A stretch of 64,000 bases of DNA from Haliovirga abyssi (GTDB lineage Bacteria; Fusobacteriota; Fusobacteriia; Fusobacteriales; Haliovirgaceae), in NCBI RefSeq assembly GCF_030295325.1, contig NZ_AP027059.1, positions 434,001 through 498,000 of the forward strand, written 5' to 3'. How positions within the stretch are numbered: position 1 is the stretch's first letter; every line of letters starts with the position of its first letter. Made by a program: the position numbers and the translations under genes. The notes below the pieces were generated by a model. That model worked only from the letters and a program-made list of their open reading frames with translations, had not been told where the DNA came from and made no database searches. Shown one piece after another: positions 1 to 64,000 of the stretch.

Positions 1-1850
1 AAAAAGCTGGGAATGTATCAATAGGAACTTACAATATATTAAATGAAAAAGATGTAAAGTTATCAAAAGAGGTTTTGGATAATAAAGTATACATATTTAA
101 TAGATATGTTAATGTTCCTGGTCTTGCAGAGCAACTAAAGGAAGTAGGTAGAACTGGAAAAAGGAGTTTTGAGCCATTTTCAGTATATAAAGTTATTCCG
201 CCGATAAAATTAATAGGAACATTTTGTTATGGTGTAGCACCTTACGAGATTGGAAGACCTGATCCAGATGGCGTATTCAGAAGTATACCTATGGCAACAT
301 ATGAAAAATATACCGGATTATACTTTCCACCATTATATTTACTTGCGTATCTAAACGCTAATAAATATACAATGGACAAAAATGTAGTGTTAGATATAAA
401 AAATAATAGACTTAAAATTTATAAAAATGCAGCTCAACTTTCAGGGCTAGAAAAAAGTATTCCATTAAATAAAGATGGATATCAACGGCTTAATTATTAT
501 GGAAAAGGGCATACATTTGAATATGTATCTTATATTGACGTGTTAAATGGAAATGTATCAAAAGATAAATTAAAAGATAAAATTGCCTTAGTTGGTTATA
601 CTGATACAGCAAAAGGGTTATATGATTTGAGAGCGACTCCATTTGATCCAAATACCCCAGGAGTAGAAATTCATGCGACTGCAATACAAAATTTGATAGA
701 TAATAAATATTTAGTGAGATGGGAAGTTGGAGAACATACAATATTAATATTAATTTTTGGATTGTTAATAACAATGTCTTTATCTATGAAAAAAGCTAAC
801 TTTAAAACTACAAATTTTATGGCACTGGGTATAATAACAGGTTATATTGCAATGGCGCAAATTTTATTTAATAATGGTATTTGGATAGAGATTTTTTATC
901 CAACAATGAGTTATATTACAATATATTTGTCATTATTAATATTAAATTATGTAAATGAAGAGTTGGAGAAAAAGAGAGTGAAAAATGCTTTTAGACATTA
1001 TACACCTCCAGCACTAATAGATGAACTGTTAAAAAATCCTGACAAATTAAAACTCGGTGGAGAAAGAAAAATTTTGACAGCTTTTTTTTCGGACATACAA
1101 GGATTTACAAGTATATCTGAAGGAATGGGACCAGAAGAACTTGTTGAATTTTTAAATGAATATTTATCTTATATGACAGATATAATATTAAATGATAATG
1201 GAATGGTTGATAAATATGAAGGCGATGCTATTATGGCAGTGTTTGGAGCACCAGTATACATAGAAGATCATGCGTTAAGAGCGTGTTATGCAGCTTTAGA
1301 ATATCAAAAGAAATTAGATGAATTAAGAGAAAAATGGTCTGGAAGAGGATTACCACCTATTTATGCTAGAATAGGAATAAATACAGGAGAAATGATTGTT
1401 GGGAATATGGGGTCTCAAGATAGATTTGATTATACAGTTATAGGAGATAATGTAAATTTAGCTTCAAGATTAGAAGGGGCTAATAAACAATATGGAACTT
1501 ATATAATGATTAGTTCAGATACTTATAGAGAAGTAAAAGATTATGTAGAAGTAAGAGAGTTGGATATAATTAGAGTAAAAGGTAAAAATAAGCCAGTAGA
1601 TGTGTATGAATTAATTTGTAAAAAAGGAGAATTAACAGAGCAAAAAAAAGGAGTTTTGAAATATTTTTTAAAAGGATTAGTTTATTATAGAGCACAAGAA
1701 TGGGAAGAGGCGATAAATTCATTTGAAAAAGTATTAGAAATTGATAAAAATGATTCTCCAGCAAAAGTATATATAAAAAGATGTGAGATTTTTCAAAAAA
1801 ATTCACCTGAAGAAAATTGGGATGGGGTTTATACTTTTACCACAAAATAA
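1..1850 (+). CDS. CHASE2-domain class III adenylate cyclase (5' end outside window)
   Basis: The reading frame is open from base 3, so the true start lies upstream; the TTG at 75 (591 codons) is only the first internal candidate and is used for numbering here. The order is a CHASE2 extracytoplasmic sensor (to about residue 215), three membrane helices (about 222-238, 246-265, 273-293), a class III cyclase domain (about 325-515) and a short TPR-like tail (530-575). Metal aspartates are D340 (in FFSDIQGF) and D384 (in KYEGD). K380 and D452 match the adenine-selecting pair, and N461 and R465 the transition-state residues, so cAMP is the predicted product. The FecR-like gene follows after 32 bases and is probably cotranscribed. 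The stimulus sensed is unknown. Confidence 0.9.
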   Translation, partial: KAGNVSIGTYNILNEKDVKLSKEVLDNKVYIFNRYVNVPGLAEQLKEVGRTGKRSFEPFSVYKVIPPIKLIGTFCYGVAPYEIGRPDPDGVFRSIPMATYEKYTGLYFPPLYLLAYLNANKYTMDKNVVLDIKNNRLKIYKNAAQLSGLEKSIPLNKDGYQRLNYYGKGHTFEYVSYIDVLNGNVSKDKLKDKIALVGYTDTAKGLYDLRATPFDPNTPGVEIHATAIQNLIDNKYLVRWEVGEHTILILIFGLLITMSLSMKKANFKTTNFMALGIITGYIAMAQILFNNGIWIEIFYPTMSYITIYLSLLILNYVNEELEKKRVKNAFRHYTPPALIDELLKNPDKLKLGGERKILTAFFSDIQGFTSISEGMGPEELVEFLNEYLSYMTDIILNDNGMVDKYEGDAIMAVFGAPVYIEDHALRACYAALEYQKKLDELREKWSGRGLPPIYARIGINTGEMIVGNMGSQDRFDYTVIGDNVNLASRLEGANKQYGTYIMISSDTYREVKDYVEVRELDIIRVKGKNKPVDVYELICKKGELTEQKKGVLKYFLKGLVYYRAQEWEEAINSFEKVLEIDKNDSPAKVYIKRCEIFQKNSPEENWDGVYTFTTK

Positions 1851-1882
1851 ATTTATAATAAATAAAAGAGGGAGGAATTAAG

Positions 1883-3733
1883 ATGAAAAGAATACTAATG
1901 ATTTTACTAGGGCTAATGCTTGTAGTTAATATGGGTGTTTTTGCACAAGGAGATGATTTAGAATCATTGTTACAAGAAGATGATACATCATTAGAGCAAC
2001 AATTATTGGGAACTGCTGAGAAAAAAAGTGGAGATTTAATGGGTGGTAGTGTAAAAGATATAATAGGACAGGCTGTACTACAATATCCAAATGAAAAAGT
2101 ATGGAAACAAGTGTATAAAGGGATGGGAGTTAAAGAAGGAACAACAGTAGTTACTATGGAAAATTCAGAGGCTAAAATTGAGTTAGAAAATGGAGCAATT
2201 ATTGATTTAAGACCAAAGACACAAGCTATATTTAATACTTTAAGAGAAGACCCAGAGAAAAAAGAGATGACAGAAACAGGTATTCAACTTTTTGTAGGAA
2301 AAATATATTCAAATGTAAAAAAACTTGTAAAAACAGGTTCGAAATATGAAGTAAAAACAGGGTCAGCAACTGCGGGAGTGAGAGGTACAAAATTTACAGT
2401 TGCAGTAAATGAAACAGGAGATACAGAAATTACAACTTATGAAGGAACTGTTGCAGTAACAACAGTACAATCGCCAGAACCAGTTTTTGTAATGGCAGGA
2501 GAAAAAATAAAAGCATTAAAAGGTGGGAAAGTAAATCCAAAAGAAAAACATAATGAATTACCACCAAAATCATTAGAAAAACCAGTAAAAGAGAAGAAAA
2601 AAGCAGAAAAAAAAGCTAAAGTAGAAGAAAAGAAACCAACTGAAAAAGGAAATGCTGGAGTTACAATGGAAGCAGGTTCTAACGTTGTAAATGGTAAAAG
2701 TTATGGAACGTTGGAGATAAAACCTGATTTTGCACATATATTTGGAACGCCAATTGGATTAGGTTTAAAAATAATGGTGTTGCAAGGAGATGAAAATGGT
2801 AAAAATGTAACTAAATATGGTCCAAATGCTTCTGATAAATGGTATGATTCAGTATCTTTAAGATGGGCAGAATACGATAGTAAAACATTTGGCATAAGAT
2901 ATGGAGAATTATCTGGAGTAAGTTATGGTCAAGGATTGTTAATGAGTGGATATTCTACTTTTGGAATAAAAACAAGAGTGACTTTACCAAAAAATGGATT
3001 TAAAGCTATGGTTCCATTGAAAGAAGCTTCAGATTCTAAATTGGATACAGTTTATGCAGTAAGATTAGAGAGCAAAGTTATGGATAAATCGCCATTAACA
3101 TTGGGGATTACAGCTATAACAGATACAGATGTAGCTGATGATAGTAAATTAAATAAAACAGCTGTTGGTTTAGATGCTTCATATCCTGTTTCAAAATACT
3201 TAATACCATATGCAGAATTTGCTAAACTTATGGATTTTGGACAAGGAATGGGAGCAGGATTTAGAGGTGGAAGTAAATTTTTCAATTATAAATTAGAATA
3301 TAGAAATATAGGTAAGGAATTTACACCTGTGTTATATGATTATTATTATAACAAAAACAAAGATACATATGATTTGAGCAAGGTAGAGGCTTATTCAGGA
3401 TATTTACTACAAGTTGGATCAAATATATTTGATATATTAACTATGGGAATAAAATATGAGGATTACGGAGACAATAGTAAAGTATTAACAGGAACAGCAC
3501 TATTTTCTAAGTTGAAATTTTTACCAGGTATGTGGTCGAGATTACAGGCTGGATTTAATTACATGCAAAAAGGTGTAGATTTTAATGACTTCAGTTGGGA
3601 AGATAAAGAAAAAGCTGTGATTAATGGATATATTGTTTATCCTGCAAGTGGAAGTGTAGATGTTAGAATAGAGTATAATAAAGAAGCAGGAGAAGAAGCA
3701 TATCAAACATTTAGAACAATTATTAGATTTTAA
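1883..3733 (+). CDS. Secreted FecR-domain protein with C-terminal outer-membrane beta-barrel-like region
   Basis: The 616-residue protein starts with a clear signal peptide (residues 1-21, ending VFAQ). A FecR-type domain spans about 60-210, with the typical run of short beta-strands around GVRGTKF (165-171) and YEGTVAV. A Lys/Glu/Pro-rich linker (215-258) joins it to a long strand-rich C-terminal region that ends in Phe, as outer-membrane barrels do. FecR domains are periplasmic and often paired with CHASE2 cyclases, as here; I infer that it gives or receives an envelope signal linked to the cyclase. The start ATG has a strong site (gggagg, 1871-1876). A terminator follows. The barrel assignment is inference from composition. 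Confidence 0.75.
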   Translation: MKRILMILLGLMLVVNMGVFAQGDDLESLLQEDDTSLEQQLLGTAEKKSGDLMGGSVKDIIGQAVLQYPNEKVWKQVYKGMGVKEGTTVVTMENSEAKIELENGAIIDLRPKTQAIFNTLREDPEKKEMTETGIQLFVGKIYSNVKKLVKTGSKYEVKTGSATAGVRGTKFTVAVNETGDTEITTYEGTVAVTTVQSPEPVFVMAGEKIKALKGGKVNPKEKHNELPPKSLEKPVKEKKKAEKKAKVEEKKPTEKGNAGVTMEAGSNVVNGKSYGTLEIKPDFAHIFGTPIGLGLKIMVLQGDENGKNVTKYGPNASDKWYDSVSLRWAEYDSKTFGIRYGELSGVSYGQGLLMSGYSTFGIKTRVTLPKNGFKAMVPLKEASDSKLDTVYAVRLESKVMDKSPLTLGITAITDTDVADDSKLNKTAVGLDASYPVSKYLIPYAEFAKLMDFGQGMGAGFRGGSKFFNYKLEYRNIGKEFTPVLYDYYYNKNKDTYDLSKVEAYSGYLLQVGSNIFDILTMGIKYEDYGDNSKVLTGTALFSKLKFLPGMWSRLQAGFNYMQKGVDFNDFSWEDKEKAVINGYIVYPASGSVDVRIEYNKEAGEEAYQTFRTIIRF

Positions 3734-3750
3734 CATATAAAAAAATATAA

Positions 3751-3783
3751 AAAGCAGGAAATATATTAATTTCCTGCTTTTTT
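3751..3783 (+). terminator. Rho-independent terminator of the cyclase/FecR operon
   Basis: A 12-bp perfect stem (AAAGCAGGAAAT at 3751-3762 with its complement at 3769-3780), a 6-base loop and a run of T. It lies 18 bases after the FecR stop codon. Confidence 0.9.
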
Positions 3784-3794
3784 AATATATTAAA

Positions 3795-3813
3795 AAAGTA
3801 TAAACTTATTTAG
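3795..3813 (+). repeat. Dispersed AAAGTATAAA leader motif, copy 1
   Basis: A short motif, AAAGTATAAACTTATTTAG, just after a TTTAATAT string. Closely similar copies occur at 4083-4105 and 30905-30927, each also preceded by TTTAATAT. Function unknown. Confidence 0.4.
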
Positions 3814-3864
3814 CCCGACTTCACTGAGAATTAGCTAAAAACAATTTAAATAACTCTTAAAATA

Positions 3865-3873
3865 TGGTATAAT
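3865..3873 (+). promoter_or_regulatory. Extended -10 promoter element (TGGTATAAT)
   Basis: TGGTATAAT is a perfect extended -10 hexamer; the -35 region is weak (TTTAAA at 3845-3850). It would transcribe the 280-base leader of the STAS-like gene or a small RNA. The 14-bp palindrome at 3902-3915 lies just downstream. Confidence 0.5.
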
Positions 3874-3901
3874 TAAACTAATTAATATTTGAATGATATA
3901 G

Positions 3902-3915
3902 TGTAAAATTTTACA
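3902..3915. promoter_or_regulatory. Perfect 14-bp palindrome, possible operator
   Basis: TGTAAAATTTTACA reads the same on both strands. It sits near the expected +20 to +35 region of the 3868 promoter, a usual place for a repressor site. Its right half also forms two TTTACA repeats 11 bases apart (3910, 3921), like the Pho boxes at 29669 and 30812, so a PhoB site is an alternative. AT-rich chance cannot be excluded. Confidence 0.35.
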
Positions 3916-4021
3916 ATTATTTTACATTATATTATACTAATGGTAGTCTAATAATTTTTTAAAGTTCACTATTAATATATTCTAAAAAAAAATAATTTCT
4001 TTGATAAATTGTATGTATCTG

Positions 4022-4057
4022 ATATACTAATTATAAAGTATGTTATAATTAGTATAT
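4022..4057. repeat. 14-bp inverted repeat around an extended -10 element
   Basis: ATATACTAATTATA (4022-4035) is perfectly complementary to 4044-4057 with an 8-base loop. The right arm overlaps TGTTATAAT (4041-4049), an extended -10. This could be the promoter-operator of the small gene at 4157. Confidence 0.45.
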
Positions 4058-4082
4058 TGATAAATTTTTATATTTTAATATT

Positions 4083-4105
4083 AAAGTATAAATTTATTCA
4101 GAAAA
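4083..4105 (+). repeat. Dispersed AAAGTATAAA leader motif, copy 2
   Basis: This 23-base string matches 30905-30927 (upstream of pstC) at 21 of 23 positions and, more weakly, 3795-3813. It lies about 50 bases before the start of the STAS-like gene. Confidence 0.45.
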
Positions 4106-4156
4106 CAAGATACGCTATTTTTTTAAGTAATTAAAAAACAAAAGGGGGAATAGAAA

Positions 4157-4405
4157 ATGCATATTATAGTAAAAAATTTTCTAGAGTTGGGAAGAGATGT
4201 GTTATATAGTAATATTAAAAGAAATTTTGAAAAAGGGAAAAAGCTTGTATTAGATTTTAGAGGAATAGATGAAATCGATGAGGAGTTTTTAGGTGAAACA
4301 TTAGGCAGAGTTATAGAAGAGCATAATTTTCAAGCTATATCTACTCAGATAAACTTTATTAATGTGAATAATGATATAAAAAAATCTATAAAAAAATTAA
4401 TTTAG
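4157..4405 (+). CDS. Small STAS-like protein (DUF4325-type)
   Basis: An 82-residue soluble protein with no signal or membrane segment. The core LVLDFRGIDEIDEEFLGE (residues 30-47) followed by an INFINVN strand resembles the STAS-like DUF4325 fold, where a beta-strand ending in DFxGhxxI precedes a helix. Such domains act in protein-protein regulation; the partner is unknown here. The ribosome site is strong (aaggggg, 4142-4148). Its TAG stop is formed by the left boundary (TTAG) of the palindromic repeat at 4402, so the C-terminus may have been trimmed or replaced by that insertion. Family call is by eye, moderate certainty. Confidence 0.6.
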   Translation: MHIIVKNFLELGRDVLYSNIKRNFEKGKKLVLDFRGIDEIDEEFLGETLGRVIEEHNFQAISTQINFINVNNDIKKSIKKLI

Positions 4406-4505
4406 GAACGGCTTAAAAATAACCTTATTATTTTGTTATAAAACACGCAATGCTTCAAGCGTTTTTATGACAAAATATAAAAACCTTATTTTTTAATATT
4501 TCTTA
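4402..4505 (-). repeat. Palindromic MITE-like element, full length, orientation B
   Basis: A 104-base copy bounded by TTA on both sides. The left end GGAACGGCTTAAAAATAA is complementary to a degenerate right end. It provides the stop codon of the upstream gene and ends just before the hom promoter. Orientation B is defined by GGCTTAAAAATAA at the left end. Confidence 0.8.
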
Positions 4506-4513
4506 GTTTTTTA

Positions 4514-4542
4514 TTGATTTTATACTTTTGTTTTGATATAAT
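4514..4542 (+). promoter_or_regulatory. Sigma-70 promoter for hom
   Basis: TTGATT (4514-4519), 17-base spacer, TATAAT (4537-4542) with an extended TGA before it. It lies 41 bases before the hom start and directly beside the palindromic element. Confidence 0.8.
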
Positions 4543-4582
4543 AGACAAAAGTAATTAAAAAATGGACAAAGAGAGGTAATTG

Positions 4583-5890
4583 ATGATGAAAATAGAAAAA
4601 GTTGGTATAGTTGGATTAGGAACGGTTGGAACAGGAACATTAAAAATATTAATTAATGAAAGAGAAAAAATTCATCAAAAAACAGGTGTGTGGATAGATG
4701 TAAAAAAAGCCTGCGATTTAAATATAGAAAGAGAATTTGATTTTGATGTAGATAGATCAATTTTTACTAATAATTATAATGAGTTGATAGAAGATGATGA
4801 GATTTCTATTATTGTAGAATTAATAGGTGGATACACAATAGCAAAAGATATAATAATAAAAGCTTTAAAAGCTGGTAAAAATGTTGTAACAGCAAACAAA
4901 GCTTTAATAGCTAAATATAGTAAAGAGCTATTTGCTATAGCAAATAGTAATGGAACAAAAATTTATTATGAAGCAAGTGTAGGTGGAGGAATTCCAATAA
5001 TTACACCTTTACAAGAATCATTAGCAGGAAATAATATTTTAAGTATAAAAGGGATAATAAATGGAACTGCAAATTATATATTAACAGAAATGACAGAAAA
5101 AAATATTGAATTTGAAAAAGTATTGAAAAAAGCACAAGAATTAGGATATGCAGAAGCAGATCCTACTTTCGATATAGAGGGAATAGATACAGCACACAAA
5201 ATAACTATATTAGCATCATTAGCTTATGGCGGATATGTTGATTTTGAAAAAGTAGGAGTAAAAGGGATTACAAGCATTACTGGAGAAGATATAAAATTTG
5301 CGAATGACCTTGGATATAATATAAAATTACTTGCTACAGCAAAAAAATATGAAGATGAAGAGATTGAAGTTAGAGTTCAACCAACTTTGATTTCACAAAA
5401 AGAGATATTGTCAAATGTAAATGATGTATATAATGCAATAGAAGTAATTGGAGATTATGTAGGGAAAACAATGTTTTATGGAAAAGGGGCAGGAATGGAA
5501 CCCACAGGAAGTGCTGTTGTAGCAGATGTAATAAAACTTGCTACAGAAGATCTGGCGAATAATATTCCAAAAGGAAACTATTATTACAATATAAATAAAG
5601 AGCTTTCTTTAAGAGCATTAGAAAAAAGTATATCAAAATATTATATAAGATTAAATGTTAAAGATGAAATTGGAACATTAGCATTTGTAACAAATAAATT
5701 TAAAGATAATAATATAAGTATAGAATCTATGATTCAGACATGTAAAAGTTTTGATGATAATAAATTTGTATCTTTGATTTTTATTACTCACGATGTATTA
5801 GAGGCTGATTTGAAAAAATCTTTAGATGAAATATATATAAGCGAAAATGTAAATGTAGAAAAATCTATTTTATTAAAAATAGATGAATAA
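4583..5890 (+). CDS. hom: Homoserine dehydrogenase
   Basis: Reduces aspartate semialdehyde to homoserine, the branch towards threonine and methionine. The N-terminal Rossmann motif GLGTVGTG, the central catalytic region with the family signature around GIINGTANYILT and GYAEADPTFDIEG, and a C-terminal ACT domain (about the last 80 residues) give the usual 430-435-residue architecture; the ACT domain normally mediates threonine feedback. The start is one of TTG 4580, ATG 4583 or ATG 4586; 4583 is best spaced from the ribosome site gagagg (4571-4576). lysC and asd, the preceding steps, lie 2.8-4 kb downstream. Confidence 0.95.
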   Translation: MMKIEKVGIVGLGTVGTGTLKILINEREKIHQKTGVWIDVKKACDLNIEREFDFDVDRSIFTNNYNELIEDDEISIIVELIGGYTIAKDIIIKALKAGKNVVTANKALIAKYSKELFAIANSNGTKIYYEASVGGGIPIITPLQESLAGNNILSIKGIINGTANYILTEMTEKNIEFEKVLKKAQELGYAEADPTFDIEGIDTAHKITILASLAYGGYVDFEKVGVKGITSITGEDIKFANDLGYNIKLLATAKKYEDEEIEVRVQPTLISQKEILSNVNDVYNAIEVIGDYVGKTMFYGKGAGMEPTGSAVVADVIKLATEDLANNIPKGNYYYNINKELSLRALEKSISKYYIRLNVKDEIGTLAFVTNKFKDNNISIESMIQTCKSFDDNKFVSLIFITHDVLEADLKKSLDEIYISENVNVEKSILLKIDE

Positions 5891-5896
5891 GAATTT

Positions 5897-5940
5897 TTAG
5901 AAATGGTTTGAAAATATGCTGTTTTTTTAAATGTTTTTTA
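5897..5940 (-). repeat. Short degenerate derivative of the palindromic element
   Basis: TTAGAAATGGTTTGAAAATA, then TTTTTAAATGTTTTTTA. This matches the two ends of the family with the middle missing. It lies between hom and the threonine-synthase-like gene. Confidence 0.5.
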
Positions 5941-5989
5941 GGAATCAATCTGTTAGCGAATATTTCAAAATAGGGGGGCGTTAATAGTT

Positions 5990-6871
5990 ATGACAAAAGA
6001 TAGTTTAAGCTTAGGAGAAGGGAATACACCGCTAATAAAAGCTATTAGATTAAATTTATATTTTTTAGAAAATTTTAATGTTTATTTTAAAAATGAACTA
6101 TTAAATCCTAATGGAAATATAGAAGATAGAGGAGTATATAATTATCTAAAAGATTATATAGATAAAGGAAAAGAAGGGGTAATTGTATATAGTACAGGAG
6201 AAGCGGCTGCTTCAGTTGCTTCATATGCTTCTAGAATGGGATTAAAATCGTTTATTTTTGTTGCGAAAGAGCAATATAAAGAAAAAAGATATAAAAAAGC
6301 ATTAAAATTTGATACTAAAATATTTGTAATAGATGAAGAGGAAAAAGAAATTATAAAAAATATATATAAATTAACTGAGAATTATCCATATTTATCTATA
6401 ATTCCATTAGAAAATAAGATTTTTATGGATGGGATAAAAACTATTATAAAAGAAATTGAAGATAAAATAAAAAAAATAGATTATATTATTGTAAAAAAAG
6501 CTGAAGTAAACAGTGGAAGATTTAGATTTTATAAAGAGATATTCTCTTCGGAAGATATAAAAGTGTTAGGAGTATCAACTGAAGAAAGTGGCAGTGATAT
6601 TATAACAGTAGATGAATATGATGTTATAGAAGCGTTAAATACTAATAGAAAACAGGAAGGTATTGTAGAAGAGGAAGCTGCGATATTAACAGCAGGTGTT
6701 ATGAAATGTGCAGAAGAAAATGTTTTTAAATCAGGAGATAATATAGTGTGTTTAGTTGATGAAAGAGAAAATATAGAAGAGTTGGAAGAGTATGAAAAGC
6801 AAAATATTTATATGCTAAAAAATGGAATTGAAGAAATAAAATTTAAAATGGGATTAAAAAACATTCTTTAA
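5990..6871 (+). CDS. Threonine-synthase-like protein lacking the PLP lysine (probable pseudoenzyme)
   Basis: The 293-residue product aligns by eye with fold-type II PLP enzymes of the threonine synthase group: an N-terminal GEGNTPLIK (9-17), then ELLNPNGNIEDRG (36-48) where true enzymes have NPTGSFKDRG, and STGEAAASVASYA (68-80) where they have SSGNAAAS. The Schiff-base lysine is thus Glu45, and the PLP-phosphate loop Asn is Glu71. The protein is also about 50 residues short of typical ThrC. It sits 100 bases after hom, where thrC is usual, with an intact frame and strong ribosome site (ggggggcg). I infer a maintained non-catalytic paralog, perhaps regulatory. No other thrC and no thrB are in the window. 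Confidence 0.65.
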   Translation: MTKDSLSLGEGNTPLIKAIRLNLYFLENFNVYFKNELLNPNGNIEDRGVYNYLKDYIDKGKEGVIVYSTGEAAASVASYASRMGLKSFIFVAKEQYKEKRYKKALKFDTKIFVIDEEEKEIIKNIYKLTENYPYLSIIPLENKIFMDGIKTIIKEIEDKIKKIDYIIVKKAEVNSGRFRFYKEIFSSEDIKVLGVSTEESGSDIITVDEYDVIEALNTNRKQEGIVEEEAAILTAGVMKCAEENVFKSGDNIVCLVDERENIEELEEYEKQNIYMLKNGIEEIKFKMGLKNIL

Positions 6872-6888
6872 AAGAAGAGAATATAAAT

Positions 6889-6945
6889 TTAGGAACGTTT
6901 AAAAAATAATGCTTTCATATTTTGTTATTTTTAAGCCATTCCTTA
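6889..6945 (+). repeat. Palindromic element, 57-base internally deleted copy, orientation A
   Basis: Bounded by TTA on both sides, with intact ends GGAACGTTTAAAAAATAA and TTATTTTTAAGCCATTCC, but the central ~48 bases are missing. It would fold into a near-perfect hairpin. It lies immediately before the Lrp gene and opens that gene's frame upstream of its true start. Confidence 0.8.
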
Positions 6946-6968
6946 TTCAGAAAATAAAGAGGTGTGAT

Positions 6969-7451
6969 ATGGAAAAAATAATTGAAATTTTAAAAGAGGA
7001 TTCAAGAGTAACAGTAAAAGATATTGCAGTAATGTTAGGAATGACAGAAGAAGATGTGAAAACGGAGATAAAAAGACTTGAAAAAAATGGGATAATTTTG
7101 AAATATACTACTATAATAAACGAGGAAAAATGGGAAACAGATAAAGTAAAAGCTTTTATAGAAGTTAAAGTTACACCTGAAAGAGAAAGAGGTTTTGATG
7201 CAATTGCAGAAAGAATATATAAATTTCCTCAAGTAACTTCTTTATATTTAATGTCAGGAGGATTTGATTTTTTGATTGCTGTAGAAGGAGATTCATTAAA
7301 AGATGTAGCTCTTTTTGTTTCTGAAAAATTATCAAGTTTGGATTATGTAAATAGCACAGCAACTCATTTTTTATTAAAAAAATATAAAGAAAATGGTATA
7401 AGTATGATTGCTGAAAAAAAAGATGATAATAGAATTGCGGTGATGCCATAA
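6969..7451 (+). CDS. Lrp/AsnC-family transcriptional regulator
   Basis: A 160-residue protein with an N-terminal winged helix (about 1-60; VTVKDIAVMLGMTEEDVKTEIKRLEKNG) and a C-terminal RAM/ACT-like ligand domain (about 70-145; SGGFDFLIAVEG is the ligand-pocket region). The family binds amino acids as octamers. The frame is open 20 codons further upstream (to 6909), but that part is encoded by the palindromic element; the ATG at 6969 has its own ribosome site (gaggtg). It overlaps the aminotransferase gene by one base, so the two are translationally coupled; I infer control of that enzyme by an amino acid. Confidence 0.9.
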   Translation: MEKIIEILKEDSRVTVKDIAVMLGMTEEDVKTEIKRLEKNGIILKYTTIINEEKWETDKVKAFIEVKVTPERERGFDAIAERIYKFPQVTSLYLMSGGFDFLIAVEGDSLKDVALFVSEKLSSLDYVNSTATHFLLKKYKENGISMIAEKKDDNRIAVMP

Positions 7452-8599
7452 TGATAAATAAAATATCAAATAGATTAAAAGAGATTAAACCTTCTGGAAT
7501 AAGGAAATTTTTTGATTTAGTACAAGCTAAAAAGGATGTAATTTCATTAGGTGTTGGAGAACCTGATTTTACTACTCCATGGGGAATAATAGAATCAGCT
7601 TTTTATAACATGGGAAAAGGTAAAACTCATTATACATCTAATAATGGATTGTTAGAATTAAGACTTGAGATTAAAAATTATTTAAAAAAATATAATTTAG
7701 ATTATGACGAAGATGAAATAATAGTTACAGTAGGTGGAAGCGAAGGAATAGATTTGGCATTGAGAGGATTAATTAATCCAGGAGATGAAATAATAGTACC
7801 TGAGCCAATATATGTTCCATATAAGCCATTGTCAATGTTGAATGAAGCAAAGGCAGTAACTATAGATACTTCAAAAACAAATTTCAGATTAACTGCAAAA
7901 AGTTTAGAGGAAAAAATAACTTCTAAAACTAAAGCATTAATATTATGTTATCCAAATAATCCAACAGGGATTATCTTAGATAAAGAAGAGGTTGAAGAGA
8001 TTGCAAAAGTAATAAAAAAACATAAAATTTGGGTAATTAGTGATGAAATATATTCTGAATTAAATTATGGAAAAGAACATTTTTCTATAGCTTCAATTGA
8101 AGGGATGAAAGATTATGTTATTTATTTAAATGGTTTTTCTAAAGCATTTGCTATGACAGGGTGGAGAATAGGGTTTTTAGCTGCTAAAAAAGAGTTAATA
8201 AATGAATTAATAAAAATACATCAATATGCAATAATGTGTGCTCCTGTTATGTCTCAATATGGAGCCATAGAAGCATTAAAAAATAGTTTTCCAGAAGTGG
8301 AAAAAATGAAAAATTCTTATGATAGAAGAAGAAGATTAATGTTAAATGGTTTTAGAGAGATTGGACTTGATGTAATAGAGCCTGAAGGGGCCTTATATAT
8401 TTTTCCAAGTTTAGAAAAATTAGGGATAAAAGGTGAAGAGTTTGCAATTAGATTGCTTGAAGAAAAAGGAGTAGCTGTTGTGCCGGGGACAGCATTTGGA
8501 GAAGGATTTGAATATAATATAAGATGTTGTTATGCAACGGACATTGAAGATATAAAAGAAGCAATTAAAAGAATAAAAGAATTTGTAGATGAATTATAA
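7451..8599 (+). CDS. Class I/II aminotransferase (aspartate aminotransferase-like)
   Basis: A 382-residue PLP enzyme of the AAT I-gamma type. Visible active-site residues: Y121 region, YPNNPTG (167-173), SDEIY (197-201) with D198 contacting the pyridine nitrogen, Schiff-base lysine K231 in SKAFAMTGWRIGF, and the substrate-carboxylate arginine in YNIRCCYAT near the end. Next to lysC, asd and gltBD, an aspartate aminotransferase (oxaloacetate plus glutamate to aspartate) is the natural role. Substrate specificity within this subgroup cannot be read from sequence; broad aromatic or N-acetyl-LL-diaminopimelate type enzymes are alternatives. Confidence 0.85.
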   Translation: MINKISNRLKEIKPSGIRKFFDLVQAKKDVISLGVGEPDFTTPWGIIESAFYNMGKGKTHYTSNNGLLELRLEIKNYLKKYNLDYDEDEIIVTVGGSEGIDLALRGLINPGDEIIVPEPIYVPYKPLSMLNEAKAVTIDTSKTNFRLTAKSLEEKITSKTKALILCYPNNPTGIILDKEEVEEIAKVIKKHKIWVISDEIYSELNYGKEHFSIASIEGMKDYVIYLNGFSKAFAMTGWRIGFLAAKKELINELIKIHQYAIMCAPVMSQYGAIEALKNSFPEVEKMKNSYDRRRRLMLNGFREIGLDVIEPEGALYIFPSLEKLGIKGEEFAIRLLEEKGVAVVPGTAFGEGFEYNIRCCYATDIEDIKEAIKRIKEFVDEL

Positions 8600-8665
8600 G
8601 GGCAAACAGTTGTTAGCCTTTATAGGGAATATAACTTTAATTTTTAGAAAGGAAGAATAAAACAG

Positions 8666-9904
8666 ATGGGCATAATTGTACAAAAATATGGTGGGACTTC
8701 TGTAGCAAATACAGAAAGAATAAGAGAAGTTGCAAAGAGGGTATTAGAAACTAAAAAAAATGGGAATGATGTTGTAGTAGTATTATCAGCACCAGCAGGA
8801 ACAACAGATAAATTAATAAAAATGGCAGAAGAAATTTCTCCAAATCCTCACGTAAGAGAAATGGATATGCTTTTATCTACAGGAGAGCAAATATCTATTG
8901 CATTATTAGCAATGGCTATTTATGAAATGGGATATAAAGCAATATCTTTTAATGCAACACAAGTTGGGATAAAAACAGATAAAGCCCATACAAAAGCTAA
9001 GATTCAATCTATTAATTCTAAAAAAATATTAGAAGAGTTAAAAGAAGATAAAGTAGTAATTATAGCAGGATTTCAAGGTGTTACAGAAAATATGGATATT
9101 ACTACACTGGGAAGAGGTGGCTCTGATACAACTGGTGTGGCTTTAGGAATAGCTCTAAAAGCTGATGAAGTTGAAATATATACAGATGTTGACGGAGTAT
9201 ATACAGCTGATCCAAGGATAGTGAAAGATGCTAAAAAAATAAATTGTATATCATATGAAGAGATGTTAGAACTTGCTGGCTCAGGAGCAAAAGTTTTACA
9301 TCTAAGGTCAGTTGAGCTTGCAGCTAAATATGGTATGAAAATACATTTGAGATCAAGTTTTTTACCAGAATTAGGAACAATAGTAAAGGAGGAAGGGGAA
9401 AACATGGAAAAGGCAGTAGTTAGAGGGATAGGACATTCTAAAAATGAAGCAAAAATTACAATAGTAGGAGTTCCTGATAAACCTGGAATTGCAGCTAAAA
9501 TATTTGGAAGAATAGCTACTGAAAATGTTAATGTTGATATTATTATACAAAATTTAGGTGGGGATGGAAGAAATGATATTTCGTTTACATTACCTTATAC
9601 GGATTTAAAAAGAGCATTAGAAGTTTCTGAAGAATTAAAAAATGAATTATCTGCTGAAAAAGTTATTTATGATGAAAAAATAGGCAAAATAGCAGTTGTT
9701 GGAGTTGGAATGAAAAGTCATCCAGGTGTGGCAGCTACAATGTTTAAAGCTTTGGCAGAAGCAGAAATTAATATAGATATGATATCTACATCTGAAATAA
9801 AAATAGCCTGTGTAATAAAAGATGAAGATTTGGTAAAGGCAGTAGAAGTTCTTCATAATACATTTAAACTTGATAATGGAGGTATAAAAATTGAAGAGTT
9901 ATAG
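8666..9904 (+). CDS. lysC: Aspartate kinase (with an internal start for a beta subunit)
   Basis: Phosphorylates aspartate, the first committed step of the lysine/threonine/methionine pathway. The kinase domain (1-240) starts with KYGGTSV and has the TLGRGGSDTTGVAL motif; two ACT repeats follow (about 260-410), with the allosteric-site region VPDKPGIAAKIF. The length of 412 is typical of the Bacillus LysC type. Codon 247 is an ATG (9404) directly preceded by aaaggaggaagggg (9385-9397), exactly where Bacillus LysC starts its separate regulatory beta subunit. The downstream asd overlaps by 14 bases. Confidence 0.95.
   Translation: MGIIVQKYGGTSVANTERIREVAKRVLETKKNGNDVVVVLSAPAGTTDKLIKMAEEISPNPHVREMDMLLSTGEQISIALLAMAIYEMGYKAISFNATQVGIKTDKAHTKAKIQSINSKKILEELKEDKVVIIAGFQGVTENMDITTLGRGGSDTTGVALGIALKADEVEIYTDVDGVYTADPRIVKDAKKINCISYEEMLELAGSGAKVLHLRSVELAAKYGMKIHLRSSFLPELGTIVKEEGENMEKAVVRGIGHSKNEAKITIVGVPDKPGIAAKIFGRIATENVNVDIIIQNLGGDGRNDISFTLPYTDLKRALEVSEELKNELSAEKVIYDEKIGKIAVVGVGMKSHPGVAATMFKALAEAEINIDMISTSEIKIACVIKDEDLVKAVEVLHNTFKLDNGGIKIEEL
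9404..9904 (+). CDS. Predicted internal-start beta subunit of aspartate kinase
   Basis: In frame within lysC, ATG 9404 would yield a 166-residue protein containing only the two ACT domains. The Shine-Dalgarno stretch (aaaggagg at 9385-9392, then ggaagggg) is stronger than that of most genes here, although it lies inside a coding frame and encodes Lys-Glu-Glu-Gly-Glu. In Bacillus subtilis aspartokinase II, alpha and beta subunits arise this way and assemble as alpha2beta2. Translation here is inferred, not shown. Confidence 0.6.
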   Translation: MEKAVVRGIGHSKNEAKITIVGVPDKPGIAAKIFGRIATENVNVDIIIQNLGGDGRNDISFTLPYTDLKRALEVSEELKNELSAEKVIYDEKIGKIAVVGVGMKSHPGVAATMFKALAEAEINIDMISTSEIKIACVIKDEDLVKAVEVLHNTFKLDNGGIKIEEL

Positions 9905-10886
9905 AGTTGGAATAGTAGGAGCAACTGGAGCAGTTGGACAAGAGATGTTAAATGTACTTGGAAATAGAAATTTTCCAGTGAAAGAATTAAGATTATTTGC
10001 ATCTGCAAGATCAGCTGGAAAAAAAATAAAATTTAAAGGAAAAGATATAGTTGTTGAAGAATTAACAAAAGAATTTTATAAAGGGTTAGATATAGCACTA
10101 TTTTCTGCTGGTGGTAATATTTCAAAAGAATTTGCACCAATTGCAGCACAAAATGGAGTTGTTGTAATTGATAATAGTAGTGCTTTTAGAATGGATGATA
10201 ATGTGCCATTAGTTGTGCCGGAAGTTAATCCAGAAGATATAAAAAAACATAAAGGGATAATAGCAAATCCAAATTGTTCTACAATTCAGATGTGTGTGGC
10301 ACTTTGGCCAATACATAAAGAGTTTGGAATAAAAAGATTATTGGTTTCTACATATCAAGCAGCTTCAGGAGCAGGAGCAAAAGGGATGCAAGAACTATTA
10401 GATCAGACAAAAGCATTTGTAGAAGGAAAAGAGATTCCTATAGATAAATTTGTACATCAACTATTATTTAATGTAATACCTCATATAGATGAATTTACGG
10501 ATAATGGATTTACAAAAGAAGAATTAAAAATGATAAATGAAACAAGAAAAATATTTCATGATAATGAAATAAAAATTTCTGCTACAACAGTTAGAGTTCC
10601 AGTTTTGAGAGCTCATTCTGAATCTATAAATTTAGAATTAGAAAAAAAATCTACATCAAAAGAAATTAGAGAACTATTAAGAGAATCTGAAGGAGTAAAA
10701 GTAATAGATAATCCTAAAAATAATGAATATCCAATGCCAATTGATGCAGCAGGTACATATGCCACATATGTTGGTAGAATAAGAGATGATGAAGTATTTG
10801 AAAATGGAATATCACTTTGGGTAGTTGCAGATCAAATATTAAAAGGTGCAGCATTAAATGCAGTACAGATAGCAGAACTTCTTTAG
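9891..10886 (+). CDS. asd: Aspartate-semialdehyde dehydrogenase
   Basis: Reduces aspartyl phosphate to aspartate semialdehyde with NADPH. The N-terminal GATGAVGQEML (residues 10-20) is the NADP loop; the nucleophile is C129 in NPNCSTIQM; the catalytic His lies in the RAHSES stretch near residue 243. The 331-residue length is normal. The start is TTG at 9891, supported by ggaggt at 9878-9883 and by the match of MKSYRVGIVGATG to family N-termini; it overlaps lysC by 14 bases, so kinase and dehydrogenase are coupled. Confidence 0.95.
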   Translation: MKSYRVGIVGATGAVGQEMLNVLGNRNFPVKELRLFASARSAGKKIKFKGKDIVVEELTKEFYKGLDIALFSAGGNISKEFAPIAAQNGVVVIDNSSAFRMDDNVPLVVPEVNPEDIKKHKGIIANPNCSTIQMCVALWPIHKEFGIKRLLVSTYQAASGAGAKGMQELLDQTKAFVEGKEIPIDKFVHQLLFNVIPHIDEFTDNGFTKEELKMINETRKIFHDNEIKISATTVRVPVLRAHSESINLELEKKSTSKEIRELLRESEGVKVIDNPKNNEYPMPIDAAGTYATYVGRIRDDEVFENGISLWVVADQILKGAALNAVQIAELL

Positions 10887-10907
10887 AATTGAGATAAAAC
10901 GTCAGGG

Positions 10908-10936
10908 TTGAAAAAAATCCGGTAAAATGGTATAAT
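10908..10936 (+). promoter_or_regulatory. Sigma-70 promoter for pheB-oadA
   Basis: TTGAAA (10908-10913), 17-base spacer, TATAAT (10931-10936) preceded by TGG (extended -10). It lies 22-70 bases after asd and before pheB, so the block is not a single transcript. Confidence 0.8.
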
Positions 10937-10979
10937 AAGTCTATAAAATCATACAATAACTAATGGTAAGGTGAGTACT

Positions 10980-11423
10980 TTGAATAAAAAAAGAGAATTT
11001 TATATTGTGGATAAAAAAATATTGTCAACTTCTATACAAAAAGTTATAGAGGTAAATGAACTTATTCAAAGAGAGAATATTTCTAAATATGAAGCAATAA
11101 AACGTATTGGAATAAGTAGAAGTACATATTATAAATATAAAGATTATATAAAACCATTTTTCGAGGAAAATACAGATTCTGTTTTTAATCTATATCTTTC
11201 TTTAACAGATCATCCAGGGGTACTTTCTATGGTTTTAGATCTTATTGCAAAATATGATACTAATATTTTAACTGTAATACAAAATATACCAATAGATAAT
11301 ATTGCACATGCTACTTTGTCTATTCAAACAAAAAAAGAGAGTATGAAAAATATAGAAAAAATGTTGGAAGGAATAAGAGGAGTTAACGGAGTAAAAGATA
11401 TAAGAATAATTGGGAATAGTTGA
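10980..11423 (+). CDS. pheB: ACT-domain protein PheB
   Basis: A 147-residue protein of the PheB (UPF0735) family. It has an N-terminal helical segment with SRSTYYKYKD, matching the family's SRSAFYKYRD, and a C-terminal ACT domain (about 65-147; LSLTDHPGVLSMVLDLI). PheB commonly neighbours hom, thrC or pheA in Firmicutes and is thought to be a regulatory ACT protein rather than an enzyme. A GTG at 10971 is in frame, but TTG at 10980 leaves ggtgag as a ribosome site and gives the family N-terminus (NKKREFYIV). Confidence 0.85.
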   Translation: MNKKREFYIVDKKILSTSIQKVIEVNELIQRENISKYEAIKRIGISRSTYYKYKDYIKPFFEENTDSVFNLYLSLTDHPGVLSMVLDLIAKYDTNILTVIQNIPIDNIAHATLSIQTKKESMKNIEKMLEGIRGVNGVKDIRIIGNS

Positions 11424-11440
11424 AAAGGTGGTGAAGAACT

Positions 11441-13270
11441 TTGGTTAGATTTACAGATACAACATTAAGAGATGCACATCAGTCACTTTGGGCGACTAGA
11501 TTAAAAACTGATGAAATGCTTCCAATATTAAAAGAATTAGATGAGGCTGGATTTTATTCTTTAGAAGTATGGGGAGGAGCAACATTTGATGTATCTTTAA
11601 GATATTTAAATGAAGACCCTTGGGAAAGACTAAGAAGGATAAAAAGTGAAGTTAAGAATACTCCACTTCAAATGTTAGTTAGAGGGCAAAATCTTGTTGG
11701 ATATAAACATTATTCTGATGATGTAGTAGACAGTTTCATAGGAAAAGCAGTAGATAATGGGATTGATATAATAAGAACATTTGATGCTTTAAATGATTTG
11801 AGGAATTTAGAAAAAGTTATATCTGCAGGAAAAAGAGAAGGAGCACATGTACAGGGTGCTATTGTGTATACAATAAGTCCTATTCATAAAATGGAATATA
11901 ATATAGAATTAGCTAAAAGGTTAGCTGATATGGGAGTTAATTCTTTAGCTATAAAAGATATGGCTGGGTTACTTACTCCTTATGATGCATTTCATTTAGT
12001 AAAAAAATTAAAAGAAGAAACAGGACTTATGATACAACTGCATAGTCATTATACAAGTGGAATGGCTGCAATGACATATTTAAAAGGTATAGAAGCAGGA
12101 GCGGATATTGTAGATACAGCAGTAGCATCTATGGCACTTCATACTTCACAGCCAGCAGCAGAAACAATGGTTGCAGTACTAAAAAATACAAAGTATGACA
12201 CAGGAATGGATATAAAAAAATTATCTATTGTGTCTGAATATTTCGAGACATTAGCAGAAGAAAAAGCATATAATAGACCAAAACAAGGACTTATAGATAT
12301 AAAAGTTTTATCTCATCAAGTACCTGGTGGAATGATATCTAATCTATTATCTCAACTTGATCAACAAGGAGCGGGAGATAGAATAGATGATGTATTGGCG
12401 GAACTGCCAAGAGTTAGAAAAGATTTAGGATATCCACCACTTGTTACACCTACAAGTCAATTTGTAGGAACACAAGCTGTTTTAAATGTATTGCTTGGAG
12501 AAAGATATAAGATAGTTCCAGAAGAAGTAAAAAATTATATAAAAGGATATTATGGAACTGCACCTGGCGAAATAAATCCTTTATTAAAGAAAAAAATAAT
12601 AAAAAATGAAGGAATTATAAATGTTAGACCAGCGGATTTATTAGAACCAGCAATGGAAAAAGCAAAAGAAGAATTGCCAAAAGAGTTAGTTACACAAGAA
12701 GAAGATTATTTAAGTTATGCTATGTTTCCACAAATTACATTAAAATATCTTACTTTGAAACATGATCCTACAGCTGGCGATCTTATAATGGGAGGAGACG
12801 AAGATATGAGAATAAATATAGAGATATTAAAGCAATTAGCTGAATCTTTAGAAGAAAATAGTGTTGGAGAATTAGTACTGGAAACTAAAACTGGAAAAGT
12901 AGTATTAAAAAGAAATACAAAATCACCAGTACAAACTGTAGCTACACAACAACAAGTAATTCAAGAACCAGTTGCAGTAGCAGTAGAAGAAGCAACACCA
13001 GTACAAACTCAAGAATCTATTGATGAGGATAAATATACAAAAGTATTATCACCAATGGTAGGAACTTTTTATGCTTCACCTGCTCCTGATGTAGATCCTT
13101 TTGTAAAAGAGGGAGATATTGTAAAAAAAGGAGATACATTAGCAATTGTGGAAGCTATGAAATTAATGAATGAAGTGAAATCTGAAGTATCAGGAAAAGT
13201 AGTTAAAATATTAGCAGAGAATAGTAAACCAGTAAGACAAGGCGATGTATTAATGTTAATAGAGGAATAG
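11441..13270 (+). CDS. oadA: Biotin-dependent carboxyltransferase (oxaloacetate decarboxylase alpha / pyruvate carboxylase subunit B)
   Basis: The 609-residue protein has a TIM-barrel carboxyltransferase domain (about 1-280; RFTDTTLRDAHQS with metal Asp and His, LHSHYTSG with the second His pair, and a conserved IKDMAG lysine), the PYC/OADA middle domain (about 290-460), a Pro/Gln/Val linker and a C-terminal biotinyl domain with biotin lysine K574 in EAMKLMNE. No beta/gamma membrane subunits and no biotin carboxylase are nearby, so sodium-pump decarboxylase and two-subunit pyruvate carboxylase cannot be told apart. The place between asd/pheB and gltBD favours oxaloacetate supply for aspartate. 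Start is TTG 11441 after ggtggtgaag. Confidence 0.85.
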   Translation: MVRFTDTTLRDAHQSLWATRLKTDEMLPILKELDEAGFYSLEVWGGATFDVSLRYLNEDPWERLRRIKSEVKNTPLQMLVRGQNLVGYKHYSDDVVDSFIGKAVDNGIDIIRTFDALNDLRNLEKVISAGKREGAHVQGAIVYTISPIHKMEYNIELAKRLADMGVNSLAIKDMAGLLTPYDAFHLVKKLKEETGLMIQLHSHYTSGMAAMTYLKGIEAGADIVDTAVASMALHTSQPAAETMVAVLKNTKYDTGMDIKKLSIVSEYFETLAEEKAYNRPKQGLIDIKVLSHQVPGGMISNLLSQLDQQGAGDRIDDVLAELPRVRKDLGYPPLVTPTSQFVGTQAVLNVLLGERYKIVPEEVKNYIKGYYGTAPGEINPLLKKKIIKNEGIINVRPADLLEPAMEKAKEELPKELVTQEEDYLSYAMFPQITLKYLTLKHDPTAGDLIMGGDEDMRINIEILKQLAESLEENSVGELVLETKTGKVVLKRNTKSPVQTVATQQQVIQEPVAVAVEEATPVQTQESIDEDKYTKVLSPMVGTFYASPAPDVDPFVKEGDIVKKGDTLAIVEAMKLMNEVKSEVSGKVVKILAENSKPVRQGDVLMLIEE

Positions 13271-13297
13271 ATTTAAGCTGAAAAAGAATTAATAGAA

Positions 13298-13322
13298 TAG
13301 GGCGTTTATTGAACGCCCTATT
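13298..13322 (+). terminator. Hairpin after oadA, weak terminator
   Basis: TAGGGCGTT (13298-13306) pairs perfectly with 13312-13320 around a 5-base loop. Only TT follows, so termination may be partial; the G+C-rich stem stands out locally. Confidence 0.6.
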
Positions 13323-13417
13323 ATCAACAGATAAATTAATTAATAAATTAGAATTTAGAATATTTTTTTTAGGGGAAATAAGTATCGAGTATTATTAAGG
13401 TTTAGGAGGATGATAAA

Positions 13418-16400
13418 ATGGCTAGAGGAATGGGAATACCAGAACAACAAGGATTATATTCACCACAAATGGAAAAAGATAACTGTGGTGTAGGATTTGT
13501 GGCACATATAAAAGGGAAAAAAAGCCATGAAATAGTAGAAAAAGGTATAGAAGTATTAGTAAAATTAACACATAGGGGAGCTGTTGGAGCTGATCCTGAA
13601 ACTGGTGATGGAGCAGGGCTTTTAATTCAAATGCCAGATAAGTTTTTTAGAAGTGAAATAGAAAATCTTCCAAAAGAGGGAGAATATGGTGTAGGATTTA
13701 TATTTTTACCAGTAAAATATGATGAACAATTAATTGCAGAAGGTATTATAGAGAAAGTAATAGAAGATGAAGGGCAAGAGATTATCTCATGGCGTAATGT
13801 ACCGGTCGAGTCAGATAAGATAGGTGTAACAGCAGCAAGTACAATGCCTGGAATAAAACAGCTATTTATAAAAAAATCAGAAGATGTAGAAAATTTTGAA
13901 TTAAAACTTTATATTATAAGAAAAAAAATAGAAAAAGCTATAATGGAATCTAATATAAAAAATAAAGATTATTTTTATATTCCTTCTATGTCAAGTAGAG
14001 TGATTGTGTATAAGGGACTTTTATTAGCAGGACAAATAAAAGCTTTTTATCCTGAATTAGGGGATGAAAAAGTAACATCTTCTTTGGCATTAGTTCATCA
14101 AAGATATAGTACAAATACATTTCCATCTTGGGATTTGTCGCAACCATTTAGATATTTAGCTCATAATGGAGAGATAAATACAATAAAAGGAAATGCTAAT
14201 TGGATGAGTGCTAGAGAGCCTGAACTTTATAATGAAATTTTAGGAGATAATATAAAAGAATTATACCCTATATGTAATTTAGAACATAGTGATTCTGCTA
14301 ATTTGGATCATGCTTTTGAATTACTTATAGCTTCTGGAAAATCAATTGTAGAAGCAGCTACATTGCTTGTACCTGCAGCTTGGGAAAATGATGTAGAATT
14401 ACCACAAAATGTAAAAGATTATTATGAATATAATTCTGGATTGGTAGAGCCTTGGGATGGACCAGCTGCAATAGCATTTACAGATGGAAAACAAATTGGA
14501 GCTACTCTTGATAGGAATGGTTTAAGACCAGCAAGATATATAGTTACAAAAGATGATTTAGTAATAATGGCTTCAGAAGTTGGAGTTTTGGAAATAGATC
14601 CTAAAAATATAAAACAAAATGGAAGATTAATGCCAGGAAAAATGTTTTTAGTTGATATGGAAGAGGGAAGAATAGTTTCTGATGAAGAATTAAAAGACAG
14701 TATTGCAAAAAATGAATCATATGGAGAATGGCTAAAAAATAATAAAAAAAATATAAGTGAATTAAGCGAAGCAGCAGCAAGACATGAAAATGATTATGAA
14801 ACAATTGTAGCAAGAATGAAAGCTTTTGGATATACAAGAGAAGATTTAAAAGAGATAATAGTTCCTATGGCTAAAAATGGGAAAGAACCAATTGGTTCTA
14901 TGGGAAATGATGCTTCATTAGCTGTTTTATCTGATAAATCTAAATTATTATTTAATTATTTTAAACAACTTTTTGCACAAGTAACTAATCCTCCAATAGA
15001 TCCTATTAGAGAAAAAGTGGTTATGTCATTAACTACAAATATAGGTGTAAAAGGAAATATATTAGAAGAAACAGAAGAAAAAGCAAAGTTAATTACTTTG
15101 GAATCGCCAATATTAACAGATAAAGAATTAGATAAAATCGTTCATTTGAAAGATGAAAATTTTAAAACAAAAGTGATTCCTGCACTTTTTAATATTTCAG
15201 AAGAAGATGGATTAGAAAAAGGGTTAGAATTATTATTTGCTGAAGCTGAAAAAAGTATAGATGAAGGATATAATATTTTAGTTATAAGCGATAGAAAAGT
15301 TGATGACTTTAATGCTCCAATTCCATCACTACTTGCAACAGCAGGATTACATCACTATTTAATTAAAAAAAGAAAAAGAAATGGTGTAGATATAATTGTG
15401 GAAACAGGAGAAGCTAGAGAAGTTATGCATTTTGCATTATTAATAGGATATGGTGCATTAGCAGTAAATCCATATATAGCTTATGAAGCAATAGATTATA
15501 TGATAGATACAAAACTTTATTTGACAGAAAATGCTAAAGCTAAAAAAGAAGCTAAATATATAAAAGCGGTAGATAAAGGATTATTAAAAATAATGTCTAA
15601 AATGGGAATATCAACTATACAAAGTTATAGGGGTGCTCAAATATTTGAAGCATTGGGGCTTTCAACTGAATTAGTAGATAAATATTTTACAGGAACTGTG
15701 TCAAGAATAGAAGGAATTGGATTAGATATAATTGAAAAAGAAACTTTAGAAAGACATAAAAAAGCATTTAATTCACTTAGAAAAAATGAATTTGATATTT
15801 TGGAAAATGATGGAGAATATCATTATAGAAAAAATGGAGAAAAGCATCTATTTGGTCCAGAAGCAGTGGCAAAATTGCAACATTCTACAAGACTAAATAA
15901 CTATGATGAGTATAAAGAATATGCAAAATTAATAAATGACCAAAGTGAAAATTTAGCTACAATTAGAGGTCTTATTAAATTTAAAAAAAGAAATTCTATT
16001 TCAATAGATGAAGTAGAACCAGTTGAAAATATTATGAAAAGATTTGTAACAGGTGCAATGTCTTATGGTTCAATATCAAAAGAAGCACATGAAGCAATGG
16101 CTATAGCAATGAATGCAATTGGTGGAAAATCAAATTCTGGAGAAGGTGGAGAAGATCCAGAAAGATTTTTAGACAATAGAAGAAGCTCTATAAAACAGAT
16201 AGCTTCTGGTAGATTTGGAGTTACAACTCATTATTTGGTGAATGCAGATGAACTTCAAATAAAAATGGCACAAGGTGCAAAACCTGGAGAAGGTGGACAT
16301 CTTCCTGGTCATAAAGTAAGTGAAGAGATAGCAAAAGTAAGACATACATCACCTGGAATAGACCTTATTTCGCCACCGCCTCATCATGATATTTATTCAA

Positions 16401-17896
16401 TTGAGGATTTGGCACAACTTATCTTTGACTTGAAAAATGTAAATCCTGATTCAAGAGTAAGTGTAAAACTTGTATCAGAAATAGGAATAGGAACAATTGC
16501 AGCTGGAGTTTCAAAAGCTCATGCTGATATGATATTAGTATCTGGTTATGATGGTGGAACAGGAGCAGCACCTCTTACATCAATGAAACATACAGGACTT
16601 CCTTGGGAACTTGGAGTATCAGAAACTCATCAAGTTTTATCAATGAATGATTTGAGAGGAAGAGTTAGATTGCAAGCTGATGGTCAAATGAAAACAGGAA
16701 GAGATATTGCAATAGCTACATTACTTGGAGCAGAAGAATATGGATTTGCAACAGGTGCGTTAGTAGTACTTGGATGTGTAATGATGAGAAGTTGTCATAC
16801 TAATACTTGTCCAGTTGGAGTTGCTACTCAAAATCCTGAATTGAGAAAAAGATTTTTAGGAAAATCAGAATATTTAATAAACTACTTTACATTTGTAGCT
16901 AGAGAAGTTAGAGAAATTATGGCTGAATTAGGATTTAAATCAATAGATGAAATGGTTGGAAAAACAGAAGTATTAGAGTTAGATGAAGCTATAAAACATT
17001 GGAAATCAAAAGGGCTTGATTTAACAAAAATATTATATCAACCACAATTACCTAAAAAAATAGCAAAAAAATGTGTACAATCTCAAGATCATGGAATAGA
17101 TAGTATAGCTGATAGGAGATTGATTGAATTAGCTAAACCAGCATTAGAAAATAGAGAAAAAGTTGAAATAAATGTAGATATTCATAATACAGATAGAACT
17201 TTTGGAACAATGTTAAGTGGAGCAGTTGCTAAAAAATATGGAGAATTTGGATTAGATGATGATACAATAAAAATTAACATAAAAGGATATGCAGGTCAAA
17301 GTTTTGGTACTTTTGGAATGAAAGGAATAACATTAAACCTTGAAGGACAAGCTAATGACTATATAGGAAAAGGGTTATTTGGTGCTAAAATAATAGTAAA
17401 AGCTCCTGAAACAGCAGATTTTGATACAGCTAAAAATATTATAGGTGGAAACACAATTCTTTATGGAGCAATAAAAGGAGAAGCTTATTTTAATGGAGTT
17501 GTAGGAGAGAGATTTTGTGTAAGAAATTCTGGAGTTACAGCAGTTGTAGAAGGAATAGGAGACCACGGTTGTGAATATATGACTGGTGGAAGAGTTGCAG
17601 TATTAGGTGGAACAGGTAAAAACTTTGGAGCTGGAATGAGTGGTGGAATAGCTTATGTATATGATATAACTGGAGAATTTGATAAAAAAGTTAATATGCT
17701 AGATGTAGAAATAGATAAAGTAGAAACTGAAAAAGAAAAAGAAGAATTGAAAACAATGATAGAAAATCATTTGAAATATACAAATAGTAATAGAGCAAAA
17801 GATATACTGCAAGATTGGGGTAATAATATAAATAAATTTGTAAAAGTAATTGCTCCAGGATATAAGAAACTTCTTGCAGAAGGGAAGGTGAAATAA
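13418..17896 (+). CDS. gltB: Glutamate synthase large subunit
   Basis: Makes two glutamates from glutamine and 2-oxoglutarate, with GltD. The 1492-residue protein has a class II glutaminase domain starting at nucleophile C23 (DNCGVGF; the first 22 residues are the usual propeptide), a linker domain, an FMN-binding synthase domain (about 860-1230) with 3Fe-4S cysteines C1120, C1126 and C1131 (CVMMRSCHTNTC), and a C-terminal GXGXG beta-helix (about 1260-1480). All are intact and the length is standard. The start ATG has an aggagg site (13405-13410). gltD follows with no gap. Confidence 0.97.
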   Translation: MARGMGIPEQQGLYSPQMEKDNCGVGFVAHIKGKKSHEIVEKGIEVLVKLTHRGAVGADPETGDGAGLLIQMPDKFFRSEIENLPKEGEYGVGFIFLPVKYDEQLIAEGIIEKVIEDEGQEIISWRNVPVESDKIGVTAASTMPGIKQLFIKKSEDVENFELKLYIIRKKIEKAIMESNIKNKDYFYIPSMSSRVIVYKGLLLAGQIKAFYPELGDEKVTSSLALVHQRYSTNTFPSWDLSQPFRYLAHNGEINTIKGNANWMSAREPELYNEILGDNIKELYPICNLEHSDSANLDHAFELLIASGKSIVEAATLLVPAAWENDVELPQNVKDYYEYNSGLVEPWDGPAAIAFTDGKQIGATLDRNGLRPARYIVTKDDLVIMASEVGVLEIDPKNIKQNGRLMPGKMFLVDMEEGRIVSDEELKDSIAKNESYGEWLKNNKKNISELSEAAARHENDYETIVARMKAFGYTREDLKEIIVPMAKNGKEPIGSMGNDASLAVLSDKSKLLFNYFKQLFAQVTNPPIDPIREKVVMSLTTNIGVKGNILEETEEKAKLITLESPILTDKELDKIVHLKDENFKTKVIPALFNISEEDGLEKGLELLFAEAEKSIDEGYNILVISDRKVDDFNAPIPSLLATAGLHHYLIKKRKRNGVDIIVETGEAREVMHFALLIGYGALAVNPYIAYEAIDYMIDTKLYLTENAKAKKEAKYIKAVDKGLLKIMSKMGISTIQSYRGAQIFEALGLSTELVDKYFTGTVSRIEGIGLDIIEKETLERHKKAFNSLRKNEFDILENDGEYHYRKNGEKHLFGPEAVAKLQHSTRLNNYDEYKEYAKLINDQSENLATIRGLIKFKKRNSISIDEVEPVENIMKRFVTGAMSYGSISKEAHEAMAIAMNAIGGKSNSGEGGEDPERFLDNRRSSIKQIASGRFGVTTHYLVNADELQIKMAQGAKPGEGGHLPGHKVSEEIAKVRHTSPGIDLISPPPHHDIYSIEDLAQLIFDLKNVNPDSRVSVKLVSEIGIGTIAAGVSKAHADMILVSGYDGGTGAAPLTSMKHTGLPWELGVSETHQVLSMNDLRGRVRLQADGQMKTGRDIAIATLLGAEEYGFATGALVVLGCVMMRSCHTNTCPVGVATQNPELRKRFLGKSEYLINYFTFVAREVREIMAELGFKSIDEMVGKTEVLELDEAIKHWKSKGLDLTKILYQPQLPKKIAKKCVQSQDHGIDSIADRRLIELAKPALENREKVEINVDIHNTDRTFGTMLSGAVAKKYGEFGLDDDTIKINIKGYAGQSFGTFGMKGITLNLEGQANDYIGKGLFGAKIIVKAPETADFDTAKNIIGGNTILYGAIKGEAYFNGVVGERFCVRNSGVTAVVEGIGDHGCEYMTGGRVAVLGGTGKNFGAGMSGGIAYVYDITGEFDKKVNMLDVEIDKVETEKEKEELKTMIENHLKYTNSNRAKDILQDWGNNINKFVKVIAPGYKKLLAEGKVK

Positions 17897-19354
17897 ATGG
17901 GTAAAGTTGGCGGATTTTTAGAGATATCAAGAGAAGAGTTTGCAAAAAGACCAGTGGAAGAAAGAGTAAAAGATTTTAAAGAATTATATAAACCATTTAC
18001 AGAAAAGAATTTAGAAAAACAAGCTGCAAGATGTATGGATTGCGGAACACCATTTTGTCATTTTTCTTGTCCAGTAGGGAATTTATGTCCTGAATGGCAA
18101 GATATGGTAAATAAAGGAGAATGGGAAAAAGCATTAGAACTGTTACAAAGTACTAATAATTTTCCAGAATTTACAGGTAGAATTTGTCCAGCATTATGTG
18201 AAGGTGGATGTGTACTTGGAATAAATGACAAGCCAGTGACTACAAGAAATATAGAGTATGCAATTATAGAAAAAGGTTGGCAAGAAGGTTGGGTAAAACC
18301 AATATTGCCAAAAGTAAAAACAGGCAAAACAGTAGCTATAATAGGAAGTGGGCCTGCAGGACTTGCAGCGGCACAACAATTAACTAGACTAGGGCATACA
18401 GTAACAGTTTATGAAAGAGCAAGTAAAGCTGGTGGAATAATAACATATGGAATACCAGATTACAAAGTAGAAAAATGGGTTGTAGATAGAAGAATAAAAC
18501 AGATGGAAGCTGAAGGTACTAAATTTATCTATAATACTAATGTTGGAGTTGATTTGCCAGTAGAAGAATTATTGAATAATTATGATGCTGTAGTTTTAGC
18601 TGGTGGGTCAAGATTAGCAAGAGATTTACCAGTTTACGGAAGAGAATTAAAAGGAATTCATTATGCAATGGATTATCTAACTCAACAAAATTATGTAAAT
18701 GAAGGCAAAGAGATAGCAGAAAGTGATAGAATAACTGCAAAAGGAAAAAATGTATTAATAATTGGTGGAGGAGATACAGGAGCTGATTGTGTTGGGACAG
18801 CTATAAGACAAGGTGCAAAAAATGTATATCAAATAGAATTGTTAGACAAACCACCATTAGATAGACCACAAACTAATCCTTGGCCTAATTTTCCACAAGT
18901 GTTGAAAAATAATACAGCACATGAAGAAGCAAAGGTATGTTTAGGTGGAGAATGTAAAACAGATATAAGAGAGTGGAATATATTAACGAAAAGATTTAGT
19001 GGAGATGAAGCAGGTAATCTAAAAAAATATCATGCTGCAAGAGTAAAATGGGAAATAGATGAAAATGGAAAAAGAGTAATGAATGAAATTCCAAATAGCG
19101 AATTTGAATTAGATATAGAATTAGCAGTTTTGGCAATAGGTTTTGTACATCCTGAACATAAAGGATTAGTTGGAAATCTTGAATTAGAACTTGATGGTAG
19201 AGGGAATGTAAAATCTGATAAAAAATATATGACAAGCAAAGAAAAAGTATTTGCTGCTGGAGATATGAGAAGAGGACAATCTCTAATTGTATGGGCTATT
19301 TCAGAAGGTAGAAATGCTGCAGAAAATGTAGATAAATATTTAATGGGTGAATAA
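17897..19354 (+). CDS. gltD: Glutamate synthase small subunit
   Basis: The 485-residue electron-input subunit oxidises NAD(P)H and passes electrons through FAD and 4Fe-4S clusters to GltB. N-terminal cysteines (CMDCGTPFCHFSC about 46-58, and CPALCEGGCVLG about 96-107) bind the clusters. The FAD motif GSGPAGLAAAQQL lies near residue 152 and the NADPH motif GGGDTGADC near 292. The start ATG directly follows the gltB stop, with a ribosome site (gggaaggtg) inside the end of gltB. A terminator follows. Confidence 0.97.
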   Translation: MGKVGGFLEISREEFAKRPVEERVKDFKELYKPFTEKNLEKQAARCMDCGTPFCHFSCPVGNLCPEWQDMVNKGEWEKALELLQSTNNFPEFTGRICPALCEGGCVLGINDKPVTTRNIEYAIIEKGWQEGWVKPILPKVKTGKTVAIIGSGPAGLAAAQQLTRLGHTVTVYERASKAGGIITYGIPDYKVEKWVVDRRIKQMEAEGTKFIYNTNVGVDLPVEELLNNYDAVVLAGGSRLARDLPVYGRELKGIHYAMDYLTQQNYVNEGKEIAESDRITAKGKNVLIIGGGDTGADCVGTAIRQGAKNVYQIELLDKPPLDRPQTNPWPNFPQVLKNNTAHEEAKVCLGGECKTDIREWNILTKRFSGDEAGNLKKYHAARVKWEIDENGKRVMNEIPNSEFELDIELAVLAIGFVHPEHKGLVGNLELELDGRGNVKSDKKYMTSKEKVFAAGDMRRGQSLIVWAISEGRNAAENVDKYLMGE

Positions 19355-19357
19355 TAC

Positions 19358-19404
19358 TTAGGAACGGTTTAAAAAAATATAATAAATTTATTCTTAAATG
19401 TTAT
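19358..19404 (-). repeat. Short degenerate copy of the palindromic element
   Basis: TTAGGAACGGTTTAAAAAAATA followed by a degenerate right end (TTCTTAAATGTTATT). The centre is absent. It lies between gltD and its terminator. Confidence 0.55.
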
Positions 19405-19411
19405 TTGGAAG

Positions 19412-19440
19412 AAAGCAGGAGAAGTTATGCTCCTGCTTTT
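19412..19440 (+). terminator. Terminator of gltBD
   Basis: AAAGCAGGAG (19412-19421) pairs perfectly with 19430-19439 around an 8-base loop and ends in TTTT. It shares the AAAGCAGGA stem of the terminator at 3751. Confidence 0.9.
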
Positions 19441-19968
19441 CTATATGGTATTACAAATAAGAAAATAGAACTAAAATATAAATTAAATGTGATATATCAA
19501 TTTCAAAATAATTATAATATTTCAACAGAAGATAAAATTCTTAGAAATATGTATAGAATAAGTAACTTTACCACTAATTTACAAGAAAGAAAAAGAATAA
19601 TCAACTCTGTAAATAAAGAATTAAAATCAAAAATAACATATAATAATGGAAGTAGTATTTTTCGTAAAGTGATATAAATAGTCTCAAAAGCATCTGACAA
19701 ATTTCATTCAATTTTAAATTTTCTATCTTTTTTAGATAAATCTGATAATATAAAAGAAAGAACTTTGAATAATATATATGTATTGAATGATATAAAAACA
19801 TTAATACAGAATAATAAATTGGAAGAAAAAACAAAGAAATATTTAGAAGTTTTAAAATTCAGAGGAACAGTGTTGAAATATCCAATTATTTTTAAAGAAA
19901 AAATAAATAAAGAAAATAATAAAATTTTGTTTTCAAAATTTATAGCAAAAGGAATAGAAAGGGATTAA
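19441..19968 (+). pseudogene. Decayed ORF with one in-frame stop
   Basis: One frame stays open from the terminator to 19968 (about 176 codons) except for a single TAA at 19675-19677. Such openness is unlikely by chance at this base composition. The conceptual product is Lys/Asn/Ile-rich and soluble, with segments such as LNFLSFLDKSDNIKERTLNNI and KYLEVLKFRGTVLKYPIIF. No start codon with a ribosome site is seen at the left end, and the frame runs into the gltD terminator. I do not recognise the family. It is either a truncated gene remnant or two small genes (candidate start TTG at 19765 for a 67-residue second part). Confidence 0.4.
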
Positions 19969-19989
19969 AAATTATAATTAAAAAAATCT

Positions 19990-20017
19990 TTGAAAAAATA
20001 AAAAGATATGATAAAAT
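19990..20017 (+). promoter_or_regulatory. Candidate promoter for the S41 lipoprotein operon
   Basis: TTGAAA (19990-19995), 16-base spacer, TAAAAT (20012-20017) with an extended TGA. The leader to the gene at 20233 is about 200 bases; apart from AT-rich sequence nothing else is recognised in it. Confidence 0.5.
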
Positions 20018-20232
20018 AGTCTAAATAATAGTTTTATAATAGCAAAAACTGGTTTTTTATAGTTTTTTAAATTCTTAAACAGGTCGTTTTATAAAATATA
20101 GTGAAAAATTAATGAAATTTTAGAAATTTTATTTTCCATAAGAAATAATAAACTTGATTTATAATAATTAATATATATTTGAAAATTTATATTAAAATAT
20201 AGCTTAAATTTATAAAAAAATGAGGAGGGTTT

Positions 20233-21912
20233 ATGAAAAAATTAAGCAAATTAATATTGTTAATAATTGTTATATTATTAACAACAGTTTCATGTGTAAA
20301 CATTTCAAAAAAGTATTCAAAAAATATGAAGGAATATCACAGTAACTATTTTTATGTGGTTTATCCAAAAGATATAGTAGCATTTGAAGTAAATATACCT
20401 GTTATATCTACAATGTCATGTTTTCAAGTTAAAGGAATAAAAAAACAAACATATTTGCAAATTTTTATAGATAATAATAGATTTTCCAGTAAAAAAGATT
20501 TTAATAATTATATGAAAAAAATGTTTAAAAATATAAAATTGCATAAAAGAAAAATAAATGGAAATTTAGCATATGAATTTTCTATTAAAGATCAAAAAGA
20601 GATAAGAATGTATTTTAAAGGTAAAGAAATTGTTGGAATAATTAATTGTATGGATAAAAAATATATAAAAAAATTGGAAAATATTTTTTATAGTATTAAT
20701 ATGTATGATAAATATAGAAGTAAATCAAAAAAATATAAAAATAAATTCACAAAAAAAGAATTTTTAGAAATAATGGCAGATTTGAAAGAAAAATTGAAGC
20801 TACTTCATCCTAATTTATATAAATATAGGAGTGAAAAAAAGACAGAAGAGGATTATAAAAAAATAATAAAAAATATAAAAAGTAAAGAAATTTGGAAAAA
20901 GAGAGAGATAAAAGCCATTGTTGGAGAGTTTATGGCAGGAATAAAAGATGGACATACATCAATTTGGTTAGAAGCTTCAAATAGAAATCCATTGCCATTA
21001 TTAGTAAAAGTTAGAAAAAATAGAGTGATTATCTATAATTATAATAAAAAAAAGGAGAAAATTAAAAATAATATTATAGGTAAAGAAATTATATCTATAA
21101 ATAATATAAAAATAGGCACAATACTGGAACATATGAGAAAAATTGTTAGTGTAGATAAAGATGGAAGTGAAGCTGGATTTCTTATTGAGCAAAATTTTTC
21201 TGTATTATATTACTTAATATATGGAGAAAGTAAAGATGGATATAAAATTGAATATTTAGATAAAGATAATAAAATTAAAAATGTAATTTTAAAAAGTAGA
21301 TATGTTTTTGATGATAATGAAGGAAAAAGAAATGGTGATTCAATAGAGATAAAGTATGTAAATAATGATTTAGCTATTTTAAAAACTTATAGATTTCCAA
21401 CTAGAGAAGTTGGAATTAATGAATTTAAAGAAAAAACAACTAAATTTTTTAAAACATTAAAAAAGAAAAAAACAAAATATATAATAATAGATTTGAGAAA
21501 AAATACAGGTGGATTATTAGATTTAACAAAATATTTGTATAATTTTATAGATGGAAACAAAAAAAATCATTATAAAGGGAAAGTATATGTTTTAATTGGA
21601 AGAGAAACATTTTCAGCAGCAACTATATTTGCAGGAATAGTAAAATCTGGAAAAAATAGAGCTACAATAGTTGGAGTAAAAACAGGTGGAAGAGGAGATT
21701 GTTTTGGTAATCCTGTAGGATATGATATAAATAATAGTGGAATACCAGTTAGTATAGCTACTTTGGATATTTTAAAGGATATTCCATATTTTAAATATAA
21801 AGGAGTGGTAGAGCCAGATGTGGTAGTAGATATAGCTCCTATAAAAGAAGTTATGGGAGAAGATCAAGTTATGGAAAAAGTTATAAGTATAATTAATAAA
21901 GATAAAAAATAA
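20233..21912 (+). CDS. S41 (tail-specific) protease-family lipoprotein
   Basis: A 559-residue protein with a lipoprotein-like signal (LLTTVSC, Cys21). The region 25-160 is of unknown fold. A helical segment (175-240) precedes the S41 core: KDGHTSIW (about 240-247), a PDZ-like insert, IIDLRKNTGG (about 418-427), then the nucleophile S461 in GRETFSAATIFAG and the VGVKTGGRGD loop with the general-base lysine. The catalytic set looks intact. S41 members of this membrane-anchored type cleave C-terminal tails or act as peptidoglycan-related proteases; the substrate here is unknown. The following lipoprotein gene is 23 bases away and probably cotranscribed. Confidence 0.8.
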   Translation: MKKLSKLILLIIVILLTTVSCVNISKKYSKNMKEYHSNYFYVVYPKDIVAFEVNIPVISTMSCFQVKGIKKQTYLQIFIDNNRFSSKKDFNNYMKKMFKNIKLHKRKINGNLAYEFSIKDQKEIRMYFKGKEIVGIINCMDKKYIKKLENIFYSINMYDKYRSKSKKYKNKFTKKEFLEIMADLKEKLKLLHPNLYKYRSEKKTEEDYKKIIKNIKSKEIWKKREIKAIVGEFMAGIKDGHTSIWLEASNRNPLPLLVKVRKNRVIIYNYNKKKEKIKNNIIGKEIISINNIKIGTILEHMRKIVSVDKDGSEAGFLIEQNFSVLYYLIYGESKDGYKIEYLDKDNKIKNVILKSRYVFDDNEGKRNGDSIEIKYVNNDLAILKTYRFPTREVGINEFKEKTTKFFKTLKKKKTKYIIIDLRKNTGGLLDLTKYLYNFIDGNKKNHYKGKVYVLIGRETFSAATIFAGIVKSGKNRATIVGVKTGGRGDCFGNPVGYDINNSGIPVSIATLDILKDIPYFKYKGVVEPDVVVDIAPIKEVMGEDQVMEKVISIINKDKK

Positions 21913-21935
21913 AAAAATAAAAAGGAGAGAAAAAA

Positions 21936-22685
21936 ATGAAAAAAATATTATTATTAGGGGTTTTAGTATTACTAACACAATTAGGATGTAGCTCAATGTC
22001 GGGTAAAAAAATAGTTGTTTTAAAAAATCCTGTAAAAAGTGAAAAAAGTATATATTTTAATTCAATTATGTATAAGAATTTTAATAATCTGGATATTACT
22101 CCTTTAGCAAGAGAAACACATGGGATTTCTGAAGAGTATAAATTTAATTCTGAAGATGAAAATGCTATAATTTCCTCTTTACAAGAAAGTTTAACAACTA
22201 ATGGGATCTATTCTGTAAGTGAAAATAGAAGAGCAAGTGATTATGAAATTAAAATAGTTATTCCTAATTATATAGTAGCAGAAGGATATGGAGTTGCTGC
22301 AGAGATAATGTATATTTTGAAAGATAGAAAGAATAATAAAACGAAATTTTATGATAGATTTGCAGTATATGTAGAGTTACCTTCTCCAAGTTTAGGAAAA
22401 GATGAATTGAATAATGCAATTGTATATAAAATAATTAATGATATTAACTATCACCTTATGAATAAGAAAACTGAGATTAAAATAGGTGAAACTTCTGAAG
22501 TGAAGTATTATTTGCAAAATAATTTTAATAGTATAGTTAGTGCAGTTTCAAATTTTCCAAAAAGTATGAAAAAAGTTAAAGTAAATACATCTGGTAGTAA
22601 TAGAACAAAAGCTGTATATACTTTAAATAATATTAAATGGAAAAAGATGGTTGTAAATTTAACTAAAATTTTTAAATTAAAATAA
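21936..22685 (+). CDS. Putative lipoprotein of unknown function
   Basis: A 249-residue protein with a short signal peptide and candidate lipobox (TQLGCSS, Cys18). The rest is soluble: two strand-rich blocks (about 25-115 and 120-175) and a C-terminal helical part. The pattern NAIISSLQESLTTNGIYSV followed by a predicted strand (DYEIKIVI) resembles small envelope lipoproteins that bind or scaffold, but I do not recognise the family. Ribosome site aaaggagag. It is transcribed with the S41 gene and ends at a strong terminator. Confidence 0.7.
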   Translation: MKKILLLGVLVLLTQLGCSSMSGKKIVVLKNPVKSEKSIYFNSIMYKNFNNLDITPLARETHGISEEYKFNSEDENAIISSLQESLTTNGIYSVSENRRASDYEIKIVIPNYIVAEGYGVAAEIMYILKDRKNNKTKFYDRFAVYVELPSPSLGKDELNNAIVYKIINDINYHLMNKKTEIKIGETSEVKYYLQNNFNSIVSAVSNFPKSMKKVKVNTSGSNRTKAVYTLNNIKWKKMVVNLTKIFKLK

Positions 22686-22695
22686 TTAATGGTAT

Positions 22696-22742
22696 AAAAA
22701 CACTATTTTTAAGAGAGTTTTAAATTAGAAATAGTGTTTTTA
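22696..22742 (+). terminator. Terminator of the S41/lipoprotein operon
   Basis: AAAAACACTATTT (22696-22708) pairs perfectly with 22729-22741 around a 20-base loop; the stem itself ends in T-rich sequence. Confidence 0.8.
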
Positions 22743-22760
22743 CTAATTTGTTTTAGCAAT

Positions 22761-22864
22761 ATAGAATATTTAAAAAATAAGTTTTTTATATTTTGTTATA
22801 AAAATGCTTGAAATATTGTATATTTTAAAACAAAATCGGAATGTTATTTTTAATCTGTTCCTAT
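22761..22864 (+). repeat. Degenerate full-length copy of the palindromic element, orientation A
   Basis: The centre (TATTTTGTTATAAAAATGCTTG and TATTTTAAAACAAAAT) is well kept. The outer ends have drifted: TAGAATATTTAAAAAATAAG on the left and ATTTTTAATCTGTTCCTA on the right. It is probably an old insertion. Confidence 0.7.
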
Positions 22865-22932
22865 ATATGAAATTATTTTGGGAATTTAGAAGAATATATT
22901 AAAAAATATGATAATAGGGAGGAGAAAGGTTT

Positions 22933-23988
22933 ATGAAAACAATTTTGAAATTTGGGGGTATCTTATTTTTAACATTAATATCAACTTTTATTCTGTTTTT
23001 ATTGATTATGACAATTTCTGAATTTAATCCAAAAGAAAAAACTAAATTAGAAGTTTATGGAACAGGAAAAAATATAATTGGGAAAAAATTTACTATTTTA
23101 ACTTGGAATATTGGGTATTCTGCACTTGGAAAAGAGGCAGACTTTTTTATGGATGGTGGGAAACAATCAATAGGAGAGAGCAAAGAAGTAGTAGAAAAAC
23201 ATATAAAAAATATTACTAAAAATATAATTAAAGAAAAAAGTGATTTTATATTTTTGCAGGAGATAGATAAAAATTCAACAAGAAGTTATCATGTAAATGA
23301 ATATAATTATGTGAAAGATAATTTAAAAAATTATACTACTACATTTGCTACAAATTATAAAACCCTTTGGGTGCCAATTCCATTATTTAAACCAATGGGA
23401 AAAGTTTTAAGTGGAATATCTCTGTTTTCTAAATATAAACCAGATTCATCAATTAGGTATAGTTTTCCTGGAAGTTACTCTTGGCCTACAAAATTATTTC
23501 AACTTGATAGATGTTTTATAGAAACAAGATATAAAATTGGAAATAAGAATTTAATAATGATAAATTTACATTTATCAGCTTTTGATAAAGGAGGATTCCT
23601 TAGGAAAAAACAGGTTAGTTATCTAAAAGAACATATTTTAGAGGAGTATAATAATGGAGATTTTATAGTAGTTGGTGGAGATTGGAATAGTATTTTTCCA
23701 AATACTAATTTAGATAAAATAAATATTACAACTGAAAAAGCAAATTGGAATCCAGTTAAGATTAATAAAGATTTTATGCCAAAAGATTGGAAATTTGTTG
23801 CAGATAATAATATTGCTACTTGTAGAGAAAACAATAAAATTTATAAAAGAGGAAGAAATCATCTGTATATAATTGATGGATTTTTACTTTCTCCTAATGT
23901 AAGCGTCGATAAAATTAATGGAATTGATTTAGATTTTCAAGATTCTGATCATAATCCTGTTTATATGGAATTTAGTTTGAAGATGTAA
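22933..23988 (+). CDS. Membrane-anchored endonuclease/exonuclease/phosphatase-family protein
   Basis: A 351-residue protein with one N-terminal membrane helix (8-28) and an EEP (DNase I-like) domain from about 52 to the end. The metal and catalytic motifs are all present: TWNIGY (about 58), LQEID (about 114), NLHLSAFD (about 213), GGDWNS (about 250) and a final DSDHNPVY. The fold hydrolyses phosphodiesters of nucleic acids, inositol phosphates or sphingomyelin; the membrane-anchored bacterial group with this layout has no agreed substrate. The active site would face the outside or periplasm if the helix is an N-in anchor. Confidence 0.8.
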   Translation: MKTILKFGGILFLTLISTFILFLLIMTISEFNPKEKTKLEVYGTGKNIIGKKFTILTWNIGYSALGKEADFFMDGGKQSIGESKEVVEKHIKNITKNIIKEKSDFIFLQEIDKNSTRSYHVNEYNYVKDNLKNYTTTFATNYKTLWVPIPLFKPMGKVLSGISLFSKYKPDSSIRYSFPGSYSWPTKLFQLDRCFIETRYKIGNKNLIMINLHLSAFDKGGFLRKKQVSYLKEHILEEYNNGDFIVVGGDWNSIFPNTNLDKINITTEKANWNPVKINKDFMPKDWKFVADNNIATCRENNKIYKRGRNHLYIIDGFLLSPNVSVDKINGIDLDFQDSDHNPVYMEFSLKM

Positions 23989-24016
23989 GAATAAATTTTT
24001 TTATGAGGTGTTTTAT

Positions 24017-24349
24017 ATGGTAGGGTATGGATATACATATTTTATACTTTTTATAGTAATTATAATCACAAATATAAATACTAGGGAAAGTAATAAGATT
24101 AATAGAATAATAAAAAAAATCAGAAGGAGGGATAAAAAAGTGGATAATCAAGTTATAAAATCTTTGATAGGTAAAAAGTGCATTATTTCAGGAGTATCTT
24201 TTGGAGGAGTAGGCGGAACTGTAATACAAGGGGAAATTATAGAAGTTATTGATAATTGGGTAAAAATAAAAGTAAATAAAAAGAAAACTGAATTAATTAA
24301 TATAGAGTATATTACAAGGGTACAGATGATAAATAAACATAATAAATAA
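24017..24349 (+). CDS. Small membrane-anchored protein with an SH3/Sm-like domain
   Basis: A 110-residue protein: one membrane helix (about 5-21), a basic linker (KIIKKIRRRDKK) and a strand-rich C-terminal domain (IGKKCIISG ... GEIIEVIDNWVKIKV ... ELINIEYITRV). That pattern is typical of small Sm/SH3-like domains of the DUF6897 kind. The frame also has a GTG at 24008, but that lies inside the ribosome site (gaggtg, 24005-24010), so ATG 24017 is the start. The basic linker next to the membrane suggests binding to nucleic acid or lipid head groups; no function is known to me. Confidence 0.6.
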   Translation: MVGYGYTYFILFIVIIITNINTRESNKINRIIKKIRRRDKKVDNQVIKSLIGKKCIISGVSFGGVGGTVIQGEIIEVIDNWVKIKVNKKKTELINIEYITRVQMINKHNK

Positions 24350-24387
24350 AGATGGATTATAGAATGTAATATTAGGAGATGGTTTTT

Positions 24388-24894
24388 ATGATTTTAAAAA
24401 TATATCTATTTATAGTTGGAATTTTTTTATATATTCCATATGTAAAAATTATAAGTAATATAACTGATAAACGAGAATTAATACACTTAATAACATTTTA
24501 TAGTGTTATTTTATATATGTTTTATATTGGATTAAAGATAAAATTTTATATAGAAAATAATATGATATTAATAATAAGTAAATTTAAAACTATAATATCT
24601 TCTAGTGCTTTGATGTTACTATTTTTGGTGTTTGCAATTATAGATAAGACGATTATAGGAGTAGGTTTATTATGGGGAATTAATTTACTTATATTAGCAG
24701 ATAAAAATTTTGTATTTTTCAGGTTAAATAAAGATGAATTTGATAGATTAAATAAAAAAATTTATAGTGCTGAATTGGTGGAAAATATAGATGAGTCAAA
24801 TAAAAAAATATATTTTAAGAATGGTATAGAGCAAGAGTATTTAGATGTTAAATTTATGGATAAAAGAAGAAAAAAGATTAAAGTTAAAAAATAG
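24388..24894 (+). CDS. Small integral membrane protein, unknown function
   Basis: A 168-residue protein with about four hydrophobic helices (roughly 2-20, 32-52, 65-85, 88-105) and a charged C-terminal cytoplasmic tail of about 55 residues with a predicted strand pair (LVENIDESNKKIYFKNG). The start is ATG 24388 with aggag at 24374-24378; the ATG at 24379 overlaps that site. It lies between two other small genes in the same direction with short gaps and may share their transcript. I do not recognise the family. Confidence 0.6.
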   Translation: MILKIYLFIVGIFLYIPYVKIISNITDKRELIHLITFYSVILYMFYIGLKIKFYIENNMILIISKFKTIISSSALMLLFLVFAIIDKTIIGVGLLWGINLLILADKNFVFFRLNKDEFDRLNKKIYSAELVENIDESNKKIYFKNGIEQEYLDVKFMDKRRKKIKVKK

Positions 24895-24926
24895 AAAAAC
24901 GTTTGCAAAAAAGAGGAGGCGTAAAT

Positions 24927-25316
24927 ATGAATATAGAACATATAGCTATTTGGACTAATGATATTGAGAGGTTACGTAGTTTTTACATTAAATATTTTAA
25001 TGCTAAGTCAAATAAAAAATATTATAATCCTAAAAAAAAGTTTGAATCTTATTTTTTAACATTTTCATCAGGAGCAAGACTTGAAATAATGCAAACAACA
25101 AATATTCAAGAAAAACCAAATGATATTAATATAAAATATACAGGATTAATTCATATGGCATTTTCAGTTGGAAGCGAAGATTTAGTGATTAAATTGACAG
25201 ATAAATTAAGTAAAGATGGATATGAAGTTATTAGTGAGCCTAGGAAAACGGGAGATGGATATTTTGAAAGTTGTATTTTAGATCCTGATAAAAATGAAAT
25301 AGAAATTACAGAATAA
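24927..25316 (+). CDS. VOC/glyoxalase-family protein
   Basis: A 129-residue single vicinal-oxygen-chelate domain made of two beta-alpha-beta-beta-beta modules: IEHIAIWTNDIERLRSFYIKYF at the start, LEIMQT mid-way, GLIHMAFSV opening the second module and a final DPDKNEIEITE. The metal-site residues H4, the mid Glu in RLEIMQ, H72 region and the final Glu are kept, so a metal-dependent lyase (glyoxalase I-like) or lactoylglutathione-like activity is plausible. The start is ATG 24927 with agaggaggcg; the frame is open to 24903 but without support. Substrate unknown. Confidence 0.8.
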   Translation: MNIEHIAIWTNDIERLRSFYIKYFNAKSNKKYYNPKKKFESYFLTFSSGARLEIMQTTNIQEKPNDINIKYTGLIHMAFSVGSEDLVIKLTDKLSKDGYEVISEPRKTGDGYFESCILDPDKNEIEITE

Positions 25317-25436
25317 ATTAGAAATTACATAAGACATTGTTAAATTTAGAACTAACAACTAATACATTTATAAATAGTTTATAAAAAAGCTAAAGAATGC
25401 AAGCGGGAAATATTTTTTTAAAACACAAAATTTCAC

Positions 25437-25465
25437 TTGACAAAAAAAGTAAAATGCTTTAAACT
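25437..25465 (+). promoter_or_regulatory. Promoter of the exporter leader
   Basis: TTGACA (25437-25442), exactly 17 bases, TAAACT (25460-25465). It would start a transcript near 25472 that covers the leader peptide and the terminator at 25690. The 120 bases between the VOC gene and this promoter hold nothing recognisable. Confidence 0.65.
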
Positions 25466-25537
25466 AACATAATATATAATTAATTGAGAAAAATATATGT
25501 TATAGAATTATAAAAAACATAGGAGGTGAATTAGAAA

Positions 25538-25627
25538 ATGAAATACGTAAGAGTAAATAAAATTATAAAAAGAATAATATTTATGTATTTAATTTCTAAA
25601 GCCTCAAGTGAAAAAATAATAATCTGA
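25538..25627 (+). CDS. 29-residue leader peptide upstream of the ABC exporter
   Basis: ATG 25538 follows a perfect aggaggtga ribosome site (25521-25529), the best in the window, and encodes 29 residues, basic at the start and hydrophobic (RIIFMYLI), before TGA. It is too short for standard gene calling. Between its stop and the ABC genes come a small hairpin (25635-25654) and a terminator. This matches ribosome-mediated attenuation as known for bmrB-bmrCD of Bacillus subtilis, where stalling on a leader peptide by ribosome-targeting drugs prevents termination. A secreted cationic peptide exported by the transporter is the less likely alternative. Confidence 0.65.
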   Translation: MKYVRVNKIIKRIIFMYLISKASSEKIII

Positions 25628-25634
25628 TTAGGAA

Positions 25635-25654
25635 TAACTATATTTATATAGTTA
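25635..25654 (+). promoter_or_regulatory. Hairpin between leader peptide and terminator
   Basis: TAACTATAT (25635-25643) is perfectly complementary to 25646-25654. It starts 8 bases after the leader stop codon, where a stalled ribosome could affect it. Confidence 0.45.
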
Positions 25655-25689
25655 CTAAGATTTTCAAAAAATTCATTAGAGCTTAATGT

Positions 25690-25721
25690 GGCAGTAGAGA
25701 TTATATCTACTGTCTTTTTTT
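25690..25721 (+). terminator. Attenuator terminator ahead of the ABC exporter
   Basis: A stem CAGTAGAGAT with ATCTACTG (one G-U type wobble region), followed by a run of seven T. It precedes the exporter genes by 215 bases, with no gene end to terminate other than the leader peptide. Confidence 0.7.
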
Positions 25722-25936
25722 ATACTTTTTTTTGAAAATAAGTGTATATATTTTATTTGTGTAAACTATAAATTTAACTCAAAAAAGAAAGGGGTGTCTA
25801 AAATGTAGCACTATTATTTGTAAAGGATCTAAATATATTGTATTGCAGGCAACTTGAATAGAAATAGAAATAAAAAATCAAATTGGCAAAGAGTAGATAT
25901 TAGAAATAAAAATAAAAACAATGGAGTTGGTACACG
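25722..25936 (+). other. Exporter 5' leader after the attenuator
   Basis: 215 bases with no gene. It contains a strong ribosome site (aaaggggtg, 25788-25796) followed by ATG-TAG (25803-25808), a start codon immediately followed by a stop. No second promoter is clear. The start of the first ABC gene has only a weak site (ggag, 25924-25927). Confidence 0.4.
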
Positions 25937-27775
25937 ATGAAAGGGATAAAATTAATATATAAATATACAAAAGGGAATAGGAAACTTTACATTTTATCAA
26001 TAATTGCAGTAATTATGGCAACTGTAGTTTCTTTTTTATCACCTGTTATTATAAAGTTTACAATTGATTATATAATAGGTGATCAGTCTTTTGAAATTAA
26101 TAATGTGATAAATAAATTTATTGGATTTTTTGGAGATAGAGATTTTTTATCAAAAAAAATATGGATAATGGGAATAATCATAATTGTTATAGCTGTAGCT
26201 GAAGGAGGTTTTAATTATTTAAAAGGAAAATGGTCAGCAATGGCTTCAGAAAATATTGCAAAGAATTTAAGAGAAAAACTTTATGAAAAGTTACAATATA
26301 TGTATTTTGATTATTATACAAATGCAAAAACTGGAGATCTAGTGCAAAGATGTACTTCTGATGTTGAAACTGTAAAGACATTTTTTTCGATGCAGTTAGT
26401 AGAAGTTGGAAGAACTATATTTTTAGTAGTGGTTGCCTTATCTTTTATGCTTTCGTTAAGTATAAAAATGACATTAGCTGCAATGGTTCTTATACCTGCA
26501 ATACTTATTTTTTCATTATACTTTCATATGAAAATACAGAAAGTATTTTTGGAAACAGATGAGGCTGAAGGAGAAATGTCTGCAGGATTACAAGAAAATC
26601 TTACAGGTGTGAGAGTTGTAAGAGCATTTGCAAGAGAAAAATATGAGATGGAGAGATTTGATGAAAAAAATTTAAATTTTAGAGATCTTGTATATAAACT
26701 CTTAAAAACTATAGCAATATTTGAGTCAAGAGTCGATTTTTTAAGTATAATACAGATAGGGATAGTTACAGTATATGGAACGTATCTTACTGTAAAGGGT
26801 GAAATATCGCTTGGAACTTTAGTGCTGTTTTTATCTTATGAAAGAATGCTTTTGTGGCCTATAAGAATGTTTGGAAGAATATTAGCAGATATGGGAAAAG
26901 CATTTGTATCTGCCGAAAGGATAGAAGAAATATTGAATGAAGATAGCGAACAAGGAGAAAAAGATGGAATAAAGCCTGAAATAAAGGGAAATATATCATT
27001 TGAAAATATATTTTTTGAGTATATAGAGGGAAAAGAGGTATTAAATAATATTTCATTAAATATAAAGAAAGGTCAGACTGTAGCTATATTAGGTGCAACA
27101 GGTTCAGGAAAAACTTCTCTTGTAAATTTATTAACAAAATTTTATGATTATAAAAGTGGTTCAATAAAAATAGATGATACTGAATTGAATAAAATAGATA
27201 AAAGATGGATAAGAGAAAATATAAGTATAGTTTTGCAAGAACCATTTATGTTTTCAAAATCAATAAAAGATAATTTATATCTTGCAAATAAACATACTAG
27301 CGAATATGAAATATATGATGCAGCAAAAATAGCGACTATACATGACGTTATAAATTCATTTTCAGAAGGATATGAAACAGTATTGGGTGAAAAGGGAGTA
27401 AATTTATCAGGAGGGCAAAAACAAAGGCTTTCTATAGCACGTGCACTTTTAAAGAAAAGTCCAATACTTATATTTGATGATTCTTTAAGTGCTGTTGATA
27501 CAGAAACAGACAGAGAAATAAGAAAAGCTTTAAATGATAGGAAACACAAGGCTACAACAATAATAATTGCTCATAGAATGACGACTATTGCAGGAGCAGA
27601 TGTTATAGTGGTTTTGGATAAAGGTAAAATAGTGCAACAAGGAACACATAAGGAATTAATTAATCAAAATGGTATTTATAAAAGGATTTGGAATATACAA
27701 AATGAATTGAAAGATGATATAAATGAAGAAAGTGTATTTGAAGAGGATGTAGAAAATGTCGAAGTTTCAATATAA
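25937..27775 (+). CDS. ABC exporter subunit A (heterodimeric multidrug type, degenerate ATP site)
   Basis: A 612-residue half transporter: six membrane helices (about 15-330) and a nucleotide-binding domain (about 350-590). Walker A is GATGSGKTS and the signature is LSGGQKQR. Walker B is LIFDDSLSAVD, in which the catalytic Glu is Asp, as in the first subunit of heterodimeric exporters (BmrC, TM287). The H-loop IIAHRM is present. The partner gene follows 24 bases downstream and has the opposite defect, so the pair forms one canonical and one degenerate ATP site. Likely role is export of drugs or lipophilic toxins; substrate not readable. Confidence 0.9.
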   Translation: MKGIKLIYKYTKGNRKLYILSIIAVIMATVVSFLSPVIIKFTIDYIIGDQSFEINNVINKFIGFFGDRDFLSKKIWIMGIIIIVIAVAEGGFNYLKGKWSAMASENIAKNLREKLYEKLQYMYFDYYTNAKTGDLVQRCTSDVETVKTFFSMQLVEVGRTIFLVVVALSFMLSLSIKMTLAAMVLIPAILIFSLYFHMKIQKVFLETDEAEGEMSAGLQENLTGVRVVRAFAREKYEMERFDEKNLNFRDLVYKLLKTIAIFESRVDFLSIIQIGIVTVYGTYLTVKGEISLGTLVLFLSYERMLLWPIRMFGRILADMGKAFVSAERIEEILNEDSEQGEKDGIKPEIKGNISFENIFFEYIEGKEVLNNISLNIKKGQTVAILGATGSGKTSLVNLLTKFYDYKSGSIKIDDTELNKIDKRWIRENISIVLQEPFMFSKSIKDNLYLANKHTSEYEIYDAAKIATIHDVINSFSEGYETVLGEKGVNLSGGQKQRLSIARALLKKSPILIFDDSLSAVDTETDREIRKALNDRKHKATTIIIAHRMTTIAGADVIVVLDKGKIVQQGTHKELINQNGIYKRIWNIQNELKDDINEESVFEEDVENVEVSI

Positions 27776-27799
27776 TAAAAAAATTGGGAAGTGATATAA

Positions 27800-29626
27800 A
27801 TGACAGTATTAAATGAAGAAGAGTTTAATGAAAAAATAGATTTTGGAATATGGAAAAAAATTCTTGAATTTGCAAAACCTTATAGAAAACATATGATTTT
27901 ATTGGCAGTTGTAATGATAATAGTGGGAGCACAAGATGTCGCTATACCTCTTATGACGAAATATGCAATAGATCATTTTATAAATGGAAAAACTACATCA
28001 GGACTATATTTTTATCTTGGTGTATATATTTTACTAGCTATATCTCAAGCTTTTCATGTACGGATGCTTATAGTACTTGCTGGAAAAATAGATTCAGGGA
28101 CATGTTATCAGATAAGAAAAGCTGGTTTTAATAGGCTTCAAGAGCTGTCTTTTACATATTATGATAAAACGGCTGTGGGATGGATGATGGCAAGGCTTAC
28201 TTCTGACGTTCAAAAGCTTGGAGATATGATAGCTTGGGGAATGGTTGATATAGTGTGGGGATTTACAGTTATGATAGGAATTGCAGGTGTAATGGTTGTC
28301 CTTAACTGGAAACTTGCAATATTTGCTCTTTCGGCAATTCCTGCACTTTTGTTTATAAGCAAATATTTTCAAAATAAAATACTTGGAAGCTACAGAGAAG
28401 TAAGAAAGTTAAATTCAAAAATAACAAGTTCATTTAATGAAGGGATAAGTGGAGCAAAAACTACAAAAGCTCTTGCGTGTGAGCCTAAGAATATAAATGA
28501 ATTTAAAAATCAAACTGGAGAAATGTATTCTGCTTCTGTAAGGGCAGCAATTTTTTCATCGTTATATCTTCCTATAGTTATAAGTATTGGAAGTATTGGG
28601 ACAGCACTTGTATTATGGAAAGGTGGGAATGCAGTATCAGCAGGAGCTATAACATTTGGGACTTTAACTGCTTTTTTAGCATATACAATACAATTTTTTG
28701 ATCCATTACGTGAAATCGCAAGAGTTATTTCTGAATTTCAATCAGCACAAGCAGCAGCAGAAAGAGTGATTTCTCTTGTAAAAACAGAGCCTGATATAGT
28801 TGATAATGCAGAAGTAATAGAAAAATATGGTACCTCTAATAATCCTAAAAAAGAAAATTGGGAAGAGATAGAAGGAGAAATTGAATTTGAAAATGTATCT
28901 TTTGCTTATAAAAAAGGTGAACAGGTGTTAAAAAATTTCAATCTAAAAGTTAAAAAAGGAGAAAAAATTGCAATTGTAGGTGAAACAGGGTCAGGAAAAT
29001 CTACCATAGTAAATCTTATATGTAGATTTTATGAGCCGAATGAAGGAAGAATAATTATTGATGGAAAAGATTATAAAGATAGATCTCTTGGATGGCTTCA
29101 TTCAAGATTAGGATATGTTTTGCAGTCACCACATCTTTTTAGTGGGACAATAATGGAAAATATAAGATATGGGAAACTTGAAGCTAGCGATGAAGAGATT
29201 ATAGAAGCTGCAAAACTTGCAAAAGCAGATGAATTTATAGAAAAGATGGAAAATGGATATAATACAGAAGTTGGAGAAGGTGGAAGCAGGTTATCTACAG
29301 GAGAAAAACAGCTTATATCTTTTGCAAGAGCAATTTTAGCAGATCCTAAAATATTTGTATTAGATGAAGCTACATCTTCAGTGGATACAGAAACAGAAAA
29401 GAAAATACAAGAAGCTACAGAAATGATACTTGAAAAACGGACAAGTTTTATAATTGCACATAGGTTATCAACTATAAAAAATGCAGATAGAATATTGGTA
29501 ATAGACAATGGAAAAATGATAGAGGAAGGTTCACATCATGAGCTTATATTAAAAAAAGGACATTATTTTAAACTCTATTCAAATCAATTTATAGAAGAAA
29601 ATGAAGTGCAATACTTGAGCAATTAG
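27800..29626 (+). CDS. ABC exporter subunit B (heterodimeric multidrug type, catalytic Walker B)
   Basis: A 608-residue half transporter with six helices (about 30-320) and a nucleotide-binding domain (about 355-595). Walker A is GETGSGKST and Walker B is FVLDEATSSVD with the catalytic Glu kept. The signature is altered to LSTGEKQL instead of LSGGQ, the classic asymmetry of the second subunit. The intact ATP site combines this Walker A/B with the LSGGQ of subunit A. It ends at a terminator and so closes the leader-A-B operon. Confidence 0.9.
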   Translation: MTVLNEEEFNEKIDFGIWKKILEFAKPYRKHMILLAVVMIIVGAQDVAIPLMTKYAIDHFINGKTTSGLYFYLGVYILLAISQAFHVRMLIVLAGKIDSGTCYQIRKAGFNRLQELSFTYYDKTAVGWMMARLTSDVQKLGDMIAWGMVDIVWGFTVMIGIAGVMVVLNWKLAIFALSAIPALLFISKYFQNKILGSYREVRKLNSKITSSFNEGISGAKTTKALACEPKNINEFKNQTGEMYSASVRAAIFSSLYLPIVISIGSIGTALVLWKGGNAVSAGAITFGTLTAFLAYTIQFFDPLREIARVISEFQSAQAAAERVISLVKTEPDIVDNAEVIEKYGTSNNPKKENWEEIEGEIEFENVSFAYKKGEQVLKNFNLKVKKGEKIAIVGETGSGKSTIVNLICRFYEPNEGRIIIDGKDYKDRSLGWLHSRLGYVLQSPHLFSGTIMENIRYGKLEASDEEIIEAAKLAKADEFIEKMENGYNTEVGEGGSRLSTGEKQLISFARAILADPKIFVLDEATSSVDTETEKKIQEATEMILEKRTSFIIAHRLSTIKNADRILVIDNGKMIEEGSHHELILKKGHYFKLYSNQFIEENEVQYLSN

Positions 29627-29632
29627 TAGATG

Positions 29633-29662
29633 AGAGCCTAGAAATAGGCTCTTGTTTTTTAA
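29633..29662 (+). terminator. Terminator of the ABC exporter operon
   Basis: AGAGCCTA (29633-29640) pairs with 29645-29652 around GAAA, a stable tetraloop, then T-rich sequence. Confidence 0.9.
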
Positions 29663-29668
29663 AAAACT

Positions 29669-29707
29669 TTTACACAACTTTTACATTAAATTTATATTTA
29701 ATTTAAA
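29669..29707 (+). promoter_or_regulatory. Pho box of pstS (four direct repeats, 11-bp period)
   Basis: TTTACA, TTTACA, TTTATA and TTTAAA start at 29669, 29680, 29691 and 29702, exactly 11 bases apart. This is the known architecture for PhoB/PhoP binding. The -10 begins 10 bases after the last repeat, and the repeats occupy the -35 region. phoB lies in the same locus. Confidence 0.8.
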
Positions 29708-29713
29708 CATCTA

Positions 29714-29722
29714 TGTTATAAT
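29714..29722 (+). promoter_or_regulatory. Extended -10 of the pstS promoter
   Basis: TGTTATAAT with no -35 consensus; the -35 position is taken by the last Pho repeat, as in activator-dependent promoters. Confidence 0.75.
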
Positions 29723-29767
29723 CCTTACATAAACAAAAAGAACTAAAAAAACTAAGGAGGTAACAAG

Positions 29768-30625
29768 ATGAAAAAGAGTTTAGTAGTAATAATGTTAGGA
29801 ATATTTATTTCGGTAGTAGCAACAGCAGGTGTATTTGATTTCTTATTTAAAAAAGGTAATTCAAAAAAGAGAATAGAAGTTACGTTAAGAGGTTCTACAA
29901 CAGTATTACCAATAGGTATGGCAGTAACAGAACAATTTTCTAAAGAGAATAAAAGGTCTAGAGTATCAGTAAGTGGTGGAGGATCTTCTACTGGAATAAA
30001 AGCTTTATTAGATGGAAGTGTTGATATTGCAGAGGCATCAAGAGCGATGAAATCTAAAGAATATGATATAGCAAAATCTAAAGGGATGAAAATAAAAGAG
30101 ATAGTGGTAGCTTTTGATGGTATTGCAATAGTTGTAAATCCTTCAAACGGTGTTACTGCACTTACAAAAGAACAAGTAAAAAAAATATATAAAGGTGAGA
30201 TAACTAACTGGAAAGAGGTTGGTGGACCTGATAAAGCAATAGTTGCAGTAGGAAGAGATACAGCATCTGGGACAAGAGAAGCTTTTGATCATTTAGTTAT
30301 GGATAAAGAGGAACCTGCAACAGGAGTTTTAGAATTAGCTTCAAATAATGCAGTTTTAGATGATGTAGAAAATACAAAAGGTGGAATTGGATATATAGGG
30401 CTAGGTTATGTAAATCATCAAGTAAAAGCATTAACTATAAATGGAATAAAACCTACATTTGATACTGTAAAAAATAAAACGTATCCTGTATCTAGAAATC
30501 TTTACTGGTATACAACTGAGGATAAAATAAATAATGTAAATGGAGTTAAACAATTAATAGATTATTTGCTTGGAGAAAAAGGACAAGCTATAGTAAAATC
30601 TCAAGGATTTGTACCTGTAAAATAG
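29768..30625 (+). CDS. pstS: Phosphate ABC transporter substrate-binding protein
   Basis: A 285-residue periplasmic phosphate-binding protein with a signal peptide (1-20, ending TAG). The phosphate ligands are visible as GSTTVLP (about 43-49), GGGSSTGIKALLDG (about 69-82), the DIAEASR strand and the RDTASGTREAFD loop (about 159-170). It has its own Pho box and a strong terminator, so it can be made in excess over the membrane subunits, as is usual. The start ATG follows aaggagg. Confidence 0.95.
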   Translation: MKKSLVVIMLGIFISVVATAGVFDFLFKKGNSKKRIEVTLRGSTTVLPIGMAVTEQFSKENKRSRVSVSGGGSSTGIKALLDGSVDIAEASRAMKSKEYDIAKSKGMKIKEIVVAFDGIAIVVNPSNGVTALTKEQVKKIYKGEITNWKEVGGPDKAIVAVGRDTASGTREAFDHLVMDKEEPATGVLELASNNAVLDDVENTKGGIGYIGLGYVNHQVKALTINGIKPTFDTVKNKTYPVSRNLYWYTTEDKINNVNGVKQLIDYLLGEKGQAIVKSQGFVPVK

Positions 30626-30660
30626 TGAGTTTAAAAATTAAATAATTAATTTTTAAATAT

Positions 30661-30765
30661 TTAGGAACGTTTAAAAAATAAGTTTCTTATATTTTGTTAT
30701 AAAAACGCTTAAATCGTTGCGTATTTTAAAACAAAATGATAAGGTTATTTTTAAGCCGTTCCTTA
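30661..30765 (+). repeat. Palindromic MITE-like element, full length, orientation A
   Basis: A 105-base reference copy with TTA on both sides; ends GGAACGTTTAAAAAATAA and TTATTTTTAAGCCGTTCC. The two ~48-base arms are largely complementary (TATTTTGTTATAAAAACGC against TGCGTATTTTAAAACAAAAT). It lies between the pstS stop and its terminator. Confidence 0.9.
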
Positions 30766-30799
30766 GCTAGAAGATGATAATATCTTCTAGCTTTTTTTA
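30765..30799 (+). terminator. Terminator of pstS
   Basis: AGCTAGAAGAT (30765-30775) pairs perfectly with 30782-30792, loop of 6, then seven T. The palindromic element is inserted immediately before it. Confidence 0.9.
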
Positions 30800-30811
30800 T
30801 ATAAATCATTT

Positions 30812-30850
30812 TTTACATTAAATTTACATAAAATTAATATTAAATTAACA
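30812..30850 (+). promoter_or_regulatory. Pho box of pstC (four direct repeats, 11-bp period)
   Basis: TTTACA, TTTACA, TTAATA and TTAACA start at 30812, 30823, 30834 and 30845. Spacing to the following -10 is identical to the pstS promoter (9 bases between). Confidence 0.8.
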
Positions 30851-30856
30851 GATTTA

Positions 30857-30865
30857 TGGTATGAT
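30857..30865 (+). promoter_or_regulatory. Extended -10 of the pstC operon promoter
   Basis: TGGTATGAT, 10 bases after the start of the gap following the fourth Pho repeat; no separate -35. Confidence 0.7.
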
Positions 30866-30904
30866 GATATTATAAATTATAGTTTGTTATTTTAATATAA
30901 TAGT

Positions 30905-30927
30905 AAAGTATAAATTTGTACAGAAAA
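30905..30927 (+). repeat. Dispersed AAAGTATAAA leader motif, copy 3
   Basis: Identical to 4083-4105 at 21 of 23 positions and also preceded by TTTAATAT. It lies in the leader, directly before the pstC ribosome site. Confidence 0.45.
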
Positions 30928-30945
30928 TATAGAAAGGGTGAAATA

Positions 30946-31842
30946 ATGGGAAAAAAGAGAAAAATAATTAACAGTACCATGAGTAATGGAGTAAAATTAA
31001 TTGCCATATTTAATATTGTGATAGTATTTATGATATTTTTATTTATATTTTTTAATAGTTTAGATTTTTTTATGAAATATCCAATAAATAAATTTTTATT
31101 TGGTGAAGAATGGAGAATTAAAATAGGTAACGATCTAAAAAGTATTTTTGGGATGTTACCACTTTTAAAAGGAAGTTTAATAGTAACTTTTATAGCAATT
31201 ATAATAAGTGTACCGCTTAGTTTTATAACTACAATATATATTGCAGAATTTGCAGGGAAAAAAGAACGTGAAATTATGAAAATATTAATAGAAACAATGG
31301 CAGCAATTCCATCAGTTGTACTTGGATTTATAGGTTTGAAAATATTATCAACTCCTATAAAAGATATATTTAATCTAGATTCTGGAAAAACAGCTCTAAC
31401 TGGTGGGATAATTTTAGCATTTATGGCAATGCCTACAATAATAAGTATATCTGATGATGCTTTAAAATCTTTAGATAAAAGTTATAAAGATGCTTCATTA
31501 GCTTTGGGAGCTACCAAATTACAAACTACATTTAAAGTACTTGTTCCAGCAGCATTTTCAGGAATATTTGCCTCAATGATGTTAGGTTTTGGGAGAGTGA
31601 TTGGAGAGACAATGACAGTTTTAATGGTAACTGGAAATGCACCTATATTTAAAAGTAGCCCACTTACATCTGTTAGGACAATGACAGCCACTATAGCAGC
31701 AGAAATGGGAGAATCTGTAAATGGAAGTTTGCATCAGAAATCTCTATTTGCAATAGGATTAATATTGTTTATTTTGACATTTTTAGTTAATATAATTGCA
31801 GATCATTTTGTGGAAAAATCAAGAAAAAAGATGAGGGAGTAA
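30946..31842 (+). CDS. pstC: Phosphate ABC transporter permease PstC
   Basis: A 298-residue inner-membrane subunit with about six helices (first at 18-40) and the ABC-permease EAA loop around DASLALGATKLQTTFKVLVP (about 192-211). The frame is open from 30916, but ATG 30946 has the ribosome site agaaagggtg and gives a normal basic N-terminus before the first helix. It pairs with PstA to form the channel fed by PstS. Distance to pstA is 4 bases. Confidence 0.95.
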   Translation: MGKKRKIINSTMSNGVKLIAIFNIVIVFMIFLFIFFNSLDFFMKYPINKFLFGEEWRIKIGNDLKSIFGMLPLLKGSLIVTFIAIIISVPLSFITTIYIAEFAGKKEREIMKILIETMAAIPSVVLGFIGLKILSTPIKDIFNLDSGKTALTGGIILAFMAMPTIISISDDALKSLDKSYKDASLALGATKLQTTFKVLVPAAFSGIFASMMLGFGRVIGETMTVLMVTGNAPIFKSSPLTSVRTMTATIAAEMGESVNGSLHQKSLFAIGLILFILTFLVNIIADHFVEKSRKKMRE

Positions 31843-31846
31843 GAAT

Positions 31847-32683
31847 ATGAATAAAAGAAAAGAGTTGGTTATAACTTGGGGAATAAAAATTATAGCTATA
31901 ATGTCACTGTTACCAATATTTGGGATATTATTGTATTTAATAATAAAAGGATTGCCTGCGATAAATTGGAAATTTCTTACATCTATGCCTGAAAATAGTG
32001 GAAGAGCTGGAGGTATATTAGCACCTATAATTGGAACACTATGGTTGACTGTTGGGACTATAATAGTTTCAGTACCATTTGGAGTTTTAACAGCTATATT
32101 TTTAGTAGAATATTCAAAAGATAACTGGTTGAAAAGAACTATAAATTTGATGATAATAAATTTAGCAGGAATACCAAGTGTTGTATATGGATTATTTGGA
32201 TTGTCACTGTTTGTTGTTTGGATGGGATTTGGAGTATCTATTATATCTGGTTCATTAACTTTAGGAATAATGTCTTTGCCAGTGATTATTACATCTACAA
32301 AAGAAGCTTTATTGGCTGTTCCAAATAATCTGAGAGAAGCCTCTTTAGCATTAGGAGCAACTAAATGGGAAACAGTTTGGAAGGTGGTATTGCCAGCATC
32401 GATGTATGGAATAGTTACAGGAGTTATTTTAAGTATAGGGAGAGCTGCAGGGGAAACAGCACCAATAATATTTACAGTTGCAACTGCTTATCAAAATTAT
32501 TTACCAGAAACAGTGTTAGATAAAACAATGGCGTTGCCATTTCATCTATTTGTTATATCAACAGAGGTAAATAATATGCCTATGAAAAATATGTATGGGA
32601 CTGCGTTTATACTTGTTTTTATTACTGTTGGATTTAATTTGGTTGGGACGTTTATTAGGAGTAGGTTTAAGAAATCTAGGTAG
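31847..32683 (+). CDS. pstA: Phosphate ABC transporter permease PstA
   Basis: A 278-residue inner-membrane subunit with about six helices and the EAA loop EASLALGATKWETVWKVVLP (about 164-183), parallel to that in PstC. Length is typical. The ribosome site gaggg lies at the end of pstC. Unusually, the operon is then interrupted by 420 bases of non-coding repeat DNA before pstB. Confidence 0.95.
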   Translation: MNKRKELVITWGIKIIAIMSLLPIFGILLYLIIKGLPAINWKFLTSMPENSGRAGGILAPIIGTLWLTVGTIIVSVPFGVLTAIFLVEYSKDNWLKRTINLMIINLAGIPSVVYGLFGLSLFVVWMGFGVSIISGSLTLGIMSLPVIITSTKEALLAVPNNLREASLALGATKWETVWKVVLPASMYGIVTGVILSIGRAAGETAPIIFTVATAYQNYLPETVLDKTMALPFHLFVISTEVNNMPMKNMYGTAFILVFITVGFNLVGTFIRSRFKKSR

Positions 32684-33103
32684 ATTTAGGGAATGCCGAT
32701 AAGATGAAATGGCAACAATAGGCTATGCCACAATATATTTTTATTTATGAATTATGATTTGTAGATGCGGAGATTTATTGTACTTTTAAGAAATAGATTA
32801 AATCGTTTTTTATATGACTAGAGGGATTTGGGTTTATGATGTCTTTATTCGCCATGGGGCGAACTTCTTTTTTCTTGATAAAAAAGAAGCAAAAAATCAA
32901 GTGCTAATGCTTCAAGTTATAATTTTCTAAATGAACTTGCCTACAACTGCCAAACTCGCTACGCTCAGACAGTGGCAGCTGCTTAACGGCAAATTCATTA
33001 AGAAAATTTATAACTTTACGCAAATGCACGGGGGATTCAAAAGAAGAGATTCAAAAAAAGAAAAGGCAAAAAGAAAGAAAAAAGAGTTTTATAGGGAGGA
33101 AAA
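32684..33103 (+). other. Non-coding gap inside the pst operon
   Basis: 420 bases without a gene between pstA and pstB, where the genes normally abut. Its middle (about 32850-33040) is visibly richer in G+C than its surroundings and holds the inverted repeat described separately. No terminator with a T-run and no strong promoter is seen, so readthrough from the Pho promoter into pstB is expected. Confidence 0.6.
32855..33045 (+). repeat. Inverted-repeat element inserted between pstA and pstB
   Basis: A 28-29-base arm at 32914-32941 (AAGTTATAATTTTCTAAATG, then AACTTGCC) is complementary, with a few mismatches, to 32988-33016. Between the arms are CAACTGCC/GGCAG and the string AACTCGCTACGCTCAGACAG. 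Upstream is a second small inverted repeat, ACTTCTTTTTTCTTG with AAAAAAGAAGC (about 32868-32890). Similar strings (CGCTACGCTCAGACAG; CTTCTTTTT..AAAAAGAAGC) are known to me as intergenic repeat sequences in unrelated bacteria; that recollection needs a search. Confidence 0.6.
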
Positions 33104-33880
33104 ATGAAAGAGGAAGAAAGATATAAAGATATACGAGTTGATATTAAAAATTTTAATTTTTACTATGGAGATTTTCAGGCTTTGCATAATATAAATATGG
33201 AAATTGAAAAAAATAAAGTTACAGCATTAATAGGACCTTCTGGATGTGGAAAATCTACATTTTTACGTTCTGTAAATAGGATGAATGATTTAGTAGATAT
33301 ATCTAAATATGAGGGAGAAATATTATTAGATAATGAGAGTATATTTTCTAAAAAATATGATATAGTAAATTTAAGGAAAAAAATTGGAATGGTATTTCAA
33401 AGACCAAATCCATTTCCTAAAACAATATTTGAAAATATAGTATATGGGCCTAAAATACATGGAGAAAAAGATAAAAATAAATTAATGGAAATTGTAGAAA
33501 CAAGTTTGAAATCAGTAGCATTATGGGATGAAGTGAAGGATAAATTAAATAAATCTGCGTTGGGATTATCAGGCGGGCAGCAGCAAAGATTATGTATAGC
33601 AAGAGCAATAGCGGTAAAACCTGAAATTTTATTAATGGACGAGCCAACATCAGCTCTTGATCCAATATCTACTTCTAAAATAGAAGAGCTTATAAGAGAA
33701 TTACAAAAAGATTATACTATAATTATAGTTACTCATAATATGCAGCAGGCAGCAAGAATTTCAGATTATACAGCATTTTTTTATAATGGTGTTTTGGAAG
33801 AGTTTGGAGATACAGAAAAAACATTTACTAATCCTGTAAATAAAAAAACCGAAGATTATATAACAGGAAGATTTGGGTGA
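33104..33880 (+). CDS. pstB: Phosphate ABC transporter ATPase
   Basis: A 258-residue cytoplasmic ATPase with Walker [10 protein letters not shown] (about 43-51), Q-loop in [11 protein letters not shown], signature LSGGQQQR, Walker [13 protein letters not shown] and H-loop [13 protein letters not shown]. All match PstB, including the aromatic-rich [11 protein letters not shown]-loop region. Ribosome site aggagg. After the repeat insertion upstream it remains intact and in operon with phoU, 39 bases on. Confidence 0.96.
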
Positions 33881-33919
33881 TAATAAATATATATATAATT
33901 AAATCATATGGAGGTAAAT

Positions 33920-34597
33920 ATGAAAAGTTTAAATGAAGCTATTACAGAGATAAATAGTATGGAAATGGAAATGATAAAAGATGTGAAAAGACTTATAGAA
34001 ATTACAATAGAGGAGCTTAATAATAAAACATTTGACAAAAGTATATATGGGGAAGGAAAGGTACTGGAAGAAGATACAAATGATTTGGAAGTTCAAATAG
34101 ATGAGAAAACAATTGGAGCTATTGCAAGATACCAGCCGGCAGCAAGAGATTTAAGATTTTTAATAGGAATAATGCATATGAATAAAGATTTAGAAAGAAT
34201 GGCAGATTTATGTATAAATATATTAAAAACTGCAAAGAGAATATTTAGAGATAGAGTTAATGAAGAGATTGAGATAGTTTCACTAATAGATATGGGAGAA
34301 AAAGTTTACAATATGTTTGAGATTTTTAATCATGGATATATAGAAAAGGATGTTAAAAAGGGATATATTATATTTGGATTAGATGATGAAGTTGATAAAA
34401 TAAAAAAAGAAAGTATAGATAAAATAAAAGATAAAGTAAAAGAAAATATAGAATATTTGGATCTAGGAATAGAAAATTTATTAATATCTAAAAATTATGA
34501 AAGAATAGCAGATAATATAACAAATTTAGCAGAATCTTTAATTTATATATATCGAGGAGAGGATTTAAGACATCAAGCTGTTAAGGAGATGAGCTAA
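33920..34597 (+). CDS. phoU: Phosphate-signalling regulator PhoU
   Basis: A 225-residue all-helical protein made of two PhoU three-helix bundles; the metal-cluster motifs are seen as EEDTNDLEVQIDE (about 50-62) with a following DLRFLIG and MNKDLERMADLC, and DDEVDKIKKES with NYERIADNITNLAE in the second repeat. PhoU links Pst transport state to PhoR and keeps the regulon off when phosphate is plentiful. The ATG at 33908 overlaps the ribosome site ggaggt (33910-33915), so ATG 33920 is the start. phoB begins immediately after the stop. Confidence 0.93.
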   Translation: MKSLNEAITEINSMEMEMIKDVKRLIEITIEELNNKTFDKSIYGEGKVLEEDTNDLEVQIDEKTIGAIARYQPAARDLRFLIGIMHMNKDLERMADLCINILKTAKRIFRDRVNEEIEIVSLIDMGEKVYNMFEIFNHGYIEKDVKKGYIIFGLDDEVDKIKKESIDKIKDKVKENIEYLDLGIENLLISKNYERIADNITNLAESLIYIYRGEDLRHQAVKEMS

Positions 34598-35278
34598 ATG
34601 AAAATTGTAGTTGTAGAAGATGATAGCCAAATAAGAGAACTTATAGTATATTTTTTACAAAAGGAAAAATATGATGTTGTGGCTTCTGGAGATGGATATG
34701 AAGCTATAAAATTAATAGCAGAAATCAAACCAGATTTATTAATACTTGATTTAATGTTACCAAATTTAAGTGGAATAGATATAACTAAAATAGTCAGGGA
34801 TTTACCTGAAAAATATGGAAATCCATTAATAATAATGGTAACTGCTAAAACTGAAACAGATGATGTGATAAAAGGTTTGGAAGCAGGGGCTAATGAATAT
34901 ATAAGAAAGCCATTTGACCCAAGAGAGTTAATAGCTAGAATAAAGAATATAATGAAAAGAACTGGAAAAAAAATAAATAAACAGATAGAATTTGGAGATA
35001 TATTAATAGATGAATCTAAGTATATAGTGTACGAAAATAAAAATGAAGTAGAATTATCAAAAAAAGAGTATGAATTATTGAAATATTTTATAATTAATAA
35101 AGATATGATTTTAACACGAGAAAAATTGTTGAATGAAGTTTGGGGAGTGGATTATTTTCCTGGAGATAGAGTTATAGACGTTTATGTTGGAAAAATAAGG
35201 GGTAAATTTAAAATTTTGGGAGAAAATTTAAAGACAGTTAAGGGGGTTGGATATAAATTAATAGAAAAGAAGTTTTAA
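34598..35278 (+). CDS. phoB: Phosphate-regulon response regulator
   Basis: A 226-residue OmpR-family regulator. The receiver domain (1-120) has the acidic pocket E7-D8-D9, phospho-acceptor D51 in LLILDLMLPN, a Thr in MVTAKT and Lys in IRKPFDP. The winged-helix domain (about 130-226) carries the recognition helix in DRVIDVYVGKIRGK. It follows phoU with no gap and precedes the kinase gene, and its targets are probably the two 11-bp-period repeat boxes at 29669 and 30812. PhoB or PhoP naming is a matter of lineage. Confidence 0.93.
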   Translation: MKIVVVEDDSQIRELIVYFLQKEKYDVVASGDGYEAIKLIAEIKPDLLILDLMLPNLSGIDITKIVRDLPEKYGNPLIIMVTAKTETDDVIKGLEAGANEYIRKPFDPRELIARIKNIMKRTGKKINKQIEFGDILIDESKYIVYENKNEVELSKKEYELLKYFIINKDMILTREKLLNEVWGVDYFPGDRVIDVYVGKIRGKFKILGENLKTVKGVGYKLIEKKF

Positions 35279-35283
35279 GTATA

Positions 35284-36942
35284 TTGATGATTATATCGTT
35301 TGAGTTTATATTTTTAATAGTTTTTAATGTTTATTTGAAAAATAATTTTCAAAATTTTACAGAAAAAGAATTTAGAGAACAAGCAAAAATTGTAGAGATA
35401 GCTTTAGAAAATGAAGGTAATTCTATTTTAAAAAAGATAGGGGAACATAGTAGTAATAGAATTACAATTATAAAAAAAGATGGGAAAGTTATATATGATA
35501 ATAGAAAACAAGGGCATGAAAGTGAGATGGATTCTCACAGATATAGAAAAGAGGTAAAAGAAGCTTTAAATGGTAAAGAGGGATTTTCTATAAGAAAAAG
35601 TAATACTTTAAATGAGAATTTATTGTATTATAGTATGAAATCAGATGATTATATTATAAGAATATCTATGGAATACAATATAATTCAAAAAATAATAGAC
35701 AAAACTATATTTATTTTATTAGGAATTTTTATATTTTTGGATATATTATATTATATTATATTTGTGCATTATATAAAATCATTCTATTCAAAAAAAATAA
35801 ATAGAATGAAAGAGATATTAGAAGGAAATGGAGAAATATCTTCTATATATTTAGAAGATGATATAGATTTAAAAGAGTTTTGGGAAATAATAAGAAAATG
35901 GCAGTTTAAAAATTTAAATAATTTAGATAAAATAGCTGAAGAAAGAGAAAAATTAAGCAAAATAGTATCGTCTATTGAAATGGGGATTATTACAGTTAAT
36001 AGAGATGGAAATATAGAATTTATTAATAATGACTCTGAAAAATTTATGGATTTAGATATAAATTCTAATTTATATTATGAAAAAATAAATGATGTGAATA
36101 TAATAAAATTTATTAGAAATTTTTTGAATGAAAGAAAGATTTCAAAAGAAGAAATATTTTTTTCGAAATTAAAAGAATATTATATATTAGAAAGCCATTA
36201 TATTGAAAATGGTGATTTGTATATAATTTTATTAAAAGATATAACGCAAAATAGGAAATTTGAAGAGGTTCAAAAACAATTTATAACAGATATATCTCAT
36301 GAATTAAAAACACCTCTTACAAATATAAAAGGATATTTAATAGCTTTATTGGGAGCAATTGATAAAGAAACAAAAGAAAAATTTGGAGAAATAGTATTAA
36401 AAAATATAGAAAAATTTGAAAATATAATAAAGGATTTTCTTAATATTACAAAAATAGAAAATAGTAAAATAGTAAATAGATATGATGTGAAAATAAATGA
36501 TGTGATAGAAGAAACAAAAGACAGTTTAGTATCAAGAATAATGGCAACTAATGCTAAAGTTAATTATAATTTTAATCTAAAAAATGAAAATGGATATATA
36601 AATATTGATAAAGAAAAAGTAATAACAATTTTAAAAAATTTAATAGAAAATGGAATTATTTATAATAATAAAATTCCAGAGATAACAGTAAATATATCTG
36701 AAAATGAGAGTTATTATGAATTTGATATTAAAGACAATGGAATTGGAATAGAAGAGATAGAATTAAAAAATATTTTTAAAAGATTTTATAGAATTGATAA
36801 AGCAAGAGGAAATAATTTAGCAGGAACAGGTCTTGGACTTGCAATAGTAAATGATATAATATCTAATTATAAAGGTGAGATAGAAATTGAATCTAAAATG
36901 GGAAAAGGGACAAAATTTAAAGTGAAACTGCCTAAAGCTTAG
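35284..36942 (+). CDS. phoR: Phosphate-regulon sensor histidine kinase
   Basis: About 552 residues: membrane helix 1 (3-18), an extracytoplasmic sensor (20-138), helix 2 (140-163), a PAS domain (about 225-310), HisKA with H339 in DISHELKTPL and a HATPase domain (N box NLIENGI, DNGIGI, GTGLGLAI). It has a PhoR layout and sits beside phoB. The start is uncertain: TTG 35284 or ATG 35287 lack a clear ribosome site and give no basic residues before helix 1. The frame is open upstream to 35257, where an ATT codon follows aggggg, and would add INRKEVLSI. Confidence 0.9.
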   Translation: MMIISFEFIFLIVFNVYLKNNFQNFTEKEFREQAKIVEIALENEGNSILKKIGEHSSNRITIIKKDGKVIYDNRKQGHESEMDSHRYRKEVKEALNGKEGFSIRKSNTLNENLLYYSMKSDDYIIRISMEYNIIQKIIDKTIFILLGIFIFLDILYYIIFVHYIKSFYSKKINRMKEILEGNGEISSIYLEDDIDLKEFWEIIRKWQFKNLNNLDKIAEEREKLSKIVSSIEMGIITVNRDGNIEFINNDSEKFMDLDINSNLYYEKINDVNIIKFIRNFLNERKISKEEIFFSKLKEYYILESHYIENGDLYIILLKDITQNRKFEEVQKQFITDISHELKTPLTNIKGYLIALLGAIDKETKEKFGEIVLKNIEKFENIIKDFLNITKIENSKIVNRYDVKINDVIEETKDSLVSRIMATNAKVNYNFNLKNENGYINIDKEKVITILKNLIENGIIYNNKIPEITVNISENESYYEFDIKDNGIGIEEIELKNIFKRFYRIDKARGNNLAGTGLGLAIVNDIISNYKGEIEIESKMGKGTKFKVKLPKA

Positions 36943-36957
36943 GGAGTAAAATTCTAC

Positions 36958-36986
36958 TTGACAAAACTCTAAAATTACTATATACT
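36958..36986 (+). promoter_or_regulatory. Promoter of the arsR operon
   Basis: TTGACA (36958-36963), 17-base spacer, TATACT (36981-36986): close to consensus. The -10 overlaps the left arm of the operator palindrome. Confidence 0.9.
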
Positions 36987-37013
36987 ATAGTTGAGCAATT
37001 GTTCAACTATAGT
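36984..37013. promoter_or_regulatory. ArsR-family operator, 30-bp palindrome
   Basis: ACTATAGTTGA (36984-36994) is perfectly complementary to 37003-37013; the centre CAATTG is itself palindromic, with a single mismatched pair between. Core TTGA...TCAA spacing fits SmtB/CzrA-type operators. It covers the -10 and start site, so bound repressor blocks transcription. Confidence 0.85.
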
Positions 37014-37029
37014 TAAGGAGGAGTAGAAA

Positions 37030-37332
37030 ATGGAAAATGATAATATTTTTTTAGAGCTTGCAGATTTTTTTAAAATTTTTGGAGATTATACAAGGCTAAA
37101 GATATTAAAAATATTGATGAAGCAAGAAACTTGTACAGGAGGGATTGCAAGAGAATTAGATATGAGTAAATCGAGTATATCTCATCAATTAAAAATATTA
37201 AGGGATAAAAGATTGATAAAGTACAGAAAAGAGGGGAAATCTGTAATTTATTCTTTAGATGATGAACATATTGAAAAAATATTTAATATGGGATTAACAC
37301 ATTTAGGTGAAGGAGGTGTTAGCAATGACTAA
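37030..37332 (+). CDS. ArsR/SmtB-family metal-responsive repressor
   Basis: A 100-residue winged-helix repressor with recognition helix SKSSISHQLKILRD (about 50-63) and a beta-wing (KYRKEGKSVIYSL). The C-terminal helix contains DDEH (about 77-80 from the wing) and THLGE, resembling the alpha-5 Asp/His and His/Glu zinc ligands of CzrA/SmtB rather than an arsenic Cys site. The only Cys is in TCTGG. It therefore probably senses Zn or Co and is released from the adjacent operator. It overlaps the efflux gene by 8 bases. Confidence 0.88.
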   Translation: MENDNIFLELADFFKIFGDYTRLKILKILMKQETCTGGIARELDMSKSSISHQLKILRDKRLIKYRKEGKSVIYSLDDEHIEKIFNMGLTHLGEGGVSND

Positions 37333-38260
37333 TAATGAGCATAATCACGAACATAGTCATGAAGGGCATCATCACCATAGTATAGATGAAAATATATCAT
37401 TAAAGAAAATTACAGGAGTAACAATATTAAATGCAACTATAACAATAACAGAAATAATTGGTGGTATATTATCAGGAAGTTTGTCACTTTTATCAGATGC
37501 ACTTCATAATTTAAGTGATACAGTAGCTATAATTTTGAGTTATGTTGCATTGGTAATATCGAGGAAAGAAAAAAATGAGAAAAAAAGTTATGGATATAAA
37601 AGGGCAGGAGTGTTAGCAGCTTTTATAAATTCCACAGCATTAATAGTAATATCATTTTATTTGTTATATGAAGCATATAAAAGATTTATTAATCCAGAAA
37701 CTATAAATGGAAATTTAATGATAATTGTTGCAGTTATTGGATTGGTTTCCAATTTTATATCAGTATTGTTATTAGAAAAAGATTCTAAAAATAGTATGAA
37801 TTTGAAAGCAAGTTATTTACATCTTTTAGGAGATACAGTCTCATCAGTTGGAGTAGTAATAGGTGGAATAGTTATAAAATTTTGGAATATATATTGGATA
37901 GATCCATTAGTAACAGTATTAATTTCAATATATATTTTAAAAGAAAGTTATGGAATATTTAAACAAACAATAGATATATTAATGCAATCAACAGCAGATT
38001 TAGATTATGAAGATTTGAAAAAAGATGTAGAAAATATAGATGGAGTCATTAATATACATCATATACATACTTGGATGTCAGATGAAAAAACTATATATTT
38101 TGAAGGACATGTTATATTAGAAGATATGTTAATTTCAAATGCAAAAAAAATTCATAGTGAAATAGAGGAGATATTAGAAAATGAATTTGGAATAAGTCAT
38201 ATAACAATTCAATTTGAAGCTGAAAATGAAGAGTGTGAAACAGAGCTTTTTAAAATTTAA
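37325..38260 (+). CDS. Cation diffusion facilitator (Zn/Co/Cd efflux, CzcD/ZitB type)
   Basis: A 311-residue CDF transporter. A His-rich N-terminus (NNEHNHEHSHEGHHHH, about 2-17) is followed by six helices (about 30-215) with transport-site motifs LLSDALHNLSDT in helix 2 and HLLGDTVSS in helix 5, then a cytoplasmic domain (about 225-311) with HHIHTW. It exports divalent metals using the proton gradient. ATG 37325 with ggaggtg is the start; the frame opens at 37307 inside arsR. Its pairing with a zinc-type ArsR is consistent. Confidence 0.93.
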   Translation: MTNNEHNHEHSHEGHHHHSIDENISLKKITGVTILNATITITEIIGGILSGSLSLLSDALHNLSDTVAIILSYVALVISRKEKNEKKSYGYKRAGVLAAFINSTALIVISFYLLYEAYKRFINPETINGNLMIIVAVIGLVSNFISVLLLEKDSKNSMNLKASYLHLLGDTVSSVGVVIGGIVIKFWNIYWIDPLVTVLISIYILKESYGIFKQTIDILMQSTADLDYEDLKKDVENIDGVINIHHIHTWMSDEKTIYFEGHVILEDMLISNAKKIHSEIEEILENEFGISHITIQFEAENEECETELFKI

Positions 38261-38290
38261 AAATAGAGTTATAATTGGAGGGATTAAAAG

Positions 38291-38755
38291 ATGGATAAGA
38301 AAAAAGTGTTGTTTATTTGTATTCATAATTCTGCAAGGAGTCAAATGGCAGAAGCTTTTGTTAATGAGTATGGTGGAGATAAATTTATAGCAGAAAGTGC
38401 AGGATTAGAACCTGGGAATTTAAATCCTTATGTTGTGGATGCAATGGCTGAAAAGGGGATAGATATTTCTAAGAATAAGACAAACAGTGTTTTTGATTTT
38501 TATAAAGAGGGAAGATTATATGATTATGTAGTAACTGTTTGTGACGAATCAAACGCAGAAAAATGCCCAGTTTTTCCTGGAAATGCTAAAAAAATACATT
38601 GGGGATTTCCTGATCCTTCATCATTTCAAGGAGATAATGATGATAAGGTTGAATTTACAAGAAAAGTTAGAGATATGATTGAGGATAAAGTTAAGGAATG
38701 GTTAAAATCAGATGGAAAAGATGAGAGTGGATTTGAGATAAATTTAAATTTATAA
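38291..38755 (+). CDS. arsC: Arsenate reductase, thioredoxin-coupled (low-molecular-weight phosphatase fold)
   Basis: A 154-residue enzyme. The P-loop CIHNSARS (Cys10, Arg16) is the phosphatase-type CX5R motif; VCDESNAEKCPVFPG supplies the second and third redox cysteines of the ArsC relay (about 82 and 89). FPDPSSF carries the general-acid Asp. It reduces arsenate to arsenite. No arsenite exporter (arsB, acr3) is in the window, so the operon is incomplete for arsenic detoxification. It lies directly after the phosphate regulon, through whose transporter arsenate enters cells. Confidence 0.9.
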   Translation: MDKKKVLFICIHNSARSQMAEAFVNEYGGDKFIAESAGLEPGNLNPYVVDAMAEKGIDISKNKTNSVFDFYKEGRLYDYVVTVCDESNAEKCPVFPGNAKKIHWGFPDPSSFQGDNDDKVEFTRKVRDMIEDKVKEWLKSDGKDESGFEINLNL

Positions 38756-38760
38756 AGAAA

Positions 38761-38788
38761 AAACAGCAAGTATATACTTGCTGTTTTT
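38761..38788 (+). terminator. Terminator of the arsR-CDF-arsC operon
   Basis: AAACAGCAAGTA (38761-38772) pairs perfectly with 38775-38786 around a 2-base gap (effective loop larger), followed by TTTTTTA. Confidence 0.9.
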
Positions 38789-38867
38789 TAAATATTGTTT
38801 AGATTATGAAAGTTTAATTATTTATTTCATCTATTTTTCATATGTTTTCAAATGAATAAGTCATTAT

Positions 38868-39073
38868 TAAGGAATGGCTTAAAAATAACCTTCCGATTTT
38901 GTTTTAAAATACGCAATGGTTTAGGAACGCTTTAAAAACAGCCTTATCCTTTTGTTTTAAAATACGCAACGATTCAAGCGTTTTTACAACAAAATATAAA
39001 AAAATATTTTTTAAATGTTCTTTAAGCGTTTTTATAACAAAAAATGAGAAACTTATTTTTTAAACGTTCCTAA
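38868..39073 (-). repeat. Palindromic element (outer copy), interrupted by a second copy
   Basis: The outer copy starts GGAATGGCTTAAAAATAACC (38871-38890) and ends ATTTTTTAAACGTTCC (to 39070), orientation B. Its loop is split at 38921 by the inner copy. Joining the flanks restores ACGCAATGGTTTAAGCG, matching the intact family centre ACGCAACGATTTAAGCG read from the 30661 copy. Confidence 0.9.
38921..39024 (-). repeat. Palindromic element (inner copy), inserted in the outer copy
   Basis: A 104-base copy with TTA on both sides (38921-38923, 39022-39024) as target-site duplication. It starts GGAACGCTTTAAAAACAG and ends ATTTTTTAAATGTTCT. Same orientation as the outer copy. Confidence 0.9.
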
Positions 39074-39155
39074 ATGGAAAATAGATTATAAATAAATAAT
39101 AGTAAAAGAGAATAATTATTATAAAAAAAGGATTGTATTTATCCTGCAAATTTAA

Positions 39156-39184
39156 TTGGAAGTTTTTTTTAGATATGGTATAAT
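39156..39184 (+). promoter_or_regulatory. Promoter of the AAA/PD-(D/E)XK gene
   Basis: TTGGAA (39156-39161), 17 bases, TATAAT (39179-39184), with an extended TGG. The 160-base leader holds a possible 19-codon ORF starting TTG near 39217 after gggagaag; otherwise nothing is seen between the repeat pair and the gene. Confidence 0.75.
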
Positions 39185-39342
39185 TGAAGAGAGAATGGAT
39201 AATAGGGAGAAGAAAATTGAAAATAATAAATATAGGAATAGAATTAAAAATAGTATTTCGTAAAAAAATAAAGTAACATAATAAATAGAAATGTCTAATA
39301 TAGATTTATATAAAAAGGAGAAACTAACGGAGGTTAACAAGT

Positions 39343-40896
39343 ATGAAAAAATTTAATATAACAGGGACTTGTATTCCAGAAAGACATTACATGGTAAATA
39401 TAACATCAAAAATAGATAGGATAATAAAAGATTTAATAAGTGAAGGGGATTATTTCACAATAAATAGACCAAGACAATATGGAAAGACAACAACAATGTA
39501 TTTGTTGGATAAAAAATTACAAAAGAATAAGGAATATTTGTTAATAAAAGTAAGTTTTGAAGGAATAGGTGAAGAATTTGTAAGTGAAGATAGATTTGTG
39601 GAATCATTTGTTGGGTTAATAATAAAAAGATTAAAATTTTCAAATAATAAAAAAATATTAAATTATGTAAAAAATTATCCAAAATTATATAAAATAAAAC
39701 AGCTAGATGAATTTATAACAGATTTTGTATTAGAAACAAATAAGAAAGTAGTATTAATGATAGATGAAGTAGATAAAAGTAGTAATAATCAACTGTTTTT
39801 ACATTTTATAGGAATGCTTAGAGATAAATATTTAAGTAGAAATGAAGGAGAAGATTATACATTTCATACAGTAATATTAGCAGGGGTACATGATGTGAAA
39901 AATTTAAGGCTGAAATTAAGGCCAGATGAAAATAGGACATTAAACAGTCCATGGAATATTGCAGTAGATTTTGATATAGATATGAGCTTTAATTCAGAAG
40001 AGATATCAACAATGCTAATTGAATATGAAGCAGATGCTAAAACAGGTATGGATATAAAAAATATTTCAGAAAAAATATATATGTATACAAATGGGTATCC
40101 ATTTTTAGTAAGTAAATTATGTAAAGTAATAGATGAAAAATTAGATAGAGATTTTAGTGAAAAAGGTTTAGAAGAATCTATAAAAATAACATTAGGAACT
40201 CCTAATACATTATTTGATGATATAATAAAAAATATAGAGAATAATAGAGAGTTTTATAATTTTATAGAAAAAGTTATATTAGGGAACGATAAAGTCGATT
40301 ATGTACATACAAATAAAATGGTATCAATAGGGAAAATATATGGAATAATCAGAGAAAAGAATAAAAAAGTAGAAATAGATAATAAAATATTTGAAATATT
40401 GATTTATAATCATATGATAGCAAATAGAGAAATAAAAAAAGGAGTAGTTCTAACTTATGAATTTAGAACAAAATTTATAGACGATGATGGGAATTTAGAT
40501 ATGGAATTGGTATTGGATAAATTTCAAGAATTAATGAAAGCAGAATACAGAAAAATAGATGAGAAGTTTGTAGAGCGAGAAGGGCGGCTTCTATTTTTAG
40601 CATTTTTAAAGCCAATAATAAATGGGACAGGATTTTATTTCGTAGAATCAGAAACAAGAGAGTCCAATAGAATGGATATAGTTGTTACATATAATATGAA
40701 AAAATTTGTAATAGAATTAAAAATATGGCGTGGAGGACAATATGAGCAAGAAGGAAGAGAACAGTTATGTAAATATTTGGAGGCACAAAATTTAGATAAG
40801 GGGTATATGATATTTTATAATTTTAATAAGGGAAAAGAGTATATTAAGGATAGAGTTATGGTAAATGGAAAGGAAGTTTTTGAGATAGTGGTGTGA
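39343..40896 (+). CDS. AAA-like ATPase with C-terminal PD-(D/E)XK nuclease-like domain
   Basis: A 517-residue protein. An N-terminal STAND/AAA-like ATPase (about 1-330) has the variant Walker A NRPRQYGKTTT (about 44-54) and Walker B VVLMIDEVDKSS (about 136-147). The C-terminal part (about 400-517) has RMDIVVTYNMKKFVIELKIWRGG, the D-x(n)-E-x-K pattern of PD-(D/E)XK nucleases. Proteins of this AAA-ATPase-like group are abundant and multi-copy in Fusobacteria, Bacteroides and Clostridia; function unknown, defence or selfish roles are suspected. Palindromic repeats lie on both sides of this gene and the next. Ribosome site ggaggt. Confidence 0.8.
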   Translation: MKKFNITGTCIPERHYMVNITSKIDRIIKDLISEGDYFTINRPRQYGKTTTMYLLDKKLQKNKEYLLIKVSFEGIGEEFVSEDRFVESFVGLIIKRLKFSNNKKILNYVKNYPKLYKIKQLDEFITDFVLETNKKVVLMIDEVDKSSNNQLFLHFIGMLRDKYLSRNEGEDYTFHTVILAGVHDVKNLRLKLRPDENRTLNSPWNIAVDFDIDMSFNSEEISTMLIEYEADAKTGMDIKNISEKIYMYTNGYPFLVSKLCKVIDEKLDRDFSEKGLEESIKITLGTPNTLFDDIIKNIENNREFYNFIEKVILGNDKVDYVHTNKMVSIGKIYGIIREKNKKVEIDNKIFEILIYNHMIANREIKKGVVLTYEFRTKFIDDDGNLDMELVLDKFQELMKAEYRKIDEKFVEREGRLLFLAFLKPIINGTGFYFVESETRESNRMDIVVTYNMKKFVIELKIWRGGQYEQEGREQLCKYLEAQNLDKGYMIFYNFNKGKEYIKDRVMVNGKEVFEIVV

Positions 40897-41044
40897 GAAG
40901 GAATAATTGGCAATGGAAATTTATATAAAATTAAACTTGATGAGAGAGAAAATAATAGAGTGTCTAAAATTAAGATGAATGTATATGGATACATATATTT
41001 GACGGTTGGATATACTATTTTAATGAGATGAGGAGGGGTTAAAA

Positions 41045-41929
41045 ATGTGTAGAATAAATCCAAGAGTAGATTTTGTATTTAAAAAACTATTTGGAAGTGA
41101 AGAAAATAAAGATCTGTTACAAGATTTTATAAATTCAGTAGTATCAGAAGAAGATAGAGTAACAAGTTTAGAATTACAAAATCCTTATAATGAAAAGAAT
41201 TTTAAACATGATAAATTATCAGTATTAGATATAAAAGCAAAAGACCAAAGGGGGAATTGGTACAATATAGAGATGCAGGTGATAGACCAAGAATATTATG
41301 ATAAACGAGCTTTGTATTATTGGTCAAGAGTATACTCAGGGCAGTTACATTCAGGAATAAACTATGATAATTTAAAAAAGACAATAAGTATAAATATATT
41401 AAATTTTAGATGTTTAGATGAAGAAAATTATCATAATATATATAAAATAATAAATTTAGAGAGTAAAAAAGAGTTTATAGACCATTTGGAGATACATTTT
41501 ATAGAGTTAGAAAAATATAATGAAAAATATAGTACAATGTTGGATAGATGGGTAAACTTTTTGAAAAAAGCAGAAAAATATGCAAAAAATAAGTTACCAA
41601 AGGAATTAGAAGAAGTATTGACAATAAAGAAGGCAGTAGAGTTATTAGACGAGATGTCACTAAATGATGAAGAAAGAGAAAGTTATGAAGCGAGATTAAA
41701 ATGGTTAAGAGATGAAGATGCTGCAATAAAAAAAGCAGAAAAAAAGGGAATAGAAAAGGGAATAAAAGAAGGGATAAAAAAGGGGATAGAAAAGGGAATA
41801 GAAAAGGGAATAGAAAAAAGAAATGTGGAAATTGCTAAAAGTTTATTGGATATATTAGATGTAAAAACAATATCTGAAAAAACAGGTTTAAGTGAAGAAG
41901 TAATATTAAAACTAAAAGATGAAAATTAG
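41045..41929 (+). CDS. Rpn-family PD-(D/E)XK nuclease (annotated elsewhere as putative transposase)
   Basis: A 294-residue protein. The nuclease core is near the N-terminus (FVFKKLFGSEENKDLLQDFIN about 11-31, then LDIKAKD and NIEMQV about 60-80 as the D-x(n)-E-x-Q site). A helical middle follows (about 130-225), then six four-residue repeats of the KGIE/KGIK type (residues 234-257, DNA 41744-41815) and a C-terminal HTH-like segment (VKTISEKTGLSEEVILKL). Rpn proteins promote RecA-independent recombination and include anti-phage toxins restrained by a small protein from an internal start in the 3' end. A GTG at 41825 after the repeats could be such a start. Ribosome site aggagggg. Confidence 0.85.
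   Translation: MCRINPRVDFVFKKLFGSEENKDLLQDFINSVVSEEDRVTSLELQNPYNEKNFKHDKLSVLDIKAKDQRGNWYNIEMQVIDQEYYDKRALYYWSRVYSGQLHSGINYDNLKKTISINILNFRCLDEENYHNIYKIINLESKKEFIDHLEIHFIELEKYNEKYSTMLDRWVNFLKKAEKYAKNKLPKELEEVLTIKKAVELLDEMSLNDEERESYEARLKWLRDEDAAIKKAEKKGIEKGIKEGIKKGIEKGIEKGIEKRNVEIAKSLLDILDVKTISEKTGLSEEVILKLKDEN
41744..41815 (+). repeat. 12-bp tandem repeat inside the Rpn gene
   Basis: Six 12-base units close to AAGGGAATAGAA, in frame, coding Lys-Gly-Ile-Glu/Lys. Each unit carries an AAGGG string that could act as a ribosome site. Copy number is likely to vary between strains. Confidence 0.85.
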
Positions 41930-41958
41930 CACAAGGATGTATGAGGGAGAAAAGGAAC

Positions 41959-42110
41959 TTAGGAATGGCTTAAAAATAACTTACCTGTTTTGTTTTAAAA
42001 GGCTCAAGGTTCTTTTATGAAAACCACATAAAAAACTACGCCCAACGTATGCAACGTTTCAACCATTTTTATAACAAAATAGGAGAAAATTATTTTTTAA
42101 ACGTTCCTTA
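41959..42110 (-). repeat. Palindromic element, 152-base copy with internal insertion, orientation B
   Basis: TTA on both sides; ends GGAATGGCTTAAAAATAA and ATTATTTTTTAAACGTTCC are intact. The centre has about 48 extra bases (GGCTCAAGGTTCTTTTATG and following) not found in other copies. It lies just after the Rpn gene. Confidence 0.8.
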
Positions 42111-42207
42111 GTTTTTTTTTCTCTTTTTTTATCTCTTGAAGAGGTTATAATTCAAATTATAGAAAAATATTTATATTTTTTGAGATGAAGTTTAGATTCT
42201 TTCTCCA

Positions 42208-42236
42208 TTGGAATTAATTTGGGACTGTGTTATAAT
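42208..42236 (+). promoter_or_regulatory. Promoter of chrA
   Basis: TTGGAA (42208-42213), 17 bases, TATAAT (42231-42236) with extended TGT. Its -35 is the same non-consensus hexamer as the 39156 promoter. Confidence 0.75.
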
Positions 42237-42281
42237 TAAAGAAAAATTTAAAAATAGGATTTTATAAATTTGGAGGATATT

Positions 42282-43433
42282 ATGAAAAAATTATTATTAA
42301 AAGTATTAGAGTTAGGAGCATCAGGATTTGGTGGGATGGCAATATTAGGTTTTATTAAAGATGCATTTGTTAAAGAACGAAAAGATATTAATGAAAGTCA
42401 ATTTTATGAAGGCCTTAGTATATCTCAATTTATACCAGGGACAACAGCAGGGAATTTGATTTCATATATTGGATATAAAATAGGTAAAAGTAAAACTATG
42501 TTTCTTATGCAGATTGCATTTTTATTACCAGCTATAATTTCAATGTTTTTACTTACATATGTTTATACTAAATTTGGAGAAGTAGAAATTATAAAAAATA
42601 TATTTATAGGAATAAATATAACTGTTGTAGTATTATTAATAAAAACAATGGAAAAGATTTTTAAACCGTTTATAAAAAATTGGAGATATATTTTTATGAT
42701 GGTGATAAGTTTTTTGTTAAAAATTATATTAAAATTGAATGTTTTTGAGATTATGTTTATTATATTAATATTAAATTTATTACTAGATAATGGAGTTTAT
42801 GAAAATGAAGATAGAAATGTAAAAATAAATATTAATCCAAAAGAGTTTATTATAGAAATTATATTTATGATTGTTTTTATAATTAGTTTTATATTTAGAG
42901 ATAAAGATAGACTTATTATGCTTTTTTATAATATGGGAAAAATAGGATTTTTTACATTTGGTGGGGGAGTAGCAGCAATTTCAATGATACAAGATATTAT
43001 AGTAAAAGATTTGGGATGGTTAAATTCAAAAGAGTTTTTAACTGGAATAAGTTTATCTCAAATGACACCAGGACCGATATTAAATATAGCAGTATTTATT
43101 GGATATAAAGTTAGTGGGATAATAGGCGGAATAGTAGCCGCAATAGGAATGTTTACTCCTGGAGTACTACTTATGCATATTTTTTCAACTTTTGGAGAAA
43201 AGTTTTTAGAAAAATCTATTTCTAAAAAAATTATTAATGGAATTTTACTAGGTTTTAATGGTATAATATTAAGTGTAATATTAAAACTTTTTCAAAATTC
43301 TGTTACTAATATAAAAGAGATAATATTTTTTGTAATTATATTTGTAATTGCACATGTGTCAAAAGCTAAGGCTTTAAAATTAATATTAATTTCTGGGATT
43401 TTGTCTTATGTTTATTTTGGGTTGATTTTTTAA
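42282..43433 (+). CDS. chrA: Chromate transporter (CHR family, two-domain)
   Basis: A 383-residue membrane protein with two homologous CHR halves. Each starts with the family glycine motif: GASGFGGMAILGFI (about 8-21) and GFFTFGGGVAAISMIQ (about 225-240), followed by SQFIPGTTAGN and SQMTPGPILN, the two conserved SQ-x-x-PG signatures. About 10-12 helices. Family members export chromate or sulfate-like anions; many genomes carry it without chromate exposure, so the substrate is open. Start ATG 42282 with ggagg. Confidence 0.9.
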   Translation: MKKLLLKVLELGASGFGGMAILGFIKDAFVKERKDINESQFYEGLSISQFIPGTTAGNLISYIGYKIGKSKTMFLMQIAFLLPAIISMFLLTYVYTKFGEVEIIKNIFIGINITVVVLLIKTMEKIFKPFIKNWRYIFMMVISFLLKIILKLNVFEIMFIILILNLLLDNGVYENEDRNVKININPKEFIIEIIFMIVFIISFIFRDKDRLIMLFYNMGKIGFFTFGGGVAAISMIQDIIVKDLGWLNSKEFLTGISLSQMTPGPILNIAVFIGYKVSGIIGGIVAAIGMFTPGVLLMHIFSTFGEKFLEKSISKKIINGILLGFNGIILSVILKLFQNSVTNIKEIIFFVIIFVIAHVSKAKALKLILISGILSYVYFGLIF

Positions 43434-43474
43434 GATAAAAAGAAAAAAAATAAAATAAAAAAGAAAAAAATTGA

Positions 43475-43548
43475 AACCACGAATGAAACGAATGTAAACG
43501 AATTAGGAAAAAGGTTGTATTCGAGGGAATTCGAGTATATTAGTGGTT
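43475..43548 (+). repeat. CACGAAT-type intergenic inverted repeat
   Basis: AACCACGAATGAAACGAATG with a following AACGAATT (43475-43502) is roughly complementary to GTATTCGAGGGAATTCGAG with a following TTAGTGGTT (43517-43548). ACGAAT recurs about every 10 bases in the left arm. It stands out against the AT-rich spacer between chrA and the dehydrogenase gene. Confidence 0.6.
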
Positions 43549-43651
43549 AGAAAGATATAAATATAGTGCAATAAGTGGAGAGATAGTCAAAAAATAAGGA
43601 TTGCAGCGTTATGCAACTGACTAATAAAGAATAAAATAATAGGAGGCTATT

Positions 43652-44617
43652 ATGAAGATTGTATTTTTGGATGCAGTATCTGTTGGGGAGGATATTTCTC
43701 TGGGGAAAATAGAAAAAGAAGGGGAATTAATTAAATATAATTTAACAAAAGAAAATGAAATAGAAGATAGAATTAAAGATGCAGAGGTTATAATTACTAA
43801 TAAAGTTTATATAGGAAAAAAAGAGATGGGAATAGCAAGAAAATTAAAATTGATTTGTGTAGCTGCAACAGGATATAATAATATAGATATAGAAGAAGCT
43901 AAGAAACTTGGAATAGTTGTAGCAAATGTAAAAAATTATTCTACTAATTCTGTAGTTCAAATGGTATTTTCTTATATACTAATGTTAATGAGCAATCTAT
44001 ATAATTATAATAATGATGTTAAAAATGGAGAATGGAGCAAATCGCCTATATTTACAATGCTAAAATATTCAATACAAGAGCTTAATAATAAAAAAATAGG
44101 GATAATTGGATATGGAACTATTGGGAAAAAAGTTGGAGAAATAGCTAAAAGTTTTGGAATGGATATAATAGTTGCAAAAATTCATGGAAGAGAATATAGC
44201 GATAATAGTAGAGTAGAAATAGAGGAACTGTTAAAAATAAGTGATATAGTAACCATTCACGCTCCACTTACAAATTTAACAAAAAAATTAATATCTAATA
44301 AAGAATTTAATTTAATGAAAAAAAATGCAATTTTAATTAATACAGCAAGAGGTGGAATTGTAGATGAGAAAGCATTATATAAAGCATTAAAAGATAAAAA
44401 AATAGCAGGAGCAGCAATAGATGTATTGGAAAATGAGCCTCCAAAAGAAAATAATGAATTATATGAATTGGAAAACATATTGATAACACCTCATGTAGCA
44501 TGGGGCTCAATTGAAAGTAGGCAAAGATTAATTGAAGGAATATATGAAAATATAAGAGAATACAAAAATGGGAATAGAAATAAGATAAATATTTGGAGGA
44601 GTAATGACAAAAGCTGA
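43652..44617 (+). CDS. D-isomer-specific 2-hydroxyacid dehydrogenase
   Basis: A 321-residue NAD-dependent oxidoreductase. The NAD motif GIIGYGTIGKKVGEI lies at about 150-164; the catalytic set is Arg in NTARGG (about 232), Glu in ENEPP (about 261) and His in PHVAWGS (about 281). The VAATGYNNID loop (about 70-79) matches glycerate/hydroxypyruvate reductases (HprA-like). It converts a 2-keto acid and its D-hydroxy acid; exact substrate uncertain. It overlaps the next gene by 14 bases. Confidence 0.88.
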   Translation: MKIVFLDAVSVGEDISLGKIEKEGELIKYNLTKENEIEDRIKDAEVIITNKVYIGKKEMGIARKLKLICVAATGYNNIDIEEAKKLGIVVANVKNYSTNSVVQMVFSYILMLMSNLYNYNNDVKNGEWSKSPIFTMLKYSIQELNNKKIGIIGYGTIGKKVGEIAKSFGMDIIVAKIHGREYSDNSRVEIEELLKISDIVTIHAPLTNLTKKLISNKEFNLMKKNAILINTARGGIVDEKALYKALKDKKIAGAAIDVLENEPPKENNELYELENILITPHVAWGSIESRQRLIEGIYENIREYKNGNRNKINIWRSNDKS

Positions 44618-45866
44618 AATAATAAAAGTGCAAAAAGATAGCATAGCAGAAGAATTAGATATAGAAAAAGGAGATTTTTTAGTTAGAATAGATGGGAAAG
44701 ATATATATGATATTATTCAATATGAACATATGATATATAAAGAATTTATTATAGTAGAAATATTAAAAAAAGATATAAATGAAATTTGGGAATTTGAAAT
44801 AGAAAAAGATGAATTTGAAGATTTAGGGATAGAATTTAAGTCGCCAGTTTTTGATGGAGTTAGGACTTGTAAAAATAATTGCGTGTTTTGTTTTGTAGCA
44901 CAACTTCCAAAAGGGTTAAGAAAAACTTTGTATTTAAAAGATGAGGATTTTAGATTATCGTTTTTATATGGAAGTTATACTACTTTTTCTAATTTAACAG
45001 ATGATGATATAAAAAGAATAATAAAAGAGCATATATCTCCATTATATGTATCAGTACATGCTACTGACAGCATGGTTCGTAAAGTGCTGCTTAGAAATAG
45101 AGATGCAGGTAATATATTAGAAAAAATAAAATATTTAACAGATAATGGGATAGAGTTACATACTCAAGCAGTTATTGTACCAGGATATAATGATGGAAAA
45201 ATATTAGAAAAAACAATAGATGATTTAGCTAGTTTTTATCCACAAGTAAAAAGTTTAACTGTAGTTCCAGTTGGACTTACTAAATATCATAAAGGTGGAT
45301 TAAGGTTAAATACAGAAGAGGAAAGCAAAAAAATAGTAAAATATACATTGGAAAAAAGTAAAGAATTCAAAGAGAAATTTGATACATATTTTTCATTTTT
45401 ATCAGATGAATTTTTTATTCAGTCTAAGATGGATATACCTGAAAAAGAATATTATGAAGAGTTTGAACATATAGAAAATGGTGTTGGATTAGTAAGATTA
45501 TTATTAGAAGAAGTCAAAGATATGAAAATAAAAGATAAATTTTACAAAGGAAATAAAATAACAATTGCTTGTGGAAAATCTATATATAAGTATATGAAAG
45601 AGATATTTATTCATGATGATAAAATAAATATAGTTCCAATTGAAAGCTATTTTTGGGGAGAAAAAATTACTGTTACAGGCTTAATAACAGGAAGTGATTT
45701 AATAAAAAATCTTAAAGATAAAGAATTAGGAGATAAATTGATTATTAATAAAATTATGCTAAATGATAAAAAACAGTTTTTGGATGATATGAGTCTGGAA
45801 GGTGTAAGTGAGCGTATTGGAACGAAAATAAAAGTAATTGAGAGGTTGGAAGAAATTTATGATTAA
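44604..45866 (+). CDS. PDZ-like/DUF512 Fe-S protein (TIGR03279-type)
   Basis: A 420-residue soluble protein. An N-terminal PDZ-like domain (about 3-70; IAEELDIEKGDFLVRIDG) precedes CKNNCVFCF (C89, C93, C96), a CX3CX2C motif like radical-SAM clusters. A radical-SAM-like barrel follows (LYVSVHATD, LHTQAVIVPGYNDG) and then the DUF512 domain (about 280-420). The family is widespread in Clostridia, Fusobacteria and Cyanobacteria and has no known reaction. The coupling with a hydroxyacid dehydrogenase (14-base overlap) is notable. Ribosome site ggagga lies inside the upstream gene. Confidence 0.85.
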   Translation: MTKAEIIKVQKDSIAEELDIEKGDFLVRIDGKDIYDIIQYEHMIYKEFIIVEILKKDINEIWEFEIEKDEFEDLGIEFKSPVFDGVRTCKNNCVFCFVAQLPKGLRKTLYLKDEDFRLSFLYGSYTTFSNLTDDDIKRIIKEHISPLYVSVHATDSMVRKVLLRNRDAGNILEKIKYLTDNGIELHTQAVIVPGYNDGKILEKTIDDLASFYPQVKSLTVVPVGLTKYHKGGLRLNTEEESKKIVKYTLEKSKEFKEKFDTYFSFLSDEFFIQSKMDIPEKEYYEEFEHIENGVGLVRLLLEEVKDMKIKDKFYKGNKITIACGKSIYKYMKEIFIHDDKINIVPIESYFWGEKITVTGLITGSDLIKNLKDKELGDKLIINKIMLNDKKQFLDDMSLEGVSERIGTKIKVIERLEEIYD

Positions 45867-45892
45867 ATAATATTAGATAATTAGATGATTGG

Positions 45893-45919
45893 TTTACAAA
45901 AAGGTATGTATAGTATAAT
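45893..45919 (+). promoter_or_regulatory. Possible promoter of the signalling cassette
   Basis: TATAAT (45914-45919) with TTTACA (45893-45898) at a short 15-base spacing. It lies 43 bases before the diguanylate cyclase gene. Confidence 0.45.
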
Positions 45920-45961
45920 TAGCTTTTTGAGGTCTAATCATAATGTACAAAGGGGGATAAT

Positions 45962-47551
45962 ATGGAAAATCTAAGAAGAAAAATATTAAAAGATATATTA
46001 AAAAACGAAAATATAGAAATTGCTTTAAATGATTTGAAAAAATTTATAGATTCTATGGGTGTTAATTTTTTATATTATTTTATAGATTATGGAAATAACA
46101 AAGAATATAGTACAGATAAAGAATTAAAAAAAATAATTTTTAATTCTAAAAAGTATACTGAAATGACTAAAAAAGAAGATGAGAATGGGTTAAATTTAAT
46201 ATATAAATCATTATCAATGGGAGTAGTTTTTCATATAAATTATAAATTAAAAGATATATCAAAAGAAGAAATATTAGAAATAGAAGAAGAGATAGAACTT
46301 GTTTTAGAGTTATTAAAAAAAGTTATTGAATTTAAAAAAATTAGGATATATTCTTTGATTACTCCTCTGTTTTTTGAAGTTTCAAAGATATTATATTCTG
46401 CCGAGGGAACGATAAAAGAGAGTTTAGAAGAGTTAAATCTAACAATAGAGGGATTATTAGGTATAGAAATTGTTAATATAGAAAAAAATAATATAGAGTA
46501 TTTTATTAAAGAAGAAAAAGAAAAATTATTTGAATATAAATATAAAGATATGATAGTAAAGTATAAAAAAACTAGGAAACTAGATAATTTAATAGAAATA
46601 GATAAGATATTAAATCTTATATTTATGATATTAAATAGTTTTTTAAAATTAAAAGAGCTGGAGAAAAAAAAGCAGATTTTTTTAGAGGAACAAATTAATA
46701 CAAAAGAAAATTTAGAAAAATTAAATGAAATTTTGGAAAAAAGTTTATATAAAATGACGTTTATAAATAAATTATATTCAAAATTATCTAAAACTAGAAA
46801 TTTGGAAGAATCAATAAGAATTATAGAAAAATTAATAAGAGATGAAGTGGATTATAGATATTTAAGAATAAAACTTGGAGATACACATTTAGTAGAAGAT
46901 GGGATACAGGTAGAAGAAGCTGGAAACGTAAATTACAGTTCAAAGATATTAAAAGGAAAAATAGAATATGAGATTATATGTCAAAAAGAAGATATAACAT
47001 CAGAAGATGAAGTTTATCTGAATTTAATATTTACTCATTCTAAAATAGAATTAGAAAATATATTGTTATATAAAAAAGTCGAAGAATTAGCAACTATAGA
47101 TGGTGTAACAGAGTTATATATCCATAGATATTTTATAGAAAGATTAAAACAGGAATTAGAAATAAATAAAAGAAATGGGAGCAAAGTATCATTGATTATG
47201 TTAGATATAGATAATTTTAAAAAATATAACGATACATATGGGCATCAAGCTGGAGATGAGGTATTGCACAAAGTAGCTTCTCTTATGAAAAGAGGAGTAA
47301 GGAAAATAGATATTCCTTGTAGATATGGAGGCGAGGAATTTATAGTAATATTGCCATATACAGATATAGAAAAAGCAGAATTTGTAGCTGAGAGAATAAG
47401 ACAATCATTAGAGGAAGAAACAGACATAACAGCAAGTTTTGGTGTTACAGAATATTTGAGCATGGAAAAATTAGAAACTTTTGTAAAAAGAGTAGATGAT
47501 GCTATGTATAAAGCTAAACAAAATGGAAAAAATCAAGTTATAAGGATGTGA
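45962..47551 (+). CDS. Soluble diguanylate cyclase (GGDEF domain)
   Basis: A 529-residue protein without membrane helices or signal peptide. The N-terminal 250 residues form a helical/GAF-like sensory region, a coiled coil follows (about 235-275), then a second GAF-like segment (about 280-380) and a C-terminal GGDEF domain (about 390-529). The active-site loop is GGEEF (456-460) with a metal Asp in IMLDIDNFK. An RxxD product-inhibition site (RKID, 447-450) lies exactly five residues before it. It is thus predicted to make cyclic di-GMP with feedback control. No receptor or phosphodiesterase is adjacent; two cNMP-binding proteins and a kinase follow. Confidence 0.9.
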   Translation: MENLRRKILKDILKNENIEIALNDLKKFIDSMGVNFLYYFIDYGNNKEYSTDKELKKIIFNSKKYTEMTKKEDENGLNLIYKSLSMGVVFHINYKLKDISKEEILEIEEEIELVLELLKKVIEFKKIRIYSLITPLFFEVSKILYSAEGTIKESLEELNLTIEGLLGIEIVNIEKNNIEYFIKEEKEKLFEYKYKDMIVKYKKTRKLDNLIEIDKILNLIFMILNSFLKLKELEKKKQIFLEEQINTKENLEKLNEILEKSLYKMTFINKLYSKLSKTRNLEESIRIIEKLIRDEVDYRYLRIKLGDTHLVEDGIQVEEAGNVNYSSKILKGKIEYEIICQKEDITSEDEVYLNLIFTHSKIELENILLYKKVEELATIDGVTELYIHRYFIERLKQELEINKRNGSKVSLIMLDIDNFKKYNDTYGHQAGDEVLHKVASLMKRGVRKIDIPCRYGGEEFIVILPYTDIEKAEFVAERIRQSLEEETDITASFGVTEYLSMEKLETFVKRVDDAMYKAKQNGKNQVIRM

Positions 47552-47555
47552 AAAG

Positions 47556-48506
47556 ATGAGGACTTTTCGAATAAATAAGGGTGGGATAATATATTTTGAA
47601 AATACAGTAGATAATAATGTATATGTAATAAGAAAAGGAAAAGTTGAAATAATAAGGACAAATACACTTTTTTTGGTAGATAATAATTTGAAAAATAGAA
47701 AAAGATTAAAAGAAGGAGATGTGTTTGGATTTGAAGAGGTGTTCTTTAATTTAACAAGAGGAGAAAGAGCAATAGCTTTAGAGAATACCGAATTAATAGT
47801 ATTTCCAATAACAGATTTTTCAGCTTTTATGGAAAAAAATATAACTATTGGCGAAAAAATGATTAATTCTCTTGCAGGAAAAATAAGAAAATTAAATAAT
47901 AAAATAAAGGAAATCTCTAATAGAACTGAATGTATCATGGAACATGGAAAAATAAAGGATATATATATATACTTTTTAAAACAAGGTGAGTATAAAAAAG
48001 CACAACAAATATTAGAAAGGATGATAGTAAAAGAGAGTGATGTTGAATTTGCTATAAAAGAAAAAGATAGAATATCAATTTTACAAAGTTTAGGAATATC
48101 AGTAGAAAAAATAGATGCAATAGTATCTAAATATAAAGATAATGAGGAATTAAATATTTTATTGGCAATATTAGAAGGGATGAAAATTAAAGTTGTAGCA
48201 GAAGAACTTCATGAAAAAATATTTTTTGAAATGATAAAAATAAAGAAAAAAATAGGGAAAGATGATGAATATTTAAATAGATTAAAAGAATTTTTAGAAG
48301 AGTTTCCATATTCTGATTATATAAAAGATGTTATGTTTGACCTAATAGAAGAATATGATAAACGAAAGAGATTTCCTGAAGCATTAAGTATAGCTAATAA
48401 ATTAACAGATGAAGAATTAACTAATGAAGAGATAGAAAAAACAAAAAAAAATATTGAAAAATTAAAACATGATATTCCAAAAGAGGGTGAAGAGAATGTT
48501 GGATAA
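47556..48506 (+). CDS. Cyclic-nucleotide-binding-domain protein with TPR-like C-terminus
   Basis: A 316-residue protein. A cNMP-fold domain (about 1-105) has the phosphate-cassette-like string GDVFGFEEVFFNLTRGERAIAL, degenerate relative to FGE..RTA but with Glu and Arg kept. A helical hinge (110-130) leads to TPR-like helices (about 135-300; EYKKAQQILERM, FPEALSIANKL). There is no DNA-binding domain, so a cytoplasmic sensor or adaptor is more likely than a transcription factor. It starts 4 bases after the GGDEF gene and overlaps the next gene by 11 bases, indicating coupled expression. Confidence 0.8.
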   Translation: MRTFRINKGGIIYFENTVDNNVYVIRKGKVEIIRTNTLFLVDNNLKNRKRLKEGDVFGFEEVFFNLTRGERAIALENTELIVFPITDFSAFMEKNITIGEKMINSLAGKIRKLNNKIKEISNRTECIMEHGKIKDIYIYFLKQGEYKKAQQILERMIVKESDVEFAIKEKDRISILQSLGISVEKIDAIVSKYKDNEELNILLAILEGMKIKVVAEELHEKIFFEMIKIKKKIGKDDEYLNRLKEFLEEFPYSDYIKDVMFDLIEEYDKRKRFPEALSIANKLTDEELTNEEIEKTKKNIEKLKHDIPKEGEENVG

Positions 48507-49098
48507 TCCAAAGTTATTTGAAAAATTTGGAAAAGATTATAAAGCAGGAGAGATTATTTTTTGTGAATATGAAACAGGAGAAGAGTTATATTTTATAATA
48601 TCAGGAAAAGTAAGAATATCTAAAATAACTCAAGATGAAGAAAAAGTTGTGGCATATCTAAAAGATGGGGAATTTTTTGGAGAAATGGCAATTTTTGAAA
48701 ATAAAGTAAGAACAGCAACAGTTATTACAGAAGAGCCTACAAAAGTGTTAGAATTAAAAAAAAATGATTTTTTAAAATTAATGAGTTCTGCTCCTGATAT
48801 TGTTGTACAATTAGTAAAATCACTTAGTATTAGATATATAAAAACGCGGAATCAGTTAAATTCATTATTAGAAACAAATTTAGAAAAAAAAGTTTTGAAA
48901 TATTTTTATCAGCAATATTTAAATGTGAAATCTAGAAGTTTAAATTTAAATATAAAAGAGGTAAAAAGCATTTTGAATATAAAAGAAAAAGATTTAAATA
49001 AACTATTATTAGGATATAAGAAGAAGGGACTTTTAAAGATTGTAGATGATAGCATATTAATTGGGGATATTGGATGGGTTGAATTAAAATTAAAATAA
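48496..49098 (+). CDS. Cyclic-nucleotide-binding Crp-like protein
   Basis: A 200-residue protein. The cNMP domain (about 10-115) has an almost canonical phosphate-binding cassette, FFGEMAIFENKVRTATV, so it is a good candidate for a true cAMP or cGMP receptor. A long C-helix is followed by about 70 residues (LNLNIKEVKSILNIKEKDLNKLLLGYKKKGLLKI) that look like a divergent winged helix. The frame opens at 48469, but ATG 48496 follows gagggtgaag. Overlap with the preceding gene is 11 bases. The CHASE2 cyclase at the window start could supply cAMP; that link is inference. Confidence 0.82.
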   Translation: MLDNPKLFEKFGKDYKAGEIIFCEYETGEELYFIISGKVRISKITQDEEKVVAYLKDGEFFGEMAIFENKVRTATVITEEPTKVLELKKNDFLKLMSSAPDIVVQLVKSLSIRYIKTRNQLNSLLETNLEKKVLKYFYQQYLNVKSRSLNLNIKEVKSILNIKEKDLNKLLLGYKKKGLLKIVDDSILIGDIGWVELKLK

Positions 49099-49119
49099 TT
49101 TTAAAAGTGGGGCGTTAAA

Positions 49120-50457
49120 ATGGAGAAATCAGAACGAGTTATGAAAAAATTTAATCTAGGATTTGAGAAGAATTTATTAGAAGAAAATTTAAAAAAAATG
49201 AGTATATTTAGTAAAGCATTTATAATATTAGGATTTGTTTTGTTAATATCACATATTCTTGTAAATAATATTAATAGTTTTGTTTTTCCTAAGCTGTCAT
49301 ATACTATAACGTATGGGATAATAATAGTTTATTCTATTGGATGGACCGTTTTTCTAAACAATTATAAAATAAAAAATATAAAAATAGCAAAAATTATTAA
49401 TTTGATATTTGAAGTTGGAATGTTAACTCTTGGAGCTATAATTGCTCTTATATCTGTTAATATTTCAAAGGAGGTAAGTGCATACATAATAGCTATTTTT
49501 ACAATTGCCTCATTAATGTATATGAAATTTTATGAGAGTATATTTGTATTTTCGGTAGGACATTCTATTTTTATTATTGGATTATTATTTTTACAAATAA
49601 AGACAGAGACCTTAATAGGATTTTATACAAGCACAACAGTAGCAGTTTTATTAGGAATATTAATAGCAAGAATAAATTTCACAAAAAAAGTAAGAGAGTT
49701 TTTAAGCAATACAATTATTAAAGAAAAAAATAGAGAATTAAAAATAGTTAGAGAGAAAATAATAGCAACAGAAAATTTACAAACAATTTCTCAAATAATG
49801 GGGAAAATAGCACATGAATTAAATAGTCCATTAGCAGGAGAATTATATACTTTAAAAATGATAAAAGATGATTTGAAAGAAAAATTTAGTGAAAATTTGG
49901 AAATAGTATCTATACTTGAAGACCTTAATGAACTTGAAGATAGTTTAATATTAACTAAAGAGATTGTGAGTAAATTATTAAAATATAGTAGTCAAGATAC
50001 ACATTTTGAAGAAAATGTAGATATAAAAGAGGTAATAGAGTATAGTTTTAAAAATTTAGAAAAAAAATATAATTATGATAATTTTAAATTAGATAAAATA
50101 TTTAAAGAGGATTTTATAATTTTTGCTAATAAAGTGGATATAGTTCAATTAATAGAAAATATATTAGAAAATTCTTTTGAAAGTTTAAAAAATAAAGATG
50201 TTAAAAAAATTAGTATTTCAACTTACAAAAAAGATAATAAAAAAATAATAGAAATAGAAGATAATGGAATGGGTATAAATGAAAAAATAATACAAAAAAT
50301 ATATGTCCCATTTTTTACAACAAAATATAAAGAGAAAAATTTAGGGCTAGGATTGACAATTGGCAAAGAAATATTAAAAAAATATAATGGAGAGATGGAG
50401 ATAGAATCTAAAAAAGATATATATACAAAAGTTAAAATTATATTTAAGGATGAATAG
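49120..50457 (+). CDS. Orphan membrane sensor histidine kinase
   Basis: A 445-residue kinase. Six hydrophobic helices (about 28-190) form an integral membrane sensor, then a coiled coil (195-225), HisKA with H232 in GKIAHELNSPLAGE and HATPase (N box ENILENSFE, DNGMGI, LGLGLTIG). The HisKA type resembles NtrB/RstB-like HxxNxPL kinases. No response regulator is adjacent; its partner must lie elsewhere. It ends the cassette that begins with the diguanylate cyclase and is followed after 11 bases by LPS genes. Confidence 0.88.
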   Translation: MEKSERVMKKFNLGFEKNLLEENLKKMSIFSKAFIILGFVLLISHILVNNINSFVFPKLSYTITYGIIIVYSIGWTVFLNNYKIKNIKIAKIINLIFEVGMLTLGAIIALISVNISKEVSAYIIAIFTIASLMYMKFYESIFVFSVGHSIFIIGLLFLQIKTETLIGFYTSTTVAVLLGILIARINFTKKVREFLSNTIIKEKNRELKIVREKIIATENLQTISQIMGKIAHELNSPLAGELYTLKMIKDDLKEKFSENLEIVSILEDLNELEDSLILTKEIVSKLLKYSSQDTHFEENVDIKEVIEYSFKNLEKKYNYDNFKLDKIFKEDFIIFANKVDIVQLIENILENSFESLKNKDVKKISISTYKKDNKKIIEIEDNGMGINEKIIQKIYVPFFTTKYKEKNLGLGLTIGKEILKKYNGEMEIESKKDIYTKVKIIFKDE

Positions 50458-50468
50458 TAGGAGAAATT

Positions 50469-51476
50469 ATGAAAAAAATATTAATAATTCATACAGCATT
50501 TATAGGGGATATAGTACTTTCTACTCCGCTTATAAAAAAAATAAAACAAAAATATAATAATTCAGAAATATATTATTTGACAACAACTGTAGGTGGCGAA
50601 ATTGTAAAAAATAATCCTATGCTAAAAGGGGTAATTGTTTATGATAAGAAAGGAAAAGATAAAGGATTAAAAGGGCTTATTAAAATTATAAGAGATATAA
50701 AAAATTATAATTTTGACATTGCAATTATACCACATAGATATTTAAGGAGTACGTTAATAGCATTTTTAGCAGGAATAAAAGAGAGAATTGGATATTCTAA
50801 TAGCGAAGGAAAGCTATTTTTAACTAAAAAAATTGAATATGTAAAGTCAGTTCATGAAGTTAAAAGATTATTAAATTTAATAGAATTATCTGATTTTAAG
50901 GATGATAAAATAGAATTATATCCCGGAAAAGAGGATATAAAAAAAGTAGATGAAATTTGGGGGAAATTTGAATTGGATAATCAAAAAATTGTGGTAATTG
51001 CTCCAGGTAGTAAATGGTTTACGAAAATGTGGCCAATTGAATATTATAATTTATTATTAAAAAAGCTTGAAAAATTAAATATAAAAGTATTATTAATAGG
51101 TGGAAAAGAAGAAGAAAAATTAAATATAATAGAAACTTCAAATACTGTTAACTTAATTGGAAAAACAAAATTATTGGAGTTAGTAGAAATTTTTAAGAGA
51201 AGCACTGTACTAGTGTCAAATGATAGCTCTCCATTGCATATTGCTGCAGCTACAGATATTTATATAATAGCAATATTTGGAGCGACTACGAAAGAATTAG
51301 GGTTTTATCCGTGGACCAAAAATTATACAATAATAGAAAACAGTAATTTAGATTGCAGACCTTGTGGATTGCATGGTGGGAATGAATGTAAAGAGGGACA
51401 TTTTAAATGTATGAAAGATATAAGTCCAGATGAAGTATATGATGAAATAGTAGAAAGATTAGAAAGAAGGATATAA
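50469..51476 (+). CDS. LPS heptosyltransferase (glycosyltransferase family 9), first copy
   Basis: A 335-residue GT-B enzyme. The N-terminal HTAFIGDIVLSTPLIKKIK is the family acceptor-side motif (GD with catalytic Asp); PGSKWFTKMWPIEYY and SNDSSPLHIAAA form the ADP-heptose site. The C-terminal CRPCGLHGGNECKEGHFKCM cysteine cluster is typical of WaaF/RfaF-like heptosyltransferases. It adds heptose to the lipopolysaccharide inner core at the inner membrane. It sits 2 bases from a second family-9 gene and near hldD, which makes the ADP-heptose donor. Confidence 0.9.
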   Translation: MKKILIIHTAFIGDIVLSTPLIKKIKQKYNNSEIYYLTTTVGGEIVKNNPMLKGVIVYDKKGKDKGLKGLIKIIRDIKNYNFDIAIIPHRYLRSTLIAFLAGIKERIGYSNSEGKLFLTKKIEYVKSVHEVKRLLNLIELSDFKDDKIELYPGKEDIKKVDEIWGKFELDNQKIVVIAPGSKWFTKMWPIEYYNLLLKKLEKLNIKVLLIGGKEEEKLNIIETSNTVNLIGKTKLLELVEIFKRSTVLVSNDSSPLHIAAATDIYIIAIFGATTKELGFYPWTKNYTIIENSNLDCRPCGLHGGNECKEGHFKCMKDISPDEVYDEIVERLERRI

Positions 51477-51478
51477 AA

Positions 51479-52462
51479 TTGAGAATTTTAGTAATAAGAT
51501 TTAGCTCTATTGGAGATATAATTTTAACAACGCCAGTATTAAAAAAGTTAAGAGAGAAATATCCTAATGCAAAAATTGATTTTTTAACATTAGATAAATT
51601 TAAAGATTCAATATCTGGAAATAAGAATATAGATAATTTAATTTTATTTGACAAAGAAAAATATAAAGGTATAAATGGAATATATAATTTTTCTAAAAAA
51701 TATAGTGGGCAATATGATATTATAATAGATTTACATTCAAAAATAAGGTCAAAATTAGTTTCAAAATTTATTGGCGGAAAAGTATATAGATATAAAAAGA
51801 GAAGATTATGGAAAACAATTTTAGTTAAATTAAGATTAATAAAATATAAAGTTGATAATACAATTGTAAAAAATTATTTTGGAGCTTTAAAAGAGTTGGA
51901 TATTAATTATGAAAAAGAAAATTTAGAATTTAATTTTTTAGAGAATGATTTGAAAAAAGTGGAGATATATAATAATTTTATAGTTTTTGCAACTGGTGCT
52001 TCAAAAAATACAAAAAAGTGGCCTAAAGAATATTTTGGAGAGCTTGGTAAAATTTTAGTAAAAGAGTTTGGGAAAAATATAATATTGATTGGAAGTAGTA
52101 AAGAATTTGAAGAAAATGAACAAATAAGAGAGATGGTTGGAAATAAAGCAATAAATTTAAGCGGAAAATTAACATTAAAAGAGAGCGGAGCTTTAATATC
52201 AAAATCTGATTTTATTATCACAAATGATTCTGGACCTTTTCATATAGCTAGAGGAGTTAATAGTAATTCATTTGTAATATTTGGACCAACTGATCCTAAT
52301 ATGTTTGAATTTAATAAAAATGAAGTTTTAATATATGGAGATGAAGATTGTTCACCATGTTCTTTGCATGGAGATAGAGAGTGTCCTAAAGGGAATTTTA
52401 AATGTATGATGAATTTGACTCCTGAAGATGTATGGGAGATAATAAAAAAGAATATTGGTTGA
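51479..52462 (+). CDS. LPS heptosyltransferase (glycosyltransferase family 9), second copy
   Basis: A 327-residue paralog of the preceding gene: RFSSIGDIILTTPVLKKL at the start, ATGASKNTKKWPKEYF and TNDSGPFHIARG in the donor domain, and the C-terminal CSPCSLHGDRECPKGNFKCM. Start is TTG 51479 with gaaagaagg inside the previous gene. The pair probably adds successive heptoses. It ends at a bidirectional terminator shared with rpmB on the opposite strand. Confidence 0.9.
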   Translation: MRILVIRFSSIGDIILTTPVLKKLREKYPNAKIDFLTLDKFKDSISGNKNIDNLILFDKEKYKGINGIYNFSKKYSGQYDIIIDLHSKIRSKLVSKFIGGKVYRYKKRRLWKTILVKLRLIKYKVDNTIVKNYFGALKELDINYEKENLEFNFLENDLKKVEIYNNFIVFATGASKNTKKWPKEYFGELGKILVKEFGKNIILIGSSKEFEENEQIREMVGNKAINLSGKLTLKESGALISKSDFIITNDSGPFHIARGVNSNSFVIFGPTDPNMFEFNKNEVLIYGDEDCSPCSLHGDRECPKGNFKCMMNLTPEDVWEIIKKNIG

Positions 52463-52474
52463 GTATAAACAAAA

Positions 52475-52514
52475 AATAAAAAAGACAGTTAAGTAAAAAA
52501 CTGTCTTTTTTATT
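52475..52514. terminator. Bidirectional terminator between heptosyltransferase and rpmB
   Basis: AATAAAAAAGACAGTT (52475-52490) is perfectly complementary to 52499-52514, giving A-runs and T-runs on both sides, as expected between convergent genes. Confidence 0.9.
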
Positions 52515-52533
52515 TAATATAAAAGTATATTTC

Positions 52534-52713
52534 TTATACTCTTGCTACAGTTTTAAGGCATTTAGTACAAACATGAGTTGTTACCTTTTTACCTTCTAAA
52601 ATAATTGTAGCCTTTTGTAAATTTGGTTTCCAAATACGTTTATTTACTCTATGTGAGTGACTTATTTGATTTCCGTGAGACACACCTTTACCACAAACAG
52701 CACATTTTTTCAA
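52534..52713 (-). CDS. rpmB: Ribosomal protein L28 (zinc-ribbon form)
   Basis: A 59-residue large-subunit protein. KKCAVCGKG at the start and CTKCLK near the end give the four cysteines of the zinc-binding C+ form. The core HSHRVNKRIWKPNLQKA matches L28. A GTG at 52722 is in frame but lies inside the ribosome site; TTG at 52713 follows aggagg by 8 bases and gives the family N-terminus. It stands alone between LPS genes in reverse orientation. Confidence 0.95.
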   Translation of the reverse strand: MKKCAVCGKGVSHGNQISHSHRVNKRIWKPNLQKATIILEGKKVTTHVCTKCLKTVARV

Positions 52714-52745
52714 TTTATCCACCTCCTACATAATTTGCGAAATTA

Positions 52746-52774
52746 ATTTTATCATAAAAGATACAAATAATCAA
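52746..52774 (-). promoter_or_regulatory. Promoter of rpmB
   Basis: On the minus strand TTGATT (52774-52769), 17 bases, TAAAAT (52751-52746) with extended TGA. Confidence 0.75.
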
Positions 52775-52862
52775 GATTTTTTTACTATTTAACAATTTTA
52801 ATTAAAAAAAGAAAAAAAATAATTGAAATTATTTACGATATGGGTTAGTATAGAGTGAAGAG

Positions 52863-52880
52863 AATTGACGATTGTCAATT
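52863..52880. promoter_or_regulatory. Inverted repeat upstream of hldD, possible operator
   Basis: AATTGAC (52863-52869) and GTCAATT (52874-52880) around GATT. It stands about 70 bases before the hldD start in an otherwise AT-rich leader. Confidence 0.4.
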
Positions 52881-52949
52881 GAAAATATAAAAAACTTATT
52901 TTTATAATGTTTTTAAATAATTATTTTAAAAATTTTGGAGGTGTTTTAG

Positions 52950-53918
52950 TTGATTTTAGTAACAGGAGCAGCAGGATTTATAGGAAGTTCAATAGTTTGG
53001 GAATTGAATAACATGGGAAGAGATGATATTATTGTATCGGATAAATTTCATAAAAAAGATAAATGGAAAAATTTAATTAAAAGAAAATTTTATGATTGGG
53101 TGGATAGAGAAGAACTTTTTGAATGGTTAGAAAAAAATGGAAAAAAAATTGATATAATTATTCATATGGGAGCAAATTCTGCCACTACAGAAAAAGATGT
53201 AGATTTTCTTATGAAAAATAATTATGAGTACACTAAAAGACTTTTTAATTTTAGTTTGGAAAATGGAGTTAGATTTATTTATGCTTCAAGTGCAGCAACT
53301 TATGGTGGTGGTGAAAATGGATATAATGATGATGAAGATAAAATATCTAAATTACAGCCATTAAATCCATATGGTTTTTCAAAACAACTATTTGATTTAT
53401 GGGAATTAAAACAAGAAGATAAGCCTAAACAATGGGTTGGATTAAAATTCTTTAATGTATATGGGCCTAATGAATATCATAAAGATAGAATGGCAAGTGT
53501 GGTTTATCATGCATATAATCAAGCTAAAGAAAATGGAGTGGTAAAACTTTTTAAATCTCATAAAGAAAATTATAAAAATGGAGAACAATTAAGAGATTTC
53601 GTATATATAAAAGATGTTACTAAAGTTATTAAATTTTTTATAGAAAATGAAAACTATTCAGGAATATATAATTTAGGAACAGGACAAGCAAGAAGTTTTT
53701 ATGATTTGGCAAAAAATACTATGAATTCAATGGGAATTGTTGAAAATATAAAATTTATAGATATGCCAGTTGATATTAGAGATAAATATCAATATTTTAC
53801 AGAGGCAAATATGGATAAATTAAAAAGTATTGGATATAAAGAAGAATTTTATTCATTAGAAAAAGGGATAAAAGATTATGTGAAGAATTATTTGATGAAT
53901 GAAGATAGATATCTTTAG
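52950..53918 (+). CDS. hldD: ADP-L-glycero-D-manno-heptose 6-epimerase
   Basis: A 322-residue extended short-chain dehydrogenase that makes the ADP-heptose donor of the LPS core. The NADP motif GAAGFIGS (6-13), the Tyr-x3-Lys motif YGFSK (about 139-143), the Ser in ASSAATYGGGE and the family string FNVYGPNEYHKDRMAS are present. Start is TTG 52950 after ggaggtg. It is near the two heptosyltransferases but separated by rpmB. Confidence 0.95.
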   Translation: MILVTGAAGFIGSSIVWELNNMGRDDIIVSDKFHKKDKWKNLIKRKFYDWVDREELFEWLEKNGKKIDIIIHMGANSATTEKDVDFLMKNNYEYTKRLFNFSLENGVRFIYASSAATYGGGENGYNDDEDKISKLQPLNPYGFSKQLFDLWELKQEDKPKQWVGLKFFNVYGPNEYHKDRMASVVYHAYNQAKENGVVKLFKSHKENYKNGEQLRDFVYIKDVTKVIKFFIENENYSGIYNLGTGQARSFYDLAKNTMNSMGIVENIKFIDMPVDIRDKYQYFTEANMDKLKSIGYKEEFYSLEKGIKDYVKNYLMNEDRYL

Positions 53919-54003
53919 AAGACAATTTTTAAAAGATAATTGAAAATTAGAAATGAAAAGATGGAAGAAAATTAAATAAAAAAATTAAATAAAAAATAAA
54001 AAA

Positions 54004-54036
54004 ATTAGCCACTAATTTACACAAATTAGCACTAAT
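54004..54036 (+). repeat. CACTAAT-type intergenic inverted repeat
   Basis: ATTAGCCACTAATTTACAC followed by AAATTAGCACTAAT. The two halves are complementary around the ACAC centre. It is the only structured part of the spacer between hldD and uppP. Confidence 0.5.
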
Positions 54037-54088
54037 AAAATATAAAAAAACAAAAAATATATTTATACTTTAGGAGGAACTTGAAAGA

Positions 54089-54892
54089 ATGATATTTAAG
54101 GCAGTTTTGTTAGGATTAGTAGAAGGGATAACAGAATTTTTACCAGTTAGTAGTACTGGACATATGATTATTGTGGACAATTTTTTGAAATTATCTAAAA
54201 ATATGGAATTTACAAATGCTTTTGAAATAATAATTCAATTAGGAGCTATATTGTCAGTAATAGTATATTTTTGGAAAGAGTTATGGCCTTTTTCTGGAAG
54301 TGATGAAGAAAAAAAAGATAAGTGGATTATGTGGAGTAAAGTTGTTGTAGCAGTTTTACCAGCAGTAGTTTTAGGATTGAAATTTGATAAATTAATAGAA
54401 TCAAAACTATTTAATGCAAAAGTTGTAGCAACTATGTTAATTTTATATGGAATAATTTTAATTGTATTAGAGATAAAAAACAGTAAGAAAAAAAGTTTTA
54501 AAATAAATTCAATAAAAGAGATGGGATTTGTAACTGCAATTGGGATTGGTTTTTTTCAATGTTTAGCAATGGTACCAGGAACTTCAAGGTCTGCTGCCAC
54601 AATTATTGGTGGGATGCTTTTAGGATTAAATAGAGCGATTGCAGCAGAATTTTCATTTTTCTTGGCTATTCCAACAATGTTTGGAGCTACACTATTAAAA
54701 ATAGTAAAATCAGGTGTAAATTTTACAAGCTCAGAATGGGGAATAATTGGAGTAGGATTTGTAGTTTCTTTTATAGTAGCACTTATTGTAATTAGATGGT
54801 TTATGGATTACATAAAAAATAAAGATTTTAAAATATTTGGGTATTATAGAATAATATTAGGAATAATTGTGTTATTAGTTTTGAAAAAATAA
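54089..54892 (+). CDS. uppP: Undecaprenyl-diphosphate phosphatase (BacA/UppP)
   Basis: A 267-residue integral membrane enzyme that recycles the lipid carrier for peptidoglycan and LPS. Both family motifs are intact: GLVEGITEFLPVSSTGH (about 9-25; catalytic Glu and His) and PGTSRSAATIIGGM (about 163-176; active-site Ser and Arg). About eight helices. Ribosome site aggaggaa. pilT follows 20 bases later. Confidence 0.95.
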   Translation: MIFKAVLLGLVEGITEFLPVSSTGHMIIVDNFLKLSKNMEFTNAFEIIIQLGAILSVIVYFWKELWPFSGSDEEKKDKWIMWSKVVVAVLPAVVLGLKFDKLIESKLFNAKVVATMLILYGIILIVLEIKNSKKKSFKINSIKEMGFVTAIGIGFFQCLAMVPGTSRSAATIIGGMLLGLNRAIAAEFSFFLAIPTMFGATLLKIVKSGVNFTSSEWGIIGVGFVVSFIVALIVIRWFMDYIKNKDFKIFGYYRIILGIIVLLVLKK

Positions 54893-54912
54893 ATTAAAAT
54901 GGGGGCGTTAAA

Positions 54913-55950
54913 ATGGAAATAAGAGAGATATTGGAACGGGCAGAAGAACTTAAGGCATCAGATATACATATAGTTGCTGGAAAATCACCAATTTTAAGAG
55001 TTCATGGAGAATTGCAAGATATGGATGAAGAGAGATTAATGCCAAGCGATTGTCAAACTTTAATATATTCAATATTGAGTGAGCTGCAACAAAAAGAATT
55101 TGAAGAAAGTAAAGAGTTAGATTTTTCATTTGGAATAGCTGGTCTGGGAAGATATAGAGTTAATGTGCATATGCAAAGAGGTACTGTAGCTGCAGCAATA
55201 AGAACAATAGCTACAGATATACCACCATTGGATAAATTGGGATTGCCTAAAAGTGTAGAAAAATTTTCAGACTATAAAAATGGATTGGTATTGGTAACTG
55301 GTCCAACAGGAAGTGGAAAATCAACAACACTTGCAGCTATAATTAATAAAATAAATGAAGAAAAGTCATCACATATAATTACAATAGAAGATCCGATTGA
55401 ATATTTGCATAGACATAAAAAAAGTATAGTAGAACAAAGAGAAGTGAAATCAGATACTTCTTCATTTGCAACAGCATTAAAATATGCTTTGAGACAAGAT
55501 CCAGATGTAATATTAATAGGAGAATTAAGAGATTTGGAAACTATAGAAGCAGCTCTTACAGCGGCAGAAACAGGGCATCTTGTATTTGGAACTCTTCATA
55601 CTAATGATGCTGCACAAACAATAGATAGAATAGTTGATGTGTTTCCTACTAACCAACAACCTCAAATTAGGATTTTATTATCAAGTGTTATTAAAGGTGT
55701 AGTTTCACAACAATTAATACAAACAGTTGATAAAAAATCTAGAGTTCTTGCAGCAGAAGTTTTAGTAGGAACTCCAGCAGTATCAAATCTTATAAGAGAA
55801 GCTAAAACACATCAAATTTATTCTATGATAGAAACTGGAGCAAGATTTGGAATGAGAAGTATGGATATGTCTTTGAAAGATTTATATGAAAGAAGATTGA
55901 TATCTTATGATGATATGGTAAAAAGAATGAGAAATCCAAACTTTATGTAG
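54913..55950 (+). CDS. pilT: Type IV pilus retraction ATPase PilT
   Basis: A 345-residue secretion ATPase that depolymerises type IV pili. Walker A is GPTGSGKST (130-138), the Asp box and HIS box TGHLVFGTLHTNDA (about 218-231) are intact, and Walker B is ILIGELRD. The N-terminal ASDIHIVAGKSPILRVHG is diagnostic of PilT, and the C-terminus has the RMRNPNF form of the AIRNLIRE-type tail. No pilB, pilin or pilM-Q gene lies in the window, so the extension machinery is elsewhere. Confidence 0.92.
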   Translation: MEIREILERAEELKASDIHIVAGKSPILRVHGELQDMDEERLMPSDCQTLIYSILSELQQKEFEESKELDFSFGIAGLGRYRVNVHMQRGTVAAAIRTIATDIPPLDKLGLPKSVEKFSDYKNGLVLVTGPTGSGKSTTLAAIINKINEEKSSHIITIEDPIEYLHRHKKSIVEQREVKSDTSSFATALKYALRQDPDVILIGELRDLETIEAALTAAETGHLVFGTLHTNDAAQTIDRIVDVFPTNQQPQIRILLSSVIKGVVSQQLIQTVDKKSRVLAAEVLVGTPAVSNLIREAKTHQIYSMIETGARFGMRSMDMSLKDLYERRLISYDDMVKRMRNPNFM

Positions 55951-55968
55951 AATTGAGGTGTGTAAGAA

Positions 55969-57180
55969 ATGCCAATCTATAAATATAAGGCAAGAGACAG
56001 AGATGGACTTGCTATATCAGGAGAACTTGAAGTTGATAATGAAGATATGCTTGCAAAAAAATTGGACCGAATGGGGTATATACTGACAAGTGTAAAAGAG
56101 ACAGACAGTCTTTTAGGAAAAGATATTTTTGAATCATTTAGAAAAGTAAAATCAAAAAATATAGTAGAATTTTCAGTGGAGTTATCTACATTAATAGAAG
56201 CAGGAGTTCCTTTGTTAGGTGGATTAGAAGTTTTAATGGAGCAAATAGAGGATAAGCTATTAAAAAATATAATTACACAGGTACATAAAGATGTTAGTGG
56301 CGGGATGAGTTTTTCAGAAGCTTTATCAAAGCATAAAAAAACATTTCCAAATTTGTATGTAAGTATGATAAGAGCTGGAGAAGCTACAGGAGAATTAGAT
56401 ACAATATTAAAAAGTTTAGCTATATTTTTAGAGGTTAATGAGAATAATCGTTCTAAAGTTAAGGCGGCAATGATGTATCCAATGGCAATGTTTGGAGTAT
56501 CATTTTTAGTAGTTATATTCTTAATTGTAGTGGTATTACCAAACTTTGTGGAGATATTTAAAAGTGCAGGAGTGAAACTACCACTTCCTACAAGAATTGT
56601 TTTAGGCTTTTCTGATATTCTTATTACAAAATGGATATATATCATATTGTTAATATCTGGTTCTATATATGGATTGGTTAGATATTATAAAACAGATAAA
56701 GGCAGATATTATATAGATTTATTAAAATTTAAGATTCCTATTTTTGGAAATTTAACAAAAAAATCAGAAATAGCAATGTTTACTAGAACTTTTGGAACAT
56801 TAATAAAAAGTAGTGTTCCTATATTACAAGCTTTGGATATAGTAAAAAATACTGCCAAGAATAAAGCTATATCAGTAGTTATAGAAAATATAAGAAATAG
56901 CGTTAGACAAGGTGGTAGTGTATCTGAACAATTAGAAATAAGTGGGATTTTTCCTAAATTAGTATCAAAAATGGTATCAGTTGGAGAAGATAGTGGAGCA
57001 TTAGATAAAATGCTTGTAAAAATAGCTGATTTTTATGATACTGAAGTTGAAAACAGCATAAAAGGATTAACTTCTATATTAGAGCCTGTAATGATAGTCG
57101 GGATGGGGCTTGTAATTGGTGTCATAGTGTTATCTGTAATGCTGCCTATGTTTGATATGATGCAGGTTGCAAGACGGTAA
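55969..57180 (+). CDS. pilC: Type IV pilus inner-membrane platform protein PilC/GspF
   Basis: A 403-residue protein with two T2SSF helical repeats (about 65-190 and 270-395) separated by a cytoplasmic loop. Membrane helices lie at about 168-190, 215-235 and 370-395. The motifs FSVELSTLIEAGVPLL and RTFGTLIKSSVPILQALD start the two repeats. It recruits PilT and PilB to the pilus base. It follows pilT after 18 bases. Confidence 0.92.
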   Translation: MPIYKYKARDRDGLAISGELEVDNEDMLAKKLDRMGYILTSVKETDSLLGKDIFESFRKVKSKNIVEFSVELSTLIEAGVPLLGGLEVLMEQIEDKLLKNIITQVHKDVSGGMSFSEALSKHKKTFPNLYVSMIRAGEATGELDTILKSLAIFLEVNENNRSKVKAAMMYPMAMFGVSFLVVIFLIVVVLPNFVEIFKSAGVKLPLPTRIVLGFSDILITKWIYIILLISGSIYGLVRYYKTDKGRYYIDLLKFKIPIFGNLTKKSEIAMFTRTFGTLIKSSVPILQALDIVKNTAKNKAISVVIENIRNSVRQGGSVSEQLEISGIFPKLVSKMVSVGEDSGALDKMLVKIADFYDTEVENSIKGLTSILEPVMIVGMGLVIGVIVLSVMLPMFDMMQVARR

Positions 57181-57251
57181 AAACGCGAATTAAAGCGGTA
57201 TAGTGTGGAAAATATGGGATACAGATATAAATTAAGTTGGAGTGATATATT

Positions 57252-57746
57252 ATGGCTAAAATTTCAAAAACAGGAATAGGTGGAAGTAAAAGTTTTTTAT
57301 CAAAAGGTAGTGCGTTAAAAGGAAGCCAAAAAAATAGTGGAGCGTCTATTGCAAAAAATAGAGTAGATATAAAACAATCACCATTTGTAGACACAATGAA
57401 TGAAGTAGAAATAAGCTTTGCAAAAGAAGATTTGAAAGAGAGCTTAGAGGATATAGATAAGTTAGGAAAAGAACTTATGGAAAATCCTAGTGTAAAATTA
57501 TTGGAAGAATATAAAAAAAATATAAAAGCTTTTCTAAAAGAAGCCTTAAAAAAACTATATAAAGTAGATACTAAAGTATCAATTAGTAATTTGGGAAGAA
57601 GTAAAAAAGTGTTTATTAATGTGGAAAAAGTGGATAAAAAACTTGAAGAAATGACATTTAAATTTTTGAAACAACAAGGAGATGCAATATCATTAGTTGA
57701 CTCAATAGAAGAAGTAAAAGGATTATTATATAATGTAATTGGATAG
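57252..57746 (+). CDS. YaaR-family protein (DUF327)
   Basis: A 164-residue soluble helical protein. A Gly/Ser/Lys-rich flexible start (1-45) precedes a four-helix domain with the family features LEEYKKNIKAFLKEALKKLYKV (about 83-104) and a C-terminal IEEVKGLLYN. DUF327/YaaR is common in Firmicutes, Spirochaetes and Fusobacteria; its biochemical role is unsettled to my knowledge. It lies between pilC and a ferredoxin-like gene; the link to pili is by position only. Confidence 0.8.
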   Translation: MAKISKTGIGGSKSFLSKGSALKGSQKNSGASIAKNRVDIKQSPFVDTMNEVEISFAKEDLKESLEDIDKLGKELMENPSVKLLEEYKKNIKAFLKEALKKLYKVDTKVSISNLGRSKKVFINVEKVDKKLEEMTFKFLKQQGDAISLVDSIEEVKGLLYNVIG

Positions 57747-57757
57747 GAGAATGGATA

Positions 57758-58345
57758 ATGAAAAAACTGAAGAAAGTAGTTCCATATATTATTATAAGAA
57801 ATTGTGATAATACACCAGGATGTCCTGTAATAGAGGCTTGCCCAAAGAGACTGTTTTATTATGATTTTAAATTGAAAAAATTATTATTAGAAAATTTAGA
57901 TGATTGTATTGGGTGTGGAATATGTGAAGTCGAATGTGAACATGAAGCAGTAGAATTAATAGAAATTGCTAATAATAAAAGAATAGATGAATTAAAAGAT
58001 ATGGATGAAAATTATATTTTGGAAAAAAGTAAAAATCTTATAAATAATTATGGTGGAGTTTTACCTAAAAAAATTGATAATGAAAAATATAAAAAAATAA
58101 CTCAAAAAGAGATTTCTAAGAATTTGAATGGATTAATATTTGTTTATGGGAAATGGCAAGATGAGAGCTATATAGGATATTCTATTTTAGAAGAATTAGA
58201 AGATAAATTTGAAAATATATATTTATTAAATGCAGAGGAATTTGGAAAAGATAGTGTAGAGGAATTACCAGGATTTTGGATAGTTAAAAATGGAGTAATT
58301 GAAGGGAAATATAATATTAACAATATATTTTATGTTGTTGGGTAA
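57758..58345 (+). CDS. Ferredoxin-like protein with a C-terminal thioredoxin-fold-like part
   Basis: A 195-residue cytoplasmic protein. CIGCGICEVEC (about 49-59) is a complete 4Fe-4S motif, followed by Glu rather than the usual Pro; an N-terminal CDNTPGCPVIEAC (about 16-28) supplies three more cysteines that could bind a second cluster with one. The C-terminal 75 residues (LIFVYGKWQDESYIGYS and LPGFWIVKNGVIEG) resemble a thioredoxin-like alpha/beta unit without a CXXC. Function unknown; an electron carrier coupled to a sensor or disulfide enzyme is conceivable. It ends at a shared bidirectional terminator. Confidence 0.75.
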   Translation: MKKLKKVVPYIIIRNCDNTPGCPVIEACPKRLFYYDFKLKKLLLENLDDCIGCGICEVECEHEAVELIEIANNKRIDELKDMDENYILEKSKNLINNYGGVLPKKIDNEKYKKITQKEISKNLNGLIFVYGKWQDESYIGYSILEELEDKFENIYLLNAEEFGKDSVEELPGFWIVKNGVIEGKYNINNIFYVVG

Positions 58346-58387
58346 TACAAAAGGGTAAACATGTGTGTTTGCCCTTTTGTTGTATTG
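58344..58387. terminator. Bidirectional terminator between the ferredoxin-like and crp/fnr genes
   Basis: AATACAAAAGGGTAAAC (58344-58360) pairs with GTTTGCCCTTTTGTTGTATT (58367-58386) with one small bulge. Convergent genes on both sides. Confidence 0.85.
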
Positions 58388-58395
58388 TTATTTTT

Positions 58396-59058
58396 TTAAA
58401 TTTCTAATAATTTTTCACGATCTAATATTTTAATCTTTTTTCTATCAATTTTTTCTATAATTTCATCTTTTACAAGAGATGAAAAAACTCTAGATAAAGA
58501 TGGACGAGGCACGCCAAAAAAATCTGATAATTTTGTTAAAGATATTGGTAATTCAAACTCAGCTCTATTTTTAGAAACAGTTAATAAATAATCGGCTAAT
58601 TTCCCTTTTAAACTACTATTCATAGTATTATTCCAAAGTTGTTTTGCTAAAAAGCTAGCTTTATTACACACAATATTTAGATAGTTTCTCAAAAATATTT
58701 CATTTAAATTTGCCATTTTTAAAATAGAGCTTTTAGGAATAACTAATAATTTTAATTTTTCATTAGCTACAATATTAATTGGCAAATTATTATTATTTCC
58801 AAATAAAAAAGCAGGTGCAATTGGGAAAGGAGCAGTTATATTTTCTACAATCATAACTTTTCCTGAATGATTTAACATTTCACCAATTACTGAGCCAGAT
58901 ATAATTATATATAACTCTTCATATCTATCTCCTCTAAAATTAATAGATTCATATTGCTCATATGATTTTATCTTAAATTTTACAGAATTTAAAACTTTTT
59001 CAATTTCAATTTCATTTAGTCCTTTAAATAAAGGTGATTTTGTTAATATTTTATACAT
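58396..59058 (-). CDS. Crp/Fnr-family transcriptional regulator
   Basis: A 220-residue regulator with an effector domain (about 1-125), a dimer helix and an HTH (about 165-200; LTKLSDFFGVPRPSLSRVFSSLVKDEIIEK). The pocket sequence APAFLFGNNNNLPINIVA lacks the Gly-Glu and Arg of cAMP binders, and no N-terminal FNR-type cysteine cluster is seen. This form is common in anaerobes, including HcpR-like nitrosative-stress regulators, so a heme, redox or small-ligand sensor is more likely than cAMP. It stands alone; targets cannot be read here. Ribosome site aaaggaga on the minus strand. Confidence 0.85.
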   Translation of the reverse strand: MYKILTKSPLFKGLNEIEIEKVLNSVKFKIKSYEQYESINFRGDRYEELYIIISGSVIGEMLNHSGKVMIVENITAPFPIAPAFLFGNNNNLPINIVANEKLKLLVIPKSSILKMANLNEIFLRNYLNIVCNKASFLAKQLWNNTMNSSLKGKLADYLLTVSKNRAEFELPISLTKLSDFFGVPRPSLSRVFSSLVKDEIIEKIDRKKIKILDREKLLEI

Positions 59059-59103
59059 AAAAATTCTCCTTTCTAAATATTTTTATTTTTCTACCCCTTT
59101 TTT

Positions 59104-59200
59104 CTCTGTGTACCTCTGATAACTCTGTGCCTCTGCGTTGTCTGTTTTTTTTAATTTTTTTCAACGCAGAGGCGCAGAGAACGCAAAGGTTCGCAGAGGT
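59104..59200 (-). repeat. GCAGAGG-type intergenic inverted repeat
   Basis: CTCTGTGTACCTCTGATAAC and CTCTGTGCCTCTGCGTTG (59104-59140) are complementary to CAACGCAGAGGCGCAGAG with the following AACGCAAAGGTTCGCAGAGG (59162-59200). The loop is T-rich. This is the most G+C-rich non-coding stretch of the window. The string has the look of a repeat seen between genes in many unrelated bacteria. Confidence 0.7.
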
Positions 59201-59224
59201 AAATTTATTAACAAAAATTAGTGC

Positions 59225-59329
59225 TTAGGAACGTTTAAAAAATAATGTTCTCATATTTTGTTATAAAAACGCTTAAAACATTGCGTATTTTATAACAAAA
59301 TGGGAATGTTATTTTTAAGCCATTCCTTA
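59225..59329 (+). repeat. Palindromic MITE-like element, full length, orientation A
   Basis: 105 bases with TTA on both sides, ends GGAACGTTTAAAAAATAA and TTATTTTTAAGCCATTCC, almost identical to the 30661 copy. It is 28 bases downstream of the nrdB stop (on the minus strand) and 24 bases from the GCAGAGG repeat. Confidence 0.9.
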
Positions 59330-59357
59330 ATATTAATTTTTACCTCTGAACTGTAAC

Positions 59358-60392
59358 TTAAATATCATCCCAGCCTTCAATTACACTTGACATATTATAA
59401 CTTGTAACAGTACTTTCAAAGAAATTAGCTTTTACATCGCCATTACCTTCACTATCTGCAATTTTTTCTAAATGTGCATAAGGATTTTTATCATATCCAT
59501 CATAAAGTGGCTTAAATCCTAAACTTTTTAATCTGAAATTAACCATATATTTAGTATATTCCTCTGTACTTTTTTTAGTTATTCCTAAAACTTCATTTCC
59601 AATTATATGATTAGTCCATTCTATTTCTTGCTTAGCAGCCATTTCAAACATATCATAAACTGTTTTCTCATCAATTATATTAGGAAATTCATCTTTTAAA
59701 GCTTTTATCATATTTTCAAAAATAACTACATGAGTTAATTCATCTCTATTAATATATCTTATTATATCAGCAGTTCCAGGCATAAGATTTCTACTAGTTA
59801 ATAGATAGAAAAAATTAAATCCATTGTAAAAATAAACGGCCTCTAATAGATAATCAGCAATTAATGCTTTGAAAAATGTAGTTTCATTAGGATTATCATG
59901 AAATTCTTGATAAATTTCAGCAATAAAACTAATTCTATTAAATAAAACCTCATTATCACGCCAAAATTCGTAAATGTCATCTCTGTTTTCTTGAGGGACA
60001 ATGCTTTCTATTATATAAGCATAACTTTGACTATGAATTGCTTCCTGATACGTTTGAATTGATAATATCAAAGTAATTTCTGGAGCTGTAATATATTCAG
60101 CTACTTTAGGAACATTATTTGTTTGAATACTATCTAAAAATACCAAAAAAGATAAAATGCCGTCATAAGCTTTTTTTTCTGGAGCAGTTAATTTTTTATA
60201 ATCTTGTCCATCAATTGTTAAATCAACTTTTTCTGGAATCCAAAAATTTTCCATCATAACTCTATAAAGTTTAGTTGCCCATGTATATTTTGTATTATTT
60301 AAATTAAAAAGATTTGTACTATTACCTTTTATTATACTTCTTTCTGTAAGATTATCATTTCCATCTGGATTAAATAATTTTTTTCTTTTCAT
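59358..60392 (-). CDS. nrdB: Class I ribonucleotide reductase, beta (radical) subunit
   Basis: A 344-residue ferritin-like protein. The metal ligands D87, E117, H120, E184, E218 and H221 are all present, and the radical tyrosine is Y124 in EAIHSQSY, so this is a tyrosyl-radical class I enzyme rather than a Tyr-less (Ic) form. The C-terminal tail binds NrdA. Radical formation needs oxygen or peroxide, which is notable for a probably anaerobic relative. Ribosome site gggagg. It lies 24 bases after nrdA. Confidence 0.95.
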   Translation of the reverse strand: MKRKKLFNPDGNDNLTERSIIKGNSTNLFNLNNTKYTWATKLYRVMMENFWIPEKVDLTIDGQDYKKLTAPEKKAYDGILSFLVFLDSIQTNNVPKVAEYITAPEITLILSIQTYQEAIHSQSYAYIIESIVPQENRDDIYEFWRDNEVLFNRISFIAEIYQEFHDNPNETTFFKALIADYLLEAVYFYNGFNFFYLLTSRNLMPGTADIIRYINRDELTHVVIFENMIKALKDEFPNIIDEKTVYDMFEMAAKQEIEWTNHIIGNEVLGITKKSTEEYTKYMVNFRLKSLGFKPLYDGYDKNPYAHLEKIADSEGNGDVKANFFESTVTSYNMSSVIEGWDDI

Positions 60393-60416
60393 TATTGTTG
60401 CCTCCCAAAAATAAAA

Positions 60417-62681
60417 TTAATTTGCACAAGAAACACATTCATTTTTTTCTGAAATATTTCCATTTTTTTGAATAGTTCTAGTATAATATATTGTTTTACA
60501 CCCAGTTTTCCAAGCTGTCATTATAGTGTCATAAATATCTTTTGCCTTTATATCTAAATTTAAATTAAATAAAAGCTCCATACTGATACCTTGATCAACC
60601 CATTTTTGAATACCAGATATAATTTTTACAACATTTTTTGGATCCATATTTTTATTTTCTTTATAAAACCAAAAATTTTCTTTTATATATGGCGGACAAA
60701 TAGGCACAGTTCCTTTAGAATTTTTATCTATATAAAATTTACTATAAATAGGCAATACACTTGGAGTACATCCTTGAATTAATGCACTGCTAGTATTTGG
60801 AGCAATAGCAATTAATTGTCCATTTCTTATTCCATATTTTTTTATGTCTTTAATTAATTCAACCCATTTATCCGAAAAATCACTATTTTCTATAAACCAT
60901 TTTTCATCTTTTCCAAATAAAATCCCTTTTGACCATTCGCTGCCATCAAATTTTTGATATTTTCCTCTTTCTTTTGCTAATTCTAAACTTCCTTCTAATA
61001 CATTATATGCTATTTTTTCAAAAATTTCATCTATAATATGTTGAGATTTTTCATAAGGTGATTTTTTTAATGCTAAATAGTCAGCTAATCCCATTGCTCC
61101 AACTCCAATAGTTCGATAAATATTATTATGTAGATTACTTTCTTCAATAGGGGAGAATGTCAAATCAATAGTATTATCCAAAATTCTAACAGCTAATTTA
61201 GCAGATGATTTTAAAATATCATCATTATCTATATTTGCAAGATTTAATGAAACTAAATTACAAGTATGAATTAATCCAGATTTGGATTCTTGTACAATTT
61301 TATCTCCATTTAAAGATATATTTTTAATTTCTGTTGGTCTGAAATTTGAAAAAGACTCTTGGCATAAGTTTCCGCTTCCAACCATTCCATCATGTTTATT
61401 AGGATTTAATTCATTTACTCTATCTTTAAAAAATAGATATGGCATTCCAGTTTCAATCATTGTTTTCATAATTTTTTTCATAAATCCTTTTGAACTTATT
61501 TTTTTAGTTAATTTTAATTCACTATTTTTTTCTAAATTTATATATGCTTTTTCAAATTTATCTCCCCATAAAATAGATAAATCAATTTTAGTTTTAGTTT
61601 TAACTTCGTGTGGATCAAATAAAGTCCAATCTTCATTTTTTTCAACTCTTTTTAAGAATAGATCAGATACAACAAGCTGTGGAAATATATCATAAGCTTT
61701 TTTTCGCTGATCTCCATTTTCAGTTTGTAAATCTAAAAAATCTTCTACATCTAAATGCCAAATATCAATAGCAGGTGTAACAGCTCCAGCTCTTTTTCCT
61801 AATTGATTAACAGCTACAGCAGTATCATTTATAATTTTAATCCATGGGACGACTCCTCCAGAAGCATTTGGAGTTTTCTTTATTGAGCTTCCTTTTGCTC
61901 TAATCCTTGAGAGATTAACTCCAACGCCACCACCATTTTTAGAAATTTGTGCAATAGAGTTTATATTATAAAAAATACTATCTAAGCTGTCATCAATAGC
62001 AGTTACAAAACAACTTGATAGATTTCCACTATTTTTTCTTAAATTAATAAGAATAGGGGTAGCTAATGAAATTTTTCTACCTGCAATAGAATTATAAACT
62101 TGTTTGGCTAAATTTAATCTATTTTCTTTTTTTTCAACAGATGCAATAAATAAAGATACAGTTAAAAAAAGCTCTTGAGGCATTTCAAATGGCTTATCTT
62201 CATCAAAAATAATATACCTATTTATCATCATATTTGCACCAGCATAATCAAAATCTAAATCATATTTTGGATTTATAAAAGTTCCTGCTGTTTCTAATTC
62301 TTCTTTTGTATAAATTTTCATTATTTTAGAATCATAAAACCCTCTTTCTACAGAATTTTTTACAAATTCATAATAATTTCCATATCCAAAAAAATCATTT
62401 TTTCTTTGATGTTGGATCTCTTTATAAAGTTCCCAAATTAAAAGACGAGCAGCAACTATTCTCCATTTAGGCATTTCTATAGATGTTAAATTTAAAGAAA
62501 TATCAATTAAAGATTTTTGAATCTCTTTTGTGGTTATTTTGTCATGATAAATTGAATTAACCTGACTTTCTATTTCTAAATAATTAATATCTTCAAAACC
62601 ATCGCAAGCCCATTTTAAAGCTTTTCTAATTTCTTTGATATCAATTTGCGATTCTATATTACTTCTATTTAATACATTCAT
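60417..62681 (-). CDS. nrdA: Class I ribonucleotide reductase, alpha (catalytic) subunit
   Basis: A 754-residue enzyme reducing ribonucleoside diphosphates. An N-terminal ATP-cone-like domain (about 1-65, shorter than usual) precedes the ten-stranded barrel. Active-site residues: C224 and C474 (redox pair), thiyl-radical C440 with E442 in GSGNLCQE, radical-transfer Y732-Y733 and the C-terminal re-reduction pair C749/C752 in NECVSCAN. All are intact. Ribosome site aaaggaggaag. The operon nrdA-nrdB is under the NrdR-type operator at 62745-62791. Confidence 0.96.
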   Translation of the reverse strand: MNVLNRSNIESQIDIKEIRKALKWACDGFEDINYLEIESQVNSIYHDKITTKEIQKSLIDISLNLTSIEMPKWRIVAARLLIWELYKEIQHQRKNDFFGYGNYYEFVKNSVERGFYDSKIMKIYTKEELETAGTFINPKYDLDFDYAGANMMINRYIIFDEDKPFEMPQELFLTVSLFIASVEKKENRLNLAKQVYNSIAGRKISLATPILINLRKNSGNLSSCFVTAIDDSLDSIFYNINSIAQISKNGGGVGVNLSRIRAKGSSIKKTPNASGGVVPWIKIINDTAVAVNQLGKRAGAVTPAIDIWHLDVEDFLDLQTENGDQRKKAYDIFPQLVVSDLFLKRVEKNEDWTLFDPHEVKTKTKIDLSILWGDKFEKAYINLEKNSELKLTKKISSKGFMKKIMKTMIETGMPYLFFKDRVNELNPNKHDGMVGSGNLCQESFSNFRPTEIKNISLNGDKIVQESKSGLIHTCNLVSLNLANIDNDDILKSSAKLAVRILDNTIDLTFSPIEESNLHNNIYRTIGVGAMGLADYLALKKSPYEKSQHIIDEIFEKIAYNVLEGSLELAKERGKYQKFDGSEWSKGILFGKDEKWFIENSDFSDKWVELIKDIKKYGIRNGQLIAIAPNTSSALIQGCTPSVLPIYSKFYIDKNSKGTVPICPPYIKENFWFYKENKNMDPKNVVKIISGIQKWVDQGISMELLFNLNLDIKAKDIYDTIMTAWKTGCKTIYYTRTIQKNGNISEKNECVSCAN

Positions 62682-62744
62682 CTTCTTCCTCCTTTTGAAA
62701 TTATAACATTTTTATAATTATTACATTATAAAAATTAAAAAAAT

Positions 62745-62760
62745 ATACTACATATAGTGG
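62745..62760. promoter_or_regulatory. NrdR box 2 of nrdAB
   Basis: Read on the minus strand, CCACTATATGTAGTAT; core CTATATGTAG fits the NrdR consensus (CwAtATaTwG) with one change. It lies just downstream of the -10. Confidence 0.8.
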
Positions 62761-62769
62761 TATGGAAAT

Positions 62770-62798
62770 ATTATACCACTTGATATAGTGTTTGTAAA
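62770..62798 (-). promoter_or_regulatory. Promoter of nrdAB
   Basis: On the minus strand TTTACA (62798-62793), 17 bases, TATAAT (62775-62770) with extended TGG. The two NrdR boxes bracket the -10. Confidence 0.85.
62776..62791. promoter_or_regulatory. NrdR box 1 of nrdAB
   Basis: Minus strand ACACTATATCAAGTGG, 13 of 16 to the NrdR consensus. Its core lies 31 bases (three helical turns) from that of box 2, the standard NrdR tandem spacing, and it fills the promoter spacer. Confidence 0.8.
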
Positions 62799-62890
62799 GA
62801 AAAAAATAAAATATAGAATTTGATAAAAAAAGAGCTTTTTTAAGTTCAATGCCATCAAGTTAAGAAAAAATATGTTTTTTTAGAGATTGA

Positions 62891-62931
62891 TTTTATTATG
62901 CTATTAGTAAACTACTAGTAGCATAATAAAA
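62891..62931. repeat. Long inverted repeat in the nrdA-purL divergent region
   Basis: TTTTATTATGCTATTAGTA (62891-62909) is complementary to TACTAGTAGCATAATAAAA (62913-62931) apart from a two-base bulge. No T-run follows, so it is not a plain terminator; cruciform or protein site possible. Other parts of this 416-base spacer outside the promoters show nothing recognisable. Confidence 0.5.
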
Positions 62932-62979
62932 CGGTTAAATTTGAACTATAATAAATATACAATATATTGCTATTTATAA

Positions 62980-63008
62980 TTGAAAAAAAATATGAAATAA
63001 GATATAAT
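62980..63008 (+). promoter_or_regulatory. Promoter of purL
   Basis: TTGAAA (62980-62985), 17 bases, TATAAT (63003-63008). The leader is about 80 bases. No purine-riboswitch core was found in it. Confidence 0.75.
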
Positions 63009-63097
63009 GTAGAAAATATTAGAAATCTAAATATTAGAATTAATTTAAATAAAAAAACGTAAAGTTTAACTATAAAAAATATTAATTAGGAGGAAAA

Positions 63098-64000
63098 ATG
63101 AACAACTTTAGAATTTTCGTTGAGAAAAAAGATGAGTTTAGGATTGAGTCTCAAAGTCTTTTAAGTGACTTAAAAGAAAATTTACAAATTCAATCTTTAA
63201 ATAATTTAAGATTGATTAATATTTATGAGGTTTTTGATATTAGTGATGAAGATTTATCAAAAGCAAAACAGTTTGTTTTTTCAGAACCTGCAACGGATAT
63301 TATTTTTGATTCTATCGACCTTTCAGAAGAAAATTACTTTTCTACAGAGTATTTACCAGGACAATTTGACCAAAGATCAGATTCAGCTATGCAATGTTTA
63401 AAGCTTCTTATTCCGGAAAACAGAAGCACAATAAAAAGTGGAAAACTAATTATACTTGAAGGGAATTTATCAAAAGAAGAAATTCAGAAAATAAAAGATT
63501 ATTATATCAATCCTGTTGAATCAAGAGAAAAAGATCTGTCTTTAGATCCAATAGAAGAAGATATAAATGCTCCTTTTGAAGTTGAAATTCATACAAATTT
63601 TATTAATTTAACATCTGAAGAACTTGAGTCATTTAGAATTCAAAATGGGCTAGCTATGAGTTTTAAGGATATTGAATTTGTTCAAAACTATTTTAAAAAT
63701 GAAGAAAAAAGAGATCCTAGCGAAACAGAGATAAAAGTGCTGGATACATATTGGTCTGATCATTGTAGACATACGACTTTTGAAACAGAAATTAAAAATG
63801 TTATTTTTCCAAAAGGAAATTTTAATGAAGTTTTACAAAATACATATAATGAATATCTAAAATCAAGAGAATTTGCACATGGCAGTAAAAAACCAATGTG
63901 TTTAATGGATATGGCAACTATTTCTGCAAGGGAACAAAGGAAATTAGGTGTTCTTGATGACCTTGAAATAAGTGATGAAGTAAACGCATGCAGCGTAAGA
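63098..64000 (+). CDS. purL: Phosphoribosylformylglycinamidine synthase (3' end outside window)
   Basis: The frame is open from ATG 63098 (ribosome site aggagga) to the window edge, 301 codons. The N-terminus (NNFRIFVEKKDEFRIESQSLLSDLKENLQI) and DTYWSDHCRHTTFETEI (about 222-238) match the long single-chain PurL of Clostridia and Fusobacteria (about 1200 residues, with a C-terminal glutaminase domain). DxYWSDHCRH is the family signature. It catalyses the glutamine-dependent FGAR to FGAM step of purine synthesis. The ATP and glutaminase domains lie beyond the edge. Confidence 0.93.
   Translation, partial: MNNFRIFVEKKDEFRIESQSLLSDLKENLQIQSLNNLRLINIYEVFDISDEDLSKAKQFVFSEPATDIIFDSIDLSEENYFSTEYLPGQFDQRSDSAMQCLKLLIPENRSTIKSGKLIILEGNLSKEEIQKIKDYYINPVESREKDLSLDPIEEDINAPFEVEIHTNFINLTSEELESFRIQNGLAMSFKDIEFVQNYFKNEEKRDPSETEIKVLDTYWSDHCRHTTFETEIKNVIFPKGNFNEVLQNTYNEYLKSREFAHGSKKPMCLMDMATISAREQRKLGVLDDLEISDEVNACSVR

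Follow-up and report, generated by a model that had tools for sequence, protein, structure and literature searches.

Transcription of the ABC exporter operon described here, from Haliovirga abyssi, is very probably controlled by ribosome-mediated attenuation with the four segments of the classical design, in which the Shine-Dalgarno sequence of a short leader open reading frame (ORF) would itself serve as the first segment. The locus lies in a stretch of 64,000 nucleotides (the window, to which all coordinates refer) of a genome of 2.73 Mb, which is the sole member of its family in its order among the genomes compared. The evidence consists of the parts themselves, two mutually exclusive pairings of one leader segment, the recurrence of the layout ahead of orthologous exporters, the co-variation of the pairing partners across these orthologs, and a stall window predicted by folding. 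The parts of the locus are as follows.

25437-25465, + strand: putative promoter TTGACA-17-TAAACT (10/12 matches, weak -10).
25521-25537, + strand: segment A, the leader Shine-Dalgarno sequence AGGAGGTGA (25521-25529) with its spacer, forming the 5' arm of the anti-antiterminator (from the sequence and the A:B pairing).
25538-25627, + strand: leader ORF with ATG start, 29 codons (29 aa), translated as MKYVRVNKIIKRIIFMYLISKASSEKIII.
25590-25606, + strand: segment B, within the leader ORF (about codons 18-23), which pairs with A or with C, never with both (from duplex energies and shuffles).
25690-25703, + strand: segment C, the 5' arm of the terminator, which contributes UAGAGAUUA and GGC to the antiterminator pairing with B (from the hairpin and the pairing).
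25706-25721, + strand: segment D, the 3' arm of the terminator with the U-run (from a hairpin search).
25788-25810, + strand: AAAGGGGTGTCTAAAATGTAG, a candidate Shine-Dalgarno sequence (AAAGGGGTG) followed by a start-stop mini-ORF (ATG TAG), between the terminator and the exporter.
25937-27775, + strand: ABC exporter subunit 1 (612 aa), with a degenerate Walker B motif (IFDD) and a canonical signature (LSGGQ), from sequence motifs and profile matches.
27800-29626, + strand: ABC exporter subunit 2 (608 aa), with a canonical Walker B motif (VLDE) and a non-canonical signature (LSTGE), from sequence motifs and profile matches.

The elements to which the first-pass annotation had drawn attention (a promoter-like site, a ribosome site, a 29-codon ORF, a hairpin, and a T-run terminator) are all present. 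The -10 element of the promoter is weak, and since promoter-like sites in the region do not exceed the shuffle level (8 found versus 11.5 expected), the promoter match alone is weak evidence. The terminator hairpin (25690-25714; 9 bp, a loop of 7, then TTTTTTT) is the only terminator found in the region, where 0.1 would be expected by shuffles. It starts 62 nt past the leader stop and lies 222 nt ahead of the exporter. An additional AT-rich hairpin (AATAACTATATTTATATAGTTACT, 25630-25660) is located between the leader stop and the terminator, nested inside the predicted antiterminator, and is possibly a pause site. Upstream of the locus, a glyoxalase/Fos-like fold protein is encoded at 24903-25316 (weak matches only; best NCBIfam match YaeR, E 3e-9, far below the cut-off), and the exporter is followed by phosphate-uptake-like genes at 29768-32683 (PstS-, PstC-, and PstA-like by sequence).

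The core of the switch is the dual complementarity of segment B. The duplex energies are -12.2 kcal/mol for A:B and -13.1 kcal/mol for B:C; taken singly, pairings as good occur in shuffles at frequencies of 0.037 and 0.016, respectively, and both as good on one and the same segment in 0/5000 dinucleotide shuffles. Folding of the leader region for alternative structures had been proposed as a check, and it yielded them. The minimum-energy fold of 25515-25722 combines A:B with the terminator C:D (-40.4 kcal/mol, z -3.38, matched by 0/200 shuffles), with 25523-25527 paired to 25601-25605 and 25531-25537 to 25593-25599. Constrained folding of the free leader RNA gives a probability of 1.00 for A:B, and masking of the leader Shine-Dalgarno sequence switches the fold to B:C, which excludes the terminator C:D in the window. 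When a ribosome footprint was moved along the leader, the probability of B:C stayed at 0.99-1.00 while the P-site was on codons 1-5 and fell to about 0.5 for codons 6-7; codon 8 gave 0.06, and no position from codon 9 onwards exceeded 0.20. At the level of constrained folding only, it is thus the position of the ribosome that selects between A:B and B:C.

These structures suggest a mechanism that works like a classical 1-2-3-4 attenuator in which the Shine-Dalgarno sequence takes the place of segment 1. If the leader is untranslated, A would pair with B, the terminator would form, and the exporter would be off. If a ribosome traverses the whole leader, B would be covered and freed only near the stop codon, so that the terminator would again form and the exporter would stay off. 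If a ribosome is stalled with its P-site at about codons 1-5, A would be covered, B would pair with C, the terminator would not form, and transcription would be expected to read through into the exporter genes. The predicted natural inducers are drugs that act on the ribosome and arrest it at initiation or early in elongation; an early stall of this kind is what many antibiotics would be expected to produce. The RNA pairing would be decisive in such a switch and the sequence of the leader peptide of little weight.

Both subunits of the downstream exporter belong to the type IV ABC exporters (MsbA/Sav1866 superfamily); among the best matches listed, they score well below all curated NCBIfam cut-offs. 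The first-pass annotation had noted the asymmetric ATP sites, and this holds: the combination of IFDD with LSGGQ in subunit 1 and of VLDE with LSTGE in subunit 2 is, judged by its motifs, typical of heterodimers in which one of the ATP sites is degenerate. FDD is kept in 36/36 orthologs of the subunit 1 tree, and the 3 outgroup exporters in which the motif could be located have LDE. In phmmer comparisons, BmrC and BmrD scored 281 and 326 bits, below the scores of TM287/288, Sav1866, and TmrAB; by these scores the pump appears not specially close to BmrCD. Orthologs of the exporter were found in 73/391 sampled Clostridia genomes with identities of up to 56%, and inside the phylum in only 7 genomes of 2 genera with identities of 46-50%. 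A search of genome contigs with subunit 1 as query gave no useful orthologs. In the subunit 1 tree, the window's protein sits on a long branch in an unresolved clostridial group, outside the supported clade of the other fusobacterial orthologs. Transfer of the exporter from Clostridia would be the natural, if tentative, reading. The exporter clade is apparently uncharacterized.

The first-pass annotation had suggested that the attenuator might be an independent case of drug-responsive control. It is not an isolated one: the same layout occurs ahead of clostridial orthologs and of the ortholog of one other fusobacterium. An automatic leader and terminator detector was applied to 42 high-scoring clostridial orthologs with at least 290 nt of upstream DNA; a leader together with a terminator was found ahead of 24/42, and a terminator within 300 nt (at most) ahead of 37/42. 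Among lower-identity orthologs the combination was found in 1/20, and with the same detector it was found ahead of 0/37 fusobacterial paralogs. In the clostridial layout, a strong Shine-Dalgarno sequence is followed by a leader ORF (21-43 codons long in the 24 orthologs), by a single terminator or a tandem pair, and then by the exporter. In the upstream regions L063-L090, most clostridial orthologs are preceded by two tandem terminators whose stems are nearly identical. The commonest clostridial form reads AGGAGGTCGTG ... ATG ... CACGACCT (in the leader) ... stop ... GCCATAGGT-loop-ACCTATGGC-TTTTT. The window differs from this consensus throughout, as do some clostridial loci, and its leader has no visible sequence in common with clostridial leaders (no GTCGTG/CACGACC, no CCATAGG). 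It has the topology of the clostridial set, that is, the pairings A:B, B:C, and C:D, a B segment inside the leader ORF, and an orthologous exporter downstream. The ortholog of the other fusobacterium (G080, locus L036) is preceded by the leader MKKLFLTLGAIEIAGVFTK, a terminator, and a 3-codon mini-ORF; a clear B segment is absent there. The attenuator is missing ahead of some orthologs (the g21 fusobacteria, L081, L083, and L086); those g21 orthologs whose sequences were inspected have a plain promoter beside the gene. Four loci of one fusobacterial genus (L035, L037, L038, and L039) have no attenuator and carry the promoter-like sequence TTGAAGGGRTNAAAAAACATAGTATACT directly ahead of the gene, which may be read as control having been lost or replaced.

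The clostridial A and B elements were also searched for as a motif (AGGAGGTCGTG-N50-80-CACGRCCT) over the 391 Clostridia genomes. Ten matches were obtained. Seven of them precede an ortholog of the exporter, one is truncated by the end of its contig (L137), one resembles coding sequence (L144), and one is an orphan attenuator. For one of the seven (L139), the protein search had not called an ortholog in that genome. The orphan (match L141; locus L145, G310:C5, reverse strand) comprises the leader MKKLILLSNQTATKKISARPMTKNI and two terminators; the 2.4 kb that follow contain no long ORF. Neither the window nor any of 16 ortholog loci matched an Rfam 15 covariance model at the gathering score, and a search of the H. 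abyssi genome for further copies of the leader gave only short AT-rich matches.

In the clostridial leaders, segment B has two complementary partners, the Shine-Dalgarno region of its own leader (A) and the terminator's 5' arm (C). Compared with dinucleotide shuffles, the duplex energies of 24 loci have mean z values of -2.1 (B:C) and -2.3 (A with the leader), and A and C pick overlapping leader segments in nearly all loci. An alignment of 22 clostridial leaders made with MAFFT placed the B element wrongly, and alignment-free swap tests were used instead. When partners were swapped among 29 loci, the native pairings stood out with z values of -7.7 (B:C) and -6.8 (A:B; 0/5000 permutations each), being better than swapped ones by means of 3.4 and 2.7 kcal/mol, respectively, and the window's own partners ranked first for B:C and A:B alike. 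As the orthologs are related sequences, they are less independent than these statistics imply. When B:C pairs were counted at a fixed register, in blocks cut by hand, no excess relative to swapped partners was seen (816/2000); differences in register are taken to account for this null result, as the B:C excess did appear in the alignment-free test. The concerted changes can be followed in the sequences: GGTCGTG occurs with CACGACC, GGGTAA with TTACCC and CCATGGGTAATA (L088), and GCAGGCAAA with TTTGCCTGC (L111). In some clostridial loci, constrained folding favors B:C even in the free RNA. The leader peptides and frames vary between loci while the place of the leader, the Shine-Dalgarno sequence, and the terminator are kept. 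The reading frame of the B element itself varies (TGC ACG GCC TGT in L068, GCA CGA CCT in L064), and the occurrence of the same element in another frame in L068 indicates that the RNA is conserved and not an Arg-Pro peptide.

A real attenuator that responds to amino-acid or tRNA shortage, or to the general translation rate, rather than to drugs is unlikely. Any early stall would suffice to operate it, and the leader peptides are not conserved, both of which are compatible with such a signal; the leaders, however, have no run of a single amino acid in their first codons, and the regulated genes encode a pump of the multidrug-exporter type and not biosynthetic enzymes. A drug-specific arrest peptide was considered as well. 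The motif [RK]x[RK], known from macrolide arrest, occurs near the leader start in 15/31 loci versus 6.1 in whole-peptide shuffles, but in 12/30 versus 9.8 when only the first 15 residues are shuffled. The idea was rejected because the motif is not enriched once the N-terminal composition is allowed for; near the start of the window's leader it is absent. The MYLI string in that leader, which resembles the leader of MsrD (MYLIFM), was judged to be a chance likeness, the peptide being rich in these residues.

A second possibility is translational attenuation, in which translation of the leader would unmask the ribosome site of the exporter, perhaps via the mini-ORF at 25788-25810. This mini-ORF with its candidate Shine-Dalgarno sequence lies between the terminator and the exporter, and in L036 a 3-codon ORF (ATG ATA GTT TAA, with GAGGTGA) occupies the matching position; 9-codon ORFs are found at the matching place in L064 and L079. 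Against this stand the few orthologs in which such a mini-ORF occurs, the terminator, which would be left unexplained, and the Shine-Dalgarno sequence of the exporter, which the downstream fold leaves unpaired for the most part (about 0.65-0.74). As the sole control, translational attenuation is therefore very unlikely; it may act as a second layer on top of the transcription attenuator.

It is highly improbable that the 29-codon ORF stands alone as a small gene (for a small membrane protein or a toxin-like peptide) with its own terminator, the exporter being transcribed from its own downstream promoter. The peptide is basic and hydrophobic, a terminator follows the ORF, and 222 nt then separate it from the exporter, which speaks for such an arrangement. 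The first-pass annotation had named a separate strong promoter between 25722 and 25937 as one observation that would count against attenuation; promoter-like sites were looked for there on the + strand and none was found. The peptide sequence, moreover, is not conserved across loci, unlike its place, its Shine-Dalgarno sequence, and its terminator, and the dual complementarity of B would have no purpose. Least probable of all is a terminator without a switch, giving constitutive partial read-through at a low level as first shown for patAB: a lone terminator does lower expression (PMC4319486), but the conserved Shine-Dalgarno sequence and ORF and the co-variation of A:B and B:C would then be superfluous.

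In its predicted mechanism, the locus is closest to bmrB-bmrCD and vmlR of Bacillus subtilis. In the bmrB-bmrCD system, as at the present locus, the ABC exporter is a heterodimer in which one ATP site is degenerate, and it is preceded by a leader ORF, a terminator, an antiterminator, and a predicted anti-antiterminator; the system needs translation of the leader, and a stalled ribosome leads to read-through (PMC4191407). The parallel drawn by the first-pass annotation, attenuation of the exporter by a bmrB-like mechanism, is strongly supported by the computed A:B, B:C, and C:D pairings. It does not extend to the pumps, which by their phmmer scores do not appear to be close relatives, or to the terminator, which lies inside the leader coding region in bmrB (PMC4191407) and 62 nt past the leader stop in the window. 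The present family also differs from bmrB-bmrCD in that one arm of the anti-antiterminator is formed by the leader Shine-Dalgarno sequence. In vmlR, arrest at the initiation of a short upstream ORF (uORF) blocks the anti-antiterminator, and variants of the uORF still work (PMC9226507). The switch of anti-antiterminator, antiterminator, and terminator and the uncritical peptide sequence resemble the window, whereas the 3-codon uORF in a bulge, the single-stranded Shine-Dalgarno sequence, and the target (an ABC-F ribosome protection factor) do not (PMC9226507). With its arrest at initiation, vmlR is as good a model for the locus as bmrB-bmrCD.

Other systems share parts of the layout. The mef(E)/mel and erm(K) genes are also preceded by a leader peptide and a transcription terminator ahead of drug-resistance genes; they rely on the conserved arrest peptide MTxSMRLR (PMC4335068), which is absent from the window, where the peptide is free to vary. 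The patAB genes of Streptococcus pneumoniae encode a heterodimeric ABC multidrug exporter behind a terminator and a predicted antiterminator, and differ from the window in that a leader peptide is not reported (PMC4319486). In the sections considered here, the computational study of Naville and Gautheret (2010) presents ABC-leaders, premature terminators before ABC transporter genes that include a multidrug export operon of lactobacilli (PMC2965389); the same sections describe no clostridial leader with a triple pairing of Shine-Dalgarno sequence, leader, and terminator (PMC2965389). A search of the open-access literature returned no description of the present clostridial attenuator.

The attenuator arrangement is thus real, widespread in Clostridia, and apparently not described before. 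We lean, by a modest preference, towards a further proposal, namely that it represents an undescribed and widespread attenuator class, bound to one exporter lineage and reaching from Clostridia into Fusobacteriota, in which the Shine-Dalgarno sequence as first arm would sense arrest at early codons irrespective of the peptide and would thereby act as a general sensor of inhibitors of the start site and of early elongation. The analysis provides a rule by which such switches can be searched for, which is one complementarity common to a Shine-Dalgarno sequence, a leader segment, and a terminator arm. If the proposed mechanism is true, it would be a design by which attenuation senses drugs independently of the leader peptide, within a sharply bounded stall window (codons 1-5), and knowing which drugs induce the operon would give a clue to what the pumps of this exporter clade transport. 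Many gut and environmental Clostridia and some Fusobacteriota would then own an inducible multidrug-pump operon whose trigger is predictable from sequence.
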